A stretch of 64,000 bases of DNA from Methanobrevibacter olleyae (GTDB lineage: Archaea; Methanobacteriota; Methanobacteria; Methanobacteriales; Methanobacteriaceae). The DNA lies in assembly GCF_900114585.1 (NCBI RefSeq), contig NZ_FOTL01000006.1:1-64000 (forward strand), read 5' to 3'. This document shows, one piece after another, positions 1-64,000 of the stretch. Both the position numbers and the translations under genes were made by a program. Every line of letters starts with the position of its first letter. The first letter of the stretch is position 1. The notes beneath the pieces were generated by a model. The model saw nothing but the letters and a program-made list of their open reading frames with translations, searched no databases and was not told the DNA's origin.

Positions 1-199
1 GACATCTAGCATAATTCATCCTAAAATAAGGAACATCCTTTTTAAAAATTAAATCAAAAGATTTAAAAACTTCACGACAAGAATTAAATAATCTTACAAA
101 ATGAGGATTTGAAAGAACAAAATCATCATTAAAATCGCAAAATATATATTGTTCAACATCTAAAATACTATTTGGAGCAATTGTTTTTTGTTTTATCAT
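1..199 (-). CDS. Transposase N-terminus (partial, runs off the left edge)
   Basis: An open frame starts at the ATG at 199 and runs without a stop off the left edge (66 codons visible), beginning MIKQKTIAPNSILDVEQY. The leader to the right (200-340) is AT-rich and ends in a sequence that, read on the minus strand, is GGGCTCTTTCAAAAACTTTG, which looks like an IS terminal repeat. Aromatic, asparagine-rich N-termini like this are common in Methanobrevibacter DDE transposases. The catalytic domain lies outside the window, so the IS family cannot be named. The transposase call is inference from the terminus and the general look of the protein. Confidence 0.5.
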   Translation of the reverse strand, partial: MIKQKTIAPNSILDVEQYIFCDFNDDFVLSNPHFVRLFNSCREVFKSFDLIFKKDVPYFRMNYARC

Positions 200-316
200 G
201 AAAAAAACTTTGCTCCAACTCTTTATTAAATTTTACTATTTTTAAATAAAAATCAAACAATTTTTTAAGAAAAAATTCTAAAAACCACTACTTTTTATTA
301 AAAAAATTTTCAAATC

Positions 317-338
317 AACAAAGTTTTTGAAAGAGCCC
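317..338 (-). repeat. Probable terminal inverted repeat of the left-edge insertion sequence
   Basis: Read on the minus strand this is GGGCTCTTTCAAAAACTTTG, about 120 bases upstream of the partial transposase start. A second AACTTTG-like motif lies just upstream of the ATG. The matching distal repeat is off the window, so the boundary is inferred. Confidence 0.35.
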
Positions 339-647
339 AAAATATTTAAAATATATCTTTAATTATATAAATATTTAGGCATCAAATATTTTAAATTGTT
401 TATATAATCTAAGTTATAGAAAATAAAATTCATACTAATATCTTAATTTAAAAAAATAGTTATAATACTTAATTAATTTAACTATAAAAGATTTTATTTT
501 AAAATGAGGTTAAATATAAGATATATTGTAAATATTTATAAATTTAAGATAATATTTATAAATTTAAAAATCAATATAAGATAAAATAAATAAGCTCTAA
601 AAAACATATAAAATAATGATTTTAAAAAATAAAAATCAGGTTTTATT
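339..647. other. AT-rich intergenic region with no gene seen
   Basis: No open frame of note. It holds a short direct repeat (AATATTTATAAATTTAA at about 530 and again about 22 bases later) and presumably the promoter of the phosphodiesterase gene at 648, whose ribosome-binding site is the weak CAGGTTTT. Confidence 0.5.
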
Positions 648-2876
648 ATGACAAATACAATAAGAGAAGATATAAAGCAAATTATTAAGTTTAGTATTTA
701 CTTAATTTTAGAAGTTAGTATTTTCTTTCTCATTACCAAAACTATTGGTGGAATAAGAATACCTAATTTTGAAACTGCCTTTATAATCATAATATTATTA
801 TCCTTAGTAAATGCAATATTATGGCCTATTTTAAGCTATTTTTCTCTTAGATTTATTGTATTAACCCTTGGTTTTGGAACCTTTTTAATAGACGGAATGC
901 TATTATACATCATCAGTTTATTTATTCCAAATGTTTATATCGAAGGAATATCATTATTTTCCATTCCACTTCTTATTGGATTAATATCTTCTCTAGTTTC
1001 ACTTATACTAAACATCGATGATGATGCAAGTTACTATCATATTATTTTAGAAAAAGAAATGAAAGTGATTCATAGTAAATCTGCTGGTAAAGAAGGTTTT
1101 ATATTTTTAGAAATAGATGGTTTATCTTATTCTACCTTAAAAAAAGCATTAGATAATGAAGATATGCCTACATTATCCAGATGGCTAGAAGAAACCCATA
1201 AATTAACAGAATGGGAAACAGATCTTTCAAGTCAAACATCTTCATCACAGGCAGGAATACTTCATGGAAATAACAACAATATTCCAGCATTTCGTTGGGT
1301 GGAAAAATCAAATAATAATCGGATAATTTCATCTAATGGAATAGATAACTCTAAGCTAATAGAAAAAAGGATTTCAAATGGAAAAGGCCTACTTTCCAAT
1401 AATGGAGCAAGTCGAAGCAATTTATTTTCAGGTGATGCAAAAGACCATATATTAACATTTAGTAAATTTTACAATTCCTCAAGTATAAAATCAAATAGTT
1501 GGTACTATCTATACTCTAAGCCTTATGTAATTACAAGAATTCTAATATTATTTATATTTGATATTATTATGGAATTATTATCAAGAATTAGACATTTATT
1601 TAAAAATATTCAGCCTCGTATTAAATGGAGAGGTTTAGCTTACTATATTGCACGTGCTGGTTCTAATGTATTTATGAGAGAAGCTACAACCTTTACTATA
1701 ATTGGGGATATTTTTGCAGGACAGTACAATGTAATTTATGCAACATATATGGGTTATGATGAAATAGCTCATCACTCTGGTGTTGAAGATTATGATGCAT
1801 TTTATGCACTTAGACAAATTGATAAACAATTTAAGCGTTTAGAAAAGGCAATAGAAAAATCTAATAGAGATTATAAAATAATTGTCTTATCAGATCACGG
1901 CCAATCTAAAGGATTTACATTTAAAGAAAAATTTGGCATAAGCCTAAATGACTTAGTTAAAGATTTATTACCTAAAAATATTTCAATACATAGTATTTTA
2001 CACTCTAATGATGACCATTTTAGAGAAAAATATTCCCTAAAACCATATGTTGAAGAAAACATTGAAAAGATAGATAAAAGGATTACTAATAGAATAGATA
2101 ACACAAAAGAAAAAATAGACAATACTATAGATAACACATTTGAAAGAATAGACAATAATATAGATATTAACTTTTCTAATTCATGGGATAGAATTGTTGA
2201 TTTAAAAAATAAGGCTAAAGATTCAGAATATTTTGAAAAATTAAGAAGTGAAAATGGATTTTTAAATAGTGATGAGCCATTTTCAGTGAGATTAAATAAT
2301 ATTTCAAATGAATTAAATCTAAATATTAAATTTTCAAATAAAACTACAGTTAGTGATGATATTGCACAAACAATAGTACTTTCATCAGGAAATTTAGGAT
2401 TGATTTATTTTACAGATTGGTCTAGTAGAATGACATATGAACAGATAGAAGATGCATTTCCTAGACTCTTAAATGGATTAGCCCATCATGAAGGAATAGG
2501 TTTCATCATGGTAAAATCTGATATATATGATACAATAGTTTTATCAAATGATGATGTCTTTTACTTAGATAGAGAAGAATATTATGGAAATCATTTTCTT
2601 GATAAATTTGGAAAAAATATAATTAAAAAACTTAAAAGAACAGATAAATTTGGACATGTTCCAGATATTTTAGTAAATAGTGAATATGATATGGATAATG
2701 ATGAAGTATATGCTTTTGAGGAATTGATTGGAAGCCATGGAGGAGCTGGGGGTAATCAACAATACCCATTTATCTTATATCCTAATAGCTGGAATTTAGA
2801 AGAAGAGATATTAGGGGCTGAAAATGTCTATAAATTCTTTAAAAGAGAAATAGAAAAGTCATGGGATGAAAAATAA
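648..2876 (+). CDS. Membrane-anchored alkaline-phosphatase-superfamily phosphodiesterase with an N-terminal holin-like domain
   Basis: A 742-aa fusion. Residues about 10-120 form four hydrophobic segments that look like the 4-TM phage-holin-like family (PF04020 type). Residues about 145-742 resemble type I phosphodiesterases of the alkaline phosphatase superfamily: EIDGL supplies the first metal aspartate, SSQTSSSQAG the likely nucleophile region, then YDEIAHHSG, VLSDHGQSKG and a late GSHGGAGG, all metal-ligand type motifs. Residues about 470-525 are a repetitive charged stretch (IEKIDKRI, RIDNTKEKID, NTIDNTFERID), probably a coiled-coil insertion. The catalytic domain would sit at the membrane; which side it faces cannot be read from the sequence. 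The substrate is unknown; phosphodiester-linked lipids or wall polymers are possible. Confidence 0.8.
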   Translation: MTNTIREDIKQIIKFSIYLILEVSIFFLITKTIGGIRIPNFETAFIIIILLSLVNAILWPILSYFSLRFIVLTLGFGTFLIDGMLLYIISLFIPNVYIEGISLFSIPLLIGLISSLVSLILNIDDDASYYHIILEKEMKVIHSKSAGKEGFIFLEIDGLSYSTLKKALDNEDMPTLSRWLEETHKLTEWETDLSSQTSSSQAGILHGNNNNIPAFRWVEKSNNNRIISSNGIDNSKLIEKRISNGKGLLSNNGASRSNLFSGDAKDHILTFSKFYNSSSIKSNSWYYLYSKPYVITRILILFIFDIIMELLSRIRHLFKNIQPRIKWRGLAYYIARAGSNVFMREATTFTIIGDIFAGQYNVIYATYMGYDEIAHHSGVEDYDAFYALRQIDKQFKRLEKAIEKSNRDYKIIVLSDHGQSKGFTFKEKFGISLNDLVKDLLPKNISIHSILHSNDDHFREKYSLKPYVEENIEKIDKRITNRIDNTKEKIDNTIDNTFERIDNNIDINFSNSWDRIVDLKNKAKDSEYFEKLRSENGFLNSDEPFSVRLNNISNELNLNIKFSNKTTVSDDIAQTIVLSSGNLGLIYFTDWSSRMTYEQIEDAFPRLLNGLAHHEGIGFIMVKSDIYDTIVLSNDDVFYLDREEYYGNHFLDKFGKNIIKKLKRTDKFGHVPDILVNSEYDMDNDEVYAFEELIGSHGGAGGNQQYPFILYPNSWNLEEEILGAENVYKFFKREIEKSWDEK

Positions 2877-2895
2877 ATATTAAATATAAAAACAA

Positions 2896-2954
2896 TATTA
2901 ACTTCAAATCAAAGTCTAGACCCAACGATTAAAAACTATATTAACTTCAAATCA
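2896..2954 (-). repeat. Short duplication of the mgtE-like gene 3' end
   Basis: The 16-base string TATTAACTTCAAATCA occurs at 2939-2954, where it contains the TGA stop (minus strand) of the transporter gene, and again at 2896-2911. The flanking sequence (gacctaatgat / gacccaacgatt on the plus strand) is also alike. It looks like an old, diverged copy of the gene end placed downstream. Confidence 0.6.
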
Positions 2955-4287
2955 CAGCCAACAGACCTAATGATACTAAAATCAGTATTAAAGTAGATAT
3001 GGAATCTGTTAGACTTGTAGATAATGGAATAACAATATTATCTGGGTCAAGCCCTCTTCTATATGAAATTGTAGATATATAAAATACTACAAGTAACATT
3101 ATTAAAATTAAAATCAAACCTGCTATAAAGCTTATCAATAGAGAATTAAGGTATCCGACACCAATATTATGGAAAGCTAAAGTAGAAGATTCAGCTAAAA
3201 ACCCAATTAAAGGATACATTACAATTGATAAAGTAATAATAGCTATAAAATTTTCCATAGTATGTTTTTTAGGTCTAAGTACAGGATCTATTAAACCAGA
3301 ATGAAGACCAGAGGATAATCTTGCACCTAAGATACTTACTAAGCCACCACTTTCACCAGAGAACAATGGAACTAAGGTTAATAATGTTTGATTTTTAAGT
3401 AAAGTGCTAAGTGAATTATTTAATATTCCACCTGCAACTGTTCCTAAAATAGAACATAAGAAGAGTACTGGAGTAGATTGCCTTACAATATTTCTAACTT
3501 CATTATCAGAAGTATAAGCTGAAACTAAAGAGACTAGAGTTATTAAAATCACTACAATAAATAAAACAATCTTAACAATCGGATTAAAGCCAAGGAAGTT
3601 TACAATTAAAACACTTAAGATAATTGCAGGTAATGTAAAAAAGTCTCCAACTGCTGCAATAAATGGTGTTGTAACATTGTCTGGATCCCAACCACCTTCA
3701 AAGCTCTTAAGAGAAATAAACATAGTAATTGGAAGCATGATAATTGTTGATGCTAAACCTGCTATAAATGAAATTAAGACAAAGTCATAAACACTAATAC
3801 TAGGGAACTTAAATATTATACAAATTACTTTAGCAATAACTGCAAGTAAAACAGAAAGTACCATTGTTAAAATTAAAGAAGCAGTAATATTTTCATCTAA
3901 AATATCTGATCTTTTAAATTCAGGAGATAAAGTACCAATGTGAAGGTGAGTACTTAACCTTGAGCCAAAAGATCCAAAAATATTACCTCTCATGCCAATA
4001 GCCCCTGGAATAATTACCATAAGGCCAGGATAGGTTTTTAAAAAGAAATCCATATTTCCTAAAATAATACCTGCAGATAAATCACCAACAGCACATATAG
4101 AAAGAGCTATTAAACTTTCTTTTAAAACAGAATCAGTGTCAGCTAAAAACTCTCTAATATTGCTTACTAAGCGTGCAGGTAGTGAAACTATGAATTTTAT
4201 ACCATTGAATAAAAATAGAATAAAATTAACAACTAATGTGACGGAAGAGTCCCCAAATTGACGTATCATCTTCAATAGATTTTTCAA
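2947..4287 (-). CDS. MgtE-family divalent cation transporter, two MgtE membrane domains (SLC41-like)
   Basis: An integral membrane protein made of two homologous MgtE-type halves with no N-terminal cytosolic regulatory domain, as in archaeal and SLC41-like transporters; magnesium or another divalent cation is the likely substrate. Half one has PGAIGMRGNIFGSFGSRL and WDPDNVTTPF; half two has SGESGGLVSILGARLS and LDPDNIVIPL, so the PDN..P ion-path motif is present twice. A strong GGAGGTG ribosome site sits six bases before a TTG at 4287, which I take as the start; the in-frame GTG at 4296 overlaps that site. A PhoU/TrkA-C gene lies about 110 bases upstream on the same strand, suggesting a transporter plus regulator pair. 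Confidence 0.88.
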   Translation of the reverse strand: MKNLLKMIRQFGDSSVTLVVNFILFLFNGIKFIVSLPARLVSNIREFLADTDSVLKESLIALSICAVGDLSAGIILGNMDFFLKTYPGLMVIIPGAIGMRGNIFGSFGSRLSTHLHIGTLSPEFKRSDILDENITASLILTMVLSVLLAVIAKVICIIFKFPSISVYDFVLISFIAGLASTIIMLPITMFISLKSFEGGWDPDNVTTPFIAAVGDFFTLPAIILSVLIVNFLGFNPIVKIVLFIVVILITLVSLVSAYTSDNEVRNIVRQSTPVLFLCSILGTVAGGILNNSLSTLLKNQTLLTLVPLFSGESGGLVSILGARLSSGLHSGLIDPVLRPKKHTMENFIAIITLSIVMYPLIGFLAESSTLAFHNIGVGYLNSLLISFIAGLILILIMLLVVFYISTISYRRGLDPDNIVIPLSTSLTDSISTLILILVSLGLLAVI

Positions 4288-4404
4288 TTGGTTCACCTCC
4301 CATCATCATAGTAGCCACATCCATACATATTAAATTAAATAGAATTTAAAAAATTTTATAAAATATTTAAATTAGTTTTAAAAATTAATAATTAAAATTT
4401 ATGA

Positions 4405-5013
4405 TTAATCATCATCAATAAATTCTTCAATGTTTCCTAAATCTTCTAGATTAATTTCTCCATCTGCTAATTTTTCAATAATTTCAGTACCAGTTTCAGA
4501 TCCTTTAGCTATTAAAACATCCCCTGCAAGGATAACAGTATTTTTATCTGGACCATAAATCCAAGAATCTCCACGCCTAATAGAAATAATTCTCATACCA
4601 GTACGGTTAAGTAATAATAATTCTCCTAAAGAATTATTTACTAAAACTGAATTTTCATAAACTTTAAAGCGAACGATATTCTTTTCTGATTCTTCCATTA
4701 CCATTTTAAAAACAGGGTGTGGTTCAAATCCTTTTAAAGTCAAGTCAGCTAAATCCTTTGCTGCATTTCCCATAGATTCAGCAGCTTCTGCAATTTCAAG
4801 TAAAGTAGTTAATTTTTCTGCATCTTCAAGTGAACGAGCAGCTACAAGAGATTGCTTTTTAATTTCATAGTTCATACTGTTAAGTCTATTTTCAAGAGTA
4901 ATTACTTCATCTGCTGCAGCTTTATTATTAAATAAAACAGCAGAATAAGCTAAATCAACCATTAATTCCGACATATCTTTCATTTCAATTAAAATATCTT
5001 TAACACTTGGCAT
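4405..5013 (-). CDS. PhoU-like / TrkA-C domain protein, probable ion-transport regulator
   Basis: About 202 aa. Residues 1-110 are helical and PhoU-like (alternating acidic and aliphatic residues such as [15 protein letters not shown] and [15 protein letters not shown]). Residues about 125-185 look like a TrkA C-terminal ligand-binding domain ([17 protein letters not shown], then [15 protein letters not shown]). Proteins of this type regulate potassium or magnesium transporters, often through nucleotide binding. I chose the ATG at 5013 because it follows a GAAGGTTTT ribosome site; a longer frame to 5103 has no good site. It is directly upstream of the MgtE-type gene on the same strand, so joint expression is likely. 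Confidence 0.8.
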
Positions 5014-5113
5014 TTTAAAACCTTCTTTAATTTTAATATGAATAAACAAGTATAATTTTAAATTATTTATTATTCTTTTTTTAGTTTTGAATAAAACCTT
5101 CATTTATCAATAG

Positions 5114-6235
5114 CTATTTTAAAGTCTTTAAAAGACATCTCCGTCTTAATTTTAATAATTCAATATGTTTATTTTTTAAATCATCAACATCTTCTAGTAT
5201 ATCATCAAGTCCTTCCCTAATATATTGACATGGTTTTTCTAGATGGATCCAATCACAGTTTTGACAGCTCCAAACACCTTTATCTTTAATCCACAGCCCA
5301 CCAGTTATACCATCGGCACATGGATAGAAAGGACAATAACAGAAATCACATGCCTCTAATGATTTATGGCATGGTAGATAATCACAGTCATAATCAAGAC
5401 CTTTAGGACTTTCACCATTTAAATACTTTTCAAAAAACTCCATATTGTATGAAATAAACTTTGGTTCAACTATATAATCAGAGGAAGTAATCATATAATC
5501 ATCAATTTGATAAGTTAATTTATTTCCAATAATTAAAGTTGAATTTTCTTCTAGTTTTCCTTCATCAATATCTTTAAATTGGCAAATTTCATATGAATCC
5601 CTATTTACAATTCCAACTAATAATTCATTATTAAAATTAGTTATAATTTCTTTCAATTTCTTAAAGTTATGAAACTTATCTTCATTATTGATAAGATTTA
5701 ATTTGTCAATTAGATTATGTATAAATAAAACTAAATTATTTTCTATAGCTAAATTAATCTTATTTTCTAGCTCTGTTGAAGATACAATTGGATTATTTAA
5801 ATTAATAGCTACAAAATCATTTAATGGAGCTCCTAAAATAGATGCTGTATAATCAATTGGAGAAACTCCTGGATAAATTTTTAATTTAACATCATGATAT
5901 TTTGAACTGATTTGAATTAAAAGATTAGATATAGCTTGAATATTTGAATCATTAGAGCAAATTAATGTTAGATTATTATCAAAAGATTTGCTAATAGATA
6001 ATTCTATTTTAGAATAAGATTGCTCGAGTTTAGAATAAATAGATTCATTAGAATCTGAAGAAGCTGAGTCACTTTCTTCTATAGTTGAAATAATTTCTTT
6101 ATCCTTTAAAAAATAATCCAACTCAGTTAAATCTAAATTATCATAATTCATTATAATATCAGAGTCTCTAATAGCTTCTAATGCATTTAAAGTAATGTTT
6201 CCAATATCAGACCCAATGTAAATAAGATTAATCAT
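5114..6235 (-). CDS. Degenerate CobJ/CbiH-like tetrapyrrole methylase fused to a Cys-rich small domain
   Basis: The N-terminal ~240 residues follow precorrin-3B C17-methyltransferase (CobJ/CbiH): a start like IYIGSDIGNITLNALEAI and the conserved-looking IYPGVSPIDYTASILGAPL. The usual GDPG SAM-binding loop of the family is replaced by ICSNDSNIQAIS, so methyltransferase activity is doubtful. Residues about 285-345 form a Cys-rich domain (CDYLPCHK, CDFCYCPFYPC, WSCQNCDW) matching the cysteine-rich small domain PF04071, a likely metal site. It ends in a basic coiled tail. AAGGTGAT precedes two adjacent ATGs (6238 and 6235); the second has better spacing. It could act in cobalamin or other tetrapyrrole metabolism, but the domain pair alone does not prove a role. 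Confidence 0.7.
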   Translation of the reverse strand: MINLIYIGSDIGNITLNALEAIRDSDIIMNYDNLDLTELDYFLKDKEIISTIEESDSASSDSNESIYSKLEQSYSKIELSISKSFDNNLTLICSNDSNIQAISNLLIQISSKYHDVKLKIYPGVSPIDYTASILGAPLNDFVAINLNNPIVSSTELENKINLAIENNLVLFIHNLIDKLNLINNEDKFHNFKKLKEIITNFNNELLVGIVNRDSYEICQFKDIDEGKLEENSTLIIGNKLTYQIDDYMITSSDYIVEPKFISYNMEFFEKYLNGESPKGLDYDCDYLPCHKSLEACDFCYCPFYPCADGITGGLWIKDKGVWSCQNCDWIHLEKPCQYIREGLDDILEDVDDLKNKHIELLKLRRRCLLKTLK

Positions 6236-6350
6236 CATATCACCTTTTTAAAAAGGATTTTAATAAGATTTATAATTTTTGTATTTTTTAAAATATTAAC
6301 CAAAATAATAAATTTAATGAATATCGTATTTAAAAACAATGATTAAATAA

Positions 6351-7193
6351 TTATATTTTGATTAAGGAGAATAAAGGTACTATTAAGTCACTTGTAGCTG
6401 CACTAGAGGAACCACCAGAAGAAGACCCACCACCAGAACCACTAGAAGAGGAACCACCAGAAGAACCACCAGAGGAACCACCAGAAGAAGACCCGCCACT
6501 AGAGGAACCAGAGGAACCACCAGAAGAAGACCCGCCACTAGAGGAACCAGAGGAAGAACTTCCACTAGAACCACTAGAACTTGAACTACTTGAACTAGAA
6601 CTTGAATGTTTAGAACGTGACTTATATTTAGAGCTGGAACTTGACTTATATGAAGAGTTAGTATCATCATCAAGGATAGAATATTTATTATTATCGTCAG
6701 CATCAAATATTTTTAAAATTGAATCAACTTTTAAAGTATCTAAATCAACTTCAATACCATTAATAGTATGTTTTGCAAGACCTGTAACTATGATTTTATA
6801 ATCAGGCTCTCCATTAATTATAATAGAGCCAGATTTACCTTGAGGTTTTGAATATCCAAAAGCTGTTACTGTAACATTGAATTCATCATTATCAGTATCT
6901 TCAACTGTTGTAATAGTCATGTTTTCTACATTTACACCATCAACATCGGCTATCTCTGATACTTTATCAGCTAATTCATACCTATTAGTTACATTGATTT
7001 GGTCTGGATCTTTAATAAGTAAGTTACCAATATTTTCACTACTAAATATTGAAGTAACAGTACTAATTTGCATATTTATTAATTCTCCTGGATCAGGAAC
7101 TTCTCCAGTTGCTAAAGTGTAAGAACTGAAAAGTCCTATTTCAAAAAATACAAAAAATAGCAATATTATAAGTATGATTCTTGATATTTTCAT
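6351..7193 (-). CDS. Secreted or membrane-anchored protein with a long Ser/Gly tail
   Basis: 280 aa. Residues 1-28 are a signal peptide or anchor (basic MKISR, then a hydrophobic run). Residues about 30-170 are a folded, acidic domain I do not recognise, with INVTNRYELADKVSEIAD and NMTITTVED. Residues about 180-270 are almost only Ser, Gly and some Lys (SSSSSK, then SGGSSSGGSSG repeats), typical of flexible cell-surface spacers, and the protein ends in a short hydrophobic tail (DLIVPLFSLIKI). The DNA of the tail is an imperfect repeat of 6-15 base units, so its length may vary between strains. It stands alone; function unknown. Confidence 0.75.
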   Translation of the reverse strand: MKISRIILIILLFFVFFEIGLFSSYTLATGEVPDPGELINMQISTVTSIFSSENIGNLLIKDPDQINVTNRYELADKVSEIADVDGVNVENMTITTVEDTDNDEFNVTVTAFGYSKPQGKSGSIIINGEPDYKIIVTGLAKHTINGIEVDLDTLKVDSILKIFDADDNNKYSILDDDTNSSYKSSSSSKYKSRSKHSSSSSSSSSSSGSSGSSSSGSSSGGSSSGGSSGSSSGGSSSGGSSGGSSGGSSSSGSGGGSSSGGSSSAATSDLIVPLFSLIKI

Positions 7194-7588
7194 TTTTTTA
7201 TCCCTTTTTGAATTAATTTTTCCGAATATGATTGTATTTTCTTTTTCAAATCATTTCGACGATTTTCAATTTTTCTTAAAATTTTTCTTATAGATATCTA
7301 TAGATAACATCTTTTATTTAAATTAATAAAATTTATATTTGATAAAAATATTATAGTTAATATCTTATAATAATATTGTTTATATTATTTATGTATAATA
7401 AAATTATCGAAAAATAGCAATATATAGATTATTTTATTAACTAATAAATAAATAATATATGTATAAAGTTTTAATTGAAAATAATTATTCGAATATGATG
7501 GAACTATTTCAAAACTAGTAAAAAAATAACTAGAAAAAAGAAAAAAAGTTAAATACTGGTAAAAATAGCTAAAAAAAGAGATGATAAA
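7194..7588. other. Intergenic region, divergent promoters
   Basis: About 395 AT-rich bases between the secreted protein gene (minus) and the polymerase D subunit gene (plus). No open frame or structured RNA was seen. A CTAGT-A7-AACTAG inverted pair near 7515-7535 is the only clear dyad; it lies shortly before the GAGATGAT ribosome site of the next gene. Confidence 0.4.
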
Positions 7589-9268
7589 GTGTTTGCTGAA
7601 ATTCTAATTAAATTTGCAAGGAAAGGTATAATTTTATCTCCAGAGGCATATAATATAATTAAAAACTCTGAAAATCCTATAAATTTAAGTTCAGATATTA
7701 TTTTAAAGTTAAAAAGCGGAAATTACCCTAAAGATATAGTTCCAGTAGATCTAAAAACATTAGAAACTATTGAAGGTATCAGTTTAAATATAAAATCTGC
7801 AAATAAAATCATGAAACAGGCACCACAAGACAAACAAAAAACAATAGAAAAAAAACAAACACCACAAGAAAAAACAGAAATAAAAAAACCAAAAACAATA
7901 GAAAAAAAACAAACACCACAAGAAGATATAAAAGTTAAAAATCCTGCTTATGCTATTGAGCATGTAGTTAAAATTGAAGATACAGCTGTTTCAGAAGATG
8001 CTATATCAAAATACAAACGTAATTTAACTGAATCTAAAGTTAATTTTGATAAATTTAAAGTGCTTAAAGATACAAGTAATAAATCTTATACAAGTGGAGA
8101 AATTGGAAACTTAATAGAATATTTCCAAAATAGATATAAAAAATTATCTGGAATCCTATCTAAAAGACCGGAACTTAGAACTTGGCAGAAAATCAATGAA
8201 ATCACTGATAATCAAACTGATTTAAACTTAATTGTAATGATTACAGAAATCAGAACCACAAAAAATGGCCATTATTTAATTGAAGTAGAAGATGAAACCG
8301 GTTCTATACCTATTCTTGTAAGTAAAGATAATGATGAATTAATTAGAGCTACTAAAAACCTTATGAAAGATGAGGTTATTGGAATAATTGCTCAAAAAAG
8401 ACAGGGAAATGAACTTGCAATATGTCAAAACATTATAGATCCTGGTGTTCCAAGAATGCCTAGAAAAGAAGTTGACTTTGCTACAGTATTTACATCAGAT
8501 ATTCATATTGGCAGTGTAACATTCCTAGAAGAGGCATTTGTTAAATTTACTAGATGGTTAAATGGTGATTTTGGTAATGAACAACAAAGAGAAATGGCTA
8601 ATAATGTTAAATATATGATTGTTGGCGGAGACATCGTAGATGGTATTGGTGTTTATCCAAATCAAGATAAAGAATTAGCTATTAAAGATATTACAGCTCA
8701 ATATGATGAAGCTGCTCGCTTGCTTGGTGATATTAGAAGTGATATTAAAATCATCATCACTCCTGGAAACCACGATGCATCAAGAGTTGCAGAGCCTCAA
8801 CCTGCAGTACCTGAAAAATATGCTAAATCATTATATCAATTAAATAATGCAGAGTTCCTATCTAATCCAAGTATAGTAAGTCTAGATGGTTTAGAAGTAT
8901 TAATTTACCATGGAAGAGGTATAGATGATATGGTAATGGGTTCTAATGACTTTTCACATGAACGTAACGACCTTGTTATGAAAGAGTTTTTAAATAAAAG
9001 GCATTTGGCTCCATTATACGGTGAAAGGACTCCTCTTGCTTCAGAACTTGAAGATCATTTAGTTATTGATAGAGTTCCAGATGTTTTACACACAGGACAT
9101 GTTCATATTAATACTTATAAAAATTATAAGGGAATTCATTGTATTAACTCTGGTACTTTCCAGACCCAAACAGAGTTCCAGAAAATTTATAATATTGTAC
9201 CAACTCCTGCAGAGGTTCCTATCATTGATGTAGGTGGCAATTATAAACAATTGAAATTTATAGATTAA
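7589..9268 (+). CDS. polB: DNA polymerase D (family D) small subunit, DP1
   Basis: 559 aa, usual length for the small subunit of the archaeal replicative polymerase PolD. After an N-terminal helical domain and a low-complexity linker (residues about 75-115, in which [11 protein letters not shown] occurs twice) there is an OB-fold (about 185-290) and a calcineurin-like phosphoesterase domain with intact metal motifs: SDIHIG (~304), VGGDIVDG (~350), TPGNHDASR (~390), YHGRG (~439) and HTGHVH (~502). These are the 3'-5' exonuclease residues of DP1. The start is GTG at 7589 after GAGATGAT. The large subunit is not in this window. The origin and cdc6 lie about 4 kb downstream. Confidence 0.95.
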
Positions 9269-9353
9269 TCTAGATAGTATTCATTTAAAATAATTTATTA
9301 TTTAATAATTTAATAAATTAAATTAGTTTTTATATCGTTTAAAGGATGATAAA

Positions 9354-9935
9354 ATGGAAAAAGAAATTGTAAAATCCCTTGTAGAAATGTCAGCTTATGT
9401 ATTTGAAAGAGGATTAGTTTCAGGTAAAGCTGGAAATCTTAGTGGAAGATTTAAAGGTGAATCTGGTGATATAGTAGCTATTACTCCAACACTTAAATCA
9501 CTTGCTGATTTGTCTGAGGAAGATATTGTTTTAGTTGATGAAAATGGTAAAAATTTAACAAAGGGAAAGCCCTCTTCTGAACTAGCTATGCATTTAGCTA
9601 TCTATAGGGAAAAGCCAGATGTTTTTGGAATTGTACACACTCACTCACCTTATGCAACTGGATTTTCATTTTCAAATAAAAAAATCAAGCGTCTTGAAGG
9701 TTTTGGAGCTATAAAGTCTAAATATTTAAAAGAGATTGAATATTTTAAACCAGGTAGTGTAGAATTAGCTGAACATGCTGCAGAAGCTTTAAAGACCGAA
9801 GATGCAATTGTTTTAAAAAATCATGGTGTTATAGCAACTGGAGAAACTGTAAAAGAAGCAGCTACACTAGTTGAATTTGTTGAAGAAATAGCTAAAACAC
9901 AATTTGTAAGTCATCTTTTAAATTCTATTGAATAG
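9354..9935 (+). CDS. Class II aldolase, L-fuculose-1-phosphate aldolase type
   Basis: 193 aa, the length of archaeal FucA-like aldolases. Motifs: GNLSGR (phosphate contact), KPSSELAMHLAIY with the catalytic glutamate, and the metal histidines in IVHTHSPYATGFS and LKNHGVIATG. In Methanocaldococcus the homologue makes lactaldehyde from fuculose-1-phosphate, feeding lactate for coenzyme F420 synthesis; the same role is inferred here. The start follows AAAGGATGATAAA. It sits 85 bases after the PolD gene and 50 bases before the TrmO-like gene, all on the plus strand. Confidence 0.88.
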   Translation: MEKEIVKSLVEMSAYVFERGLVSGKAGNLSGRFKGESGDIVAITPTLKSLADLSEEDIVLVDENGKNLTKGKPSSELAMHLAIYREKPDVFGIVHTHSPYATGFSFSNKKIKRLEGFGAIKSKYLKEIEYFKPGSVELAEHAAEALKTEDAIVLKNHGVIATGETVKEAATLVEFVEEIAKTQFVSHLLNSIE

Positions 9936-9985
9936 ATTTTAAATCGTTATAAAGATTTATATATATCAAAACCCAATATGATAGT

Positions 9986-10477
9986 ATGAAAATTGAATTT
10001 GATAATATTGGAACAATTCATTCCCCATTTAAAGAACTTGAGGGTATGCCTATTCAACCAACTGGTGCAAAAGGCATTAAAGGAACAATATATCTTAAAG
10101 ATGAATATAAAGCAGGATTAAAAGATATTGATGGTTTTTCACATCTCATATTAATATATCACTTACATAAAACAAAGGGAAATGCTATTGAAGTAAAACC
10201 ATTTATGGATAATAATACACGTGGTGTCTTTGCAACAAGATCTCCTAAAAGGCCTAATAACATTGGAATGAGTACTGTAAAATTAGATAAAGTAGAGGAG
10301 GGTATTTTACATATTTCTAATGTAGATATTCTTGATGGAACTCCACTTCTTGATATTAAACCATATGTTCCACAGTTATTCCAAGACACTTTAGTAGATG
10401 ACATTAAAATAGGATGGTTTGAAACTAAACACCAAAAAGCTAAAAATCAGAAAGCAGATGATAGATTTTTTAAATAA
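9986..10477 (+). CDS. TrmO/TsaA-like tRNA N6-methyltransferase (UPF0066 family)
   Basis: 163 aa. It has the single beta-barrel fold signature of the family: IGTIHSPFKELEGMPIQP at the start, then DIDGFSHLILIYHLH, FATRSPKRPNNIGMSTVKL and VDILDGTPLLDIKPYVP. TrmO methylates N6-threonylcarbamoyladenosine at position 37 of tRNA using SAM. A TATA-like TTTATATATAT about 20-30 bases upstream and the absence of a ribosome site suggest it may have its own nearly leaderless promoter. The tail after residue 150 is short and lysine-rich. Confidence 0.88.
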   Translation: MKIEFDNIGTIHSPFKELEGMPIQPTGAKGIKGTIYLKDEYKAGLKDIDGFSHLILIYHLHKTKGNAIEVKPFMDNNTRGVFATRSPKRPNNIGMSTVKLDKVEEGILHISNVDILDGTPLLDIKPYVPQLFQDTLVDDIKIGWFETKHQKAKNQKADDRFFK

Positions 10478-10789
10478 ATATATCATCAATTCTTTTTTTT
10501 ATGAATCGTTTAAATGTTTTATATACTACGAATTAAATGAAAATAACTAAAATATAATCTTTTTAAATAAGAATAGCTAAAATAATAAGAAATCCCTTAA
10601 AATAAGATTATATCGGTTAAAACATTTATCATTCAATGAAAGTATTTCTTAAAATACGAACAATATACATTAAATATATATACTTTGAAGATTATAATAC
10701 TTAATGTTATATAACTATTTACTATTTTTGAAACTAATTTTACTTATTTTGATAATTTTTCAAAAATTGATGAATAGGGAGGAATTATT
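10478..10789. other. Intergenic region upstream of UPF0147
   Basis: About 312 AT-rich bases with no open frame. A TATA-like AAATATATATACTTTG near 10671 is a promoter candidate for the UPF0147 gene. No structured RNA seen. Confidence 0.4.
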
Positions 10790-11044
10790 ATGACTAATGG
10801 AACTTTTGAAGAAGTATCTGAAATTTTAAAACATATTATGGAAAATCCAAGTGTACCACGTAATATCAGAAGAGCTGCAGATGAATCTTTTGCTACTTTA
10901 AATGATGAAAGTGAAGATGTTACTGTTAGAGCTAGTGCTGTTATTTTGAAATTAGATGAAATTAGTAATGATCCTAATATCCCAGTTCATGCAAGAACCT
11001 TAATTTGGGAAATTTTGTCTAAATTAGAAGCTGGTTCAGCTTAA
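10790..11044 (+). CDS. UPF0147 family small protein
   Basis: 84 aa, all helical, matching the archaeal UPF0147 family in length and in segments such as [16 protein letters not shown] and [20 protein letters not shown]. The family is widespread in archaea but its function is not known. A strong AGGGAGGAATT ribosome site precedes the ATG. It stands alone, with a small hairpin just after the stop. Confidence 0.9.
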
Positions 11045-11045
11045 C

Positions 11046-11062
11046 TAAGCTTCCAAGAAGCT
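11046..11062 (+). terminator. Small hairpin after the UPF0147 gene
   Basis: AAGCTTCCAAGAAGCTT right after the stop forms a 6-bp stem, followed by A- and T-rich sequence. Possible 3'-end element. Confidence 0.4.
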
Positions 11063-11432
11063 TTAAAAACTTTAATCAAAGCTCTTTTTCTTTTATTTTT
11101 AATAAAACCCCATATCTATACTATTTTTTATCTCTTTTTATTCTTTATTAAGTATTTTTTTTTAAAAATTATACTAAAATGAAATATGCTATTTTTTAAT
11201 TAATGAATATGACAATTTCTCAACTGCTAGTTAGAGGAAATTAAATATTACTTCTAGAAAAGTTTGGATATAATTTTAAAACTCTCTATAATATCTATAA
11301 ACTTATATAGGAAATTTAGACATTAATTTCAAATGTAAAATTAAATAATCTCCTATTTACTTTTTTTATAGTTATTTAAATCCCTCTTTAAATAAAAGAT
11401 CAAAATTTAAGTTCTGATTCTATAGTTAATAT
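11063..11432. other. Convergent intergenic region
   Basis: AT-rich, without an open frame. It includes TTTCAAATGTAAA at 11327-11339, an inverted and imperfect match to the ORB-type repeats found at 13.2-13.8 kb. In such AT-rich DNA one such match may be chance. Confidence 0.35.
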
Positions 11433-12458
11433 TTAAATCTTTAGAAGAATCAAATCCATAAATACGAAAAAGAAAAAGATTGTAGTTAAAAATATAGTAA
11501 ACCTGGTTATATCAACCGCTTTATCGATACATTCTACCTTTAATGGATGAATATTATCACCTAAAGTATAAACTCCTTCTTTTTCAAGTTGAATATTTAA
11601 TGCACCTGCTACAGTTGCCATTGTATAACCTGAATTAGGACTATCACAATTTCTAGCATCTCTTCTCATAATAAAATTAGCTCCTCTCCAATTAAGGCCT
11701 AAAATTCCAGAAGAAATAACTATCAATATTCCAGATATTCTTGCAGGTATATAATTTAAGGCATCATCTAAAATAGCAGGTATATAGCCAATATTATAAA
11801 GTTCATCACTTTTATATCCAAGCATAGAATCCATAGTATCAACTGCTCTGTGGATTAATGCTGCAAGTATTGCAAGGATAATAACATTAAAGTCATTCAA
11901 TCCTAAAAGACTTGCTATTATACCAACTATTGAATAATAAAATATTGTAGAAACATAAGAATCAGGTATATTCTCAGTTAACGTTTCAATAACTGCAGAT
12001 ATAATGTGTTCTTTGCTTAATTCATTAGTTTTTCTACTTACTAAATAACTAAGAGATTTACGTGCCTTATTTAAATTATTATTTTTTAAGTCTTTTCTAA
12101 GATTGCTAGCTGAATCTAACAATAATTTTACAGAAAATGTAGAAGATAATAATAAAACAGCAATAATCTTAAATAAATAAATCATTCCATCATTAAGGTA
12201 TAATAAATGCTTTATTAATAACAATGGCACTAAAACAATTAAAGATGAAGTTAATATTATAGATATTGATATTAAAAGCCCAGATAATTTATTGTTTATA
12301 TTGATAAAATACTTTTTAAAAAAGTTTATTAAATTTCCAATCCATACAACAGGATGTATCTCAACTGGAAATTCAGCTATTAACAAATCAATTGCTATTG
12401 CAAATAATAAAGTTGTAAGTAACATATAAATTGAATTTGAATAAATTTCACTTATCAT
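11433..12458 (-). CDS. cbiB: Adenosylcobinamide-phosphate synthase CbiB
   Basis: 341-aa membrane protein of the CbiB/CobD family, which attaches the aminopropanol arm to adenosylcobyric acid in cobalamin synthesis. Recognisable segments are EFPVEIHPVVWIGNLI near the N-terminus, the RKSLSYLVSRKTNELS loop, VIETLTENIPDSYVSTIFYY, and RDARNCDSPNSGYTMATVAGAL. Several hydrophobic helices are spread through the protein. No ribosome site precedes the ATG, while TATA-like sequence lies about 25-35 bases upstream, so the message may be leaderless. It stands alone. Confidence 0.92.
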   Translation of the reverse strand: MISEIYSNSIYMLLTTLLFAIAIDLLIAEFPVEIHPVVWIGNLINFFKKYFININNKLSGLLISISIILTSSLIVLVPLLLIKHLLYLNDGMIYLFKIIAVLLLSSTFSVKLLLDSASNLRKDLKNNNLNKARKSLSYLVSRKTNELSKEHIISAVIETLTENIPDSYVSTIFYYSIVGIIASLLGLNDFNVIILAILAALIHRAVDTMDSMLGYKSDELYNIGYIPAILDDALNYIPARISGILIVISSGILGLNWRGANFIMRRDARNCDSPNSGYTMATVAGALNIQLEKEGVYTLGDNIHPLKVECIDKAVDITRFTIFLTTIFFFFVFMDLILLKI

Positions 12459-12581
12459 TAAAATTAAATATATTAGCCAACTATATATAATTTATTGATA
12501 AGTAAAAAAAAATTAATTAAAATTTATATTTTAAAAGGATATTAAATTAGGAATATTTGAAAAAGTTCATAAAGTGATAAA

Positions 12582-13064
12582 ATGGCAATAGATGAAGAAA
12601 AAATTAGAACCTGGTTAATGGAAGAAGATATTATCCGTGAGAAGATTTATGATGAAAATGCTAATTTCCATTATATAATCAATTTTCCAAATGATAATGC
12701 AATGGATATCATTCAGCCTAAAACAAAGGAAGATGTTCTTTTAATAGGTTGTGCTACAGAAGTCTCAAAAGAGGAACAGAATATCATTAAAAACAGCTCT
12801 AAAAGCACCAATCAAGAATTCATCTGGAAGATAAGATTTACATTAAACGAAATGCTACTTGATTTTAAGCTGGAACATCCGAATGATGAGCTAAAGAGTT
12901 TCATTATAACAGAAGATATCTTTGAAGATGGGCTAACAAAACACCTACTTATTAAATCTATTAAAAAGGTATTTAAAGGAAAGTTAGAATGCATTTGGAT
13001 TCTTGGTAAAACATATGGATCTAATCAACTAAAGAATATATCTGATGAAGAATTTCAATTATAA
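12582..13064 (+). CDS. DUF2299-like hypothetical protein
   Basis: 160 aa, acidic alpha/beta protein starting MAIDEEKIRTWLMEEDIIRE, which resembles the DUF2299 family known mostly from methanogens. No catalytic motif is visible and no signal peptide or membrane segment. GTGATAAA precedes the ATG. It lies between cbiB (divergent) and the putative replication origin. Function unknown; the family assignment is from memory of its N-terminus. Confidence 0.6.
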   Translation: MAIDEEKIRTWLMEEDIIREKIYDENANFHYIINFPNDNAMDIIQPKTKEDVLLIGCATEVSKEEQNIIKNSSKSTNQEFIWKIRFTLNEMLLDFKLEHPNDELKSFIITEDIFEDGLTKHLLIKSIKKVFKGKLECIWILGKTYGSNQLKNISDEEFQL

Positions 13065-13923
13065 TGATTTATTTAAAATTTTTTATTTTTTATTAATTTA
13101 GTTTAGCTTATTATGATTTTTTTTCATTGAATTTTATTATTTTTTATTATTTTTCATGCTAAAATTCTTCATATTTTTTTATTTTTTAGAGAGTGAGAGA
13201 TGTATTTCAAGTGTAATGATTTTGATGGTCTTGAAAAGATTGACAGGTCTATTTCCACTGAATACATTTGAAATTTAACTCCCTTTCTTTTTATGAAAAA
13301 TTCCTTTTTAAAATGCTTTAATCATGATTTAGATTGCTTAAATTTGATTTTAATTTTTCAGCTAAAAAATTTTACAGTTGAAATGCATCCCTTAATTTTC
13401 CTTTCTTGCAAAAATTCTTTACAGTTGAAATGGTACTCTCTGTCATTTTTTTACTATTTTTAATAAAAAATTAATTTTTAAACTATAATTTTCTTCTTAA
13501 ATTAATATTGAATTAGGATTTTTGCATAATTTTTAATTTAGATTTAAAAATTAGTTTTATTTTTAATGATTATAATAATACCTTTAAATTTTTTCAATTA
13601 AAATATTAATTTTAATTTATTTTAAAATAGACCATCATTTCAACTGTAAAATTTATTTAGACAATCTTAAAACTGATTTTTACACATGAAATTCTACCAT
13701 TATCATTAGAGTTTCTTCATTGTTTGATTTTTTAAGAATGTTCCTTAATTTTGAAATTATAAAAAACTTTAAATATAAAATTTTATATACAATAGTAATA
13801 CAGTTGAAATTTTACTTTGAAAATGAAAATTTCTATTTTTAAAAATTATTTTTAATTTGATTTTATTAAAATTTACTATTTTAATTATTATTAAACTTTT
13901 TATTATTTTATGAGATGATGTGT
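13065..13923. other. Putative replication origin next to cdc6 (ORB repeat cluster)
   Basis: About 860 very AT-rich bases without genes, holding at least seven origin-recognition-box-like repeats close to TTTACACTTGAAA, the mini-ORB consensus known for Methanothermobacter. Sites: 13205-13216 (minus, exact core), 13261-13273 (weak, AATACATTTGAAA), 13371-13383 and 13418-13430 (both TTTACAGTTGAAA), 13638-13650 (minus), 13679-13691 (TTTACACATGAAA) and 13797-13809. The two orientations flank a long A/T tract (about 13440-13635) that would serve as the unwinding element. cdc6 follows directly, the usual arrangement of an archaeal oriC. Origin activity is inferred. Confidence 0.82.
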
Positions 13924-15093
13924 ATGAGTGATAATATATTTGAGGGGCTTGATGAATACTTACCAGTTGATGATACTATTTTTAAAGATAAAAAACCTTT
14001 AGATCATCGTTTTTTACCTGAAAATTTACCACACAGAAAAAATCAAATTACTGCAATTGCAAGATATTGGGTAGAAGCTTTAAAAGGTACCACTCCCTCT
14101 AATATAACAATCTATGGAAAAACAGGAACTGGTAAAACAGCAGCAGCTAAATTTGCAAAAGAACAATTAATTGATGCTTCTAAAGATAAGCCTGTTTTTA
14201 TTAGAGTAGAATATGTTAGATGTACTGATTTTAATACAGAATATCAAGTACTTACTCATTTATGTCAAAGATTAGGTAGAGATGTTCCAAGTCGTGGTTG
14301 GACTAAAGGTGAGATTGTTAATGCATTTAGAGATATCTTAAGAAGAAATGCATTTGGGCGAAACTTAATTTTAATTGTTATTTTAGATGAGGTTGATATT
14401 CTTCTTGAAAAGGATGGGGATGGTTTATTATACACTCTTACAAGAACTGACAATATTGCTATTTTATCAATTAGCAATTATCTTAACTTTAAACAGTTTA
14501 TTAAACCAAGAGTTGCAAGTAGCTTAATGGATAAAGAAATAGTATTTCCACCTTATGATGCAGAACAGTTAGCTGATATTTTAGAGGAAAGATCTGAACT
14601 TGCATTTTTTGAAGATACCCTTGAAGATAGTGTTATTCCATTATGTTCAGCTATGGCTGCAAAAGAAGAAGGAGATGCAAGATATGCACTTGATTTATTA
14701 GAAAGTGCAGGTGATATAGCTATTGATAATGGTTTTGATAAAGTTTTAGGTAAATTTGTACGTGAAGCTAAAGATGTTATTGAGTATAATAAGGTTAAAG
14801 ATGTTGTTATTACATTACCTACTCAACAACAAAGAGTCCTTGCAGCTATCTTAAAATTAACTCAAGAAGGTGAAGAGATAACTTCTGGTAAGTTATTCGA
14901 ATCCTATAAGGAGATTTCTAAGGGGGATGCTGTAACTTATAGAAGAATCTTTGACTTTGTTAATGAGTTAGAGATGTTAGGTATTATTTCTACTAATACT
15001 GTATCTAAAGGTAGAGCTAAAGGAAGAACTAATATTATTAGTTTACAAATAGATACAGATTTATTAGAAGAGAATTTGTATAATCTTTTATAA
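13924..15093 (+). CDS. cdc6: Orc1/Cdc6 replication initiator
   Basis: About 389 aa. An AAA+ domain with Walker A ([14 protein letters not shown], residues ~60-75) and Walker B (VILDEVDIL, ~155), a sensor region, then a C-terminal winged-helix domain (from ~300: [35 protein letters not shown]) that would bind ORB DNA. It recognises the origin and loads MCM. Starts are possible at 13915, 13918 and 13924; only the last is preceded by a fair ribosome site (GAGATGAT), so I use it. The repeats upstream are its likely targets. The last codons (Y-N-L-L-stop) fall inside a tandem repeat continuing downstream. Confidence 0.95.
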
Positions 15094-15250
15094 TCGATCT
15101 TCTTTTAATATCTGATTTTAAAAGGTATAATCTTTTATAATAGATCTTCTTTTAATATCTGATTTTAAGGTATAATCTTTTATAACTAGCTTTTTTTTAA
15201 TATTTAGGCATAATTTTTTATATTCAATCTTTTTTTAATATTTAAAAACC
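15078..15250 (+). repeat. Tandem copies of the cdc6 3' end
   Basis: Four diverging units start with GTATAATCTTTTATAA at 15078 (47 bp), 15125 (45 bp), 15170 and, degenerate, 15209. The first contains the last four codons and the TAA stop of cdc6; the rest are noncoding. Units one and two differ at few positions, later ones more. Confidence 0.85.
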
Positions 15251-15314
15251 TTGATGAAATTTTTTATCTATTTTTTTTTACTAACTAGCAATTTAATTTT
15301 TTTTAAAAAAAGAA

Positions 15315-16238
15315 CTACTCATATCTATGGGTAATTAAGTTCTTTAAAATAGCCATTCTAATAGGTAATGCATTAGCTGCTTGTTCAAAGTATTTATTGT
15401 ACTTAGTATCATCAACATCATATGCAATTTCATCTATTCTTGGAAGTGGGTGCATAACAATTAAATCCTTACCTTCAAGTAAATCTTTATTGATTGAATA
15501 AGCACCTTTAGTTTGTTCATATTCTTCTAAATCTGGGAATCTTTCTTTTTGAATTCTTGTAACGTATAAAACATCAACATAATCAATAACATCTTTTAAG
15601 TTATTAGTTTCCTTATACTTAATATTATTATTTCCTAAATCGTGTAATGTTTCTTTAGGCATTTTAAGCTGTTCTGGTGAGACAAAGGTCATTTTTACAT
15701 CATACATACCTAAGGCACATGCTAGTGAATGTACAGTACGGCCGTATTTTAAATCTCCAAGAAGTGCAATATTTAATCCATCTATTTTTCCAAAGTGTTT
15801 TTTAATAGTATAAAGGTCAAGTAATGTTTGAGTTGGGTGTTGGCCTGCACCGTCTCCTGCATTAATAATTGGCACATCTACAATATCTGATAAAAAACGT
15901 GATACTCCTTCAAGGTCATGTCTTATTACAATAGCATCACAATAAGATTCAAACATCTTTGCTGTATCTGCAATACTTTCACCTTTTGCTACTGAACTAT
16001 TTGCTGCATTTCCAAGCTCAATACATTCTCCTCCAAGTCTTTTCATAGAGCTTTCAAAGGATAATCTTGTTCTTGTAGAAGGTTCATAGAATAAAAGTCC
16101 TAAGATTTTACCTGCAAGCTCTCTAGATTTTTCTTTTGATTTAGCTACATCTTCAAGTTTACTTGCTTCATCTAAGATAAATTCTATTTCTTCTTTTTCA
16201 AAATCTTTTAATGAGATAAGATTTTCATGGCCAAAAAT
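15315..16238 (-). CDS. pyrB: Aspartate carbamoyltransferase catalytic subunit, apparent ATT start
   Basis: It condenses carbamoyl phosphate with aspartate in pyrimidine synthesis. The first in-frame ATG is at 16046, which would remove the carbamoyl-phosphate domain. Upstream the same frame stays open and encodes [19 protein letters not shown] and the essential [11 protein letters not shown] motif. No ATG, GTG or TTG lies between the preceding in-frame TAG and this segment. An AAGGAG ribosome site stands nine bases before an ATT at 16236-16238; starting there gives 307 aa, the normal family length. Later motifs [10 protein letters not shown] and MHPLPR are intact. No regulatory subunit gene is adjacent. 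An ORB-like repeat lies just upstream at 16258-16270. Confidence 0.88.
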
Positions 16239-16257
16239 ACTATTACACTCCTTAAAT

Positions 16258-16270
16258 TTTACACTTGAAA
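16258..16270 (+). other. Outlying ORB-like repeat
   Basis: TTTACACTTGAAA, identical to the Methanothermobacter mini-ORB consensus, 20 bases upstream of the pyrB start and about 1.2 kb beyond the cdc6 stop. It may be an extra initiator site or an operator-like site; a single 13-mer cannot be told from chance by eye. Confidence 0.5.
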
Positions 16271-16420
16271 TACAAGTCTATTTTAATAAATTTATTTTTA
16301 ATATACTTTTTAAGCTTTATTTATATTTTTCTTTCATTGTTTATTATTTTTTTTTAATTACAATGTATTGCTATTGTTTTTTTATTAATTTTTTAATAAA
16401 ACAATTCTATGCTACTTTTC

Positions 16421-16564
16421 TTATAATAATAAACCCATTATAAAAAGAGCAATTAATATTGCTATTGCGATTCCTACAAATCTCAATGCAATATCCATGA
16501 TTTTTTTTGCAACAATTACTAATATTATAAATATGATTGAAAAAATAACAAGTTCTGTAAACAT
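16421..16564 (-). CDS. Small two-helix membrane protein (47 aa)
   Basis: An open frame of 47 codons with a good GAGGT ribosome site seven bases before the ATG. Residues 5-19 (LVIFSIIFIILVIVA) and 30-47 (GIAIAILIALFIMGLLL) are hydrophobic and joined by the short basic loop KKIMDIALRF, so a helical hairpin in the membrane is likely. It lies between pyrB and the FAH-family gene on the same strand, 47 bases from the end of the latter. I do not recognise the family. Confidence 0.65.
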   Translation of the reverse strand: MFTELVIFSIIFIILVIVAKKIMDIALRFVGIAIAILIALFIMGLLL

Positions 16565-16611
16565 ATTCTAACCTCTTAATTTATATGATGTTTTTTCTTC
16601 TTAATAATTTT

Positions 16612-17421
16612 TTATTCTTCTTTTATTAAATAATTTTTTAATGTTCCAATATTTTCTATTGTAACTTCTACAATTGAATCTTCTTTCATTTCTCCAACAC
16701 CTGGAGGGGTTCCTGTAGCTATTATATCTCCCGGATTTAAAGTCATTGTTTGACTTATATAAGATATAATTTCTTGTGGTGAGAAGATCATCATAGATGT
16801 ATTTGAGTTTTGTTTTAGCTCTCCATTAACTTTTGTAATTATTTTTTGATTTAATGGGTCTAGTTCTGTTTCTATAAAAGGACCAATTGGTGCAAAGCCA
16901 TCACAACTCTTTCCTCTTGTCCATTGACCATCACTTAATGTAAAATCTCTTGCAGTTACGTCATTGATGATTGTGTATCCAAAGATGTAGTTATCTGCTT
17001 CCTCTAAGCTGACCTGTTTAGTTTCTTTTCCAATAACAACTGCAAGCTCTCCTTCATAATCAACTTGTTTTGACATTTTTGGATAAATTATCACTGAATC
17101 ATTTTTATTAATTGTTGTAGATGGTTTTATAAATATTACAGGACTATTTGATAGGTCTAAATTTAGTTCTTTAGCATGGTCTTTGTAATTTAGACCAATA
17201 CAGACTATCTTTGATGGATCAGTTGGAGCTTGTATTTCAATATCTTCTAAGCTATGAGATTCTAATATATTATCTAAAATTGTTTTAATGTCTCTGTTAA
17301 AATAGTCTAAAATATCTCCTTTTAGCTCAACTACTTTATTATCTTCATCTAAATACCCTGTTTTAATTTTTTGATTGTTATTTAGACTATTTTCCCTGTT
17401 TTTAAATCTTAAAAATTTCAT
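16612..17421 (-). CDS. Fumarylacetoacetate hydrolase (FAH) superfamily protein
   Basis: 269 aa. The C-terminal FAH domain is clear: IVCIGLNYKDHAKEL, PVIFIKPSTTI, VDYEGELAVVIGK with the metal-binding glutamates, GYTIINDVTARD, GKSCDGFAPIGP and GDIIATGTPPGVG. Members cleave or decarboxylate acylpyruvate-type compounds using Mg2+ or Mn2+; the exact substrate in methanogens is not settled. The start is the ATG after GGTGTTAT. hisG lies upstream on the same strand, separated by copies of its own 3' end. Confidence 0.88.
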   Translation of the reverse strand: MKFLRFKNRENSLNNNQKIKTGYLDEDNKVVELKGDILDYFNRDIKTILDNILESHSLEDIEIQAPTDPSKIVCIGLNYKDHAKELNLDLSNSPVIFIKPSTTINKNDSVIIYPKMSKQVDYEGELAVVIGKETKQVSLEEADNYIFGYTIINDVTARDFTLSDGQWTRGKSCDGFAPIGPFIETELDPLNQKIITKVNGELKQNSNTSMMIFSPQEIISYISQTMTLNPGDIIATGTPPGVGEMKEDSIVEVTIENIGTLKNYLIKEE

Positions 17422-17480
17422 ATAACACCATTAAAAAAGTTTTAATAGCTCGAATTTAGAGCCATTATAGTCATTTTAAT

Positions 17481-17601
17481 TATTATTGGATTATTCTTTT
17501 ATTGGAATTTTAATTTTAGAACTATTAATTTTTAATTATTATTGGATTATTCTTTTATTGGAGGGATTGTTTTTTATTATTGGATTATTCTTTCTATTGG
17601 A
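17481..17601 (-). repeat. Copies of the hisG 3' end
   Basis: ATTATTGGATTATTCTTT followed by an ATTGGA occurs three times: at about 17575-17601, where it encodes the last codons (P-I-E-R-I-I-Q) and stop of hisG on the minus strand, at about 17537-17562 and at 17481-17506. The two outer copies are noncoding and share a longer 56-base periodicity. Confidence 0.85.
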
Positions 17602-18440
17602 ACTACTAAAATATCACGAGCTCCAGCATTTCTGAGTTTATTTACAAGTTCAAATACCTCGTTTTCATCTACTACTGCTTGAACGGCCATAGTTTCTTCT
17701 TTTGATAAAACTTCAGATACAGTTGGTCCACTCATTGCAGGCATAACTTTTTGAACTTCACATAGGTCTTTTTTTGCTACATTCATCATAACTAATTTTT
17801 TTCGCCCTGCTTCAAGTACACCTTGAATACTTGTACTTACAGCTTCTACAAGGTTCTTTTTTTCTTTATATGACTCTTTATTTGCTATTAATTTAATTGA
17901 ACTTTCAAGTATAGTATCAACTATTTTTAAATGATTCATATTTAATGTTGTACCAGTACTTGTTAGGTCTGTTATAGCATCTGCTATTCCAATAAATGGA
18001 GCTATTTCAGTTGATCCTGTTAATTTTACAATTTTTATATCTAAATTATCTGATTCAAGATATTCTTTTGTAAGCTTAGGGAATTCTGTAGCTATTGTCA
18101 TACCATCTTTTAAGTCTTCTTTGCTTTTTATTGGACTGTCATCTGGTGAAGCAAGTACGAGCTTAGTTTGACCAAACTGTAAATCAAGAAGTATTTCAAC
18201 ATCTGCATCATTTTCCTCTATAAGGTCATAACCTGTAATTCCCATGTCACAGATTCCTTCATCTATAAATTCTGGTATGTCTGCTGCACGTGCAAACATC
18301 ACATTTATATCTTTATTATAAGTTTCTGAGAATAATTTTCTATTTGAGGCATCTTTAAGACCAAGCCCTGCTTTTTCTAATATTTTTACTGCAGGATCAC
18401 TAATTCTACCTTTTGATGGTACTGCAATTTTAAGTTTCAT
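17577..18440 (-). CDS. hisG: ATP phosphoribosyltransferase, long form
   Basis: 287 aa, the length of long-form HisG, which catalyses the first step of histidine synthesis and carries a C-terminal ACT-like regulatory domain for feedback inhibition by histidine. Visible segments: KIAVPSKGRISDPAVKILEKAG, ICDMGITGYDLIEE, ATEFPKLTKEYLE, KLTGSTEIAPFIGIADAITD with the phosphoribosyl-binding loop, then the C-terminal domain from about residue 210 (LVMMNVAKKDLCEVQKVMPA, ending RDILVVPIERIIQ). Long-form HisG works without HisZ. AAGGAAGAG precedes the ATG. Other his genes are not in the window. Confidence 0.95.
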   Translation of the reverse strand: MKLKIAVPSKGRISDPAVKILEKAGLGLKDASNRKLFSETYNKDINVMFARAADIPEFIDEGICDMGITGYDLIEENDADVEILLDLQFGQTKLVLASPDDSPIKSKEDLKDGMTIATEFPKLTKEYLESDNLDIKIVKLTGSTEIAPFIGIADAITDLTSTGTTLNMNHLKIVDTILESSIKLIANKESYKEKKNLVEAVSTSIQGVLEAGRKKLVMMNVAKKDLCEVQKVMPAMSGPTVSEVLSKEETMAVQAVVDENEVFELVNKLRNAGARDILVVPIERIIQ

Positions 18441-18537
18441 CTAACTCTTCCTTAATAATTTTTTAAATAGATTTTTTTAATCTTATTTTTTAAATAAATT
18501 TCTTTTATCTACTCTTATTTTAGTTTTATTTCTATTT

Positions 18538-18660
18538 AATTTTAATTAATTTTTAATTTTAAAACACTTAAAAGATTTATAAATTTTAATTAATTTTTAA
18601 TTTTAAAACACTTAAAAGATTTATAAATTTTAATTAATTTTTAAGTTTAAAAAAACTTAA
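18538..18660. repeat. 44-bp tandem repeat between hisG and the histone gene
   Basis: Units beginning AATTTTAATTAATTTTTAA at 18538, 18582 and 18626 (the third partial). It lies about 100 bases upstream of hisG and 400 bases upstream of the histone gene, so it may touch divergent promoters. Confidence 0.85.
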
Positions 18661-19064
18661 CAACTATAAATTTTTTTATTTTCTAAATTGCAAAATATTT
18701 ATTTCAAATCATCCGAACTAATATTTTATATCTTATATAAATAGTTGAAACTTTGTTTATATTATATATACTTTATGTTTTTTCATTATAAATAATGTAA
18801 AATTATTAGATTTAAATTTCATATTATTATTTATCATATTTTTTAAAATAAGGCATTATATTACCCTATTTTTTAGAAAATTTTATATACTAGTAATTTA
18901 TAAGATTATATTGTACTTATAAAAAAAGCTTATTTAGCTAGTATTTTTTTAAAATATTTAGTTTAAATAATCTTTTTGTAAAAATATTTTTAAATTTAAT
19001 GAAAATATTATTGCATTAGTATATAGGTATATTTTTTAAAATAAAATTATGGAGAATGATATTT
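18661..19064 (+). promoter_or_regulatory. Histone gene upstream region
   Basis: Non-coding. A TATA-like AGTATATAGGTATA at about 19018 sits roughly 45 bases before the histone start, fitting a short leader; another TTTATATACT lies near 18890. Nothing else recognised. Confidence 0.45.
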
Positions 19065-19268
19065 ATGAGTATTCCTGTAGCTCCTATCGGAAGAATTATT
19101 AAAGAAGCTGGTGCTGAAAGAGTAAGTGAAGATGCTAAAAAAGAATTAAATGCTTATGTTGAAGCACAAGCTACAGAAATTGCTAAAAAAGCTATCAAAT
19201 TCGCAGAATTAGCAAAAAGAAAAACCATTAAAGCTGAAGACATTGAATTAGCTATTAAAGAATTATAA
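19065..19268 (+). CDS. Archaeal histone (HMf family)
   Basis: 67 aa from the ATG at 19065, which gives the typical MSIPVAPIGRII start; an in-frame ATG nine bases earlier sits on the GGAG ribosome site and is unlikely. The sequence forms one histone fold of three helices (AGAERVSEDAKKELNAY, then ATEIAKKAIKFAELAKRKT, then KAEDIELAIKEL) with no tails, as in HMfA/HMfB. It dimerises and wraps genomic DNA. It stands alone with its own promoter and a strong 3' hairpin. Confidence 0.96.
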   Translation: MSIPVAPIGRIIKEAGAERVSEDAKKELNAYVEAQATEIAKKAIKFAELAKRKTIKAEDIELAIKEL

Positions 19269-19303
19269 TTATAAAATTGAAATAATGTTTTTACATTATT
19301 AAT

Positions 19304-19339
19304 ACAAGCTTTTTAAGGCCTTTGGCCTTAAAGAACTTG
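19304..19339 (+). terminator. Hairpin downstream of the histone gene
   Basis: CAAGCTTTTTAAGGCC, loop TTT, GGCCTTAAAGAACTTG form a long near-perfect stem 35 bases after the stop. A closely similar hairpin follows the tfrA-like gene at 52.44 kb. Confidence 0.65.
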
Positions 19340-19400
19340 AACAAGGTTTTATCACTATAATTAATGGCTTAAAAAGCTTTTTAAAAAACTTTTTCTAATT

Positions 19401-19446
19401 TTTTTACTATTTTTTACTATTTTTTACTATTTTTTACTATTTTTTA
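19401..19446. repeat. 10-bp tandem repeat TTTTTACTAT
   Basis: Four exact copies of TTTTTACTAT in a row (19401-19440) followed by a partial one, in the 3' region of the histone gene. The surrounding 19269-19819 gap holds no other gene. Confidence 0.9.
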
Positions 19447-19819
19447 TTTATTTAATTTTTTTTAACATCAACTTCTTATCTATTTTTCAAAACTTTAAAA
19501 AGGCTTGATTAAAATCATTTCCATATATTCGCTAAAAACCACGATTTTCATTTTATTAATTTTTTAAAGCTTTTAATCTTTATAGATAGCGGTATTTTGT
19601 ATTTTATAGTATTTGAGTTATTTATTTTTTAAAATTAATTAATTAATTAATTATAATGATACTAAATAATTTAACAACTTTATATTAATTTTTAAATTTT
19701 GCTAAATTTTTCAAGTTTAATTAATTCAATGTTTTTTAAATTTTAATATAATATTGAAAAACAAAATCAAAATTTATTTATATAAATTTTAATATAATAA
19801 GATTAAAGTGGTGATTCTC

Positions 19820-20293
19820 ATGAAATTTAAATATTTATTTTTGAGTTTAATACTTTTAGTATTGGCATGTAGTATAGCAACTATTGCAGCTGAAGAAGCT
19901 ATAATCGATGATTATAGTTTTACTATACCTGATGGTTATTCTATTGTAAATCAAAGTGAACAGATGGTTTCAATGCAAATTGATAATGATCATGCTATAG
20001 TTATGTCAGCTCCTGATGATGTTCAAAGTCCTAAACAATTTAAGACAGGTCTTGAAAAACAAGGTTATAAATTTGGAGATGAAGAAAATTATACTAAGGG
20101 AAATTTTGATATAGAACAATATAATTATGATTATGATAAATATCAGGGATTTTTATATATCTGTGATGATAATACTGATAAAGATGATGATGTAATTTTA
20201 ATTACCCTTGTAATTCCAAAAACTGATGATGTACCAAGTGAAGATGAAAATCCTGTAACTGGTATTTTAGATTCTTTAAAAGAAGTTGATTAA
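19820..20293 (+). CDS. Small secreted protein of unknown function
   Basis: About 157 aa. MKFKYLFLSLILLVLACSIATIAAEE is a clear signal peptide. The mature part is acidic and looks like a single alpha/beta domain (YSFTIPDGYSIVNQSEQMVS, then VMSAPDDVQSPKQFKTGLEK). Small secreted proteins of this kind, with the phrase 'F-IPDGY', occur repeatedly in Methanobrevibacter, but I know no function. I chose ATG 19820 after GTGGTGATT rather than the in-frame GTG at 19808 because it directly starts the signal peptide. Confidence 0.75.
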   Translation: MKFKYLFLSLILLVLACSIATIAAEEAIIDDYSFTIPDGYSIVNQSEQMVSMQIDNDHAIVMSAPDDVQSPKQFKTGLEKQGYKFGDEENYTKGNFDIEQYNYDYDKYQGFLYICDDNTDKDDDVILITLVIPKTDDVPSEDENPVTGILDSLKEVD

Positions 20294-20352
20294 ATTTTCT
20301 TTTTTTCTTTTTTCATTTAATTTTTTTTAAATATTATTTTTTATATATTAAT

Positions 20353-20488
20353 ATTATAAGTATATCTTGAAATAAAACTAATTTTTTTTAGATAAATGAA
20401 TAAAAATAGGGAAATTCAAAATTATAAGTATATCTTGAAATAAAACTAATTTTTTTTAGATAAATGAATAAAAATAGGGAAATTCAAA
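20353..20488. repeat. Perfect 68-bp tandem duplication
   Basis: Two identical 68-base units (20353-20420 and 20421-20488), beginning ATTATAAGTATATCTTG and ending GGGAAATTCAAA. They lie between the secreted protein gene and the NUDIX gene, about 105 bases before the latter. The lack of differences means the duplication is recent. Confidence 0.95.
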
Positions 20489-20593
20489 GGAATTTTCATC
20501 TAAAAAAATTTTGACCCCTAAAATTTTATATTTTATTAAACAAATAAATATAATTAGCTATTTTAAAAATTTTATGTAATTGAGGTTAATTTA

Positions 20594-20983
20594 ATGAAAG
20601 AACTTAATGTGGTTGCTGCTATTATAAAAAAGGATAATAAAATCTTAACTACTCAAAGAGGATATGGGGAATTTAAAGGTCTTTGGGAATTTCCTGGTGG
20701 TAAGATAGAAGAGGGGGAAACTAAAGAAGATGCTTTAATTCGTGAAATAAAAGAAGAATTAAATGCAGATATTATAGTTGAAAAATTTGCCTTAGATTTA
20801 GAGTGGCAATACCCTAATTTTTACCTTTATATGTCTTGTTTTGAATGTAGTTTAAAAAGCGATATAAAATTATTAGAGCATATGGGTGCTAAATGGTTAT
20901 CTTTAGATGAAATTGATTCTGTAGAATGGATTGAAGCTGATATTAAGGCTGTAAATTATATTAAAGAATCTTTAACCTTCTAA
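20594..20983 (+). CDS. NUDIX hydrolase, MutT-like (deoxy)nucleoside triphosphate pyrophosphohydrolase
   Basis: 129 aa with a complete NUDIX box, GGKIEEGETKEDALIREIKEEL in sense (residues ~36-57), giving the G-x5-E-x7-REUxEE pattern. The N-terminus VVAAIIKKDNKILTTQRGYG and LWEFPGG are typical of MutT/CTP-pyrophosphohydrolase-like enzymes that hydrolyse oxidised or non-canonical dNTPs. Only 30 bases separate it from the helicase gene on the same strand, so the two are almost certainly co-transcribed. This pairing suggests a nucleic-acid-related job, possibly in defence or repair, rather than simple pool cleaning. Confidence 0.88.
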   Translation: MKELNVVAAIIKKDNKILTTQRGYGEFKGLWEFPGGKIEEGETKEDALIREIKEELNADIIVEKFALDLEWQYPNFYLYMSCFECSLKSDIKLLEHMGAKWLSLDEIDSVEWIEADIKAVNYIKESLTF

Positions 20984-21013
20984 TTATAAAAGATCTTTTT
21001 TAAAGGTGAGCTA

Positions 21014-24000
21014 ATGAGTAAAGATATGAATGACATCATTTTAAAAGGAGCAGAAACGGCTTTTATTAATGAAAATTTCCAGTCTTCATTAGAATATAGG
21101 CCTAAATTATTAGTTAATAATAGTTGTCACAAGGTCTTAAATTCAATCAAAGATGAATTAAAGGATTGTGAAGAGTTTTTTATTAGTGTTGCATTTATCA
21201 CTAGGGGTGGACTTACTCCACTTTTACAAGATTTAAAAGAACTTGAGAGGAAAAATATAAAGGGAAAAATACTCACCACTAACTATTTAAATTTTACAGA
21301 GCCTAAAGCTTTAAAAAAGCTCAATGACTTATCAAATATAGAAATAAAGCTATACAAAACTGCTGATACTGATGGTTTTCATACTAAAGGATATATTTTT
21401 AAAAATGATGGGATATATAAGGCTATTGTAGGTAGCTCAAACCTTACTTTAAATGCTTTAACAATCAATAAAGAGTGGAATATTGGTTTTTCATCTCTTT
21501 ATGATGGAGAAATTATTAAAGATTTAATTGATGAATTTAACGATTTATGGGATAAATCTTTTATAATAGATGATATCATTGAAGAATATGAAAATATTTA
21601 TAATTATAAAAAGAACTTTAAAGATTTTAATAGAGATTATATAGAAATTAAAGAAGAAACAAAAGAAAATTTAGTACCAAATTCTATGCAGAGAGACTTT
21701 TTAGATAATATCAGAACTCTTATTCAAAATGGAGAAGATAGAGCTCTTTTAGTATCAGCTACTGGTACTGGAAAAACTTATGCAGCTGCATTTGCTGTAG
21801 AGGATTATAAACCTCAAAAATTCTTATTTTTAGTTCATAGAGAACAAATCCTAAATCAAGCTACTGAATCATTTAAAAAAGTATTTAATGGTGAAGATAA
21901 TAAATTTGGCCTTCTTTCAGCTAATTCAAAAGAGTATGATAAAGATTATTTGTTCTCAACTGTACAAACAATGTCTAAAGAGGATGTCTATACAAGATTT
22001 GATAGAAAAGAATTTGATTATATAATAATAGATGAAGTTCATAAAGCAGGGGCTCTTAGCTATAAAAAGCTTTTAAATTATTTTAAACCTAAATTTTGGC
22101 TTGGAATGACTGCTTCCCCTGATAGAACTGATGGTGAAAATATTTATGAAATATTTGATTATAATGTACCTCTTGATATTAGACTTCAAGATGCATTAGA
22201 TGAATACTTATTATGTCCTTTCCATTATTTTGGAATAAGTGATTTAACTGTTGATGGTGAAGTTTTAGATGATGAAACTGATTTTAGATATTTAGTATCT
22301 AATGATCGTATAAACTATTTACTTGAAAAATCTGAATATTATGGCCATACAGGAGATAGATGTAAAGCTCTTGTATTTTGTAGTACAAAAAGAGAAGCTA
22401 ATGAATTAGCTCAAGAATTTACAAGAAGAGGCCATCCTTCAGCATTTTTAAGTGGGGATGATTCACAAAAGAAACGTGAAGAAGCTATTAGAAGATTAAC
22501 TGATGATAATGAAAAAGATTATTTAGAATATATTTTCACAGTAGATATTTTTAATGAGGGAGTAGACATTCCAGAAATTAATCAAGTATTGCTTGTTAGA
22601 CCAACACAATCTTCTATAATCTTTATTCAACAATTAGGAAGAGGATTACGTAAATTTAAAGATAAAGAATATGTGGTTATCATTGACTTTATTGGAAATT
22701 ATAAGAATAATTTCTTAATTCCTATAGCTTTATCAGGAGATAGAACCTATGATAAAGATAATATTCGCAGATATTTAATGGAAGGATCTAAGATAATTCC
22801 AGGTCAATCTTCAATTAATTTTGATGAAGTTTCTAAAAAGAGAATCTATAAAGCTATTGATAATACAAGCTTTTCAAGAGTTGCTTTATTTAAGGAAAAA
22901 TATCAAAATCTCAAATTTAGACTTGGAAGAATTCCTTATCTTTGTGATTTTTATGAAAATGGAGAATTTAACCCAGAATTAATTTTAAATCATAATAAGT
23001 ACGATTCTTATTATAATTTCCTAAAGAAAATAGATGATAGTTATAAGAATTCAATTGATGAATTGGATAATCTTTCTTTAAAATTTATCTCATCAAAAAT
23101 ACTTAAGGGAATAAGGCCACATGAGGCGGTTATTCTTAGATATTTAAGATATAATAAATATTTCACTATAAAATCTATTGAAGAAGTTTTATATGATGAA
23201 TATGGCCTTAAAGATCAATTCGAATCTATTAAAGGTGCTATTAATTTACTAAGTTTGAATTTTTATAAAAAGGAAAGTAATCAAAATAAAAATAATCAAA
23301 CTACTTTATTTGAACCGAAAGATAGAGTAAGTTTTGAAGATTATCAAAAAAACACAGTATCAAGTGCTATTGGTAAGATAGATGATTTTGGTTATGAAAA
23401 TATTTTCTTTAATTTAGATATTGGTTTAGATAGTTTAGAAAATAATAAAAAGCATAAATTTATTATTTCTGATTATTTTAGAAAAGCTTTAACTAATAAT
23501 ACTTATTTAAAACACTTTGAAGATGCTATTGAGTATACTTTATTAAAATATGATTCTGTTTATAGAGTTGAGGATGATGAATTTAAATTAAATGCTAAAT
23601 ATTCAAGAGAAGATGTCTTAAAAATTTTAAATTGGAAATTCTTTATGAACGGCCAAAATATTGGTGGATATAAAATAAAGTATAACACTTGCCCTATTTT
23701 TGTAACTTATGATAAAAAAGAAGACATCTCAGAAACTATTAATTATGAAGATGAATTTGAATCAAGAGATGTATTTAGTTGGATGAGCAGAAATAATCGT
23801 AAAATTGATAGTAATGAGCTTAAACCTTTAGTTAATTATACTGATATAGATATTCGTTTATTTGTTAAAAAAAGTGATGATGAAGGAATTGACTTTTATT
23901 ATATTGGCAAATTAAGTCCATTAGGTGAGCCTATTCAACTTTATAGAACTATTGATGGTAGAGAAAATCCTATTGTTAATTTTAAATTTAAAATAGAACA

Positions 24001-24055
24001 TAGTGTTGATGAAAAGCTTTATAATTACTTTATGGATAAATTAGATGAAGAGTAA
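21014..24055 (+). CDS. PLD-nuclease / SF2 helicase / DUF3427-like fusion
   Basis: 1013 aa. Residues ~20-195: a phospholipase-D-type nuclease domain with one HKD motif (FHTKGYIFKND, then VGSSNLT). Residues ~215-400: SF2 helicase core with Q-like MQRDFLDNI, Walker A SATGTGKTYAAAF, motif II IIDEVHKAGA and motif III GMTASPDRTDG. Residues ~430-570: helicase C domain with CSTKREANEL, FNEGVDIP and QQLGRGLRKF. Residues ~620-1013: a C-terminal region of DUF3427 type. AAAGGTGAG precedes the ATG. Such proteins are often found in bacterial mobile or defence islands with a NUDIX partner, as here. A remnant of another ATPase-like gene follows downstream. Defence is plausible but unproven. Confidence 0.85.
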   Translation: MSKDMNDIILKGAETAFINENFQSSLEYRPKLLVNNSCHKVLNSIKDELKDCEEFFISVAFITRGGLTPLLQDLKELERKNIKGKILTTNYLNFTEPKALKKLNDLSNIEIKLYKTADTDGFHTKGYIFKNDGIYKAIVGSSNLTLNALTINKEWNIGFSSLYDGEIIKDLIDEFNDLWDKSFIIDDIIEEYENIYNYKKNFKDFNRDYIEIKEETKENLVPNSMQRDFLDNIRTLIQNGEDRALLVSATGTGKTYAAAFAVEDYKPQKFLFLVHREQILNQATESFKKVFNGEDNKFGLLSANSKEYDKDYLFSTVQTMSKEDVYTRFDRKEFDYIIIDEVHKAGALSYKKLLNYFKPKFWLGMTASPDRTDGENIYEIFDYNVPLDIRLQDALDEYLLCPFHYFGISDLTVDGEVLDDETDFRYLVSNDRINYLLEKSEYYGHTGDRCKALVFCSTKREANELAQEFTRRGHPSAFLSGDDSQKKREEAIRRLTDDNEKDYLEYIFTVDIFNEGVDIPEINQVLLVRPTQSSIIFIQQLGRGLRKFKDKEYVVIIDFIGNYKNNFLIPIALSGDRTYDKDNIRRYLMEGSKIIPGQSSINFDEVSKKRIYKAIDNTSFSRVALFKEKYQNLKFRLGRIPYLCDFYENGEFNPELILNHNKYDSYYNFLKKIDDSYKNSIDELDNLSLKFISSKILKGIRPHEAVILRYLRYNKYFTIKSIEEVLYDEYGLKDQFESIKGAINLLSLNFYKKESNQNKNNQTTLFEPKDRVSFEDYQKNTVSSAIGKIDDFGYENIFFNLDIGLDSLENNKKHKFIISDYFRKALTNNTYLKHFEDAIEYTLLKYDSVYRVEDDEFKLNAKYSREDVLKILNWKFFMNGQNIGGYKIKYNTCPIFVTYDKKEDISETINYEDEFESRDVFSWMSRNNRKIDSNELKPLVNYTDIDIRLFVKKSDDEGIDFYYIGKLSPLGEPIQLYRTIDGRENPIVNFKFKIEHSVDEKLYNYFMDKLDEE

Positions 24056-24089
24056 TTAGTTATTAAAATTTCTTCATCTTCTATAATTA

Positions 24090-24530
24090 TTTCTTTAAAT
24101 TTTATCTAATTCTTTTATACCAATTTCTTGTATGACCTTATAAACAGGGTCTAATTTACGCTAATTAGGTATAAATACTATAAATCCATCTCTACCTCGT
24201 GTAAGTAGTACTCTATAAGTATTTCTTCTATATGTATTTTTTTGCTGTTTTATCTTCAAATAGTTTGTATTTTTCCCATTCTTCACCATTCCAAATCCAA
24301 TTCCCCCTGCTTCAAATCTATTATTCATTCCATATTTTGGAAGGATTCTACTTCTTGATGATGATATCGGCCGTATTTTTTATTTGGTTCATTTTTATAT
24401 CTATTTCTACAATAAGATTTAGAAGTTTCAACTCTTGTGCAGTACATATTGTATCCTTCAGCAAAAATACTTTCTCCCAATCTTTTTCACTACTATTTAT
24501 TGTTTTTTACATAATTTTATTCCTTCATTT
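24090..24530 (-). pseudogene. Decayed ATPase/helicase-like gene (possible DUF2075 or Schlafen-like remnant)
   Basis: On the minus strand fragments in different frames read WNGEEWEKYKLFEDKTAKKYI, then after a frameshift RRNTYRVLLTRGRDGFIVFI before a stop. The second piece resembles the end of the helicase C-terminal part of DUF2075/Schlafen group 3 proteins (YRVLLTRxRxG). An upstream fragment reads DWEKVFLLKDTICTAQEL-like. Frameshifts and stops show it is dead. The family call is tentative. Confidence 0.5.
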
Positions 24531-24705
24531 TCTCCTTTATGTATTTCTTGCCCTTCAACTACTAATCTTAAAAGAACACACCAAATTTAAAACGTTCTTT
24601 AGAGAGTTTTATCATTACTTCAGGTATTTAAAACTTTTAAGAAAATTAAGCTTAAATTACTTTATTTTAAAAAATACTTAAATGAAAAAGGTAAAAATTT
24701 GTTAA

Positions 24706-24945
24706 GTAGTTCAGTGAAATTTTGTAAAGTAGTTCGGTAAAAGTTTATTGAGTAGTTCAGTGAAATTTTGTAAAGTAGTTCGGTAAAAGTTTATTGAGTA
24801 GTTCAGTGAAATTTTGTAAAGTAGTTCGGTAAAAGTTTATTGAGTAGTTCAGTGAAATTTTGTAAAGTAGTTCGGTAAAAGTTTATTGAGTAGTTCAGTG
24901 AAATTTTGTAAAGTAGTTCGGTAAAAGTTTATTGAGTAGTTCGTT
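24706..24945. repeat. 46-bp minisatellite, five perfect units
   Basis: Identical 46-base units start at 24706, 24752, 24798, 24844 and 24890, with a partial sixth at 24936. Each unit is itself two similar 23-base halves, one starting GTAGTTCAGTGAAATTTTG and one GTAGTTCGGTAAAAGTTTA. There are no variable spacers. It sits between a pseudogene and a small uncertain gene. Confidence 0.95.
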
Positions 24946-24985
24946 CATATATTATAATTAAGAAAATATTTTCATTATAAGTTCT

Positions 24986-25339
24986 TCATTGCTTAATTAA
25001 GGATAGTATATTATTTAATTTTTTATAAAGAAAATTATATCTCCTAGGATTATCATATTTTAAACAGTCAAATATAGTATACAATAGTTCTTTCCTAAAA
25101 TTTGGGGAATGTTTATTTTCATTTAAAAAGTCTATTAAATATTCAACCAAATCTAATTTGAGTTCATTAAATATTTTAAAATTTCTTATTGAAATTGGGG
25201 TCTGACTAATTTTTTCACCAACATGTACTAATCTTGTTGGTTCATCATTTAATAGTAATGATACAAGTTTGTTTAAATAATCTTCATCTATCTCTAATTT
25301 AGAGCAACTTAAAATTTTTTGATCGATGTGCAATTTCAA
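24986..25339 (-). CDS. Uncertain small protein starting inside an IS-end sequence
   Basis: 117 codons from a TTG at 25339; there is no ATG or good ribosome site. The protein (KLHIDQKILSCSKLEIDEDY..., ending LYKKLNNILSLIKQ) is helical and Leu/Asn-rich, with no motif I recognise. Its first codons lie inside a sequence that is repeated, inverted, at 26351-26400, where the frame is broken. It may be part of an ISM1-like element, or a host gene whose front was replaced by an IS end. Low confidence that it is expressed. Confidence 0.35.
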   Translation of the reverse strand: MKLHIDQKILSCSKLEIDEDYLNKLVSLLLNDEPTRLVHVGEKISQTPISIRNFKIFNELKLDLVEYLIDFLNENKHSPNFRKELLYTIFDCLKYDNPRRYNFLYKKLNNILSLIKQ

Positions 25340-25361
25340 GTGAAAAAGGATTTCAACAAAG
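25305..25361 (-). repeat. IS-end sequence, inverted copy of 26347-26405
   Basis: AGGATTTCAACAAAG here and CTTTGTTGAAATCCT at 26348-26362 are the inner ends of an inverted repeat about 55 bases long (one-base gap), both also containing TTTCAAGTG and GATCGATG. These look like two ends of ISM1-like elements pointing away from each other, with the region 25362-26345 between them. Confidence 0.75.
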
Positions 25362-25586
25362 TGATTTTTTATTTTTTTACTATTATTATAATATTTATAT
25401 TTTGAAAAATTGATTTAATCTTGTTTAATTATAATTTAATTATAATTTTTACTATTTATTGAAAATAATTTATAAATTATTATTTTTTAAGGATATGAAT
25501 CTATATTGATGTTAGTTTTAATAAAAAACTTATATACTCCTTTTTAGTAATACATATACTTTTGTTCTAATTTTTAACTTATCAAT

Positions 25587-25850
25587 CTAATAAACAAATT
25601 CTTTAATTGTTTTTAATGTAGGTGCTTGAGCAACTAAAGGAACTGTCATAATAAGAATATCTCCATTTTTAACAACATCTTAATTCAAGAGAAATATCAT
25701 AATCTTTAAGCTCATCAATAGTTTCATTAGCAACTTTCAATGCTTTTTCTTCTTTTCTTGATTCTACAATTAGATCCTCACCTTCAATAGATAATGTTTT
25801 ACTATTCCTAAAGTTTGAGGACCTGTAGCTCATATTATACTAATTTTCAT
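25587..25850 (-). pseudogene. npdG: Fragment of npdG (F420H2:NADP oxidoreductase), inactivated
   Basis: From the ATG at 25850 (minus) the frame begins MKISII, then a TGA where the NAD(P)-binding glycine of ISIIGGTG is expected, then ATGPQTLGIV. After a frameshift it continues EGEDLIVESRKEEKALKVA and DELKDYDIS, and after another frameshift VVKNGDILIMTVPLVAQAP, ending TLKTIKEFVY-stop. These match the first part of NADPH-dependent F420 reductases, with an internal deletion and most of the C-terminus missing. A former ribosome site (AGAGGTG) lies directly upstream, at the end of the preceding transposase-like gene. Confidence 0.65.
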
Positions 25851-26321
25851 TTAAACACCTCTATTTTTGGAATCAACTTTGAATTCTGATAAATATCCAT
25901 TATTAGTCAAAACAAGGTTTTCATGTTTATTTCCAATAGCTTTATAGATATTTTTAATTATCCTATAAACCGTGTTTCTACTACAACCTACATGATTTGC
26001 CATATCGGTTACTGACATAGTATCCATATGGAATAATATAAATTCAATAATACTTATTGGGACTTTTGAATTCTCAAGGAAAGTATTTGTAAAGTCATTA
26101 AAATTATTATTACATTTTTTACAGGTGTATTTTCTAATTTTACCTTTGTAATCAGATTTTTTAAGAAATCCTTTTTTATACACATCAAAAGACTTACATT
26201 TAGGACAATATACTCCATCAGCCCATCTGATAGATCTAAAAATATCCATAAATAATGTTTCATTTAGATAAACATCAGAGGATTCTTTTGCAATTATTTT
26301 TTTATAATCATATGCTCCCAT
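25851..26321 (-). CDS. Truncated IS1595-type transposase (zinc ribbon plus HTH only)
   Basis: About 156 aa. MGAYDYKKII..., then IRWADGVYCPKCKSFDV and YTCKKCNNNFNDFTNT form the zinc ribbon of IS1595/ISXO2-like transposases, followed by a helix-turn-helix (MSVTDMANHVGCSRNTVYRII). The DDE catalytic domain is missing; the frame ends one codon before the npdG remnant. GAGGTGATT precedes the ATG at 26321, so the stub could still be made as a small DNA-binding protein. Alternatively it is simply decaying. Confidence 0.6.
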   Translation of the reverse strand: MGAYDYKKIIAKESSDVYLNETLFMDIFRSIRWADGVYCPKCKSFDVYKKGFLKKSDYKGKIRKYTCKKCNNNFNDFTNTFLENSKVPISIIEFILFHMDTMSVTDMANHVGCSRNTVYRIIKNIYKAIGNKHENLVLTNNGYLSEFKVDSKNRGV

Positions 26322-26345
26322 GAGAATCACCTCAATTAAATATCT

Positions 26346-27243
26346 CCTTTGTTGAAATCCTTTTCACTTGAAATTGCACATCGATCAAAAAAATTTTAAA
26401 TTACTTTAAATTAGATATAATATTCTAAAAATGATTTAAATTTAGTTAAATTTGAAATATTATTTTAATGTCAAAAAATAATAAATAATAAACTATATTT
26501 AATGAAAAAGGGAATAAATATTATTATACATCCTAAAATATTAATTCCTCAATCTTATTTTGGTCATTTATTACAATTAAATCTTTTGGATTTTAAATTA
26601 GAAAATCCAGTTGGAACATACATTGAAAGAATAATCAAAGAGCTTGAAAGTAAATCTAACAAGAACGAATTAGAGTGTTTTATCATCTTATGCATTTGAA
26701 TATTCTAAAATAATATTTCAGGATTATTACAGTAAGTATTCCAAGCATAAAAATGTAGCTAAATTCACAATATTATGTATAAAAACTTATTTAAATTTAA
26801 CTTACAGAGAAATTTGTGAAGTGATTGAACTTTCAAGTGAAATTCGTAGGATTTTAAAGATTCAGAAAGTTCCCAATTATTCAACTTTGAAAAAATTCTT
26901 TAAAAAGCTTGCACCAAATATTCGTGGTTTAAATGAAGTTATTTTAAATAGATTTGTCACTAAATATTAATGAAGAAAACAAAAGCTTTTGCCATCATTC
27001 AAAATAAAAAACGAGGCAAAACAGGTTATTTCTAGAACTCAAAGTCCTTATGTTTTCACCAAACCAATATATTCAAGGCATAACTGTTGAAAGTGTATTT
27101 AGTGTAATTAAAAGAATATTCAGTGGAATAAATACAAGTAGAAATACTAATTTATCAAATAAAGAAACTAAATTCAAATATTTGATGTATAACATCCACA
27201 GATTAATTCAATTAATTAAAAAATAAGGATTTCAACAAAGCCT
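26346..27243 (+). mobile_element. ISM1-like insertion sequence remnant with 8-bp target duplication
   Basis: The element starts CCTTTGTTGAAATCC and ends GGATTTCAACAAAGCCT, imperfect inverted repeats. AAATATCT flanks it on both sides (26338-26345 and 27244-27251), an 8-bp target duplication. ISM1 of Methanobrevibacter smithii is described as ~1.18 kb with 29-bp inverted repeats and 8-bp duplications, so this ~0.9 kb copy looks like a related element with internal loss. Other pieces of the family lie at 25305-25361 and 30540-30785. Confidence 0.75.
26502..27225 (+). pseudogene. Broken transposase of the ISM1-like element
   Basis: The first frame gives MKKGINIIIHPKILIPQSYF... to about 26695, then a frameshift into YSKIIFQDYYSKYSKHKNVAKF and LTYREICEVIELSSEIRRI, a stop near 26970, and after a deletion the C-terminal DDE piece ITVESVFSVIKRIFSGINTSRN, ending MYNIHRLIQLIKK. 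The E-containing C-terminal motif (ESVFS-IKR) is typical of IS4/IS5-type DDE enzymes. Several frameshifts and missing middle show it is dead. Confidence 0.75.
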
Positions 27244-27312
27244 AAATATCTAAATGGAAAAAAAAATAAATAATTATTAAATTAAGATTCAATAATTATT
27301 TTAAAAAAACAC

Positions 27313-28806
27313 TTATTTTTTTGGATAGAAACCGCTTGGTTCTTCTGATAAATTGATCATGATGTTTTTCATTTGAGTATAATGTTCTAAAATAACTTTA
27401 TGAGTTTCACGACCAATACCAGATTGTTTATAACCTCCAAATGGGGCACCTGCAGGAATTGAATTATAAGTATTTACCCACATACGACCAGTTTCAATTG
27501 CATTACACACACGTATAGCACGGTTAATATCACGAGTCCAAACTGCTCCACCTAAACCATAGGCATTGTCATTTGCCATTTCAACAACATCTTTTTCATC
27601 TTTAAATGGAATAACAACAGCAACAGGTCCAAATATTTCTTCTTGAGCAACTTTCATATCGTTAGTAACATTAGTTAATAAAGTTGGTTTAAAGAAACTT
27701 CCTTCTGAAAGTGAACCTTCAGTATATCTTTCACCACCTACAGCTATTGTAGCACCTTCATTTACACCATCTTGAACACATTTTTCAATTTTTTGAACTT
27801 GTCTTTCATCTATTTGGGAACCCATTTGAGTATCTTCTTCCCATGGCATATTAACATTTATTTTGCTAAATTGATCTACTGCTTCTTTAACAAATTTATC
27901 ATATATCTCCTCTTGTACAAATACACGAGAACCTGCACAACATACTTGGCCTTGGTTAAAGAGAATACCAAGTTGTAATCCATCAATTGCTATATCCCAT
28001 TTACAATCTGCAAAGTATATATTTGCAGATTTACCACCTAATTCAAGAGTTGATGGAATTAATCTACATGCAGCTGAATCTGCAACATTACAACCAATTT
28101 CAGTTGAACCAGTAAATGCTAATTTTCTAAATCCAGGATGATCTAATATATATTGGCCTGATTTTGAACCTTTACCAGTGACAACATTAAATACGCCTTT
28201 AGGAATTACTTTTTCAGTTAATTTAGCAAATTCAAGTACACTTAGTGGAGTTGAACTTGACGGTTTAAATACAGTACAACAACCTGCTGCAAGTACAGGT
28301 GCTAATTTCCATGCTGCCATTAAAAATGGGAAATTCCAAGGTACAATTTGACCAACAACACCAATTGGTTCTCTTAAGATTAAACTTAAAGTATTGTTAT
28401 TTAACATTTTTGCAGAACCTTCTTCAGTACGAACAGCACCAGCAAAGTAACGGAAATGATCTGAGGCAAATGGCATATCTATAGCTCTATTTTCTCTTAT
28501 TGGTTTACCATTATCTAAAGTTTCAATCATTGCTAATTTATCTTTGTTATCATCAATGATATCTGCAATTTTAAGTAAGATTTCTTCTTTTTCAATTGGA
28601 TCAACTAATTTCCAATCTTCAAAAGCAATATTAGCAGCTTTAACAGCTTCATCTACATCTTCTTTAGTTGCTTCTGCACAAGTAGATAATTTTTCACCAT
28701 TTGCAGGACAAAATGTATCAAATTTTCCACCATCAGATGCATCCTTCCATTGACCATTGATATATAATTTATATTCTTTATCTGCAGGGTTTTCTGGGAT
28801 TTTCAT
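27313..28806 (-). CDS. Aldehyde dehydrogenase (NAD(P)+)
   Basis: 497 aa, full-length ALDH superfamily enzyme. Rossmann and catalytic motifs are intact: VVGQIVPWNFPFLMAAWKLA, GCCTVFKPSSSTPLS, LAFTGSTEIGC, TLELGGKSANIYF with the general-base glutamate, and FNQGQVCCAGSRV with the catalytic cysteine; also EEIFGPVAVV and PFGGYKQSGIGRE. It oxidises aldehydes, probably acetaldehyde given its neighbour. AAAGGAGT precedes the ATG. The alcohol dehydrogenase gene lies 29 bases upstream on the same strand, so the pair forms an operon that could interconvert ethanol, acetaldehyde and acetate. It lies between IS remnants, hinting at horizontal origin or past mobility. Confidence 0.95.
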   Translation of the reverse strand: MKIPENPADKEYKLYINGQWKDASDGGKFDTFCPANGEKLSTCAEATKEDVDEAVKAANIAFEDWKLVDPIEKEEILLKIADIIDDNKDKLAMIETLDNGKPIRENRAIDMPFASDHFRYFAGAVRTEEGSAKMLNNNTLSLILREPIGVVGQIVPWNFPFLMAAWKLAPVLAAGCCTVFKPSSSTPLSVLEFAKLTEKVIPKGVFNVVTGKGSKSGQYILDHPGFRKLAFTGSTEIGCNVADSAACRLIPSTLELGGKSANIYFADCKWDIAIDGLQLGILFNQGQVCCAGSRVFVQEEIYDKFVKEAVDQFSKINVNMPWEEDTQMGSQIDERQVQKIEKCVQDGVNEGATIAVGGERYTEGSLSEGSFFKPTLLTNVTNDMKVAQEEIFGPVAVVIPFKDEKDVVEMANDNAYGLGGAVWTRDINRAIRVCNAIETGRMWVNTYNSIPAGAPFGGYKQSGIGRETHKVILEHYTQMKNIMINLSEEPSGFYPKK

Positions 28807-28835
28807 ATTATTAACTCCTTTAATAATTTACAAAT

Positions 28836-30017
28836 TTAAAAATCAATTTCATCAATACCATAGTAAATATTGTGTAATAATTTTTCAAACAATTCTTCTG
28901 TCATTTCTCTAGGGTTTGCAGCAGTACAAGCATCACCCATAGCATTCTCTGCAATCTCTTTTACTTTTTCATTAAATTCATCTTCTTTAATACCAAATTC
29001 TTTTAAGTCATGAGGTATACCTAAGTATTTGTTAAAGTCTGCAACAGTATTACATAATTTTTCAACAAGTTCTTCATCTGTTCCTTCCCAACCAAGATAT
29101 CTACCAATTGCTGCATATCTTGAAGGATCTTTCCTTGCATTAAATCTTGTTGCATATGGTAAATAAATAGCATTAGCTTCACCATGTGGAATATGACCAG
29201 TTGAAAAAGCTGCACCAGTTTTATGTGCCATTGAATGAACAATACCTAATAATCCATTAGAAAATGCAATACCTGCTTCACATTGAGCATAATGCATCAT
29301 TTCTCTTGCATCCATATCACCATCAAATGAAGATTTTAAATTTTCAAATACAAGTCTAATTGCATCTAAAGCCATTGCATCAGCAAATGGTTGGTGAGTT
29401 GCTGCAGTATATGCTTCAATAGCATGAGTTAATGCATCCATTCCAGTATGAGCTACTAATTTCTTAGGCATAGTTGCAGGTAATTGAGGATCAACAATTG
29501 CAACATCAGGTGTAATTTCAAAATCAGCTATAGGCCATTTTATACCAGTATTATAATCAGTAATTACAGAAAATGCAGTTACTTCAGTAGCAGTACCACT
29601 AGTAGAACCAATAGCACAGAATTTTGCTTTATTCCTCATTTTTGGTAAACCAAATGGAACACAAGCTTCTTCAAAAGTTAAATCAGGGTATTCATAGAAA
29701 ATCCACATTGCTTTTGCTGCATCAATAGGAGAGCCACCACCCATAGCAACAATCCAATCTGGTTCAAATTCACACATTTGTTTAGCACCTTCCATTACAG
29801 TATCAACAGAAGGATCAGATTTTACACCTTCAAATAATTTTGTTTCAAAACCTGCTTCATGTAAATAGTCCATTGCTTTATCAAGGAATCCAAAACGTTT
29901 AAGGGATCCACCACCGATAACTACAAAAGCTTTTTTACCTTCTAAATCTTTTAAATTCTCTAAAGAATTTTCTCCTACATATATATCTCTAGGTACTGTA
30001 AATCTAGTTTTATCCAT
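28836..30017 (-). CDS. Iron-containing alcohol dehydrogenase (group III)
   Basis: 393 aa. Nucleotide-binding region GGGSLKRFG and DWIVAMGGGSPIDAAKAMW; metal site in KLVAHTGMDALTHAIEAY and HSMAHKTGAAFSTGHIPHGEANA, supplying the Asp/His ligands of Fe-dependent alcohol dehydrogenases. The sequence is like clostridial NADPH-dependent butanol/ethanol dehydrogenases. In M. ruminantium and relatives such enzymes have been linked to alcohol use through NADP and F420; here an inactivated npdG fragment lies 3 kb away. GAGGAGATAAT precedes the ATG. First gene of a two-gene operon with the aldehyde dehydrogenase. Confidence 0.95.
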   Translation of the reverse strand: MDKTRFTVPRDIYVGENSLENLKDLEGKKAFVVIGGGSLKRFGFLDKAMDYLHEAGFETKLFEGVKSDPSVDTVMEGAKQMCEFEPDWIVAMGGGSPIDAAKAMWIFYEYPDLTFEEACVPFGLPKMRNKAKFCAIGSTSGTATEVTAFSVITDYNTGIKWPIADFEITPDVAIVDPQLPATMPKKLVAHTGMDALTHAIEAYTAATHQPFADAMALDAIRLVFENLKSSFDGDMDAREMMHYAQCEAGIAFSNGLLGIVHSMAHKTGAAFSTGHIPHGEANAIYLPYATRFNARKDPSRYAAIGRYLGWEGTDEELVEKLCNTVADFNKYLGIPHDLKEFGIKEDEFNEKVKEIAENAMGDACTAANPREMTEELFEKLLHNIYYGIDEIDF

Positions 30018-30539
30018 ATTATCTCCTCTAAATAGAAATATTCTCTTAAATATTTTAAAAGTTCATACAAAGACTCACAATACATAAAAAATAATGTTCA
30101 TTAAAATAAAGAAGAGTAATAAAAAATATTAAATTCCCTTTAATTATTGTTAAAATTCCATAAAATATAATAAAAAAGAAGTAAATTAATAATAAAACTT
30201 AAATAACGAATAAATCAAAGGTAAATATCATAAAAATTTAATTTTAACTATTACGAATAGTTTTAATATTAATTAACTTTTTTTTACATATTTTGAACAT
30301 TATTAGGGCCTGTATTGATTTTACGATTAATAATATAAAATTAAGTTCTATTTAAAGAGTTTGAAATTTAGACAAATGTTAAGAAAATGTTGCAATGTGA
30401 AATGTTAGATAAAAATAAAACAAAAATTTAAATCAGAAATATAAGAAAAACAATGAATTAGAAAATAGAATGATTATAAATAATAAATATAAAATAAAAA
30501 AATAAACAATTATTAATTCAGAAGAGTAAAGTTTCCAGA
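30018..30539. other. Upstream region of the adh operon
   Basis: About 520 AT-rich bases with no gene. It holds the promoter of the alcohol/aldehyde dehydrogenase operon (minus strand). No structured element was recognised. Confidence 0.4.
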
Positions 30540-30785
30540 TTTCCAAATAAAAACGAGTCAAAGCAGGTTATTTCAGAAAGTAGCTATGTTTTCCACAATC
30601 CAATATATTCAAGGTGAAACAACGTTAAAAGTGTATTTATTGTGATTAAAAGAATATTTAGTGGAATTAATGCAAGTAAAAGTACTAATTTATCAAATAA
30701 ATAAACTAAATTTAATGTTTGATATATAACATCCATAGATCAATTCAATTAATTGCGAGATAAGGATTTAAACAAAGCCATTTAT
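30540..30785 (+). mobile_element. Second ISM1-like remnant (3' end only)
   Basis: Closely parallels 26985-27242: the same run from AAACGAG...CAGGTTATTTC through AAAAGAATATTTAGTGGAAT to the end GGATTTAAACAAAGCC, with stops and frameshifts. Only the last ~245 bases of the element remain. The following ~120 bases (to about 30907) also resemble the flank at 25362-25605, so a larger segment was once duplicated. Confidence 0.75.
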
Positions 30786-30907
30786 TTTTTATTTTTTTAC
30801 TATTTTTATAATATTTATATTTATTTGCAAATTGATTTAATCATATTAAATTATAATTAAATTTATTCTAATTTTTAATCTATCAAGCTAATAAAGAAAT
30901 TCTTACT
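30786..30907 (+). repeat. Flanking segment duplicated from 25362-25605
   Basis: TTTTTTACTAT, ATAATATTTATATTT and ATTGATTTAATC, then TTCTAATTTTTAATCTATCAA and TAATAAAGAAATTCTTA (30867-30907) match in order the stretch from the IS end at 25361 to the end of the npdG remnant at 25605. It carries no gene. Confidence 0.6.
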
Positions 30908-30970
30908 TATTATAAATACAAATTTCTAAAATCTTGATGATATCGTGTAAATAATATAAAAAATGTTATA

Positions 30971-31080
30971 TATTATATCTAACATAAATTCTATTACATA
31001 ACACAAAACATATTACATATTATATCTAACATAAATTCTATTACATAACACAAAACATATTACATATTATATCTAACATA
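30971..31080. repeat. 47-bp tandem repeat upstream of the AAA+ ATPase gene
   Basis: Units beginning TATTATATCTAACATAAAT start at 30971, 31018 and 31065 (third partial); the full units are identical or nearly so. They lie about 170-280 bases before the ATPase start. Confidence 0.9.
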
Positions 31081-31246
31081 AAATATCTTATGTTTTTAAA
31101 TCTTTAAAAAGTTTTATTTTCATATAATTTTTCTTATTAATGTTTTATTTTATTGTAATTTAATTATTTGTGTTGTTTTTATATTATATTTGTTATTTAC
31201 GATTTAATTCTGCATTACTTTAAAAATAAAAAATAAAAGTGATTAA

Positions 31247-32437
31247 ATGTCTAAATTACCATGGGGAAACAGCAAAGTCTTAACTGATGAAGAGTTTTTT
31301 AATAGAGAACAGGAAATAAATAATTTAAAAAATTTATTAAGCTCAACTGGAGAGAATAATGCTCCAGACATACTTTTAACAGGAATAAGAGGAGTGGGAA
31401 AAACAGTTTTACTAAATAGAATAAAGAACATCATGGATGATGATTATTTGGTAATATACATGGATTTTACAATATCTTCAGTATATCAAAAAAATCAAAT
31501 GTCAGTTAAAGGACTACTTGACTATTATTTTCAAGAAATTATTAGTGAATGTAGGGATAAAGGATTGAAATCATTAGATAGTCAAATAAAGAAATTTTTT
31601 AAGACAAATAACTTTAAACTAGAGAAATTTTTAAACATTAATGGTATTCCCATACCTCTAATCAGCACTGAAAGAGACATAGAAAAATATAGGGATTTCG
31701 TATTTAAGCTAGCTGAAGATATCTATAAAGAAAACCAAGATAAAATAAAAGGAATCATTATAATCATCGATGAATTTCAAGTAATTAAAGAAATAGGAGA
31801 TTATTTAAATTCTTTTTTATGGAACTTTAGAGGATATGTTACAAGTCAAAGAAATGTCGCCTATGTTTTAAGTGGATCTATGAGTCTGCAAGATAATTTA
31901 ATATCTGAAATAGCAGGTCAAAATGGAGCATTCGGTGGCAGAATGTTAACAATAAATATCAATCCATTTACAAAAGAAACAGCAAATACTTATTTAAAAG
32001 AAAAAGCACCGGAATTAAATTTTACAGAGGAAGGATTTGATAGATTTTATAAATGCACCTCTGGAATACCTTCATATATTAATATTTTTGCAAGACAATT
32101 AGATACAAGTACCACCCTTAATGAAGAAGAGGTAATCAATGCATTTGATAATAATTTATCTTTAATACTAAGTCATTTGATTAATGAGTGGAATAGATTA
32201 ACAATTAAAGAGAAAGACATAATCATTACTTTAATTCATGAGCCATTAAAAAGAATTGAAATAGCAAGAAAATTAAATGTTAAATCAGGCTCTTTAAGTA
32301 ATAAACTTAATAAATTACAAAATTTAGGACTTATTAAATTTATCGATGGAAAATATGAAATAAATGAGCATTTATTAAAAAGATGGTTAAAATTAGAACA
32401 TGAACAAAAGGGCATTTATCCCTATAGGGTTATTTAA
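31247..32437 (+). CDS. Archaeal AAA+ ATPase with a C-terminal winged-helix domain
   Basis: 396 aa. Walker A TGIRGVGKTVLLNRI (residues ~47-61), Walker B GIIIIIDEFQVI (~165-176), and a SGS-containing sensor (YVLSGSMSLQDNLI). The last ~80 residues form a winged helix (LKRIEIARKLNVKSGSLSNKLNKLQNLGLIKF). The family (archaeal ATPase of the STAND/ORC-like group, as in AAA_16 or DUF234-linked proteins) is common in archaeal accessory regions; roles range from regulation to mobile-element maintenance. GTGATTAA precedes the ATG. The last two codons and stop lie in a tandem repeat that goes on downstream. Confidence 0.82.
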   Translation: MSKLPWGNSKVLTDEEFFNREQEINNLKNLLSSTGENNAPDILLTGIRGVGKTVLLNRIKNIMDDDYLVIYMDFTISSVYQKNQMSVKGLLDYYFQEIISECRDKGLKSLDSQIKKFFKTNNFKLEKFLNINGIPIPLISTERDIEKYRDFVFKLAEDIYKENQDKIKGIIIIIDEFQVIKEIGDYLNSFLWNFRGYVTSQRNVAYVLSGSMSLQDNLISEIAGQNGAFGGRMLTININPFTKETANTYLKEKAPELNFTEEGFDRFYKCTSGIPSYINIFARQLDTSTTLNEEEVINAFDNNLSLILSHLINEWNRLTIKEKDIIITLIHEPLKRIEIARKLNVKSGSLSNKLNKLQNLGLIKFIDGKYEINEHLLKRWLKLEHEQKGIYPYRVI

Positions 32438-32552
32438 TCATTATCAAAAGTAAATAATCTAGTAAATATGGAGTTATTTAATCATTATCAAAAGTAAATA
32501 ATCTAGTAAATTGGAGTTATTTAATTATTATTAAGACTAAATAATCTAGATA
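32429..32552 (+). repeat. Tandem copies of the ATPase gene 3' end
   Basis: Units beginning GTTATTTAATCATTATC start at 32429 (44 bp), 32473 (43 bp) and 32516 (degenerate, GTTATTTAATTATTATT). The first carries the final Val-Ile-stop of the ATPase gene; the others are noncoding. Confidence 0.9.
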
Positions 32553-33210
32553 AAGCTATTTAGATATATACAAAGATAATAGGGCCCTATTTAAATTCCA
32601 TGATGCACCTTCAGACAGATCAATATTAACTTAATATTAACTTATTTAAGTATAGCATAATAAAATAAAAAAATTAATATATCAATATTCACATATATAT
32701 CTATAAGAGTAATAGCATGCTATTATTTTGATTATAAGGGTTGGTTACAGTTATCCTAATTAAGAAGGTTTTGTTGATTCTATTAGAAACTTATGACAAT
32801 TATTAATTATCCTTAGAATTAGACATTAATAATCTTTAAAGGGGTTTGATTAGTATTTCTTAATTTTAGAGATTTTTAATATAAGAAATTGTTATATGGT
32901 GAAATAGGCTTGACTAATTTTTTTAAAAAAAGGATAATATTGAGAGTTTTAGTTATTTTTAACTAATATTGTAGGGGTCGGTTATTTGTATTAAATTAAT
33001 CTATAAGATTGATTTAGCATTTCTATTTTTTTTATTTTTTTATTTTTATTGTGAAACTTCATTTTTCTATTTTTTTTCCTGTTTTAATCTTTTTATAATT
33101 TGATATTGATTAAATTTCTTTATTTTGCTTAAATGATTTATTAGGCTTATTATTTTTTTAAAATTTTAGTTTATTTTATTTTATATTTTTAAAAAGTGTT
33201 AATCAAAGGA
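32553..33210. other. Convergent intergenic region
   Basis: About 660 bases without an open frame. Between 32730 and 33000 the sequence is a little richer in G (GGGTTGGTTACAG, GGGGTTTG, GTAGGGGTCGGTT) than the rest, which could mark a decayed gene or an unannotated RNA; I could not assign it. Confidence 0.35.
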
Positions 33211-33789
33211 TTAATAGCCATAAGTTAAAATATTCCCATCACTATCTACGATTCTAAAGTAGCCATCATCGTATATTATCCTTTGGTTTCCATCTCCAAG
33301 GTCTTCACGAGAAACTTCATGTTCACTTGGATTCCAACCATTAATTACATCATCAACTTTATAATTACTTTTATAGTCCTTTTTAGCAGTATCATTTGTA
33401 TTAGCTACTACTTTCTTATTTACATGTATTTCTCCACTAAGGGTAGATGGTTTATAGTGTTTGTTTCCATAGTATTTAGCTTTAAGACTAAAGTTACCTG
33501 CTATTAGATCCTTTAAGCTACATTCACCACTTGAATTGGTTTTTAATGTAAAATTCTCACGAATTCCCTTATCATCAGTTAAATTTATTTCAATCTTTTG
33601 ATTAGAAATAGCAGATCCATTTTCATCATTGAGCTTTAATATTAAACTATCTCCTTCATTTAGGTTTGAACTACTTGTCATAGTAAGTATTGTAGTTTCA
33701 CTGCTACTTGAATTAAAAAGCATAAATATTCCAATTGAAAGAAGGAGGATTATTGTTATAGCTATGATTATTAAATCCCTTGCGTTCAT
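33211..33789 (-). CDS. Membrane-anchored surface protein with an Ig-like domain
   Basis: 193 aa. MNARDLIIIAITIILLLSIGIF is a single N-terminal membrane anchor. Residues ~35-125 look like one bacterial-Ig-like fold (LNEGDSLILKLNDENGSAIS, SNQKIEINLTDDKG, FTLKTNSSGECSLKDL, YYGNKHYKPS), the same module type seen in Methanobrevibacter adhesin-like proteins. A short C-terminal part (VINGWNPSEHEVSREDLGDG, DGYFRIVDSDGNILTYGY) is of unknown role. The start is ATG 33789 after AGGTGGT. The giant adhesin-like gene lies 780 bases away, divergent. Confidence 0.75.
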   Translation of the reverse strand: MNARDLIIIAITIILLLSIGIFMLFNSSSSETTILTMTSSSNLNEGDSLILKLNDENGSAISNQKIEINLTDDKGIRENFTLKTNSSGECSLKDLIAGNFSLKAKYYGNKHYKPSTLSGEIHVNKKVVANTNDTAKKDYKSNYKVDDVINGWNPSEHEVSREDLGDGNQRIIYDDGYFRIVDSDGNILTYGY

Positions 33790-34564
33790 ATTTACCACCT
33801 ATCTAAGACTTAATTCTATTTAATTTTATTTTTTATTTTATATACTTTATAATTTTTTATCTTAATATTACTATAATTTTAATACTTTATTAAAATCACT
33901 TTCTAAAATTATATTTCATAAGGATAATTAACTTCTTTATAAAATTTTTTAATGGTCAAATATTTCAATAGGTTTATATGAATTATAGAATTTGATATTT
34001 TAATCTAATTTTATTAGAGGGGTATATCACTTTAGTTATCAAATCATATTAAGAGCAATATAATCAAAAAATGCTTGTATTGCTCTTTTTTAAAGCTTTT
34101 TTTATTTATCTTATTTCACTATTTTTAAATAATTGATTTTTAATTCTAAAGATTAGCTATTTTTTTAAATTTATTCAACACAATTTATAAAAGTTCAATT
34201 ACATTTAATAAAATTTATATATCACTATTGATATATAGATATTATATAAGGTATGTTGGATATTTTTTCAATTATACTTTATTATGAGGTTTTTATGCTA
34301 AGAACTTAAGAATTAAATTACCCTAAAACTATATAATTAAAGTTTATTTAAACTATCAAGCTAAAATTGTAAATAACAACTTATTATTTTCCTTAAAGTA
34401 TATGTTTTTTAAAAGAGCAAATTCTTCTATAAAAATTATTTAATAAGAAATAGTTCACTTTTTTAAACTAAAAAAAAATCAAAGTCTTTTTATTCATATA
34501 TTTTAAAATTAAAATCTTATTTTCTTAGCTTTTGACCTTATTATTTTTATAATGAGGTGAAATT
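33790..34564. other. Divergent intergenic region upstream of the giant adhesin
   Basis: About 775 AT-rich bases without a credible open frame. It has a strong stem-loop at 34051-34092 and several TATA-like stretches (TTTATATATCACTATTG, ATTATATAAGG) around 34210-34250 that may serve the adhesin gene. Confidence 0.45.
34051..34092 (+). terminator. Orphan stem-loop followed by T-run
   Basis: AAGAGCAATA and TATTGCTCTT (34078-34087) pair around a 17-base loop and are followed by TTTTT, like an intrinsic terminator reading on the plus strand, yet no plus-strand gene lies upstream. It may end a short noncoding transcript. Confidence 0.5.
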
Positions 34565-37500
34565 TTGAAAATGAAAAAAACGCTTCTTATTTTTTTAGTA
34601 TTATTATCTCTTGTATCTATAGCTATTGCATCTGTAAGTGCAGCAGGTGATGATATTACATCAGATGGCTCTGATACAATTCAATTAAGTATGGATGATA
34701 ATAATATAGAGAAAGTTATTTCTAGAGAAAATGATAATTCTATATCTGATTCAATCCAATCAGATGTGGATAGTAGAAAAACTAATGATAAATCTATAGG
34801 AGAATCTCCTTTGAAGGATGGTGAAACAACTATCTATGTTTCAAATGATAATGGAGATGATTCTAAAGATGGATTAAGTGAAGAGAATGCTGTAGCAACT
34901 ATTGCTCATGCAGTAGAAATTGCAGGTGATGGTTCTACAATTAATATTGCTAATGGTACATATAATCAAGCTAGTTCTATTACATTTGATAAGTCTCTGA
35001 CTTTTATTGGTGTGGATGGTACTATAATTAATAGAACCGGAACTGAAAGTGTATTTACATACATTGGGGAGGATATAAAAACCTTTACTTTTAATAATTT
35101 AATATTCACTTCTCCCAATAAAGAAAATCGCCCTATTATAAATATTGCTGGGGCTGGTGTTTTAAAATTAAACAGCTGTAAATTAACTGATGCAGTTCCT
35201 GGAAATGGTAATGGGGCTATAAAGTTATATAATGATGCAAAAGCAACTTTAGATTCCTGTGAATTTTATAGCCTTAATGGTACAAGTTCTTCTGGAGCAC
35301 CATATTTAGCTATTTCAGGTAATTCAGTTGTAGAAGTTAAAAATTCTATTTTCCATAATATTATAATAGCTGATGGCTCATTTTTAAGAGCTATTATTTA
35401 TGTAAATACAAATACAGCAACAGCTAGTGTTTCTAATTGTAAATTCTATAACATTAGTGGAAATACAATGGGTATTGTAGAAAATAAAGCAGGAACTTTA
35501 ACTGTATCCAATTCTAGTTTTGAAAATATCACTCTTAATGGCGGAAACTGTAAAGGCATAATATATGTTTCCGAAACTACTGCTGTAGGTAATACATTAG
35601 TAAGTGGAAATTCATTCAGTGATAATAATGCAGATTATTCTATTTGGATTTCAGCTTCTCCTACTACTGTAGAATACAATGCATTTGATGTTGCTAATGG
35701 TCAATATGCAATTGGAAACAATAAAAATGCAGAACTAACTGTTAACTATAACTACTTCGGTACTAATGATAACCCTAGTGCATTACTTGACAATGTAACT
35801 TCTCCTAATTGGGTAATAATATCAGCTAATGCAAGTTCAGACTCTGTAGCTACTGGAGAAGATATTACAATAACTGCTGACTTCAGTAAATACACAGATG
35901 GAACTATTACTAGTGATTTAACTGGTCCTATGGCAGAAGTTCCTGTAAAATTCACTAATTCAGATAGCACTAAAGGTATCTTATCAGAAATCACTTATGA
36001 TAAGAATAAAGCTATTGTAACTTATACTGGTGCTAATGAAGGGAATGATAGTATAACTGTAACAGCTGCTAGTGTATCTACCACTATTCCTATAACAGTA
36101 ACTTCTGGTGGAAGCTTTACTGGTCCGATTTATGTAGCTAAAGATGGGGATGATGAAAATGAAGGCAGTGAAGATGCTCCTGTAGCTAGTATTAAAAAAG
36201 CTATAGAACTTGCTAGTCTTCTAGATGGATTAGTTAAAATCATCATTAAAGAAGGTACTTATACAGAAAATAATATTAATATTAGTGATGATTTAGAAAT
36301 CAGCACTGTTGGAGATGTTATTTGGGATGCAAATGGTTTACAAGCGTTTAAAATGCATTCTGGCAATGTTAATATTTCTAATATTAGATTTATAAATGGT
36401 AATCAATCTACTTCTGGCAGTCTCTTCCTTGTAGATGGTGGTAGTTTATCTATGGATGGATGTAAAATCGCAAGTAACGGTGGGGATGTTAGTGCTGCCA
36501 ATGGAGTCATTCATATAAAAACTGCTATTTTAAACTTAAAAAATTGTATAGTTGAGAATAATACAGCTACTCAAACTGGAACTAGTTATGGTGTTTTCTA
36601 TATAGCTGGCTCTAGTTTAATTGTTGATAATTGTAATTTTACAAATAACTATAATAAACAAGGAGTATTCTATATAAGCTATTCTGGCTCTTTACCATCA
36701 GTTGTTGTAATTAATAACTCTAGATTTATTGGAAACAATGCTAGTTCATCAAGTGGAGGTAGTGGTGCTGGAATTTATGCTGGTGGTTCTAAAAGTGTTC
36801 CTTCTTATTTATATCTAGAAAACTCTCAATTTATAAATAATTCTGCAAAAGCTGGTGGTAGCTATTATGCTGGTGAAGGTGGAGCTATTTATTTAAATAA
36901 TAATGTAGATGCTACTATTCTAAATTGTAGATTTGAAAATAATTCTGCAATTGATAATACATTTGCTTCTGCTGAGGGTAGAGGTGGAGCAATAGCTAGC
37001 TCTGGATGCAACCTTACTGTAATAAATTCAGTATTTCTTGATAATTTTGCTACTAATGCTAGTGTTATCAATATGAAATATAATAAATATGCTGGAAGTC
37101 CAGGATTTATGAATATTACTAATTCTATTATTCTTTCAAATGGTGAAAACCAAGTAATTGTAAATAATATTGAAAATGGTACTTTTCTAGCTAATAATAA
37201 CTGGTGGGGTAATAACTCTAATCCATCAGATAAAGTAAGTGAAGGAATTACAATTGATAATTGGGTAATAATGAATGTAAACACTAATTTAACTACAGAT
37301 AGCATTGATATTGGTGATGAAGTAGAAATTACTGTTGACTTTAAGCACTATACTAATGGCACTACTACTGGTGATTTAGCTGATAGTATTCCAGAAGTAA
37401 ATCTTAAAGCTACTGCTACTACTGGTAGTTTAGATAAAGGTGAAGCAATCACTGAAAATAATCAAGCTAAGTTTATATACACTGGGGTAGCTACTGGTGA

Positions 37501-40500
37501 AGATACTGTAAATATTGAATCTGGAACAGAAAATATAGCTATAAATATTAATGTTATTAGCACCAGTTATGAAGGTATTATTTATGTCTCTAAAGATGGT
37601 TCTGATTCTAATGATGGTGCTGAAGGTAGCCCTGTAGCTACTATTGCAAAAGCAGTAGAACTTGCTCAATCTGGATCTGGTCAAATCATCATAAGAGAAG
37701 GAATCTATAATGAAAACAATCTTAGCATTAATAGCACTATTCCTATTTCTATTCTCGGTGAAGGGGATGTTTTAATTGATGGCAGTAATCTAGATGCAAA
37801 CAGCATATTTAATATTAGCACTCCTCAAGCTGTAACTATTGAAAACATTAAATTTACTAATAACAAGGCTAAATATGGAGCTGCTATTAATATAGCTGGT
37901 AGCCGTAATGCAAGATTAGATGCTGATTTAACTATTAACAACTGTACCTTTAATAAATTAGAAGCTACTAGTCAAGGTGGAGCTATTTGGACTCAATACC
38001 TAGATGGCAAATTAGTAATTAATAATTCTATTTTCACAAACTCTAATTCATCTGGTTGGGGTGGAGCAGTATGTGTTGGATACTCTGCCTATGAAAATGG
38101 GCTTGATTTGATTATTAATAATACAGTATTTGAAAATAACTTTGCTAACAATGCTGGTGGAGCATACTTAATGGCAAACACTGTTGCTATTGAAAATACT
38201 AGTTTCATTAATAACTCTGCAAAATATTATCCAGGTGCATTAAACTTATACAACTGTACTTGTACTATAAATAATTCTACTTTAGTAGATAATAATGGTT
38301 CTAAACAAGCAGCTGCTATAAAGATAGAAGGTGTAACAGGTCAAGCTATAACTACTGTATCTATTAATAATTCTATTATTGAAAATAATGTGGGAATAAA
38401 CGAAAAGGCAGCAGCTATTTATGTTGATAAGGCTAGCTTAGAAATTTCATACTCTTCAATTGCAAATGATCATGTAATTGAAACCCGTACTGCAACTGGC
38501 TATAATGCTGTATATGGTCAAGGTATTGCTATTGCAAATAATAACTGGTTTGGAACCAATGACCCAAGTACTGTTGTAAATGGTACTAATATCACTATTG
38601 ACAAATGGGTGATAATGAATGTAGAAGCAAATGCTAGTGATGTTCAAGCTGGGGATGAAGTAAAAGTAACTGTTGACTTTAATCATCTAAATACTACTGC
38701 TGGTGGTGTTGAAGAATTAACTGGTGGACTAATTCCTAAAGAATTTTATACTGTAAGATTTATTGTTGAAAACGGTACTATTTCACCTGAAACTATTGAA
38801 GTAGCAAATGGTGGAAGTGGTGAAGCAGTATTTAGTGCAAATGACTCAAATGCTTTTATTACTGTAAGTAGTGATAATGCCATTGTAAAGCTTATATATG
38901 AAGGTGAAATCCCTGAACCTTATACAGGAATTGTATATCTATCTAAAGATGGTTCTGATAGTAATGATGGTTCTGAAGAAGCTCCTGTAGCAAGTATTGC
39001 AAAGGCTATTGATATTGCAACTGCAGAAAATGGCTCTGGCCAAATCATTATTAAAGAAGGTACTTACACAGGTAATGATTACTTGATTACTAAAGATTTA
39101 ACTATTACTGGTGAAGGAAATGTTGTAATTGATGGTGAAGGTCAAGGTAGATTATTCTACATGAACTATGGTGCTGATGTAGATAAATTCTCACTTATAA
39201 ATTTAACCCTTACTGGTGCAAACAGCAGATACGGTGCTACTGTATACTCCTTTGCAAAAGAAACTGTATTAAATAATCTAACTATAGTAAACAACCCTGG
39301 AGCTGGAGATTTAATTACTAGCTATGGCAATTTAACCATTAAAAACTCTTTAATTTCTGGCCATAATGGTGGGGATGTAATACAATCTTCTGGAGATGCA
39401 GATATTATTATTAATAGTACTGTATTTGAAAATAATATAGTTACTAGTTCCACTTCTGATTATGGGATTGTATACATCTCTAGCGGTAAAGGTAATTTAA
39501 TTATAGAGGATTCTAAATTCATTAACAACACTGCAAGACAAGGTATTGTAATAGGGGCTTCTGATACTAATATCACTGTAAAAGGCTCTGAATTTATCAA
39601 TAACACTAACACTGTATCTTACGGCGGAGCTATCTGTTCATCTGGTAAATTAGATTTAACTGAATCTGTATTTATAAATAACAATGCATACAGAGGTGGT
39701 GGAGCTATTTATGTTGGATTTAGAGGAGATGCAACAATCACTAAATCTGAATTCATTAATAACTCAGCTGGCACTGGATACCATGGTGATGCAATATACA
39801 ATGCTAATAAGGCAACTGTAAACTACTGTATTTTACTTACTAACTCTACTAACTATCTTATCTATAATGATGGTGAAGATAATGTTGTAAATGCTAAATA
39901 CAACTGGTGGGGTACTAATGATGATCCTAAATCCTTAAATGGTAAAGGTAGCTATGAAGATGACTATGGTGATGAAATTGACTGTGCTGATGTAGATTCC
40001 TCTAATTGGATTATTATGAATCTAATATATAATTCTTCTAATCTTAAAGTTGGTTCTAAACTTACTATTACTGTAGACTTTAATCACTATATTGATAGTG
40101 CCACTATTGATATTAAAGAACTTGATACTAAATTAGCTCAAGAATTAACTGTAGACTTTAGTTCTATCACTGGTAGCTTAGATAAAGCTACTGTAGAAAC
40201 TAATGATTTAGTAGCTGTAGCTACATACACTGTAGTTGAAGGGTTTAATAATATTACAGTTAAATCAACTAATGCAGAAATCAATATTTCATTTGATGTC
40301 ATTCCACCTATTGCAACTGATTTAAGTGCAGATGAAGAAATTACCATTGTATTTGGTTCAGGTAGTTTAGATGTTACTTTAACTAGTGAAGGTAGTCCTA
40401 TTGAAGGTAAATTAATCATTGTAAAAGTGAATGATGATATTAGTTTAACTGGAACTACTAATGCTCAAGGTATTGCAACAATTGATTTAAGTACTTTAGC

Positions 40501-41752
40501 TGTAGGAACTTACAATGCAGAAATTAAGTTTGAAGAAGATAATCAATATGCTGCTTCCGCTCTAAACATTAAAATAATTGTAAAAGAAGCTCCAAAAACA
40601 GCAAGTGACCTTCAAAAACTCATTGATGAAACACCAATCGCTGGAGTATTAAATTTAACTAATACTGAATTTGTTAATGTTTCTGGCATTAATATAACTA
40701 AAGATATTAGTATTGTAGGTGATAATTTATTTATTATCACTGCTGGTGATGGTAAAGCTGTATTTAATATTGCTTCTAATCTAAGTAATGTATGTATTAG
40801 TGGTGTTGAGTTTAAAGCTAATAATGGAGATGTACTTGTCAAAGCTATTGCTACTAACGGTACTGATGATTTGTCTATTGTAAATCCAGCTATTGAACTT
40901 ATTAACAATACTGTTTCTAAAGTAAATGATGATGTAGTTGCTGAATCTATTATCTTTTTTGAACTTGAATCTGAAAGAGCTGTTCTTGCTCCTTTAAATG
41001 AAATTAATATTAAAGATAATAATCTAGTAGAAGGTGTAAAAACATTTAACTTTGAGATAACAGGTTTAAACAATGGATCTGGAATTAATATACCTAAAGG
41101 AGGATTTATTAATACCAATGGTTCAAATGCAGATTCAGATACTAATAATGGTGCTAACACTGTTAAACAAGCTACAACTATTTCATATAAAAATATGCTA
41201 ACTACTACTTTTAATACTAAGATCAATGGTAAAAAAGCTGGTAAAAACTTTAGTATTATTTTAAAAGATAAAAATGGAAAAGTTTTAGCAGGTAAAGAAG
41301 TTATCATTGCTTTAAATGGTAAGGTTTATAAACGTACTACTAATGCAAAAGGAATTGCAAGCTTAAAAATCAGAATTGCTAAAAAAGGAACTTATGGCAT
41401 AGTTGTTTCATTCCTTGGTGATGATAAGTACAATGCAAGCTTTATAATAAGTAAAGTTAAAGTTAAACTACAAAAAGTTAAATTAACTGTAGCTAAGAAA
41501 AAATATAAACTGAAATCTAAGAAAAAGTACTTATATGCTAGTCTTAAAGCTACCAATAAGAAAGCTATTAAAGGTAAAAATCTTATCTTTAGTGTAAATG
41601 GTAAAAAATACAGTGCAAGAACCAATAAAAAAGGTATTGCAAAAGTAAAAATTAAGCTTTCTAAAAAGAAAACTTATAAATTTAATGTAAAGTTTGCAGG
41701 AGACAATACTTTTAAGAAAGTTAGCAAAAAAGGCAAAGTTATAATTAAATAA
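34565..41752 (+). CDS. Giant adhesin-like surface protein, four beta-helix modules plus Ig-like domains
   Basis: 2395 aa. A signal peptide (LLIFLVLLSLVSIAIASVSA) is followed by four related modules starting near residues 88, 520, 1003 and 1455. Each opens with a phrase like IYVSKDGSDSNDG...PVATIAKAVELA, continues as a parallel beta-helix rich in NNS and FxNNxA turns, and closes with NNWWGTN..., NWVIMNV and an Ig-like linker (DEVKVTVDFNHY). The C-terminal ~480 residues hold Ig-like domains (VKVNDDISLTGTTNAQGIA; VIIALNGKVYKRTTNAKGIA) and end in a very basic repeat (KYKLKSKKKYLYASLK) that may contact the pseudomurein wall. I keep the TTG at 34565, spaced well from GAGGTGA; an ATG two codons later is possible. 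Likely role: adhesion or wall-associated surface structure. Confidence 0.88.
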   Translation: MKMKKTLLIFLVLLSLVSIAIASVSAAGDDITSDGSDTIQLSMDDNNIEKVISRENDNSISDSIQSDVDSRKTNDKSIGESPLKDGETTIYVSNDNGDDSKDGLSEENAVATIAHAVEIAGDGSTINIANGTYNQASSITFDKSLTFIGVDGTIINRTGTESVFTYIGEDIKTFTFNNLIFTSPNKENRPIINIAGAGVLKLNSCKLTDAVPGNGNGAIKLYNDAKATLDSCEFYSLNGTSSSGAPYLAISGNSVVEVKNSIFHNIIIADGSFLRAIIYVNTNTATASVSNCKFYNISGNTMGIVENKAGTLTVSNSSFENITLNGGNCKGIIYVSETTAVGNTLVSGNSFSDNNADYSIWISASPTTVEYNAFDVANGQYAIGNNKNAELTVNYNYFGTNDNPSALLDNVTSPNWVIISANASSDSVATGEDITITADFSKYTDGTITSDLTGPMAEVPVKFTNSDSTKGILSEITYDKNKAIVTYTGANEGNDSITVTAASVSTTIPITVTSGGSFTGPIYVAKDGDDENEGSEDAPVASIKKAIELASLLDGLVKIIIKEGTYTENNINISDDLEISTVGDVIWDANGLQAFKMHSGNVNISNIRFINGNQSTSGSLFLVDGGSLSMDGCKIASNGGDVSAANGVIHIKTAILNLKNCIVENNTATQTGTSYGVFYIAGSSLIVDNCNFTNNYNKQGVFYISYSGSLPSVVVINNSRFIGNNASSSSGGSGAGIYAGGSKSVPSYLYLENSQFINNSAKAGGSYYAGEGGAIYLNNNVDATILNCRFENNSAIDNTFASAEGRGGAIASSGCNLTVINSVFLDNFATNASVINMKYNKYAGSPGFMNITNSIILSNGENQVIVNNIENGTFLANNNWWGNNSNPSDKVSEGITIDNWVIMNVNTNLTTDSIDIGDEVEITVDFKHYTNGTTTGDLADSIPEVNLKATATTGSLDKGEAITENNQAKFIYTGVATGEDTVNIESGTENIAININVISTSYEGIIYVSKDGSDSNDGAEGSPVATIAKAVELAQSGSGQIIIREGIYNENNLSINSTIPISILGEGDVLIDGSNLDANSIFNISTPQAVTIENIKFTNNKAKYGAAINIAGSRNARLDADLTINNCTFNKLEATSQGGAIWTQYLDGKLVINNSIFTNSNSSGWGGAVCVGYSAYENGLDLIINNTVFENNFANNAGGAYLMANTVAIENTSFINNSAKYYPGALNLYNCTCTINNSTLVDNNGSKQAAAIKIEGVTGQAITTVSINNSIIENNVGINEKAAAIYVDKASLEISYSSIANDHVIETRTATGYNAVYGQGIAIANNNWFGTNDPSTVVNGTNITIDKWVIMNVEANASDVQAGDEVKVTVDFNHLNTTAGGVEELTGGLIPKEFYTVRFIVENGTISPETIEVANGGSGEAVFSANDSNAFITVSSDNAIVKLIYEGEIPEPYTGIVYLSKDGSDSNDGSEEAPVASIAKAIDIATAENGSGQIIIKEGTYTGNDYLITKDLTITGEGNVVIDGEGQGRLFYMNYGADVDKFSLINLTLTGANSRYGATVYSFAKETVLNNLTIVNNPGAGDLITSYGNLTIKNSLISGHNGGDVIQSSGDADIIINSTVFENNIVTSSTSDYGIVYISSGKGNLIIEDSKFINNTARQGIVIGASDTNITVKGSEFINNTNTVSYGGAICSSGKLDLTESVFINNNAYRGGGAIYVGFRGDATITKSEFINNSAGTGYHGDAIYNANKATVNYCILLTNSTNYLIYNDGEDNVVNAKYNWWGTNDDPKSLNGKGSYEDDYGDEIDCADVDSSNWIIMNLIYNSSNLKVGSKLTITVDFNHYIDSATIDIKELDTKLAQELTVDFSSITGSLDKATVETNDLVAVATYTVVEGFNNITVKSTNAEINISFDVIPPIATDLSADEEITIVFGSGSLDVTLTSEGSPIEGKLIIVKVNDDISLTGTTNAQGIATIDLSTLAVGTYNAEIKFEEDNQYAASALNIKIIVKEAPKTASDLQKLIDETPIAGVLNLTNTEFVNVSGINITKDISIVGDNLFIITAGDGKAVFNIASNLSNVCISGVEFKANNGDVLVKAIATNGTDDLSIVNPAIELINNTVSKVNDDVVAESIIFFELESERAVLAPLNEINIKDNNLVEGVKTFNFEITGLNNGSGINIPKGGFINTNGSNADSDTNNGANTVKQATTISYKNMLTTTFNTKINGKKAGKNFSIILKDKNGKVLAGKEVIIALNGKVYKRTTNAKGIASLKIRIAKKGTYGIVVSFLGDDKYNASFIISKVKVKLQKVKLTVAKKKYKLKSKKKYLYASLKATNKKAIKGKNLIFSVNGKKYSARTNKKGIAKVKIKLSKKKTYKFNVKFAGDNTFKKVSKKGKVIIK

Positions 41753-41762
41753 AAAATTTAAA

Positions 41763-41800
41763 ATTAAGAATAGTTTTTCTATTCTTAATCTTTTTTTTTA
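41763..41800 (+). terminator. Intrinsic terminator of the adhesin gene
   Basis: ATTAAGAATAG, loop TTTTT, CTATTCTTAAT, then a run of nine T, starting 11 bases after the stop: a textbook hairpin plus U-tract. Confidence 0.8.
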
Positions 41801-41888
41801 TTCTGTTTGTGTTATTTTTTAGTTTTTATTAATCTTTTTTTTTTGTTCGGTTTGTGTTATTTTTTAGTTTTTTCGGTTTTTAATCATT
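41782..41888 (+). repeat. Duplicated terminator-distal segment
   Basis: TTCTTAATC + T-run + TTCTGTTTGTGTTATTTTTTAG is followed by a diverged second copy (ATTAATC + T-run + GTTCGGTTTGTGTTATTTTTTAG) about 42 bases on. The T-tract of the adhesin terminator is thus present twice. Confidence 0.75.
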
Positions 41889-42055
41889 TTTAGCTATTTA
41901 AATAATATTTTTTCATTCTGTTATTTTTATAAAAATCTTTAAATTTATTTAAAATAAATAATAAAATAAATAATAAGTCTATATATTAAAAAGTTAAAAA
42001 TACCAGCATGCTTAAAAATAATTAATTAGTCGTTTATTTAAACAAAGGTGTTTTA

Positions 42056-43381
42056 ATGGAAAGTCAAAATATATTAATTAAAAATGCAAAGATATTAAAT
42101 CCATTGGGAAATGGAAAAACAGAAGAAAAAAATGCAGATGTTTTAATTGTTGAAGATAAAATTTCAGAAATAAATAAAGAGATAGAGGAGTCAAATGCAG
42201 AAAAAATAATTGATGCTAGTGATAAGATATTAATGCCTGGTTTAGTAAATACTCATACTCATATTTCAATGTCACTTCTTCGTGGTATTGCAGATGATTT
42301 AGAATTAGATAGTTGGCTAAATGATTATATATGGCCTATGGAAGCTCACCTTAATAGAGAGTACTGTTATATTGGTGCACTTCTTGGTGCATCTGAAATG
42401 ATTAAATCAGGCACAACTTGCTTTTCAGATATGTACTTCTATATGGATGGTGTAGCACAAGCAGTTGAAGAAATTGGTATGAGAGCTGTTTTATCATATG
42501 GTATGATTGATTTTGGTATTAAAGAAAAACGTGAAAATGAATTTAAAGAAAACATATCCTTAATCAAAAATCACAACAATACTGCAGATGGTAGAATAAC
42601 TACTATGTTTGGTCCGCACTCATCTTATACAGCATCAGTTGAGCTTCTTGAGAGGGTTAGAAAAGAAGCAGACAGGTATAATGTTGGTATCCATATTCAT
42701 ATGAACGAAACCATGAAGGAAATTAATGATAGTAAGGAAGCTCATGAAAATAAAAGACCTTTTGAGTTATTAGATAGCATTGGCTTCTTAAATAGTGATG
42801 TTGTTGCTGCTCACTGTGTATGGTTAGATGAAAAAGAGATAAATTTGATTAAAAACAATGATGTTAAAGTTTCACATAACCCATGTAGTAATATGAAACT
42901 TGCCTCAGGTGTAGCACCAATAGGTGAATTATTAAAAGAAAATATTTGTGTATCTCTTGGTACAGATGGAGCAAGTAGTAATAATAATCTTGATGTCTTT
43001 GATGAGATGAAATTTGCAGCACTTCTACAGAAAGTTCATACACTTAATCCAAAATTAGCTAATGCTGATGAAGTTATTAATATGGCAAGCTATAATGGTG
43101 CTAAAGCATTGAATATTGATGCAGGAGCTATTGAAGTAGGTAAAAAAGCAGATTTAATATTGCTTGATACAAAGCATCCTAATATGACTCCTCAAAGTAA
43201 TACACTTTCATCAAACCTTGTTTATTCTGCTAATGGTTCAAATGTTGATACTACCATTTGTAATGGTAAAATCCTTATGGAAGGTAGAAAATTACTTACA
43301 GTAGATGAAGAACATATACTTTCTGAGGCAAAAAGAGCTATTATAGAAATGAAAGAATTAAAAGAGGCAGAATCTGAATAG
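42056..43381 (+). CDS. dadD: 5'-deoxyadenosine / S-adenosylhomocysteine deaminase
   Basis: 441-aa amidohydrolase. Metal ligands are present in GLVNTHTHISMSLLRGIADD (His67, His69), IHIHMNET, AAHCVWLDE and SLGTDGASSNNNLD. The last two and the WLNDYIWPMEAHL segment place it among SAH/MTA/5'-deoxyadenosine deaminases. In methanogens the enzyme (DadD) deaminates 5'-deoxyadenosine, the by-product of radical SAM reactions, and also SAH, for salvage. A radical SAM enzyme is encoded 8 kb downstream. AAAGGTGTTTT precedes the ATG. A MarR regulator follows 80 bases later. Confidence 0.92.
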   Translation: MESQNILIKNAKILNPLGNGKTEEKNADVLIVEDKISEINKEIEESNAEKIIDASDKILMPGLVNTHTHISMSLLRGIADDLELDSWLNDYIWPMEAHLNREYCYIGALLGASEMIKSGTTCFSDMYFYMDGVAQAVEEIGMRAVLSYGMIDFGIKEKRENEFKENISLIKNHNNTADGRITTMFGPHSSYTASVELLERVRKEADRYNVGIHIHMNETMKEINDSKEAHENKRPFELLDSIGFLNSDVVAAHCVWLDEKEINLIKNNDVKVSHNPCSNMKLASGVAPIGELLKENICVSLGTDGASSNNNLDVFDEMKFAALLQKVHTLNPKLANADEVINMASYNGAKALNIDAGAIEVGKKADLILLDTKHPNMTPQSNTLSSNLVYSANGSNVDTTICNGKILMEGRKLLTVDEEHILSEAKRAIIEMKELKEAESE

Positions 43382-43462
43382 ATTATTATGTATTAATTTT
43401 TTTAATTCTTTTGTCTATTAAACTGATATTAAATAATAAAAAAGAGATACTAGGTGAAATAA

Positions 43463-43912
43463 ATGGCTGATTTAAATTTTGAAGATGAAAGAATTTCTTT
43501 TACACCGATTATTTTGTATATGGAATATATTAATTTACAATATGCTCGTTATTTAAGAGAAAATTTTAAAGAAATTACCTCTGGAGATTCTACTTATTTG
43601 ATTAATATATTCTATCATCAAAATATATCACAAAGAGAATTAGCAGATTTATTATTTGTTTCAGAGTCTAATGTAGCTCAAATAATTAAAAAATTAGAAA
43701 ATAAAGGTTTTATCGAACGTTTAGTTGATGAGAATAATAAATGTAGAAAAAATCTTCGCTTAACCAATATAGGTAAATTAACAGTATTTTCTTTAATAAA
43801 AGTTATTTATGAGGGAGAAAGTAAACTTAATGAAAGCTATAGTCAAGAAGAAATAGAACTATTTAAAAAGATGCTTTATGATTACTCAAATTTAGCTATT
43901 GCTGATATTTAA
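43463..43912 (+). CDS. MarR-family transcriptional regulator
   Basis: 149 aa. Winged-helix core NISQRELADLLFVSESNVAQIIKKLENKGFIER followed by a wing (RKNLRLTNIGKLTVF) fits MarR regulators, which bind palindromic operators as dimers and often respond to small ligands or oxidants. AGGTGAAAT precedes the ATG. It lies between dadD and a ferritin-like gene, all plus strand; its target is not known. Confidence 0.88.
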   Translation: MADLNFEDERISFTPIILYMEYINLQYARYLRENFKEITSGDSTYLINIFYHQNISQRELADLLFVSESNVAQIIKKLENKGFIERLVDENNKCRKNLRLTNIGKLTVFSLIKVIYEGESKLNESYSQEEIELFKKMLYDYSNLAIADI

Positions 43913-44080
43913 ACTATTTTTATTTTTTAGATTTTTTCTACTATTTTTTAATTTTTTTAATTATTTTTTTATGTTCATTGTTTTTAGATATCTATTATAT
44001 TTTAGTTAAATTTAAATATTTGATTAATAAAAATATTAATAAGACTTAAGAGTCTAAAGTCTTTTATTTATGGTGAAAAA

Positions 44081-44563
44081 ATGTCTGATAGAGAAGAAAC
44101 AATTAAAATACTACAAGCAATCGTCACTGGTTTATCTGCAAATTCATTTGGACACAGAATTCAATCAAAAATCTTTGAGGGATTAGGTTTTCAATCTCTT
44201 GGAGATAAATATGCAACTCATGCAACTGAAGAAATGGATTTTGTAGAACAATTTATGGACCGTATCCTTGATTTAGGTGGAGATATCAAACAAGAAGCAC
44301 AAGAAGAAAAACCAATTTATTCTGATATTATTGAATTTATAGAGGCAGATTATAATGTATCTGTTGAAGGTATTGCTTTTGTAAATGAAGCAATGGATTC
44401 TGGTATCTTTGATGCTACTACTTATGATTTAATGAAATTATATCTTAAAGATGAAGAAGAAGATATGTATTGGAGTGAACAGCAATTAGATCTTATTAAA
44501 ATGATTGGAAAACAAAACTATTTAACCCAGTTGTTAATTAATGATCAAAATACTACTAATTAA
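44081..44563 (+). CDS. Ferritin-like diiron protein (bacterioferritin/Dps-like)
   Basis: 160 aa, all-helical. ILQAIVTGLSANSFGHRIQS, YATHATEEMDFVEQFMDRIL with an E..H-type diiron pair, SVEGIAFVNEAMDSG and KDEEEDMYWSEQQL (E-E-D) give the four-helix arrangement of ferritin-like proteins. The first helix lacks the usual glutamate at one expected place (GLSANSFGH), so the metal site may be partial. It could store iron or detoxify oxygen or peroxide. GGTGAAAA precedes the ATG. Neighbours include MarR regulators, a flavodoxin and several oxidoreductases, consistent with an oxidative-stress or redox theme. Confidence 0.75.
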   Translation: MSDREETIKILQAIVTGLSANSFGHRIQSKIFEGLGFQSLGDKYATHATEEMDFVEQFMDRILDLGGDIKQEAQEEKPIYSDIIEFIEADYNVSVEGIAFVNEAMDSGIFDATTYDLMKLYLKDEEEDMYWSEQQLDLIKMIGKQNYLTQLLINDQNTTN

Positions 44564-44619
44564 ATTTTAAAATATAATTAATTAATTTTCAGATAAATTT
44601 AATTTAGTTTATACTTGAA

Positions 44620-44632
44620 ATTTCTAGGAAAT
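44620..44632. promoter_or_regulatory. Palindrome upstream of the MBL-fold gene
   Basis: ATTTCTAGGAAAT, a 5-3-5 palindrome about 60 bases before the MBL start. A similar TTTCCTTAGGAAA lies at 47565-47577 between the aldo/keto reductase and MarR genes. Possible shared operator. Confidence 0.35.
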
Positions 44633-44691
44633 AAATAGTTTAATACCTATTATGGTTGAAGCTATTTATTATAAGTATGATGGTGATAAAT

Positions 44692-45474
44692 ATGGAAATA
44701 AAAGCAATTAAAACCTATGAAAATGGGTTTATGACACAAGCTTTTGCATTTGGTGGAGAAGAAGGAATAGACAACTTTGATTCTTCAATTAAATATAGGT
44801 CAAGTATTCAGAATTATTTAATAGATACTGGGGATGAAGTAATTTTAGTTGATACTGATATGCCTATTGAGTTTCCAAAACAAGAAGTTGATGAATCAAC
44901 TACTTTATTTATGGGTAATAGAATCAATGATTATTTATCTGCTTTAAAAGAATTAGGTTATGAAAAAGAGGATGTTACTAAGATTTTAATAACTCATAAA
45001 CATCCAGATCATACGGGAGAACTAAGACATTTTCCTAATGCAAAAATATATCTCTCAAAAACAGAAGCAGATGAAGTGGATTATGATGGAGATAATTTAG
45101 TGCCTGTTGAATTTAAAGATGGGGAATATTATAACTTTAAAAAATCAGAAAAAATACTTGAGGGTATATATTTAATTGAAGCTATTGGCCATACTATAGG
45201 TAACAGCATTGTAATTATAGAAAATGATGGTTTATTTTACATGATTCATGGTGATGTTACATATACTGATGAGGCATTGTATGCAAATAAGTTATCAATT
45301 GTTTTTGAAGATGTCGAAAAATCAAGAGAAACTTTAGATGCAGTACGTGAGTTTATTAAAAATAATCCAACAGTTTATTTATCAACACATACACCTCTTG
45401 GCTATGAAAATCTTGAAAATAAAAAAGTTATCGATTTAGAAAATCCTCCAAAGAGTATTTATCCAAATTATTAA
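44692..45474 (+). CDS. Metallo-beta-lactamase fold hydrolase
   Basis: About 260 aa. Metal motifs ITHKHPDHTGEL (HxHxDH), EAIGHTIGNS and MIHGDVTY, with a final THTPLGYENL, match the lactonase/glyoxalase-II branch of the MBL superfamily. The substrate is not evident. I start at ATG 44692 after GGTGATAA rather than at an upstream in-frame TTG. It stands last in the dadD-marR-ferritin run on the plus strand. Confidence 0.85.
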   Translation: MEIKAIKTYENGFMTQAFAFGGEEGIDNFDSSIKYRSSIQNYLIDTGDEVILVDTDMPIEFPKQEVDESTTLFMGNRINDYLSALKELGYEKEDVTKILITHKHPDHTGELRHFPNAKIYLSKTEADEVDYDGDNLVPVEFKDGEYYNFKKSEKILEGIYLIEAIGHTIGNSIVIIENDGLFYMIHGDVTYTDEALYANKLSIVFEDVEKSRETLDAVREFIKNNPTVYLSTHTPLGYENLENKKVIDLENPPKSIYPNY

Positions 45475-45769
45475 AAGCAATAATGTGCTTAATTAATTTA
45501 AATTAATTTAATTTTTAATTTAATTATTTTTTTCTTTTTATCTTTTTTTAACATTTTTTTTAAAAATATAAAAATATTGTTTAGAGGCTTGAGGATTTTA
45601 GTTTTTTCTAATACTATTTTTCTTTTGGAAAATTTAAATGAATTTTTACATGAAGAAATTCAGACCCTCCTAAGAATTTTATGAATTATTAATTTGTAAT
45701 TTATAAATTTATTTATTCCTATATATTCAAACTATTATAAAATTTAAAAAAATATAGGAAATGAATTAC

Positions 45770-46234
45770 TTATTCATTTACCCAATTTTTAATTTCATCA
45801 TCTGATTCTCTACCATATAATCTTCTACCTGCTTTCCAATTGATTTTAGGATATGCATTTTTTAAATCATTCTCACAAGCTCTAATTCCAGTTCCACCAG
45901 AGGTACAGAAAGCAATAGCAGTTTTTCCAGCCATATCACAAGATTCAATAAAGGTATTTATGATTGTAGGGGCTGTATACCACCATACTGGAAAACCAAT
46001 CAATATAATATCATATTCGGATATATCAATAGTTTCTTTAATTGGAGGTCTAAAAGATTTATCATTCATTTCAATAGTAGATCTACTGTTTTTATTTGTA
46101 TAATCTAAATCTGCAGAGCTATAAGGGGTTTCAGGTGAGATTTCAAAGATATCTGCATCAATTGCATCTGCTATTTTTTCTGCTACTCTTTTTGTTACTC
46201 CACTTGCAGAGAAATAAGTTACTAAAGTTTTCAT
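45770..46234 (-). CDS. Flavodoxin
   Basis: About 154 aa. FMN phosphate loop LVTYFSASGVTKRVAEKIA, then DIILIGFPVWWYTAPTIINTF and IAFCTSGGTGIRACENDL, characteristic of the long-loop flavodoxin-4 group often annotated as NAD(P)H-linked flavodoxin. It carries one or two electrons for reductases. The start is ATG 46234 after GAAGGTGA. An aldo/keto reductase gene lies 107 bases upstream on the same strand; the two may share a promoter. Confidence 0.9.
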   Translation of the reverse strand: MKTLVTYFSASGVTKRVAEKIADAIDADIFEISPETPYSSADLDYTNKNSRSTIEMNDKSFRPPIKETIDISEYDIILIGFPVWWYTAPTIINTFIESCDMAGKTAIAFCTSGGTGIRACENDLKNAYPKINWKAGRRLYGRESDDEIKNWVNE

Positions 46235-46340
46235 TTTTTTCACCTTCATTTTTTATTATTTATTTTAAATTTAATAATTAAGCTTTTTTAATTTTAATTT
46301 ATATAATATTTTAATCAAAAATTGTCAATTGTTTTCCAAT

Positions 46341-47462
46341 TTATTTTCCAGAATTCTCAAAACAATCAACAACATCTTTTAATAAATCTGGAATATTTAA
46401 TTTTTGAGTACAGATTTCCATACAAGATTCACATTCACTACATTCAGATGCTGGAGGATTTGTTGCGGATGTTGTTCCATAAATTGCATGTAATGATGGA
46501 AGAGAAAACATTTTTTCACTATTATACAATTCAAAGTAATCCGGAATTGGAATGCCTATAGGACATTCTTTTAAACAATATCCACAGTAACTACAATCAA
46601 TTGCAATAAGTTCTTTAATTTCATTGGATATTTCTAAAACAAACCTGCTTTCTTCTTCATTCAATGGTTTAAATGGTTTAAAGACTTCACAGTTTTCTTT
46701 CATCTGTTCAATATTACCCATTCCACTTAAAACTACCTTAACATTTTTAGGACTTCCTGCAAATCTTAAAGCAGCTTCAACTAAGCTCATATTATTGTTT
46801 TTGAACTTTTCTTTAATATTATCTGGTAAATTAAATAAGGTTCCACCTTTTATAGGTTCCATAACAACTACATCAATGCCGTATTTTTCACAAATCTCAT
46901 AGTTTTTTCTTGATTCAGTTAAATTACTTTCCCAGTCAAGGTAGTTTAATTGTAATTGAACAACATCAATTATATCTCCATATTTTTCAAGAATCTCCTT
47001 AAGTAGCTTGGATTTATCGTGATAACTGATTCCAATTTTACAAGCTACTCCTTCTTCTTTTGCTTTTTTAATATAGTCAAAACTTTTACAATTTTCAGCT
47101 ATTTTAAAGAAAGCTTCATTAATATTATGTATTAATAATAGGTCAAAATAATCTATACCAAGTCTTTCAAGCATGATGTTTACATATTTTTCATTGTCTT
47201 CTTCACTTTTTAATAACCATGTAGGTATTTTATCAGCTATTTTAAATGATTCACGAGGGTATCGTTCTACAAGTCCGAGTTTTAGCCCCTCTTCTGATGC
47301 TCCTTCGTGATATGCGTAGGATGTATCAAAGTAGTTAAAGCCTTGATTCATATAATAGTCAATCATTTCTGTAAAATCATCAAAATTTATTGAGCTTGGA
47401 TTATTTTCATCTTCTAAGTCTAATCTCATAGCTCCAAATCCAAATATAACATTGTCTGACAT
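46341..47462 (-). CDS. Aldo/keto reductase with C-terminal ferredoxin-like [4Fe-4S] motifs
   Basis: 373 aa. TIM-barrel aldo/keto reductase (FDTSYAYHEGASEEGL with the catalytic Asp/Tyr, DLLLIHNINE, VVVMEPIKGG). C-terminal region with CSYCGYCLKECPIGI and CSECESCMEICTQKL, ligands for two iron-sulfur clusters, as in the common oxidoreductase family of anaerobes. Reduction of aldehydes or ketones with electrons from NAD(P)H or ferredoxin is likely; substrate unknown. AAGGAGATT precedes the ATG. It is divergent from a MarR gene, whose product may control it. Confidence 0.9.
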   Translation of the reverse strand: MSDNVIFGFGAMRLDLEDENNPSSINFDDFTEMIDYYMNQGFNYFDTSYAYHEGASEEGLKLGLVERYPRESFKIADKIPTWLLKSEEDNEKYVNIMLERLGIDYFDLLLIHNINEAFFKIAENCKSFDYIKKAKEEGVACKIGISYHDKSKLLKEILEKYGDIIDVVQLQLNYLDWESNLTESRKNYEICEKYGIDVVVMEPIKGGTLFNLPDNIKEKFKNNNMSLVEAALRFAGSPKNVKVVLSGMGNIEQMKENCEVFKPFKPLNEEESRFVLEISNEIKELIAIDCSYCGYCLKECPIGIPIPDYFELYNSEKMFSLPSLHAIYGTTSATNPPASECSECESCMEICTQKLNIPDLLKDVVDCFENSGK

Positions 47463-47564
47463 TTTTAATCTCCTTAATTAAATTATTTTTATTTTTTTAT
47501 TAGTAAATCACTAAAATTATTAAAAGCTTATATACTATCGTTTATATATTTAATTATATAAATC

Positions 47565-47677
47565 TTTCCTTAGGAAATAATTATTTAAAGAAAAAGTTAT
47601 TTTAAAAACTTTATTAATTTATAAAATAGATATATCTTTGTTAGGAAGTTAATTTTTAAATAATTACTATCGGTAAT
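47565..47677. promoter_or_regulatory. Divergent promoter region with two palindromes
   Basis: Between the aldo/keto reductase (minus) and MarR (plus) genes lie TTTCCTTAGGAAA (47565-47577) and ATTACTATCGGTAAT (47663-47677). The second is about 55 bases before the MarR start, a good place for autoregulation. Binding is inferred. Confidence 0.45.
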
Positions 47678-47730
47678 GAATTATTTATTAAATGATATAT
47701 AAGTCATAAATAAGATTAAAAGTGGTTTTA

Positions 47731-48186
47731 ATGGTAGTACCTAGTCAGTTTAATGAAGAAAATGTAGAAAGTATTAGAATTTATCATTTTGTAGAAGAGT
47801 TAGTAGCTAGCTTTAAAAATTATATTGATGAAGAATTTATTGATGATGATATTAGTATGGTAGAGCTTCCATTTTTACTTAGAATAAGATTTTCAGATAA
47901 AGGTAGTCAAAAAGATTTAGTAAATTTATTTAAAGTAAGTGATGGATATACTGCAAAGCTTTTAAGGCGTTTTGAACTTGCTGGCCTTATTAAAAGAATC
48001 GAAGATCCATCTAATAGACGTAGAAAATTAGTTAAATTAACTGATAAGGGCCTTAAAAGAACTGATAAAATCCTAAAATCCATTGATTACTGGGAGGATG
48101 CAGTAATGGATGGAATGAATGATGATGAAAAGAAAGTTTTAAAAAAAGCTTTATTAAAATTAGTTTTAAACACGGAAAAACTTTAA
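47731..48186 (+). CDS. MarR-family transcriptional regulator
   Basis: About 151 aa. Winged helix GSQKDLVNLFKVSDGYTAKLLRRFELAGLIKRI with wing DPSNRRRKLVKLTDKGL, flanked by dimerisation helices. The start is ATG 47731 after AGTGGTTTT; an upstream in-frame codon lacks spacing. It is divergent from the aldo/keto reductase-flavodoxin pair and convergent with the FMN/ferredoxin protein gene; probable local regulator of the redox genes. A short duplicated segment follows its stop. Confidence 0.88.
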   Translation: MVVPSQFNEENVESIRIYHFVEELVASFKNYIDEEFIDDDISMVELPFLLRIRFSDKGSQKDLVNLFKVSDGYTAKLLRRFELAGLIKRIEDPSNRRRKLVKLTDKGLKRTDKILKSIDYWEDAVMDGMNDDEKKVLKKALLKLVLNTEKL

Positions 48187-48195
48187 TTATTTTTC

Positions 48196-48235
48196 AATTA
48201 ATCTTCATCTTCTTTAATTAATCTTCATCTTCTTT
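48196..48235 (+). repeat. 20-bp tandem duplication after the MarR gene
   Basis: AATTAATCTTCATCTTCTTT occurs twice in a row, starting 10 bases after the MarR stop. The gene end itself (CTTTAATTAT) resembles the joint between the two copies. Confidence 0.8.
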
Positions 48236-48282
48236 TTTTATTTTTTAATATTTAAAAATTTAGATAAGTCGAGTTTTTTATT

Positions 48283-48891
48283 TTATTCAATTCTATGAAT
48301 AGCTTCTGAAGGACAGTTTTCATAACATAAGCCACAATGTAAGCAGTGATTTTGAGCTATTTCAAAGGGACTTCCTTCTTTTATAATTTTTTGTGGACAT
48401 AAATCTTGACAAGTTCCACATTCAATACACTCTTCACTAATTAAAAATCCTTTTTCTTTTATTTCCCAGTTTCCTATTGTAAATTTTTCTCTTAAAATAG
48501 GTTTTTGAGTCAAATCGAAGAATTCTATTTCTCCTTTTTCAATATAAAATGGTTCAAGTATATATCTTGCATCACCTGGATAAACGTTGTTCATATATTT
48601 ATTTTCCTCAAACATTTTGTCTATCCATTCTTTTTGATTATCTAATTTTTTAGCAATACCAGTAATGCGAACAGATTTATTAGCTCTTAAATTAAGATAA
48701 CTAACTTGGGGATGATTTATAATTTCTTTATAAACATCTTTTCCACGTGCAGTTAAGAAATAAACGGTTTCTTCATCAATAAGCATTATATCAATAACTC
48801 TGCTTTGTGGATTTCCCTCTTCATCAACAGTACTTAGAATACCATCAATAACTTCTCTAATTTGTTTTAAGCAATCTTCTTTTCTAACCAT
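48283..48891 (-). CDS. PNPOx-like flavin-binding protein with two [4Fe-4S] motifs
   Basis: 202 aa. Residues 1-130 are a split-barrel FMN-binding domain of the pyridoxamine-phosphate-oxidase fold (GILSTVDEEGNPQSRVIDIM, VYFLTARGKDVYKEI, VSYLNLRANKSVRITG). The C-terminal ~55 residues carry ECIECGTCQDLCP and HCLHCGLCYENCP, two ferredoxin clusters. It probably passes electrons between ferredoxin and a flavin-bound substrate; the exact role is unknown. GAGGGGTATAA precedes the ATG. Confidence 0.88.
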   Translation of the reverse strand: MVRKEDCLKQIREVIDGILSTVDEEGNPQSRVIDIMLIDEETVYFLTARGKDVYKEIINHPQVSYLNLRANKSVRITGIAKKLDNQKEWIDKMFEENKYMNNVYPGDARYILEPFYIEKGEIEFFDLTQKPILREKFTIGNWEIKEKGFLISEECIECGTCQDLCPQKIIKEGSPFEIAQNHCLHCGLCYENCPSEAIHRIE

Positions 48892-48977
48892 TTATACCCC
48901 TCTAAAAGCTAATTTAAATTAAATTTTTTTTAGTATTTTATTTAAGATTTTTTTAAGTTTTTAAGGTTTTTTTATTC

Positions 48978-49057
48978 ATTATAAATCTCTAATTTAGATT
49001 ATAAATCTCTAATTTAAATTATAAATCTCTAATTTAGATTATAAATCTTCTAATTTA
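48978..49057 (-). repeat. Four 20-bp copies of the oxidoreductase gene 3' end
   Basis: ATTATAAATCTCTAATTTAG-type units start at 48978, 48998, 49018 and 49038. The last one (ATTATAAATCTTCTAATTTA) contains, on the minus strand, the final codons K-L-E-D-L-stop of the gene ending at 49039; the other three are noncoding. Confidence 0.95.
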
Positions 49058-50031
49058 AAAATAATTTTTCCTTGAGCTTTATTTGATTCCATAAGTTTAT
49101 GTGCTTTAGAAATATCTTCTAAATTAGTGAAAATTTTTGAAATATTAGTTTCTACATTATAATCTATAATAAATTTAAATAATTCATCTATTGCTTCTTG
49201 GCTTGGATAATTACTGAAAAATCCTGTAAGATATTTTCCATTAGGAACATAAGTAATTGGATCGAAGTTTTTAATATATTCTTCTCCTCCTAAAACACCA
49301 GTAACACAAATTATTCCTCTAAATTTTAATGAATTCATAGAGTCTTTAAGTGATGTAGCACCGATGAAATCTAGTACTTTATCTACTCCATTGTGGGTGA
49401 TTTTTAAAACTTCATCACTAATATTTCCATTATCTATAATAGTATAATCCACATCTAAATCTTTTAATTTAGCTATTCCTTTTTCGCTACGACTTGTTGC
49501 AATGATAGTGGCATTAATAGATTTAGCTAATTGAATGGCACTTAAACCTGCTGCACTTGTTCCTCCTCTAATTAAAAGAATATCTTCTTTTTTTAAATCT
49601 AAACATTCAAATAATGAACCAAATGCAGTAAAATAGGTTTCAGGGATTGAAATTAATTTTTCAAGACTTAATTTTTCTAAACTTTCATCCTGTATTTTAA
49701 AAGTGTTCTTTATAGGTATTAATGTATACTCTGCATAACTTCCATCATAAGTTCTACCCATTCCTCCCATTAAACAGCAAACGATATCTCCTTTTTTAAA
49801 ATTACTATTAGATGGATTTATAACCTCTCCAACACATTCAATTCCAGGAATTCTTGGAAGTTTAATATAAGATTCATCAGCTTCATAATCTCTTAAAATA
49901 ACTTCAGAACGATTTATACCAAATCCTTTTACTCTAATAAGTACTTTATCTTCAACTATTTCTGGAATTGGTACTTCACTTACTTTTAAGTCTTCTGCTT
50001 TACAAGTTCTTTCAAGGACTACTGCTTTCAT
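49039..50031 (-). CDS. Medium-chain zinc-less alcohol dehydrogenase / quinone oxidoreductase
   Basis: 330 aa MDR-family protein: GroES-like N-domain (KVSEVPIPEIVEDKVLIRVKG, IPGIECVGEVI) and a Rossmann domain (ILLIRGGTSAAGLSAIQLAKS, NATIIATSRSEKGIAKLKDL). Zinc-ligand residues of true alcohol dehydrogenases are absent, which fits NADPH:quinone reductase-like enzymes. AAAGGTGGAAAA precedes the ATG. It lies 118 bases downstream of the radical SAM gene on the same strand, so it may belong to the RiPP locus or be separate. The gene end is present in four tandem copies. Confidence 0.88.
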   Translation of the reverse strand: MKAVVLERTCKAEDLKVSEVPIPEIVEDKVLIRVKGFGINRSEVILRDYEADESYIKLPRIPGIECVGEVINPSNSNFKKGDIVCCLMGGMGRTYDGSYAEYTLIPIKNTFKIQDESLEKLSLEKLISIPETYFTAFGSLFECLDLKKEDILLIRGGTSAAGLSAIQLAKSINATIIATSRSEKGIAKLKDLDVDYTIIDNGNISDEVLKITHNGVDKVLDFIGATSLKDSMNSLKFRGIICVTGVLGGEEYIKNFDPITYVPNGKYLTGFFSNYPSQEAIDELFKFIIDYNVETNISKIFTNLEDISKAHKLMESNKAQGKIIFKLEDL

Positions 50032-50149
50032 TTTTCCACCTTTAAATTATCATTGTATTGTTTTAGTCATTTACTTAATATTCTCTTTAATACTAATTAT
50101 TTTCTTAATAGGGGGTTTATTGGGGGTTATTTTTTATTTTACTTTATTT

Positions 50150-51175
50150 TTAAATCTCTTTCCAGCATTGTGGGTCTGGAGAGTAATAATTGTGAGTATA
50201 ACCATAACTTATTGATGGACAACCTCTACAGAATCTAAGTAATTCACATTTAGAACATTTTTCAAACTTATCGTATTGTCTGTAGTAATCGATTTTTGGC
50301 CCTGTAAAGATATCATAAACACTTTCTTCAAGGGCATTTCCTATCTTACTTTCCATTCTACGACAAGCAAAAACGTCACCATTAGGTAAAATTGTTAAGT
50401 GACCTATTCCACAGTTACAACCATCATAGATAATATTTTCATCAAGATTTTCTGGTATTCTAAATAGGCCTTTTTCATATAGGTAAAGTGTCCATAAGTG
50501 GTCTTTTAGGCTAAAATTAGTTCCACTATTATTATATTTTTCATATAGTTTAAAACAAGTATCTAATAGATCTCTATATTCTTGTGCTGTCATTTGAGCA
50601 CTTTTTTCAAAACTTGTTGGAGAGTACCTTGCAAATGTAAATAAATCTGCTTTATATTCAACAACTTTTTCTATTATTCCAGGTATTTCATTAATATTTG
50701 TTTTAGAAACAGTTGTCATGATATTTGCATGAATTCCTGCATTTTTTAGTGGAGCTATTTTTTCAAGTGTTGTATAAAAAGACCCTTCCTTTCTAAAATA
50801 GTCATGTGTATCTTTAAGCCCATCTAAAGATAATTGGTAAAATCGACAACCATATGATTTTAAATCTCGACAAACATTTTCATTTAGGTGAAATGGATTA
50901 CCTAAGATTCCAAAGGGTGTTTTATTATCTTTTAAAAATTCTAGAATTTTCCAAAAATATGGGTGTAAGATAGGGTCTCCACCAGTTATTGTAAAAAAAG
51001 TTTTTCTTTCTAATCTTTCACACATATCATAACAATTATTGAAGATTTTTATAATATTTTCATAATCCATTGTAATGATTGCTTTATTGTTTTCTTCTGA
51101 GAATATGTAGCAATGTTTACATCTTTGATCACATTCATCAGTTATGTGAAATTGAAAAGGGAAAAATTCTGTCAT
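50150..51175 (-). CDS. Radical SAM/SPASM peptide-modifying enzyme
   Basis: 341 aa. The radical SAM cluster motif is C15-DQR-C19-KH-C22 (CxxxCxxC), followed by FFTITGGDPILHPYFW, the SAM-binding GGD-type motif. The C-terminal ~75 residues form a SPASM-type Cys-rich domain (YDGCNCGIGHLTILPNGDVFACRR, FEKCSKCELLRFCRGCP and a final DPQCWKE), expected to hold one or two auxiliary [4Fe-4S] clusters. Such enzymes modify ribosomal peptides, often making Cys thioethers. The only close upstream gene on the same strand encodes an 81-aa peptide of six TACG repeats, 173 bases away, its probable substrate. The ribosome site is weak (GTGGCATT). Confidence 0.92.
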   Translation of the reverse strand: MTEFFPFQFHITDECDQRCKHCYIFSEENNKAIITMDYENIIKIFNNCYDMCERLERKTFFTITGGDPILHPYFWKILEFLKDNKTPFGILGNPFHLNENVCRDLKSYGCRFYQLSLDGLKDTHDYFRKEGSFYTTLEKIAPLKNAGIHANIMTTVSKTNINEIPGIIEKVVEYKADLFTFARYSPTSFEKSAQMTAQEYRDLLDTCFKLYEKYNNSGTNFSLKDHLWTLYLYEKGLFRIPENLDENIIYDGCNCGIGHLTILPNGDVFACRRMESKIGNALEESVYDIFTGPKIDYYRQYDKFEKCSKCELLRFCRGCPSISYGYTHNYYSPDPQCWKEI

Positions 51176-51213
51176 TTTAATGCCACAAAAAATAAGAAAT
51201 TCCTTAATTTTAT

Positions 51214-51301
51214 AAAAATTATTTTTTTATCTATTTAGATCTTTTTAAAACTTTTTATTATTTTTGAACTATTTTAAAATTATCTTTTTATCTATTTAGA
51301 A
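51214..51301 (-). repeat. Diverged direct repeat between the peptide and radical SAM genes
   Basis: AAAATTATTTTTTTATCTAT (51218 region) and AAAATTATCTTTTTATCTAT (51277 region), each followed by TTAGA, about 62 bases apart in the 3' flank of the peptide gene. Confidence 0.7.
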
Positions 51302-51348
51302 TTATTTAAATAATTTTTTAATTAAGGAATAGGGTTGTTTTAATTTAT

Positions 51349-51594
51349 TTAGTATAAATCAGTTCCACAAGCAGTAAATACTTCTTCTCCGCATGCAGTA
51401 TTTATTTCTTCTCCACATGCTGTTGAGAGTTTTTCTTCTCCACATGCAGTATTTATTTCTTCTCCGCATGCTGTTGAGAGTTTTTCTTCTCCGCATGCAG
51501 TAGAAATCATAGATTTTTTCATGCCAAAGTAATTTCCTGCGATTTTAGAGCTGTAATAAGCATCTTGTTTAGTCCAAGCATTTAATTTGTACAT
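51349..51594 (-). CDS. Repeat peptide with six TACG motifs, probable RiPP precursor
   Basis: 81 aa. Residues 1-30 form a leader-like segment (MYKLNAWTKQDAYYSSKIAG, then NYFGMKKSMI). Residues 31-81 consist of six repeats with the core TACG: four TACGEE(KLS or IN) arranged as two 17-residue dimers, then TACGEEVF and TACGTDLY at the end. Cysteines are 34, 43, 51, 60, 68 and 76, spaced 8-9, and each is followed at +3 by Glu or Asp. There are no other cysteines. GGAGATAAA precedes the ATG. The radical SAM/SPASM gene follows on the same strand. I recall Cys-rich peptide families of this look in methanogens, but no product or function has been described to my knowledge. Confidence 0.88.
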   Translation of the reverse strand: MYKLNAWTKQDAYYSSKIAGNYFGMKKSMISTACGEEKLSTACGEEINTACGEEKLSTACGEEINTACGEEVFTACGTDLY

Positions 51595-51948
51595 AATTTT
51601 ATCTCCTATTTTTTAAAAAGTTTAAAGAATTTTTATTTTAATCGATATTTTAAAATGTATTTTAAATTATTAATTAAAACATCACTATTTCAAACTTTTA
51701 ATAATATTTTATATTAGTATATTAATAAACTAATAAGTTACTTTAAAGTAACTTTTAAACTTTTTATCACATGCCATCTGTTTATTTCCTGTATTAATTT
51801 AAATTAATTTCTTTTAGCTATTTTTAACTTAATTTTTACTTTTAATTTTAATTTAAAGAATTATTTTAATATAAAGTTACTTTATGGTTACTTTAGGTTT
51901 TTATAAATGAATTTATAAAAATATCATTAGTATTTTAGGAGAATTTAA
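51595..51948. promoter_or_regulatory. Divergent promoter region with HxlR-type operator candidates
   Basis: Between the peptide gene (minus) and the HxlR gene (plus). It holds a perfect 20-base palindrome AAGTTACTTTAAAGTAACTT at 51735-51754 and two direct half-sites GTTACTTTA at 51876-51884 and 51887-51895. The half-sites share the palindrome's arm. The HxlR protein encoded next to them is the obvious candidate ligand, for itself and the peptide operon. Confidence 0.65.
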
Positions 51949-52332
51949 ATGGTTGAAGAAAAAGCAAAGAAATGTCCGGTTGAATTGGCAATGGGATTAA
52001 TTAATAAAAAATGGGTTATTCAATTATTAAGAGATATGTTTTTCGGTGTGTCTCGTTTTAATGAATTTAAAGAGGATAAACCTAATTTATCTAATAAAGT
52101 ACTATCTAATTGCCTTAAAGAAATGGAATATAATGGCCTTATTCAAAGGATTGTTGATGATGAAGATCCTTTAAATATTGAATATAAATTAACTGAAAAA
52201 GGATTAGCTCTTAATAAAGTTATCTATGAACTTGTTATGTTTTCTTTAACTACTGATATTGATAATGAATATTACTCTGAGGAGGATAAAACAGAAATAG
52301 CAAAAATTTTTGAAAAACAACTTTTTGGATAA
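51949..52332 (+). CDS. HxlR-family transcriptional regulator
   Basis: 127 aa. KCPVELAMGLINKKWVIQLLRDMFFGVSRFNEF is the classic HxlR start (Cys near the N-terminus, then the winged helix), followed by ISNKVLSNCLKEMEYNGLIQR-like recognition region (PNLSNKVLSNCLKEMEYNG). HxlR proteins are dimers, frequently redox- or aldehyde-sensing through the conserved Cys. TAGGAGAATT precedes the ATG. Divergent from the peptide-radical SAM locus, with palindromes between. Confidence 0.92.
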   Translation: MVEEKAKKCPVELAMGLINKKWVIQLLRDMFFGVSRFNEFKEDKPNLSNKVLSNCLKEMEYNGLIQRIVDDEDPLNIEYKLTEKGLALNKVIYELVMFSLTTDIDNEYYSEEDKTEIAKIFEKQLFG

Positions 52333-52436
52333 TTATATTTTTTAATAATTTAAATAATTCTTATTTATACGAACTATTATCCCTTTAATAAAAAATGTAG
52401 AAAATATATAACTCCATAATAAAAAAAAGTTTTGGT

Positions 52437-52466
52437 CAAGGTTTTTGAGCCGAAGGCTCAAAAAGC
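52437..52466 (-). terminator. Strong hairpin at the end of the fumarate-reductase-type gene
   Basis: TTTTTGAGCC, loop GAA, GGCTCAAAAA (52442-52464), a perfect 10-bp stem just after the stop of the minus-strand gene, with outer arms CAAG/CTTGG extending it. Closely like the hairpin after the histone gene. Confidence 0.75.
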
Positions 52467-52471
52467 TTGGA

Positions 52472-54130
52472 TTAACGTTTAGCAAATCTAATTTTGGATT
52501 TTCCCATAATAATGCTCTTTTTCCAAATATCGTCATTGGTTTGTGGGAAATCTTCTCTAAAGTGTGCTCCTCTACTTTCTCTTCTAAGTATCGCTGATTT
52601 TACAATAAGTATACAAATTTCAACCATATTAATTACTTCAAGAGCAGTTAGGAGTGATTCATTAAATTGAGTTCTATCATCAACATCAAGATCTTTTAAT
52701 TCTTCTTTCATTTTAATAAGCCTTTCTAGAGCTGATTTAAGATCTTGTTCATTTCTAACAATAGACACCTTCTCCCACATTAGTTGTTGGATTTCTTTTT
52801 TCATATCTATTGGATTAATAGAACCTTCCTTAATAAGACCTTCAATTCTATCTTTTTCAGCCTCTACATCACTGAAGTTATATTGTATTTCAGATAAATC
52901 ACATGCAAGAGCAGCTGCAAATCCTGCCCTTTTACCAAATACTTGAGTATCTGCTAAGGCATTTCCACCAAGACGGTTTGCACCATGAACTCCTCCACAG
53001 ACTTCACCACAGGCAAAGAGATTCTCAACAGTAGATTGGCCATCTTCGTTGATTTTGACCCCTCCCATATGGTGGTGTGCAGTTGGTGCTACTTCCATTG
53101 GCTCTTTTTTAATATCTACACCAATATCTTCAAATTGAAGTACCATAGTTTCAAGCTTTTCATCAATTAAATCAGGGTCGAGATGACTTAAATCAAGGTA
53201 AACTCCACCATGTTCACTACCTCTTCCCTCCATGATTTCATTATAAATAGATCTTGCAACAACATCACGGGTAGCAAGCTCCATACGGTCGTCGTAACGA
53301 CCCATGAATCTTTCACCTTCACTATTGATAAGCCTTCCACCTTCAGCTCTTACAGCTTCAGTTACAAGAACACCTTTTCTTGAGTCTGGATAAACCATTC
53401 CAGTTGGGTGAAATTGAATCTCTTCCATATCAATTAAATCTGCTCCAAGATTCCATGCAAGTGCAAATCCATCTCCATTTTTTTGAGTTGTATTTGAAGT
53501 TACTGGGAATAATTGACCAGCTCCACCACTTGCAAGAATAACTGCTTTAGCTTGGAAATAGATAATATTAGAATTTTTTAAATCAAGTCCAACTGCACCA
53601 ATAACCTTTGATAAGATATCATTTCTATCATCTTTAATAAGAGCTGTAATCATTACTTCATCGACGGTTTTAATATCACGCTTAATGATTTCTTCTTTAA
53701 GTGCAGTCATTATTTCATGGCCAGTTCTATCTCCTTGAAAGCATGTTCTTCTATAAGTTTGGCCACCAAATGGTCTTTGATTTAATTCTCCAGATTCTTG
53801 CCTATCAAATAATGCACCATATTCTTCTAAGTCACGGAGTCTATCTGGAGATTCATTAATTAAAATATCTACTAATTTAGGGTCATTAAGGTAACTACCA
53901 CCTTTTAAGGTGTCTTTTATATGAGATTCTACACTATCTTCCGGATCTACTAATCCAAGTGCAGCATTATATCCTCCTTCAGCCATTCCAGTACAACCAG
54001 ATCTAAATGAAAGACCCTTTGAAACTATTAATGCTTCTTTTCCTTGATTAGATACCTCTATTGCTGCTCTACAACCAGCACCACCAGAACCTATAATCAA
54101 GACATCAGTTTTGATAGTTTTAATTTCCAT
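52472..54130 (-). CDS. tfrA: Fumarate reductase flavoprotein, thiol:fumarate reductase subunit A type
   Basis: 552 aa. FAD-binding VLIIGSGGAGCRAAIEVSNQG, the histidyl-flavin/substrate regions FRSGCTGMAEGGYNAALG, IEEIQFHPTG-like EEIQFHPTGMVYP, RAEGGRLINSEGERFM and APTAHHHMGGV, and FACGEVCGGVHGANRLGGNAL. In methanogens this subunit with TfrB reduces fumarate to succinate using CoM-SH and CoB-SH, making the heterodisulfide and supplying the incomplete reductive TCA route. TfrB is not in this window. AAGGGAAATT precedes the ATG. A strong hairpin follows the stop. Confidence 0.9.
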   Translation of the reverse strand: MEIKTIKTDVLIIGSGGAGCRAAIEVSNQGKEALIVSKGLSFRSGCTGMAEGGYNAALGLVDPEDSVESHIKDTLKGGSYLNDPKLVDILINESPDRLRDLEEYGALFDRQESGELNQRPFGGQTYRRTCFQGDRTGHEIMTALKEEIIKRDIKTVDEVMITALIKDDRNDILSKVIGAVGLDLKNSNIIYFQAKAVILASGGAGQLFPVTSNTTQKNGDGFALAWNLGADLIDMEEIQFHPTGMVYPDSRKGVLVTEAVRAEGGRLINSEGERFMGRYDDRMELATRDVVARSIYNEIMEGRGSEHGGVYLDLSHLDPDLIDEKLETMVLQFEDIGVDIKKEPMEVAPTAHHHMGGVKINEDGQSTVENLFACGEVCGGVHGANRLGGNALADTQVFGKRAGFAAALACDLSEIQYNFSDVEAEKDRIEGLIKEGSINPIDMKKEIQQLMWEKVSIVRNEQDLKSALERLIKMKEELKDLDVDDRTQFNESLLTALEVINMVEICILIVKSAILRRESRGAHFREDFPQTNDDIWKKSIIMGKSKIRFAKR

Positions 54131-54247
54131 AATTTCCCTTCTTTAGTTTTTTTAATTAATATTTAATCTATATTTTCTAAAAATTAAAGATTTTATTTAT
54201 TATAATATCTATTAAAGATAATTTTATAAATTATAAGTTTTTTTTAT

Positions 54248-54889
54248 TTATGCATTGTTTTCTTTACGATATTCAATAATATCTTCAATTGTAACAACAG
54301 GCATGTCATGTTCTGCAGAGAATTTAATTACATCAGGCATTCTTGCCATTGTTCCATTAGGTAAAGTGATTTCACATAATACACCACACGGATTAAGACC
54401 TGCAAGTTTCATTAAATCAATAGTTGCTTCAGTGTGGCCATCTCTTTCAAGTACTCCACCTTCTCTTGCTCTAAGTGGGAATACATGACCTGGGTGGTGT
54501 AAATCACCTGGCTTTGCATCTACTGCAGATGCTGCCTTTACGGTTTTTACTCTGTCTGCTGCAGATACACCGGTAGTTACACCCTCTGCAGCTTCAATTG
54601 TTATTGTAAATCCAGTACCATAAGTACTTGTATTATTTTCTACCATTAAAGGAAGTTCTAATGCATCAGCCTTTTCAGGAGTTAAACATAAACATACAAT
54701 CCCGCTTCCTTCACGAATAAGGAGTGCCATTTGTTCTTCAGTTAAATATTCAGATGAGAAAATCATATCTCCTTCATTTTCTCTATCTTCATTATCAGTT
54801 ACAATAACTCCCTTTCCATTTCTTATGGCTTCTAATGCAATTTCTACTCTCTCTTTTGGACTTCCTTTTAAACGTTTTTCATGATTCAT
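54248..54889 (-). CDS. ribB: 3,4-dihydroxy-2-butanone 4-phosphate synthase
   Basis: 213 aa single-domain RibB (no GTP cyclohydrolase II fusion). Motifs [17 protein letters not shown] with the acidic metal/substrate loop, [52 protein letters not shown] and [11 protein letters not shown] are intact. It converts ribulose-5-phosphate to the four-carbon unit of riboflavin. AAGGAGCTTT precedes the ATG. About 210 bases upstream lies an FMN riboswitch on the same strand, so the gene is probably switched off by FMN. ribH lies 5.5 kb away. Confidence 0.95.
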
Positions 54890-54923
54890 AGTAAAGCTCC
54901 TTGGTTATTTTAAAAGTTTTCTA

Positions 54924-54941
54924 GATTCTAATACTAGAATC
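54924..54941 (-). promoter_or_regulatory. Hairpin in the ribB leader (candidate expression platform)
   Basis: GATTCTA-ATAC-TAGAATC forms a 7-bp stem with a 4-base loop about 35 bases upstream of the ribB start, between the FMN aptamer and the ribosome site, followed on the transcript by AAAACTTTTAAAATAACC and AAGGAG. Confidence 0.45.
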
Positions 54942-55099
54942 AGGGCAAAAAAAGGATATTTTACTTTAAGTAAATTGTTGATTTTAATTATAAAATAGAT
55001 CGATAATTAAGGCATAAAATAATCTAATGAATTAATTTAATACTTTTTAGATTAATTAAGTGCTTATTAAATAATCTTATAATATTTACTTAAACTTTC

Positions 55100-55268
55100 A
55101 TATTCTCTTCCATCCGGACTATCACCGTCGGTTTTGGATTTTCACCAAAATCAACACAACTGTGCTCGTGGACTTATCATTGAAAAGATATTTGTCATTG
55201 ATATAGTTTTATCACTATCGAATGAATCACCACCGGTGGAGAATTTCACTCCGCCCTGAGAATTGTAT
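55100..55268 (-). promoter_or_regulatory. FMN riboswitch (RFN element) upstream of ribB
   Basis: On the minus strand: CTCAGGGCGGAGTGAAATTC, then CCACCGGTGGTGATTC, a variable arm, AGTCCACGAGC, TTTGGTGAAAATCC, AAAACCGACGGTGATAGTCC and GGATGGAAGAGAA. These are the conserved blocks of the RFN aptamer in the right order and spacing. It is about 210 bases upstream of ribB. FMN riboswitches are mainly bacterial, so this archaeal example is notable. Confidence 0.93.
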
Positions 55269-55571
55269 ATTAGAATATATTGTAAGTGATTAAAATACTT
55301 TATTATATACAATTAAAATTATTCTAATCTTTAAATATTATAAAAGGTATATTAGTATATTATATTTAGATAAAATTTTTAACTTTCTATCAAATTCAAT
55401 TGATATAGAATACTTAAAAGAAGAAGATTATAAAGTTGCAAAAGATAGATGAGTAGTCTTAATCAAAGCATTAATATGGTGATTGTACTATATTAAAAAC
55501 AGCAAAATACTAATAAATTCTTTCATTGATTCAGTTTTGATAAAATAAAGGGATTAACAGGATGTGATAAT
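55269..55571. other. Divergent region between the ribB riboswitch and the nitroreductase gene
   Basis: Promoters for both sides lie here. A short open stretch on the plus strand (55390-55470), reading NSIDIEYLKEEDYKVAKDR before a stop, may be the tail of a lost gene; I do not recognise it. Confidence 0.35.
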
Positions 55572-56294
55572 ATGAATCTTGAAGATACAATATACAAAAG
55601 ACAATCTATTAGATTATATGATGATACACCATTAGATAATCAAACATTAAATGAAATAAGAAATTTCATAGAAAATGCAAAAGTATTAAATCCTAATATA
55701 AAATGGAGTTATGATATTCTTTCTACTAAAAATATCAGAACAATCATGCGATGGAAAGCACCACATTACTTAGTGCTATTTTCTGAGGAAAAGGAAAACT
55801 ACTATCAAAATATTGGATTTATCTTCCAGCAAGTAGATTTATTCTTACAAAGTAAGGAAATTGGAACATGTTGGATAGGGATGGCAAGTCCTAAAAAATA
55901 TAAAAATGAGGATAAAAATCAAAAATTTATAATTACAATAGCCTTTGGTAAATCACCTAACAATATCAAAAGAGAAATTAATCAGTTTAAAAGAAAAGAT
56001 TTAGATGAAATATCTGATAAATCAGATGAAAAACTAGTCCCAGCAAAACTTGCACCATCTGCTTCAAATAGCCAACCTTGGTATTTTACACATAATGATG
56101 ATGGTAGCTATGATTTATACAGAGTAAAACTTGGAATTATTAGAAATAAATTCGTAGGAAAATGGAATAAGATTGATACAGGAATAGCTTTAGCACATCT
56201 TTATGTATCTAATAGAGATAGTTTTAAATTCTATAAAAAGGACAGTCCTAAAGAGTTAAAAGGATATTATTATGATGGAAGCTTTATTATTTAA
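55572..56294 (+). CDS. Nitroreductase-family protein
   Basis: 240 aa. N-terminus MNLEDTIYKRQSIRLYDDTPL, the FMN phosphate-binding motif of nitroreductases (R-R-S-R/QSIR type), then FIFQQVDLFLQSKEIGTCWIGMA and KLAPSASNSQPWYF, the flavin contacts of the larger archaeal/clostridial group with two half-domains. NAD(P)H-dependent reduction of nitro or enone compounds, or flavin handling, is likely. GTGATAAT precedes the ATG. Convergent with the next oxidoreductase gene. Confidence 0.85.
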   Translation: MNLEDTIYKRQSIRLYDDTPLDNQTLNEIRNFIENAKVLNPNIKWSYDILSTKNIRTIMRWKAPHYLVLFSEEKENYYQNIGFIFQQVDLFLQSKEIGTCWIGMASPKKYKNEDKNQKFIITIAFGKSPNNIKREINQFKRKDLDEISDKSDEKLVPAKLAPSASNSQPWYFTHNDDGSYDLYRVKLGIIRNKFVGKWNKIDTGIALAHLYVSNRDSFKFYKKDSPKELKGYYYDGSFII

Positions 56295-56329
56295 GTAATT
56301 AAATATTTAAGATATTTATCATTTAAATA

Positions 56330-57337
56330 TTAATCTCCATTAATTTTAATAAGAGTTTTTCCTTTAGATCCTCTGTTATCTACTTTTTTAAGAGCTTTAT
56401 TAACATCTACTAAGTCATAGATTTCATCAATAGAACATTCAAGCTTATTATTTTCAAATATTTTAGAGATTTTTTCTAATTGTTTTCCATTTGATTCAAC
56501 AAATATAAAATGATAAGTTTGTTGATTTTTCTTAGCTAAATTATCATATTTTCTACCTAATATTTTAAATAATAATTTCTTTACAGTAGATAAACCCATA
56601 CGTTCTGCAAATCTTTCGTTAGGCATTCCTTTTAATGAAACAAGTGTCCCACCTTTTTTTAGAATTTTAAATTCTTTTTCTAATTCTTCATCTCCAAGAG
56701 TATCTAAAACATAATCAATATTAGTTAATTTTTCTGAATAATCTTCTTTTTTATAATCGAAAAATTCATCAACACCTAATTTCATTACTCTTTCTTTATT
56801 TGGAGCACTTCCACTTGTAATTACTTTAAGGCCTAAGCTTTTAGCTATTGGAATAGCCATTGCTCCAAGGCTTCCAGTTCCTCCAGATATAAAAATACTT
56901 TCATCTTTTTTGACATTCATCAATTCAAAAGATTGCATAGCTGTTAGAGCAGTTAATGGAATACAAGCAGCTTCTTTAAAGCTTAAATAATCAGGTATTT
57001 TTGCAATAGCTTCTTTATCTACTGCAGTCAATTCAGTAAAAGCACCGATTTTATCTAAAGGCATTCTACAGTAAACCCTATCTCCAATATTAAATTCACT
57101 TACATTTTCTCCAATTTCTTCAACAATCCCTGAAAACTCATTTCCCATAACTAATGGCAATTTATAAGGAATAAGTAATTTAACTTCTTTACGAATAATC
57201 ATATTATCTAATGGGTTAACACCAGCATATTTGATTTTAACAAGAACTTCATTTTTATCTATTTTAGGTATTGGAATATCAGATATTTCTAAATCATTTC
57301 CTTTTTTATTATATTTTTTTAATATTGCTGCTTTCAT
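56330..57337 (-). CDS. NADP-dependent medium-chain oxidoreductase (zinc-less)
   Basis: 335 aa MDR protein: ISDIPIPKIDKNEVLVKIKYAG, GNEFSGIVEEIGENVSEFN, DRVYCRMPLDKIGAF, SIFISGGTGSLGAMAIPIAKSL and VITSGSAPNKERVMKLGVDE. It resembles bacterial and archaeal NADPH:quinone/enone reductases of the RTN4IP1/Qor type. AGGTGATAA precedes the ATG. The HxlR gene 86 bases upstream on the same strand is a likely regulator, a pairing also common in bacteria. Confidence 0.88.
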   Translation of the reverse strand: MKAAILKKYNKKGNDLEISDIPIPKIDKNEVLVKIKYAGVNPLDNMIIRKEVKLLIPYKLPLVMGNEFSGIVEEIGENVSEFNIGDRVYCRMPLDKIGAFTELTAVDKEAIAKIPDYLSFKEAACIPLTALTAMQSFELMNVKKDESIFISGGTGSLGAMAIPIAKSLGLKVITSGSAPNKERVMKLGVDEFFDYKKEDYSEKLTNIDYVLDTLGDEELEKEFKILKKGGTLVSLKGMPNERFAERMGLSTVKKLLFKILGRKYDNLAKKNQQTYHFIFVESNGKQLEKISKIFENNKLECSIDEIYDLVDVNKALKKVDNRGSKGKTLIKINGD

Positions 57338-57423
57338 TTTATCACCTAATATTTATTTTAATCTAAAATTACAGTAGTTTTAAAAGGATTTTTAATTTTT
57401 AGAGTTTTTTTAGCTGTCTTTAT

Positions 57424-57816
57424 TTAAACTTTTAATAATTCAGCATAATATTCTTTAAACATATTAATTATTTCTAAATCTCCTTCATCACCACATTCTA
57501 GCTCATCTATACCAAAAATAGCCATTTCATATAAAATTCTATTTAATCTAGAACCTTTTTTTCTTAGATAATATTCTGTAGATGGTTTATTATTAACTAG
57601 AGATTTCTTTTTTTCAATTAGGTTATTATTTTCCATAAATTTTAATGTCTCGGCTAAAACAGTATTTGATAAGTTTGGTTTGTTCTCATTAAATTCTTTA
57701 AAGTGTTTTTTACCTGTAAACATATCTCTAATCAATACAATTACCCATTTACGATTAATTAATTTCAACGTATTCTCAATTGGGCAAGTAATCATATCTT
57801 TTGTCAAATTAATCAT
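57424..57816 (-). CDS. HxlR-family transcriptional regulator
   Basis: 130 aa. CPIENTLKLINRKWVIVLIRDMF and PNLSNTVLAETLKFMENNNLIEK are the HxlR winged-helix signature, with the N-terminal Cys conserved. The ATG at 57816 overlaps its own AAGGATGAT ribosome site, so a TTG at 57807 may be the real start; it gives a front length equal to the other HxlR here. A palindrome (AGTTAGT-GATG-ACTAACT) lies 80 bases upstream. It precedes an oxidoreductase gene on the same strand. Confidence 0.9.
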   Translation of the reverse strand: MINLTKDMITCPIENTLKLINRKWVIVLIRDMFTGKKHFKEFNENKPNLSNTVLAETLKFMENNNLIEKKKSLVNNKPSTEYYLRKKGSRLNRILYEMAIFGIDELECGDEGDLEIINMFKEYYAELLKV

Positions 57817-57893
57817 CCTTAAGTTTATCTTATTAAAATTATTTTAATCCCTATTATACTATATATTATAAAAAATTTCTATATATAATCAAT

Positions 57894-57911
57894 AGTTAGT
57901 GATGACTAACT
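57894..57911. promoter_or_regulatory. Palindrome upstream of the second HxlR gene
   Basis: AGTTAGTGATGACTAACT, a 7-bp inverted repeat with a 4-base spacer, about 80 bases upstream of the HxlR start. Its arm (GTTAGT) resembles the GTTACT arm of the palindrome next to the other HxlR gene. Confidence 0.55.
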
Positions 57912-58074
57912 CAAAAAGTTTATATAAAAAATTTTTTATTATTTTTATCTTATTAATATCGGGTTCTAATTATTAATCTTTTTGATGAATATAGTTTTTT
58001 ATATTTATGAATTAGAAATATATTATTAAATTTAATTACTAAAATTTTTAATTACTAAAAATTAGGGAATATTT

Positions 58075-59049
58075 ATGAAGTGGAAAATTGCTAATGTTGA
58101 AATAGATAATCAGATAGTTTTAGCTCCAATGGCTGGTGTATGTGATTCAGCTTTTAGAAGCATTGTTAAATCAATGGGCTGTGGGCTAATTGAAACTGAA
58201 ATGGTTTCAGATAAAGCTATTATGTATGGCAATTGGAAAACTAAAGAAATGCTATATATGACTGATTATGAAAGGCCTATCTCTCAACAAATTCTTGGTT
58301 CTGATATAAAATCACTGACCTTTGCATCTAAATACATATATGAAAATACAAATGTAGATATCATTGATATTAATATGGGTTGTCCTGTAACAAAGGTAAC
58401 CAATCGGTCTAAAGCTGGAAGTGCATTATTAAAAGACCCATTTAAAGTAAAATCTATTGTAGAATCTATTGTAGAATCTGTAGCAACTCCAGTAACTGTG
58501 AAAATTAGAAGTGGTTGGAATAAAAATTCTATTAATGCAGTAGAAATAGCTCGAATAATAGAAGAAGCTGGTGCATCAGCTATTACAGTTCACCCTCGTA
58601 CAAAAGATCAAGGATATTCTGGTAAGGCAGATTGGACTATAATTAAAGAAGTTAAAGAAAATATTTCTATTCCAGTTATTGGTAATGGAGATGTAAAATC
58701 ATGTTTTGATGCAAAGAGAATGATAGATGAAACAGATTGTGATGCAGTTATGATTGGAAGAGCCGCACTTGGTAATCCATGGCTAATTAAGGAATCTGTA
58801 GATTATCTTGAAAATGAAACATTACCAAGTGAAATAACTATAGAAGAGAGAATAGAAATGTTAAAAAGGCATGTAAACCTCCTTGTTGAAAATAAAGGAG
58901 AGGCATTTGCAATTCCTAAAATGAGAACTCATGCAGCCTATTATGCTAAAAAATTACCAAGAACAATTGAATTGAAACAGCAAATATTTAAAATGAACAC
59001 AAAAGAAGATTTATTTAATCTATTAGATGATTATCTAGATTCTCTTTAG
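58075..59049 (+). CDS. tRNA-dihydrouridine synthase (DusB-like)
   Basis: 324 aa. FMN-dependent TIM barrel: IVLAPMAGVCDSAFRSIVKS, ISQQILGSD, DIINMGCP-type (DIIDINMGCPVTKVTNRSKAG) with the catalytic Cys, TVKIRSGWNKNSINA, ITVHPRTKDQGYSGKADW and IPVIGNGDV, DAVMIGRAALGNPW. It reduces uridines in the tRNA D-loop. The archaeal enzyme belongs to the DUS superfamily; DusB-like is the closest name. The start follows AGGGAATATT. Convergent with MMP11. Confidence 0.93.
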   Translation: MKWKIANVEIDNQIVLAPMAGVCDSAFRSIVKSMGCGLIETEMVSDKAIMYGNWKTKEMLYMTDYERPISQQILGSDIKSLTFASKYIYENTNVDIIDINMGCPVTKVTNRSKAGSALLKDPFKVKSIVESIVESVATPVTVKIRSGWNKNSINAVEIARIIEEAGASAITVHPRTKDQGYSGKADWTIIKEVKENISIPVIGNGDVKSCFDAKRMIDETDCDAVMIGRAALGNPWLIKESVDYLENETLPSEITIEERIEMLKRHVNLLVENKGEAFAIPKMRTHAAYYAKKLPRTIELKQQIFKMNTKEDLFNLLDDYLDSL

Positions 59050-59156
59050 AATTGATTAAAAATACTAATTAAATAGTTAAAAATTGAAAAAATCAAAAAA
59101 ATAAATAAAAAAGAAATTAGTAAGAGTGAATACTTATAACTAGTAAAATATTTTGT

Positions 59157-59179
59157 TCAAACTTTTTTTAAAAGTTTGA
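59157..59179 (-). terminator. Hairpin just after the MMP11 gene
   Basis: TCAAACTTTT and AAAAGTTTGA pair around a TTT loop (plus-strand text), beginning one base beyond the MMP11 stop on the minus strand. On the minus strand it is followed by AACAAAATATTTT, so its use as a terminator is likely but not certain. Confidence 0.6.
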
Positions 59180-59180
59180 G

Positions 59181-60119
59181 CTAGTAATAGACTTTTACAG
59201 CTTCATCAAGATCATCATGTAGACCAAGTGCTGCAAGTGCACCTATTTTACCTTGATCTCCTGTAACTGCTATAAGAGGAATATTGAGTTCTTCTGCTAA
59301 TTTTTCAGCAGTTTCAACATCCATCATACCAGTTTTAGTAGCTATTGCATATTTTCTAAGTTTTTCTGGAATACCAATACCTTCTAAAATAGCTATTGCA
59401 GTTTTATCAGATAAAGTGTCCTGCTTTAATATTTCAATAAGTCTATTGATTAATTTTTCTTTATCCTCTTCCATAACTGCAAAGGTAAGAGCTATAGAAA
59501 CACAGTTTTGGGTTTTATGAGGGTTATGTGGGAATAATTGAAGGATAATATGGTCAAGATACTCATAACCTTCTTCTTTTAATTGAATACCAATATTATG
59601 AGCCATAGTCCAAGTTGCTCCAGCATCTTTTACATCAGTATCATCAATTCCAATAACTAATTTTTCATATTTTGGAGTTACAACAGTAGCCTTGCCTTCT
59701 TTACTACCTCCTCCAACTTCAAGAAGTTCGATGTATTTTACACCTTCCCCCATTCCTCTACACATACCAGCACCTACACCAGCACCTGCAAGACCTCCAT
59801 GAGTAACTTTAACTTCATTGTTCTCATTATCAATTACTACTTCTTCGATTCCAGCAGCATTGATACTTGCTTTAAGGTCTATTGGTTTTTTACCTACTTT
59901 ACAGATATAAGTATGCTTATTTCCATCTCTTTTAGCATCAATAATAAGTTCACTACTGTGTTGGTATTGGTAAACTAACCAGTTGGAACCACTTGGGCAT
60001 GGGTGATATTCAATAAGTTCTACTGTATCTCCATCAGCCATAGTTATGACTTTTTCATAAGGAGCAATCCATGGGTCATTAAATTTTTCTTTTAACTCTT
60101 CAGGTTTTAAAATTTCCAT
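59181..60119 (-). CDS. Methanogenesis marker protein 11
   Basis: 312 aa. The sequence has GGLAGAGVGAGMCRGMGEGV and VIGIDDTDVKDAGATW, the latter shared with TiaS-type tRNA(Ile2) agmatidine synthetases, and SIALTFAV and AVTGDQGKIGALAALG in the second half. MMP11 occurs in all methanogens and is usually named from its phylogenetic pattern; its biochemical role is not established. A GATGATAAT box precedes the ATG. The strongest single sign that this is a methanogen. Confidence 0.92.
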   Translation of the reverse strand: MEILKPEELKEKFNDPWIAPYEKVITMADGDTVELIEYHPCPSGSNWLVYQYQHSSELIIDAKRDGNKHTYICKVGKKPIDLKASINAAGIEEVVIDNENNEVKVTHGGLAGAGVGAGMCRGMGEGVKYIELLEVGGGSKEGKATVVTPKYEKLVIGIDDTDVKDAGATWTMAHNIGIQLKEEGYEYLDHIILQLFPHNPHKTQNCVSIALTFAVMEEDKEKLINRLIEILKQDTLSDKTAIAILEGIGIPEKLRKYAIATKTGMMDVETAEKLAEELNIPLIAVTGDQGKIGALAALGLHDDLDEAVKVYY

Positions 60120-60206
60120 ATTATCATCTATAAAGATAAATTTTTTAAAAAATAATAAATTGGATAATATTATTTGAATAAATAGATAGTTTTAAAAAAA
60201 GTATTT

Positions 60207-60230
60207 AAAAGAATTCATATGAATTCTTTT
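60207..60230 (-). terminator. Perfect palindrome in the ribH 3' region
   Basis: AAAAGAATTC-ATAT-GAATTCTTTT, about 90 bases downstream of the ribH stop, a stable stem followed by A/T-rich sequence on either strand. Confidence 0.55.
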
Positions 60231-60231
60231 T

Positions 60232-60356
60232 TAGATTTAGATATCTTGTAATCTAATCACACATTTAACTAAAATTTAGATTTAAATATTGTAATTGTTA
60301 CATATTTAACTAAAATTTAGATTTAGATATCTTGTAATCTGTCGCACATTTTAACA
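60232..60356 (-). repeat. Three copies of the ribH 3' end
   Basis: TAGATTTAGATATCTTGTAAT starts at 60232 and again at 60319 (the coding copy, containing the last eight codons M-C-D-R-L-Q-D-I and stop of ribH on the minus strand); a middle, more diverged copy (AGATTTAAATATTGTAATTG) starts at 60277. All share ACATTTAACTAAAATTT-like spacing of about 44 bases. Confidence 0.88.
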
Positions 60357-60754
60357 GCTGCTTCAACAGCACTTTTACCATATGTAACTCTTCTGTGTGC
60401 ATCTAATCTAGTCATTCCTGGTCCACTAATTCCAAGAGAAATTGGCTTACCCCATTCTAGAGATAAGTCAGCTATTTTACGAGATGCATGTTGTGCTACG
60501 ATTTGGTCGTGATCAGTTGCACCCTCAATAACAGTACCAAGAGTAATTATACAGTCAAGGTCAATTTTCCCCTCTTTATCTGCTTCAGTTAATTTTTTAA
60601 TTGCAATTGGCATGTCAAACACACCAGGTACCATAACAATTTTAGTAATTTCACAATCACGAACTTCAGCTTCTGCTTTAGCAAGTTCTAACATCATATG
60701 AGTAATATCATAATTAAATTCTGCAACAACTGCACCTATATTATACTTTACCAT
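60323..60754 (-). CDS. ribH: 6,7-dimethyl-8-ribityllumazine synthase
   Basis: 143 aa. Typical archaeal RibH: IGAVVAEFNYDITHMMLELA, VMVPGVFDMPIAIKKL, IITLGTVIEGATDHDQIVAQ with the catalytic His, and SLGISGPGMTRLDAHRR. It condenses the RibB product with the ribitylaminouracil to lumazine; with ribB 5.5 kb away, it forms part of the riboflavin pathway in this region. ATGGAGGATTAA precedes the ATG. Its final codons are repeated downstream. Confidence 0.95.
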   Translation of the reverse strand: MVKYNIGAVVAEFNYDITHMMLELAKAEAEVRDCEITKIVMVPGVFDMPIAIKKLTEADKEGKIDLDCIITLGTVIEGATDHDQIVAQHASRKIADLSLEWGKPISLGISGPGMTRLDAHRRVTYGKSAVEAAVKMCDRLQDI

Positions 60755-60894
60755 TTTTAATCCTCCATTAAAGACTCATTTTTATTTAATTAGAATAAAA
60801 TTATTAATCTTTTTTATTAATTATTTTTTTTAATTATTTTTTATTTTATCTATTTATCATTTTTTATCATTTTTTTAAAATTTATTTTATGTAA

Positions 60895-60981
60895 CTACAT
60901 TACCATTACGATAAAACTAGCTACTGCACTGAAAACCATAATAAATATGATAAATAAAGCTGCAATTTTTACTGTTGACAT
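60895..60981 (-). CDS. Tiny membrane peptide (28 aa)
   Basis: An open frame of 28 codons: MSTVKIAALFIIFIMVFSAV then ASFIVMVM. It is one hydrophobic helix with a short basic front, and it has a textbook ribosome site (AAAGGAGAATAAAT, GGAG seven bases before ATG). It stands alone between the glycosyltransferase and ribH genes. I do not recognise it; similar single-helix peptides exist in several methanogens. Confidence 0.6.
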   Translation of the reverse strand: MSTVKIAALFIIFIMVFSAVASFIVMVM

Positions 60982-61200
60982 ATTTATTCTCCTTTTTTTA
61001 TAGATTAATAAAATTTATAATTAATTTAATTTTTTAGTATTTTTATATATTATTATAATTGTTTATAAATGTTTTATTTTTAATGTTTTGTTTTTTATTT
61101 AATTGGAATATTTTAAAAATTTTAATGTTTTATTTTTTATTTAATTAGAATATTTTAAAATAATATGAATTTAAAAAGAATATGAAATTACTATTTTCAA

Positions 61201-62196
61201 TTAATATTCTGGATTGTTCTTTTTAAATTCAGTATAATTATCATATTTTAAGATATCTAAGAAGAATTTTTTCTTTTTAGGTCCTAAATTATCTAAATAA
61301 TCCTGGTAATACTTAGTTTTTTTAATTTTTTCATAGTCTTCTTTAATAAGCTTAAAAAGCGGTTTTTTAGCATCTTCTCTAATATCCATTAATGCCATTC
61401 TTGGGCCGTTTATTTTATATGCTATAAGGTCGAACTTATAATCCTCATAGAATCCATTGTCTATAAATCTTCTCATAAGTTCACAACCTGCTTCTACTGT
61501 ATCTAAGTAATTTGCATCTACAACGTGAGTAATAGAAGCATCATGCTTTCTTCTATAATATAAATGTTTTCTAATAATTGATATTCTCTTAGCTTTTAGA
61601 TAAACATGGAAGAAAAATGGCATATCTTCAAAATATATTCCTTCTGGAAAGCTAGCATTAATTGATTTTAAAAAGCTATTTCTATAAATCTTTTGACAGC
61701 TGCTTACTGAAAGGTCAAATAAGAAGTTTTTAGTTTTTTCAGGTGAAAAAACAATATTATCAAAACTTTCATCAAGATTATTTAAATTAAACCAATCATT
61801 TTCATATACTCTTCCACTTTCATCATCATAATTAATCATTTGATACATTGTTATATCTGTGTTTTTTGATTTTGCTTCCTTATATGATATTTCAAATGCA
61901 TCAGTAGCAAACCAATCATCTCCATCAAGAAAAGTTATATATTCCCCACTAGCTATTTTCATACCTTTATTTCTACTTGCTCCAAGACCTATATTTTCTT
62001 GGTTAATGACTTTAATTCTAGAGTCACTATTTCCATAGCTATTTATGATGTTTAAGGTATCATCTGTAGATCCATCGTTTACTATGATTATTTCAATATC
62101 TTTAAGAGTTTGATTTATCACACTTTCAATAGCTTTTTTAATGAATTTTTCTTCATTATATGCAGAAAGAATAAGGGATATTTTTGGATTAGTCAT
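61201..62196 (-). CDS. Family 2 glycosyltransferase
   Basis: 331 aa. GT-A fold GT2 enzyme: ISLILSAYNEEKFIKKAIESV, IEIIIVNDGSTDDTLNII with the first Asp, GASRNKGMKIASGEY and ITFLDGDDWFATDAF with the DxD metal motif. C-terminal ~130 residues are helical and variable. It probably adds sugars to surface polysaccharide or pseudomurein-associated polymers. GGAGAGTTTAA precedes the ATG. It stands alone. Confidence 0.92.
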   Translation of the reverse strand: MTNPKISLILSAYNEEKFIKKAIESVINQTLKDIEIIIVNDGSTDDTLNIINSYGNSDSRIKVINQENIGLGASRNKGMKIASGEYITFLDGDDWFATDAFEISYKEAKSKNTDITMYQMINYDDESGRVYENDWFNLNNLDESFDNIVFSPEKTKNFLFDLSVSSCQKIYRNSFLKSINASFPEGIYFEDMPFFFHVYLKAKRISIIRKHLYYRRKHDASITHVVDANYLDTVEAGCELMRRFIDNGFYEDYKFDLIAYKINGPRMALMDIREDAKKPLFKLIKEDYEKIKKTKYYQDYLDNLGPKKKKFFLDILKYDNYTEFKKNNPEY

Positions 62197-62295
62197 TTAA
62201 ACTCTCCATTATTAATGATTGATTTAAGATTTTAGCAATAAAAAGCTCTCCACTTAATGATTACATTAGTATTTTTAATAATAAAAATGAAAAAA

Positions 62296-63285
62296 TTAAT
62301 TTAAAGCAGATATAATAGCTTCACCTACTTCTGTTGTTGTAGCAGTTCCTCCTAAATCGGGAGTAAGAACTTTTCCTTCATTTAAAACAGTTAATATAGC
62401 ATTATTTAAGTTTTCTTCTGCTTCGTATTCTTCGAGATAGTTTAACATCATAGAAGCTGAAAGTATCATAGCCATTGGATTAGCTATACCTTTTCCTGCA
62501 ATATCTGGTGCAGAACCATGAACTGGCTCAAATAATGCTCCATCTTCTCCAATATTTCCTGATGGAATCATTCCAAGTCCTCCAACAAGTCCTGCTCCTT
62601 CATCTGATAAAATATCTCCAAATAAATTAGTAGTAACAATAACTTCAAAGCTTTCAGGTCTTGTAATAAGGTACATTGCAGTAGCATCAACATAGAAGTC
62701 TTCTACTTCTACCTCACCTTCATAGTCTTTAGCTACTTCGTATAGTACTTCCTTGAATAAGCCATCAGTCACTTTTAAAACATTTGCTTTATGAACTCCT
62801 GTAACTTTTGATTTATTATTGTTTTTTGCAAATTGGAAAGCATAATCTATAATACGCTTGCTTGCTTTTTTAGTGATGATTCTTCTTGCAATGGCTCCTT
62901 CTTCTGTATATTCTTCTTCTTTTGCAACATATATTCCTTCGGTATTTTCTCTAACAATCATAAAGTCAAGATTATTAAATAATGCATTTGTATTTGGATA
63001 AGATTTAACAGGTCTTAAATTGGCGAATAAGTTCAATTCTTGTCTAAGTCTTACAATAACATCTGCTGCTGTTTCTCCAGCAGCTCCAAATAAACAGGCA
63101 TCTGCATTTTTTGCAAGTTCAATTGTTGTATCTGGTAAAGCTTCACCATTTTCTAATAGGCATTCATCTCCTGCTTCGCCATAAGTAAAATTAAAATCAA
63201 TATCCAATGATTTTAATACATTTATACATGCCTTCATAACTTCCTTTCCAATTCCATCTCCAGGAATTACAGCAATATTATACAT
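62296..63285 (-). CDS. Isopropylmalate / homoisocitrate dehydrogenase family
   Basis: 329 aa, beta-decarboxylating dehydrogenase: VIPGDGIGKEVMKACINVLK, FGAAGETAADVIVRLRQELNL, MIVRENTEGIYVAKEEE, VTGVHKANVLKVTDGLF, TTNLFGDILSDEGAGL and EPVHGSAPDIAGKGIANP. Methanogens have two paralogues: LeuB (leucine) and AksF (homoisocitrate, for coenzyme B); sequence alone does not separate them with certainty. It is downstream of leuD- and leuC-type genes in one operon. GGTGTAATA precedes the ATG. Confidence 0.88.
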   Translation of the reverse strand: MYNIAVIPGDGIGKEVMKACINVLKSLDIDFNFTYGEAGDECLLENGEALPDTTIELAKNADACLFGAAGETAADVIVRLRQELNLFANLRPVKSYPNTNALFNNLDFMIVRENTEGIYVAKEEEYTEEGAIARRIITKKASKRIIDYAFQFAKNNNKSKVTGVHKANVLKVTDGLFKEVLYEVAKDYEGEVEVEDFYVDATAMYLITRPESFEVIVTTNLFGDILSDEGAGLVGGLGMIPSGNIGEDGALFEPVHGSAPDIAGKGIANPMAMILSASMMLNYLEEYEAEENLNNAILTVLNEGKVLTPDLGGTATTTEVGEAIISALN

Positions 63286-63334
63286 TATTACACCATAAAA
63301 CTATTAAATTTAAATAAAAAATTTTATTGTTAAT

Positions 63335-63817
63335 TTATTCATTTCTATTTTTTAAGTAATTGATTAAACCACCAGATTCAAGAATTTCTAACATAAATGG
63401 AGGTAATTTTTTAAATTCATATTCTTTCCCACTTTCAGATATGATGATGCCTTTTTCCATATCTACTTCGATTTCTTCACCGTTTTCAATTATTTCACTT
63501 ATTCCTGGTGCTTCTAAAAGCGGAACTCCTACATTTGTTGCATTTCTATAAAATATTCTTGCAAAGGATTCAGCAATTACAGCAGATATTCCACATCCTT
63601 TAATAGCTATTGGAGCATGTTCTCTAGAAGATCCACATCCAAAATTGGTTCCTCCAAGAATAAAATCTCCCTTTTTGACTTTTGATTTAAAATCAGGGTC
63701 TAAGCCTTCCATACAATGCTGGGATAATCTTTCTTCATCAGTATAAATTAAATATCTACCTGGAAGAATAATGTCTGTATCGATGTCATTTCCAAACTTC
63801 CAAACTTTTCCTTTCAT
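63335..63817 (-). CDS. leuD: 3-isopropylmalate/homoaconitate dehydratase small subunit
   Basis: About 160 aa. MKGKVWKFGNDIDTDIILPGRYLI, then KKGDFILGGTNFGCGSSREHAP and VIAESFARIFYRNATNVGVPL are the swivelling-domain signature of LeuD/HacB. With the large subunit it isomerises isopropylmalate or (homo)aconitate-type acids. AGGAGGAATAAT precedes the ATG at 63817; a longer frame to 63856 has no site and overlaps the upstream gene. LeuD and HacB (AksE) are hard to tell apart; I name it leuD tentatively. Confidence 0.88.
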   Translation of the reverse strand: MKGKVWKFGNDIDTDIILPGRYLIYTDEERLSQHCMEGLDPDFKSKVKKGDFILGGTNFGCGSSREHAPIAIKGCGISAVIAESFARIFYRNATNVGVPLLEAPGISEIIENGEEIEVDMEKGIIISESGKEYEFKKLPPFMLEILESGGLINYLKNRNE

Positions 63818-63827
63818 ATTATTCCTC

Positions 63828-64000
63828 CTATTTTGGTATGGCAATTTTTCCTTCAATAGCTGACTGTGCAGCTACTTTTGCTGAGGATAGGTATACTTCT
63901 CCTTCTGGACTTCCCTGTCTTCCTTTAAAGTTTCTATTAGAGGTAGAAAGACTTACCTCATCTGATCCAATAAGGCCGGTATGGCCTCCAAGACATGGCC
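63828..64000 (-). CDS. leuC: 3-isopropylmalate/homoaconitate dehydratase large subunit, C-terminus (partial)
   Basis: Only the last ~57 residues are in the window, reading [39 protein letters not shown] and ending [14 protein letters not shown]. The NRNFKGRQG motif is diagnostic for the LeuC/HacA aconitase-like family. The stop is 10 bases before the leuD start, so the genes are co-transcribed: leuC-leuD-leuB. Confidence 0.9.

Follow-up and report, generated by a model that had tools for sequence, protein, structure and literature searches.

An archaeal ACGX-type RiPP locus in Methanobrevibacter olleyae with a radical SAM/SPASM enzyme related to thio(seleno)oxazole maturases

A stretch of 64,000 nucleotides from Methanobrevibacter olleyae (contig NZ_FOTL01000006.1, positions 1 to 64,000; hereafter the window) carries an archaeal RiPP system of a catalogued kind whose chemistry is uncharacterised. 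A short cysteine-rich peptide is encoded just upstream of a radical SAM/SPASM enzyme, and the two are very probably a precursor and the maturase that modifies it (Table 1). The nearest characterised family to the enzyme is SbtM, the thio(seleno)oxazole maturase. The reading we favour, with moderate confidence and on grounds of sequence kinship and analogy, is that the locus would make a multi-thiooxazole peptide anaerobically, by radical SAM chemistry and under thiol-stress-type control, and that the product would serve as a captophorin-like intracellular scavenger. The initial annotation presented the locus as a candidate for an undescribed system, but it already has an entry in NCBIfam as the ACGX system (TIGR04340 for the maturase, TIGR04341 for the peptide). 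In the open-access literature, we found no published account of the ACGX system, of its chemistry, or of its HxlR/MDR cassette. New here are the co-occurrence of peptide, enzyme and MDR reductase, a cassette spanning five phyla, a shared methanogen operator, and a thiooxazole-type reading in place of a thioether one.

Table 1. Features of the ACGX-type cassette, with positions in the window
Feature	Position	Strand	Evidence
Flavin-binding PNPOx-like protein carrying a 2x[4Fe-4S] domain; often part of the cassette	48283..48891	-	Pfam PNPOx_N + Fer4
MDR-family reductase (zinc-type alcohol dehydrogenase / quinone oxidoreductase-like), conserved cassette member	49039..50031	-	Pfam ADH_N, ADH_zinc_N
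Radical SAM/SPASM maturase of ACGX system, 341 aa	50150..51175	-	TIGR04340 537.7 bits; Pfam Radical_SAM + SPASM
Inverted arms ATTCCTTAATT / AATTAAGGAAT in the peptide-enzyme intergenic region	51199..51330	-	Direct reading
ACGX-type precursor peptide, 81 aa, MYKLNAWTKQDAYYSSKIAGNYFGMKKSMISTACGEEKLSTACGEEINTACGEEKLSTACGEEINTACGEEVFTACGTDLY	51349..51594	-	ORF, repeats, leader; TIGR04341 14.3 bits
Candidate operator, perfect palindrome AGTTACTTTAAAGTAACT	51736..51753	.	HxlR-peptide intergenic region
Second candidate operator site AGTTACTTTATGGTTACT	51875..51892	.	HxlR-peptide intergenic region
Divergent HxlR/DUF24 regulator	51949..52332	+	Pfam HxlR 2e-21

Both reading frames lie where the initial annotation had placed them, and Pfam agrees with its radical SAM/SPASM assignment. 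The peptide begins with a leader (residues ~1-31) containing a KxNxW...SKIAGNY motif, followed by a core with six TACG motifs and six cysteines spaced 9, 8, 9, 8 and 8 residues apart; the repeat unit of the core is 17 residues (51 nt), with two cysteines in each. The six-repeat structure described earlier is real: more than two TACG motifs were never reached in 200,000 shuffles of the peptide's own residues, and the motif is fixed across the repeats despite synonymous differences (TGC/TGT, ACT/ACA, GCA/GCT). All of the longer methanogen homologues space their cysteines by 8 or 9 residues, for the most part in alternation, and repeat number ranges from 2 (L006/L035) to 10 (L033) with the leader conserved throughout. 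The leader is kept at the protein level, with 7 synonymous and 2 nonsynonymous changes over 24 codons in comparison with L034. AlphaFold gives the peptide no fold (pLDDT 38, disordered), in agreement with the earlier remark that nothing in it resembles a folded protein, and a captophorin-like beta-helix is unsupported by the model. A Pfam match to Cys_rich_FGFR (19.8 of 22 bits) falls under its cut-off and is due to cysteine composition, while an Rfam search at the locus gave no match. Selenocysteine was absent from the ACGX peptides at the stop codons checked.

A clear AGGAG precedes the ATG of the peptide gene but not the start of the enzyme gene, and the two genes are separated by an inverted repeat, so the precursor would be favoured over the enzyme; the repeat is possibly a partial terminator acting in that direction. 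In a palindrome scan of L006, L008 and L034, the arms were adjacent and a T-run present in L006. In another methanogen locus (L003, genome G047, 1032-1478) a frameshift in the repeat tract, through slippage or assembly error, puts the last repeats in a second ORF.

The enzyme scores 537.7 bits against TIGR04340, over the curated cut-off of 400, whereas the peptide reaches 14.3 bits against TIGR04341, under the cut-off of 28. The latter looks like limited model reach, because the other archaeal homologues are missed too (0/7 archaeal peptides detected in 100 genomes); the repeats, position and leader of the peptide are consistent with the ACGX system despite its score. Given the insensitivity of TIGR04341, archaeal homologues were searched for with the window peptide as query. 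The peptide and an enzyme over the cut-off occur in exactly the same seven of 100 archaeal genomes (G000, G005, G016, G023, G039, G047 and G052), a coincidence with a chance probability of about 6e-11, and an ortholog of the MDR reductase is likewise found in exactly those seven. Peptide homologues lacking the enzyme, which the initial annotation had named as a finding that would tell against a precursor and maturase pair, were looked for in these 100 genomes and did not appear; together with adjacency across loci, this upholds the pairing it proposed.

The pair is patchy in its occurrence, being present in 3 of 19 genomes of the same genus (its own genome counted). A scan of 84,980 species yielded 34 named loci, which fall in Methanobacteriaceae, Bacteroidota, Bacillota, Thermodesulfobacteriota and Spirochaetota, so the system is not confined to methanogens and its distribution is much wider. 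Among the named loci whose upstream sequence is long enough, nearly all have a Cys-Gly-repeat peptide just 5' of the enzyme, and the only clear exception is L058. That locus has a convergent ORF (L058:7034-7375, minus strand) whose start is membrane-like; it contains THTANSYL, which resembles a leader, has SCGSSCGSSCG as its tail, and might encode an ACGX precursor anchored in the membrane. The contigs of L037, L038, L039, L054, L063 and L066 break off within the peptide repeats or immediately before them, so draft genomes probably list fewer precursors than exist.

In 22 relatives, the enzyme's CX3CX2C motif and its seven SPASM cysteines are all invariant. Its AlphaFold model (pLDDT 89.5) finds its closest solved folds in SuiB, anSMEcpe, SkfB and CteB; the radical SAM domain starts at residue ~11 and there is no separate RRE domain. 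After TIGR04340, the best NCBIfam scores are to SbtM (176 bits), heme b synthase (104) and PapB (59.6). The SbtM match (TIGR04082; 176.1 of 350 bits) spans model positions 197-506 only and is under the membership cut-off, as is that to PapB (NF047865; 59.6 of 340 bits). For phylogenetic analysis, 18 SbtM genes and the ranthipeptide SCIFF maturases (TIGR03974) were added to the ACGX enzymes. Maximum-likelihood trees place ACGX and SbtM in one clade (100 SH-aLRT in one tree, 100/99 in another), with the SCIFF maturases far from ACGX on a 3.3-substitution branch. Grouping ACGX with the next-nearest enzymes is rejected by the AU test (p 0.008), and grouping it with the long-branched SCIFF outgroup narrowly escapes formal rejection (p 0.063). 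Several residues are almost confined to ACGX and SbtM (CDxxC, C52, F74, GNP rather than TNG, K224, A270 and S276).

The substrates resemble each other as well. Across 20 ACGX peptides, glycine follows cysteine at 105/106 sites, alanine or serine precedes it at 102/106, and threonine or serine occupies position -2 at 90/106, while no acceptor residue recurs at a conserved distance from cysteine, conservation being confined to [ST]-A-C-G. Precursors with repeated [ST][GSA][C/U]G lie beside 11 of the 18 SbtM genes, and no peptide with Cys-Gly repeats was found next to the enzymes of the next-nearest group. The two systems also differ: SbtM has an N-terminal region of ~200 residues which the ACGX enzyme lacks, and the residue before cysteine is mostly alanine in ACGX but glycine or serine in SbtM precursors. 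The latter contain selenocysteine and often have a signal-like hydrophobic start, whereas ACGX peptides have cysteine only. They also lack such a start, so their location and function may differ from those of the SbtM precursors. Two SbtM-associated precursors (L088, L090), with many Cys-Gly and a single terminal Sec-Gly, look intermediate between SbtA and ACGX. SbtM removes four hydrogens from Cys or Sec peptides to form a thiooxazole (review PMC11002830).

A further parallel comes from the captophorins (bufferins, oxazolin, fontiphorin and gonophorin), made by MNIO enzymes, which share with ACGX a repeated Cys-Gly core and probably stress-linked genes. The EGKCG precursor type has 17-residue repeats with two cysteines, as does the window peptide. 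Captophorin EGKCG repeats carry 5-thiooxazoles that bind copper, show an absorbance band at ~305 nm and can still be alkylated, and captophorins are linked to oxidative and metal stress (PMC12452194, PMC12668002). Their maker, however, is an iron oxidase that is unrelated to the ACGX enzyme and has a partner protein, and many of their precursors have a signal peptide, whereas the ACGX enzyme is a radical SAM/SPASM protein; no MNIO (DUF692) gene is found among the conserved neighbours. The SbtM kinship, the common Cys-Gly motif and the captophorin parallel together lead us to predict thiooxazoles. Six of these would lower the mass of the peptide by 24.19 Da and leave alkylatable free thiols. 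A catalogue entry without chemistry would then become a sharp mass prediction, -4.03 Da per cysteine as opposed to -2.02 for a thioether.

The main alternative is chemistry of the ranthipeptide or sactipeptide type, in which each cysteine sulfur is bonded to a carbon atom in a residue close by, giving up to six thioethers, and which the initial annotation had assumed. A SPASM enzyme paired with a multi-cysteine peptide is also the arrangement of the ranthipeptides (PapB, SCIFF/CteB), the closest solved structures include the thioether maturases SkfB and CteB, and each repeat has one cysteine, followed in many repeats by an acidic residue three to four positions on (CGSE, CGEE, CGAGD). This recalls the CX3D substrate of PapB, and the chemistry of SPASM peptide maturases can differ among close relatives. 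Against it stand the distance of the enzyme from PapB and SCIFF in score and branch length, the lack of an acceptor at fixed distance, and the variable spacing between cysteine and acid, with many CGSxC sites having no acid and L052 (seven cysteines) none at all. The thioether reading is thus probably wrong as far as the sequences tell; we hold it to be unlikely, and the expected shift is about -4 Da per cysteine, not -2.

Beyond the peptide and enzyme, which the initial annotation recognised, the locus contains conserved MDR and HxlR genes, which it overlooked. The cassette order across phyla is a divergent HxlR gene, peptide, enzyme and MDR reductase, often with a PNPOx/ferredoxin protein. 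The MDR gene is directly 3' of the enzyme in most bacterial loci, and the window MDR is 43-62% identical to most cassette MDRs beyond its closest relatives, in archaeal genera and in bacteria; a nitroreductase and a SIR2-like protein replace it in some Bacillota. Homologues of the PNPOx/Fer4 protein occur in archaeal loci and in the Bacillota loci L042, L054, L060 and L066. In nearly all loci that extend far enough, the HxlR gene is divergent and upstream, and the cassette HxlR proteins conserve a CP(V/I) cysteine near the N-terminus, which in the HxlR family senses thiol-reactive stress. Every archaeal locus examined has palindromes of the GTWACn6GTAAC type between its HxlR and peptide genes.

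Other genes lie near the cassette. SIR2-like (sirtuin-type) genes are found near the ACGX operon in L042, L044, L045, L054, L057, L061, L062, L065 and L066 (Bacillota and a Treponema), the L045 copy having no Pfam match. In the window, a second HxlR and MDR pair is encoded at 56330-57816 with no radical SAM gene; its MDR is 29% identical to that of the cassette and its HxlR 44%. A flavodoxin and an aldo/keto reductase with an Fe-S domain are encoded downstream of the cassette on the same strand (45770-47462), syntenic in L033 and L034, together with a MarR-like regulator gene at 47722-48186.

The constancy of the MDR raises the possibility that it (or the nitroreductase in some bacteria) uses the modified peptide as a redox cofactor or hydride mediator comparable to mycofactocin or PQQ. 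Alternatively, the MDR might reduce one of the peptide's residues, which is the role of LtnJ in lacticin 3147. The matching distribution and position of the MDR argue for such a role, as do the nitroreductase or SIR2-like genes that occupy its place where it is absent. Yet 2 to 10 repeats in methanogens are unlike a one-site cofactor, the swap for other oxidoreductases suggests partners in a stress regulon, and no cluster peptidase was seen that might release a small cofactor, all of which makes this explanation rather improbable. It is very improbable that the peptide, cysteine-rich and disordered as it is, is an unmodified thiol or metal buffer beside an enzyme with another target: the two co-occur strictly and are adjacent in archaea and bacteria alike, and the leader is conserved separately from the core, all of which is typical of a maturase substrate. 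An antimicrobial RiPP or exported signal, which patchy occurrence in gut and rumen organisms might suggest, is just as doubtful, since a regulator and oxidoreductases make up the conserved neighbourhood, in which there is no exporter, peptidase or immunity gene.

Under the thiooxazole reading, the enzyme itself would bind the leader, as suggested by its resemblance to SuiB and anSMEcpe and its lack of a separate RRE domain. The A-C units would then be oxidised one after another by radical chemistry, with the loss of four hydrogens per X-Cys, as in SbtM, and a 5-thiooxazole would close at each, leaving one free thiol per ring. Judging from gene context, the divergent HxlR protein would be a thiol-sensing repressor acting on the palindromic operator and relieved through its cysteine, and the operon would be expressed together with its dedicated MDR reductase. 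We infer a cytoplasmic product, a multidentate scavenger of soft metals or of electrophiles and oxidants.

If this is true, two unrelated enzyme classes would form the same ring on a common Cys-Gly motif, one with the use of oxygen and the other by O2-free radical SAM chemistry, and host-associated methanogens would gain a stress or metal peptide. The fixed partnership of the cassette with one MDR reductase is itself a testable question. We suggest, tentatively, that anaerobes including gut methanogens use an SbtM-like radical SAM enzyme to make, under HxlR control, multi-thiooxazole peptides that bind metals or electrophiles, with the MDR as an additional partner. These would be a convergent, O2-independent counterpart of the MNIO-made captophorins and, to our knowledge, the first such chemistry in archaea.
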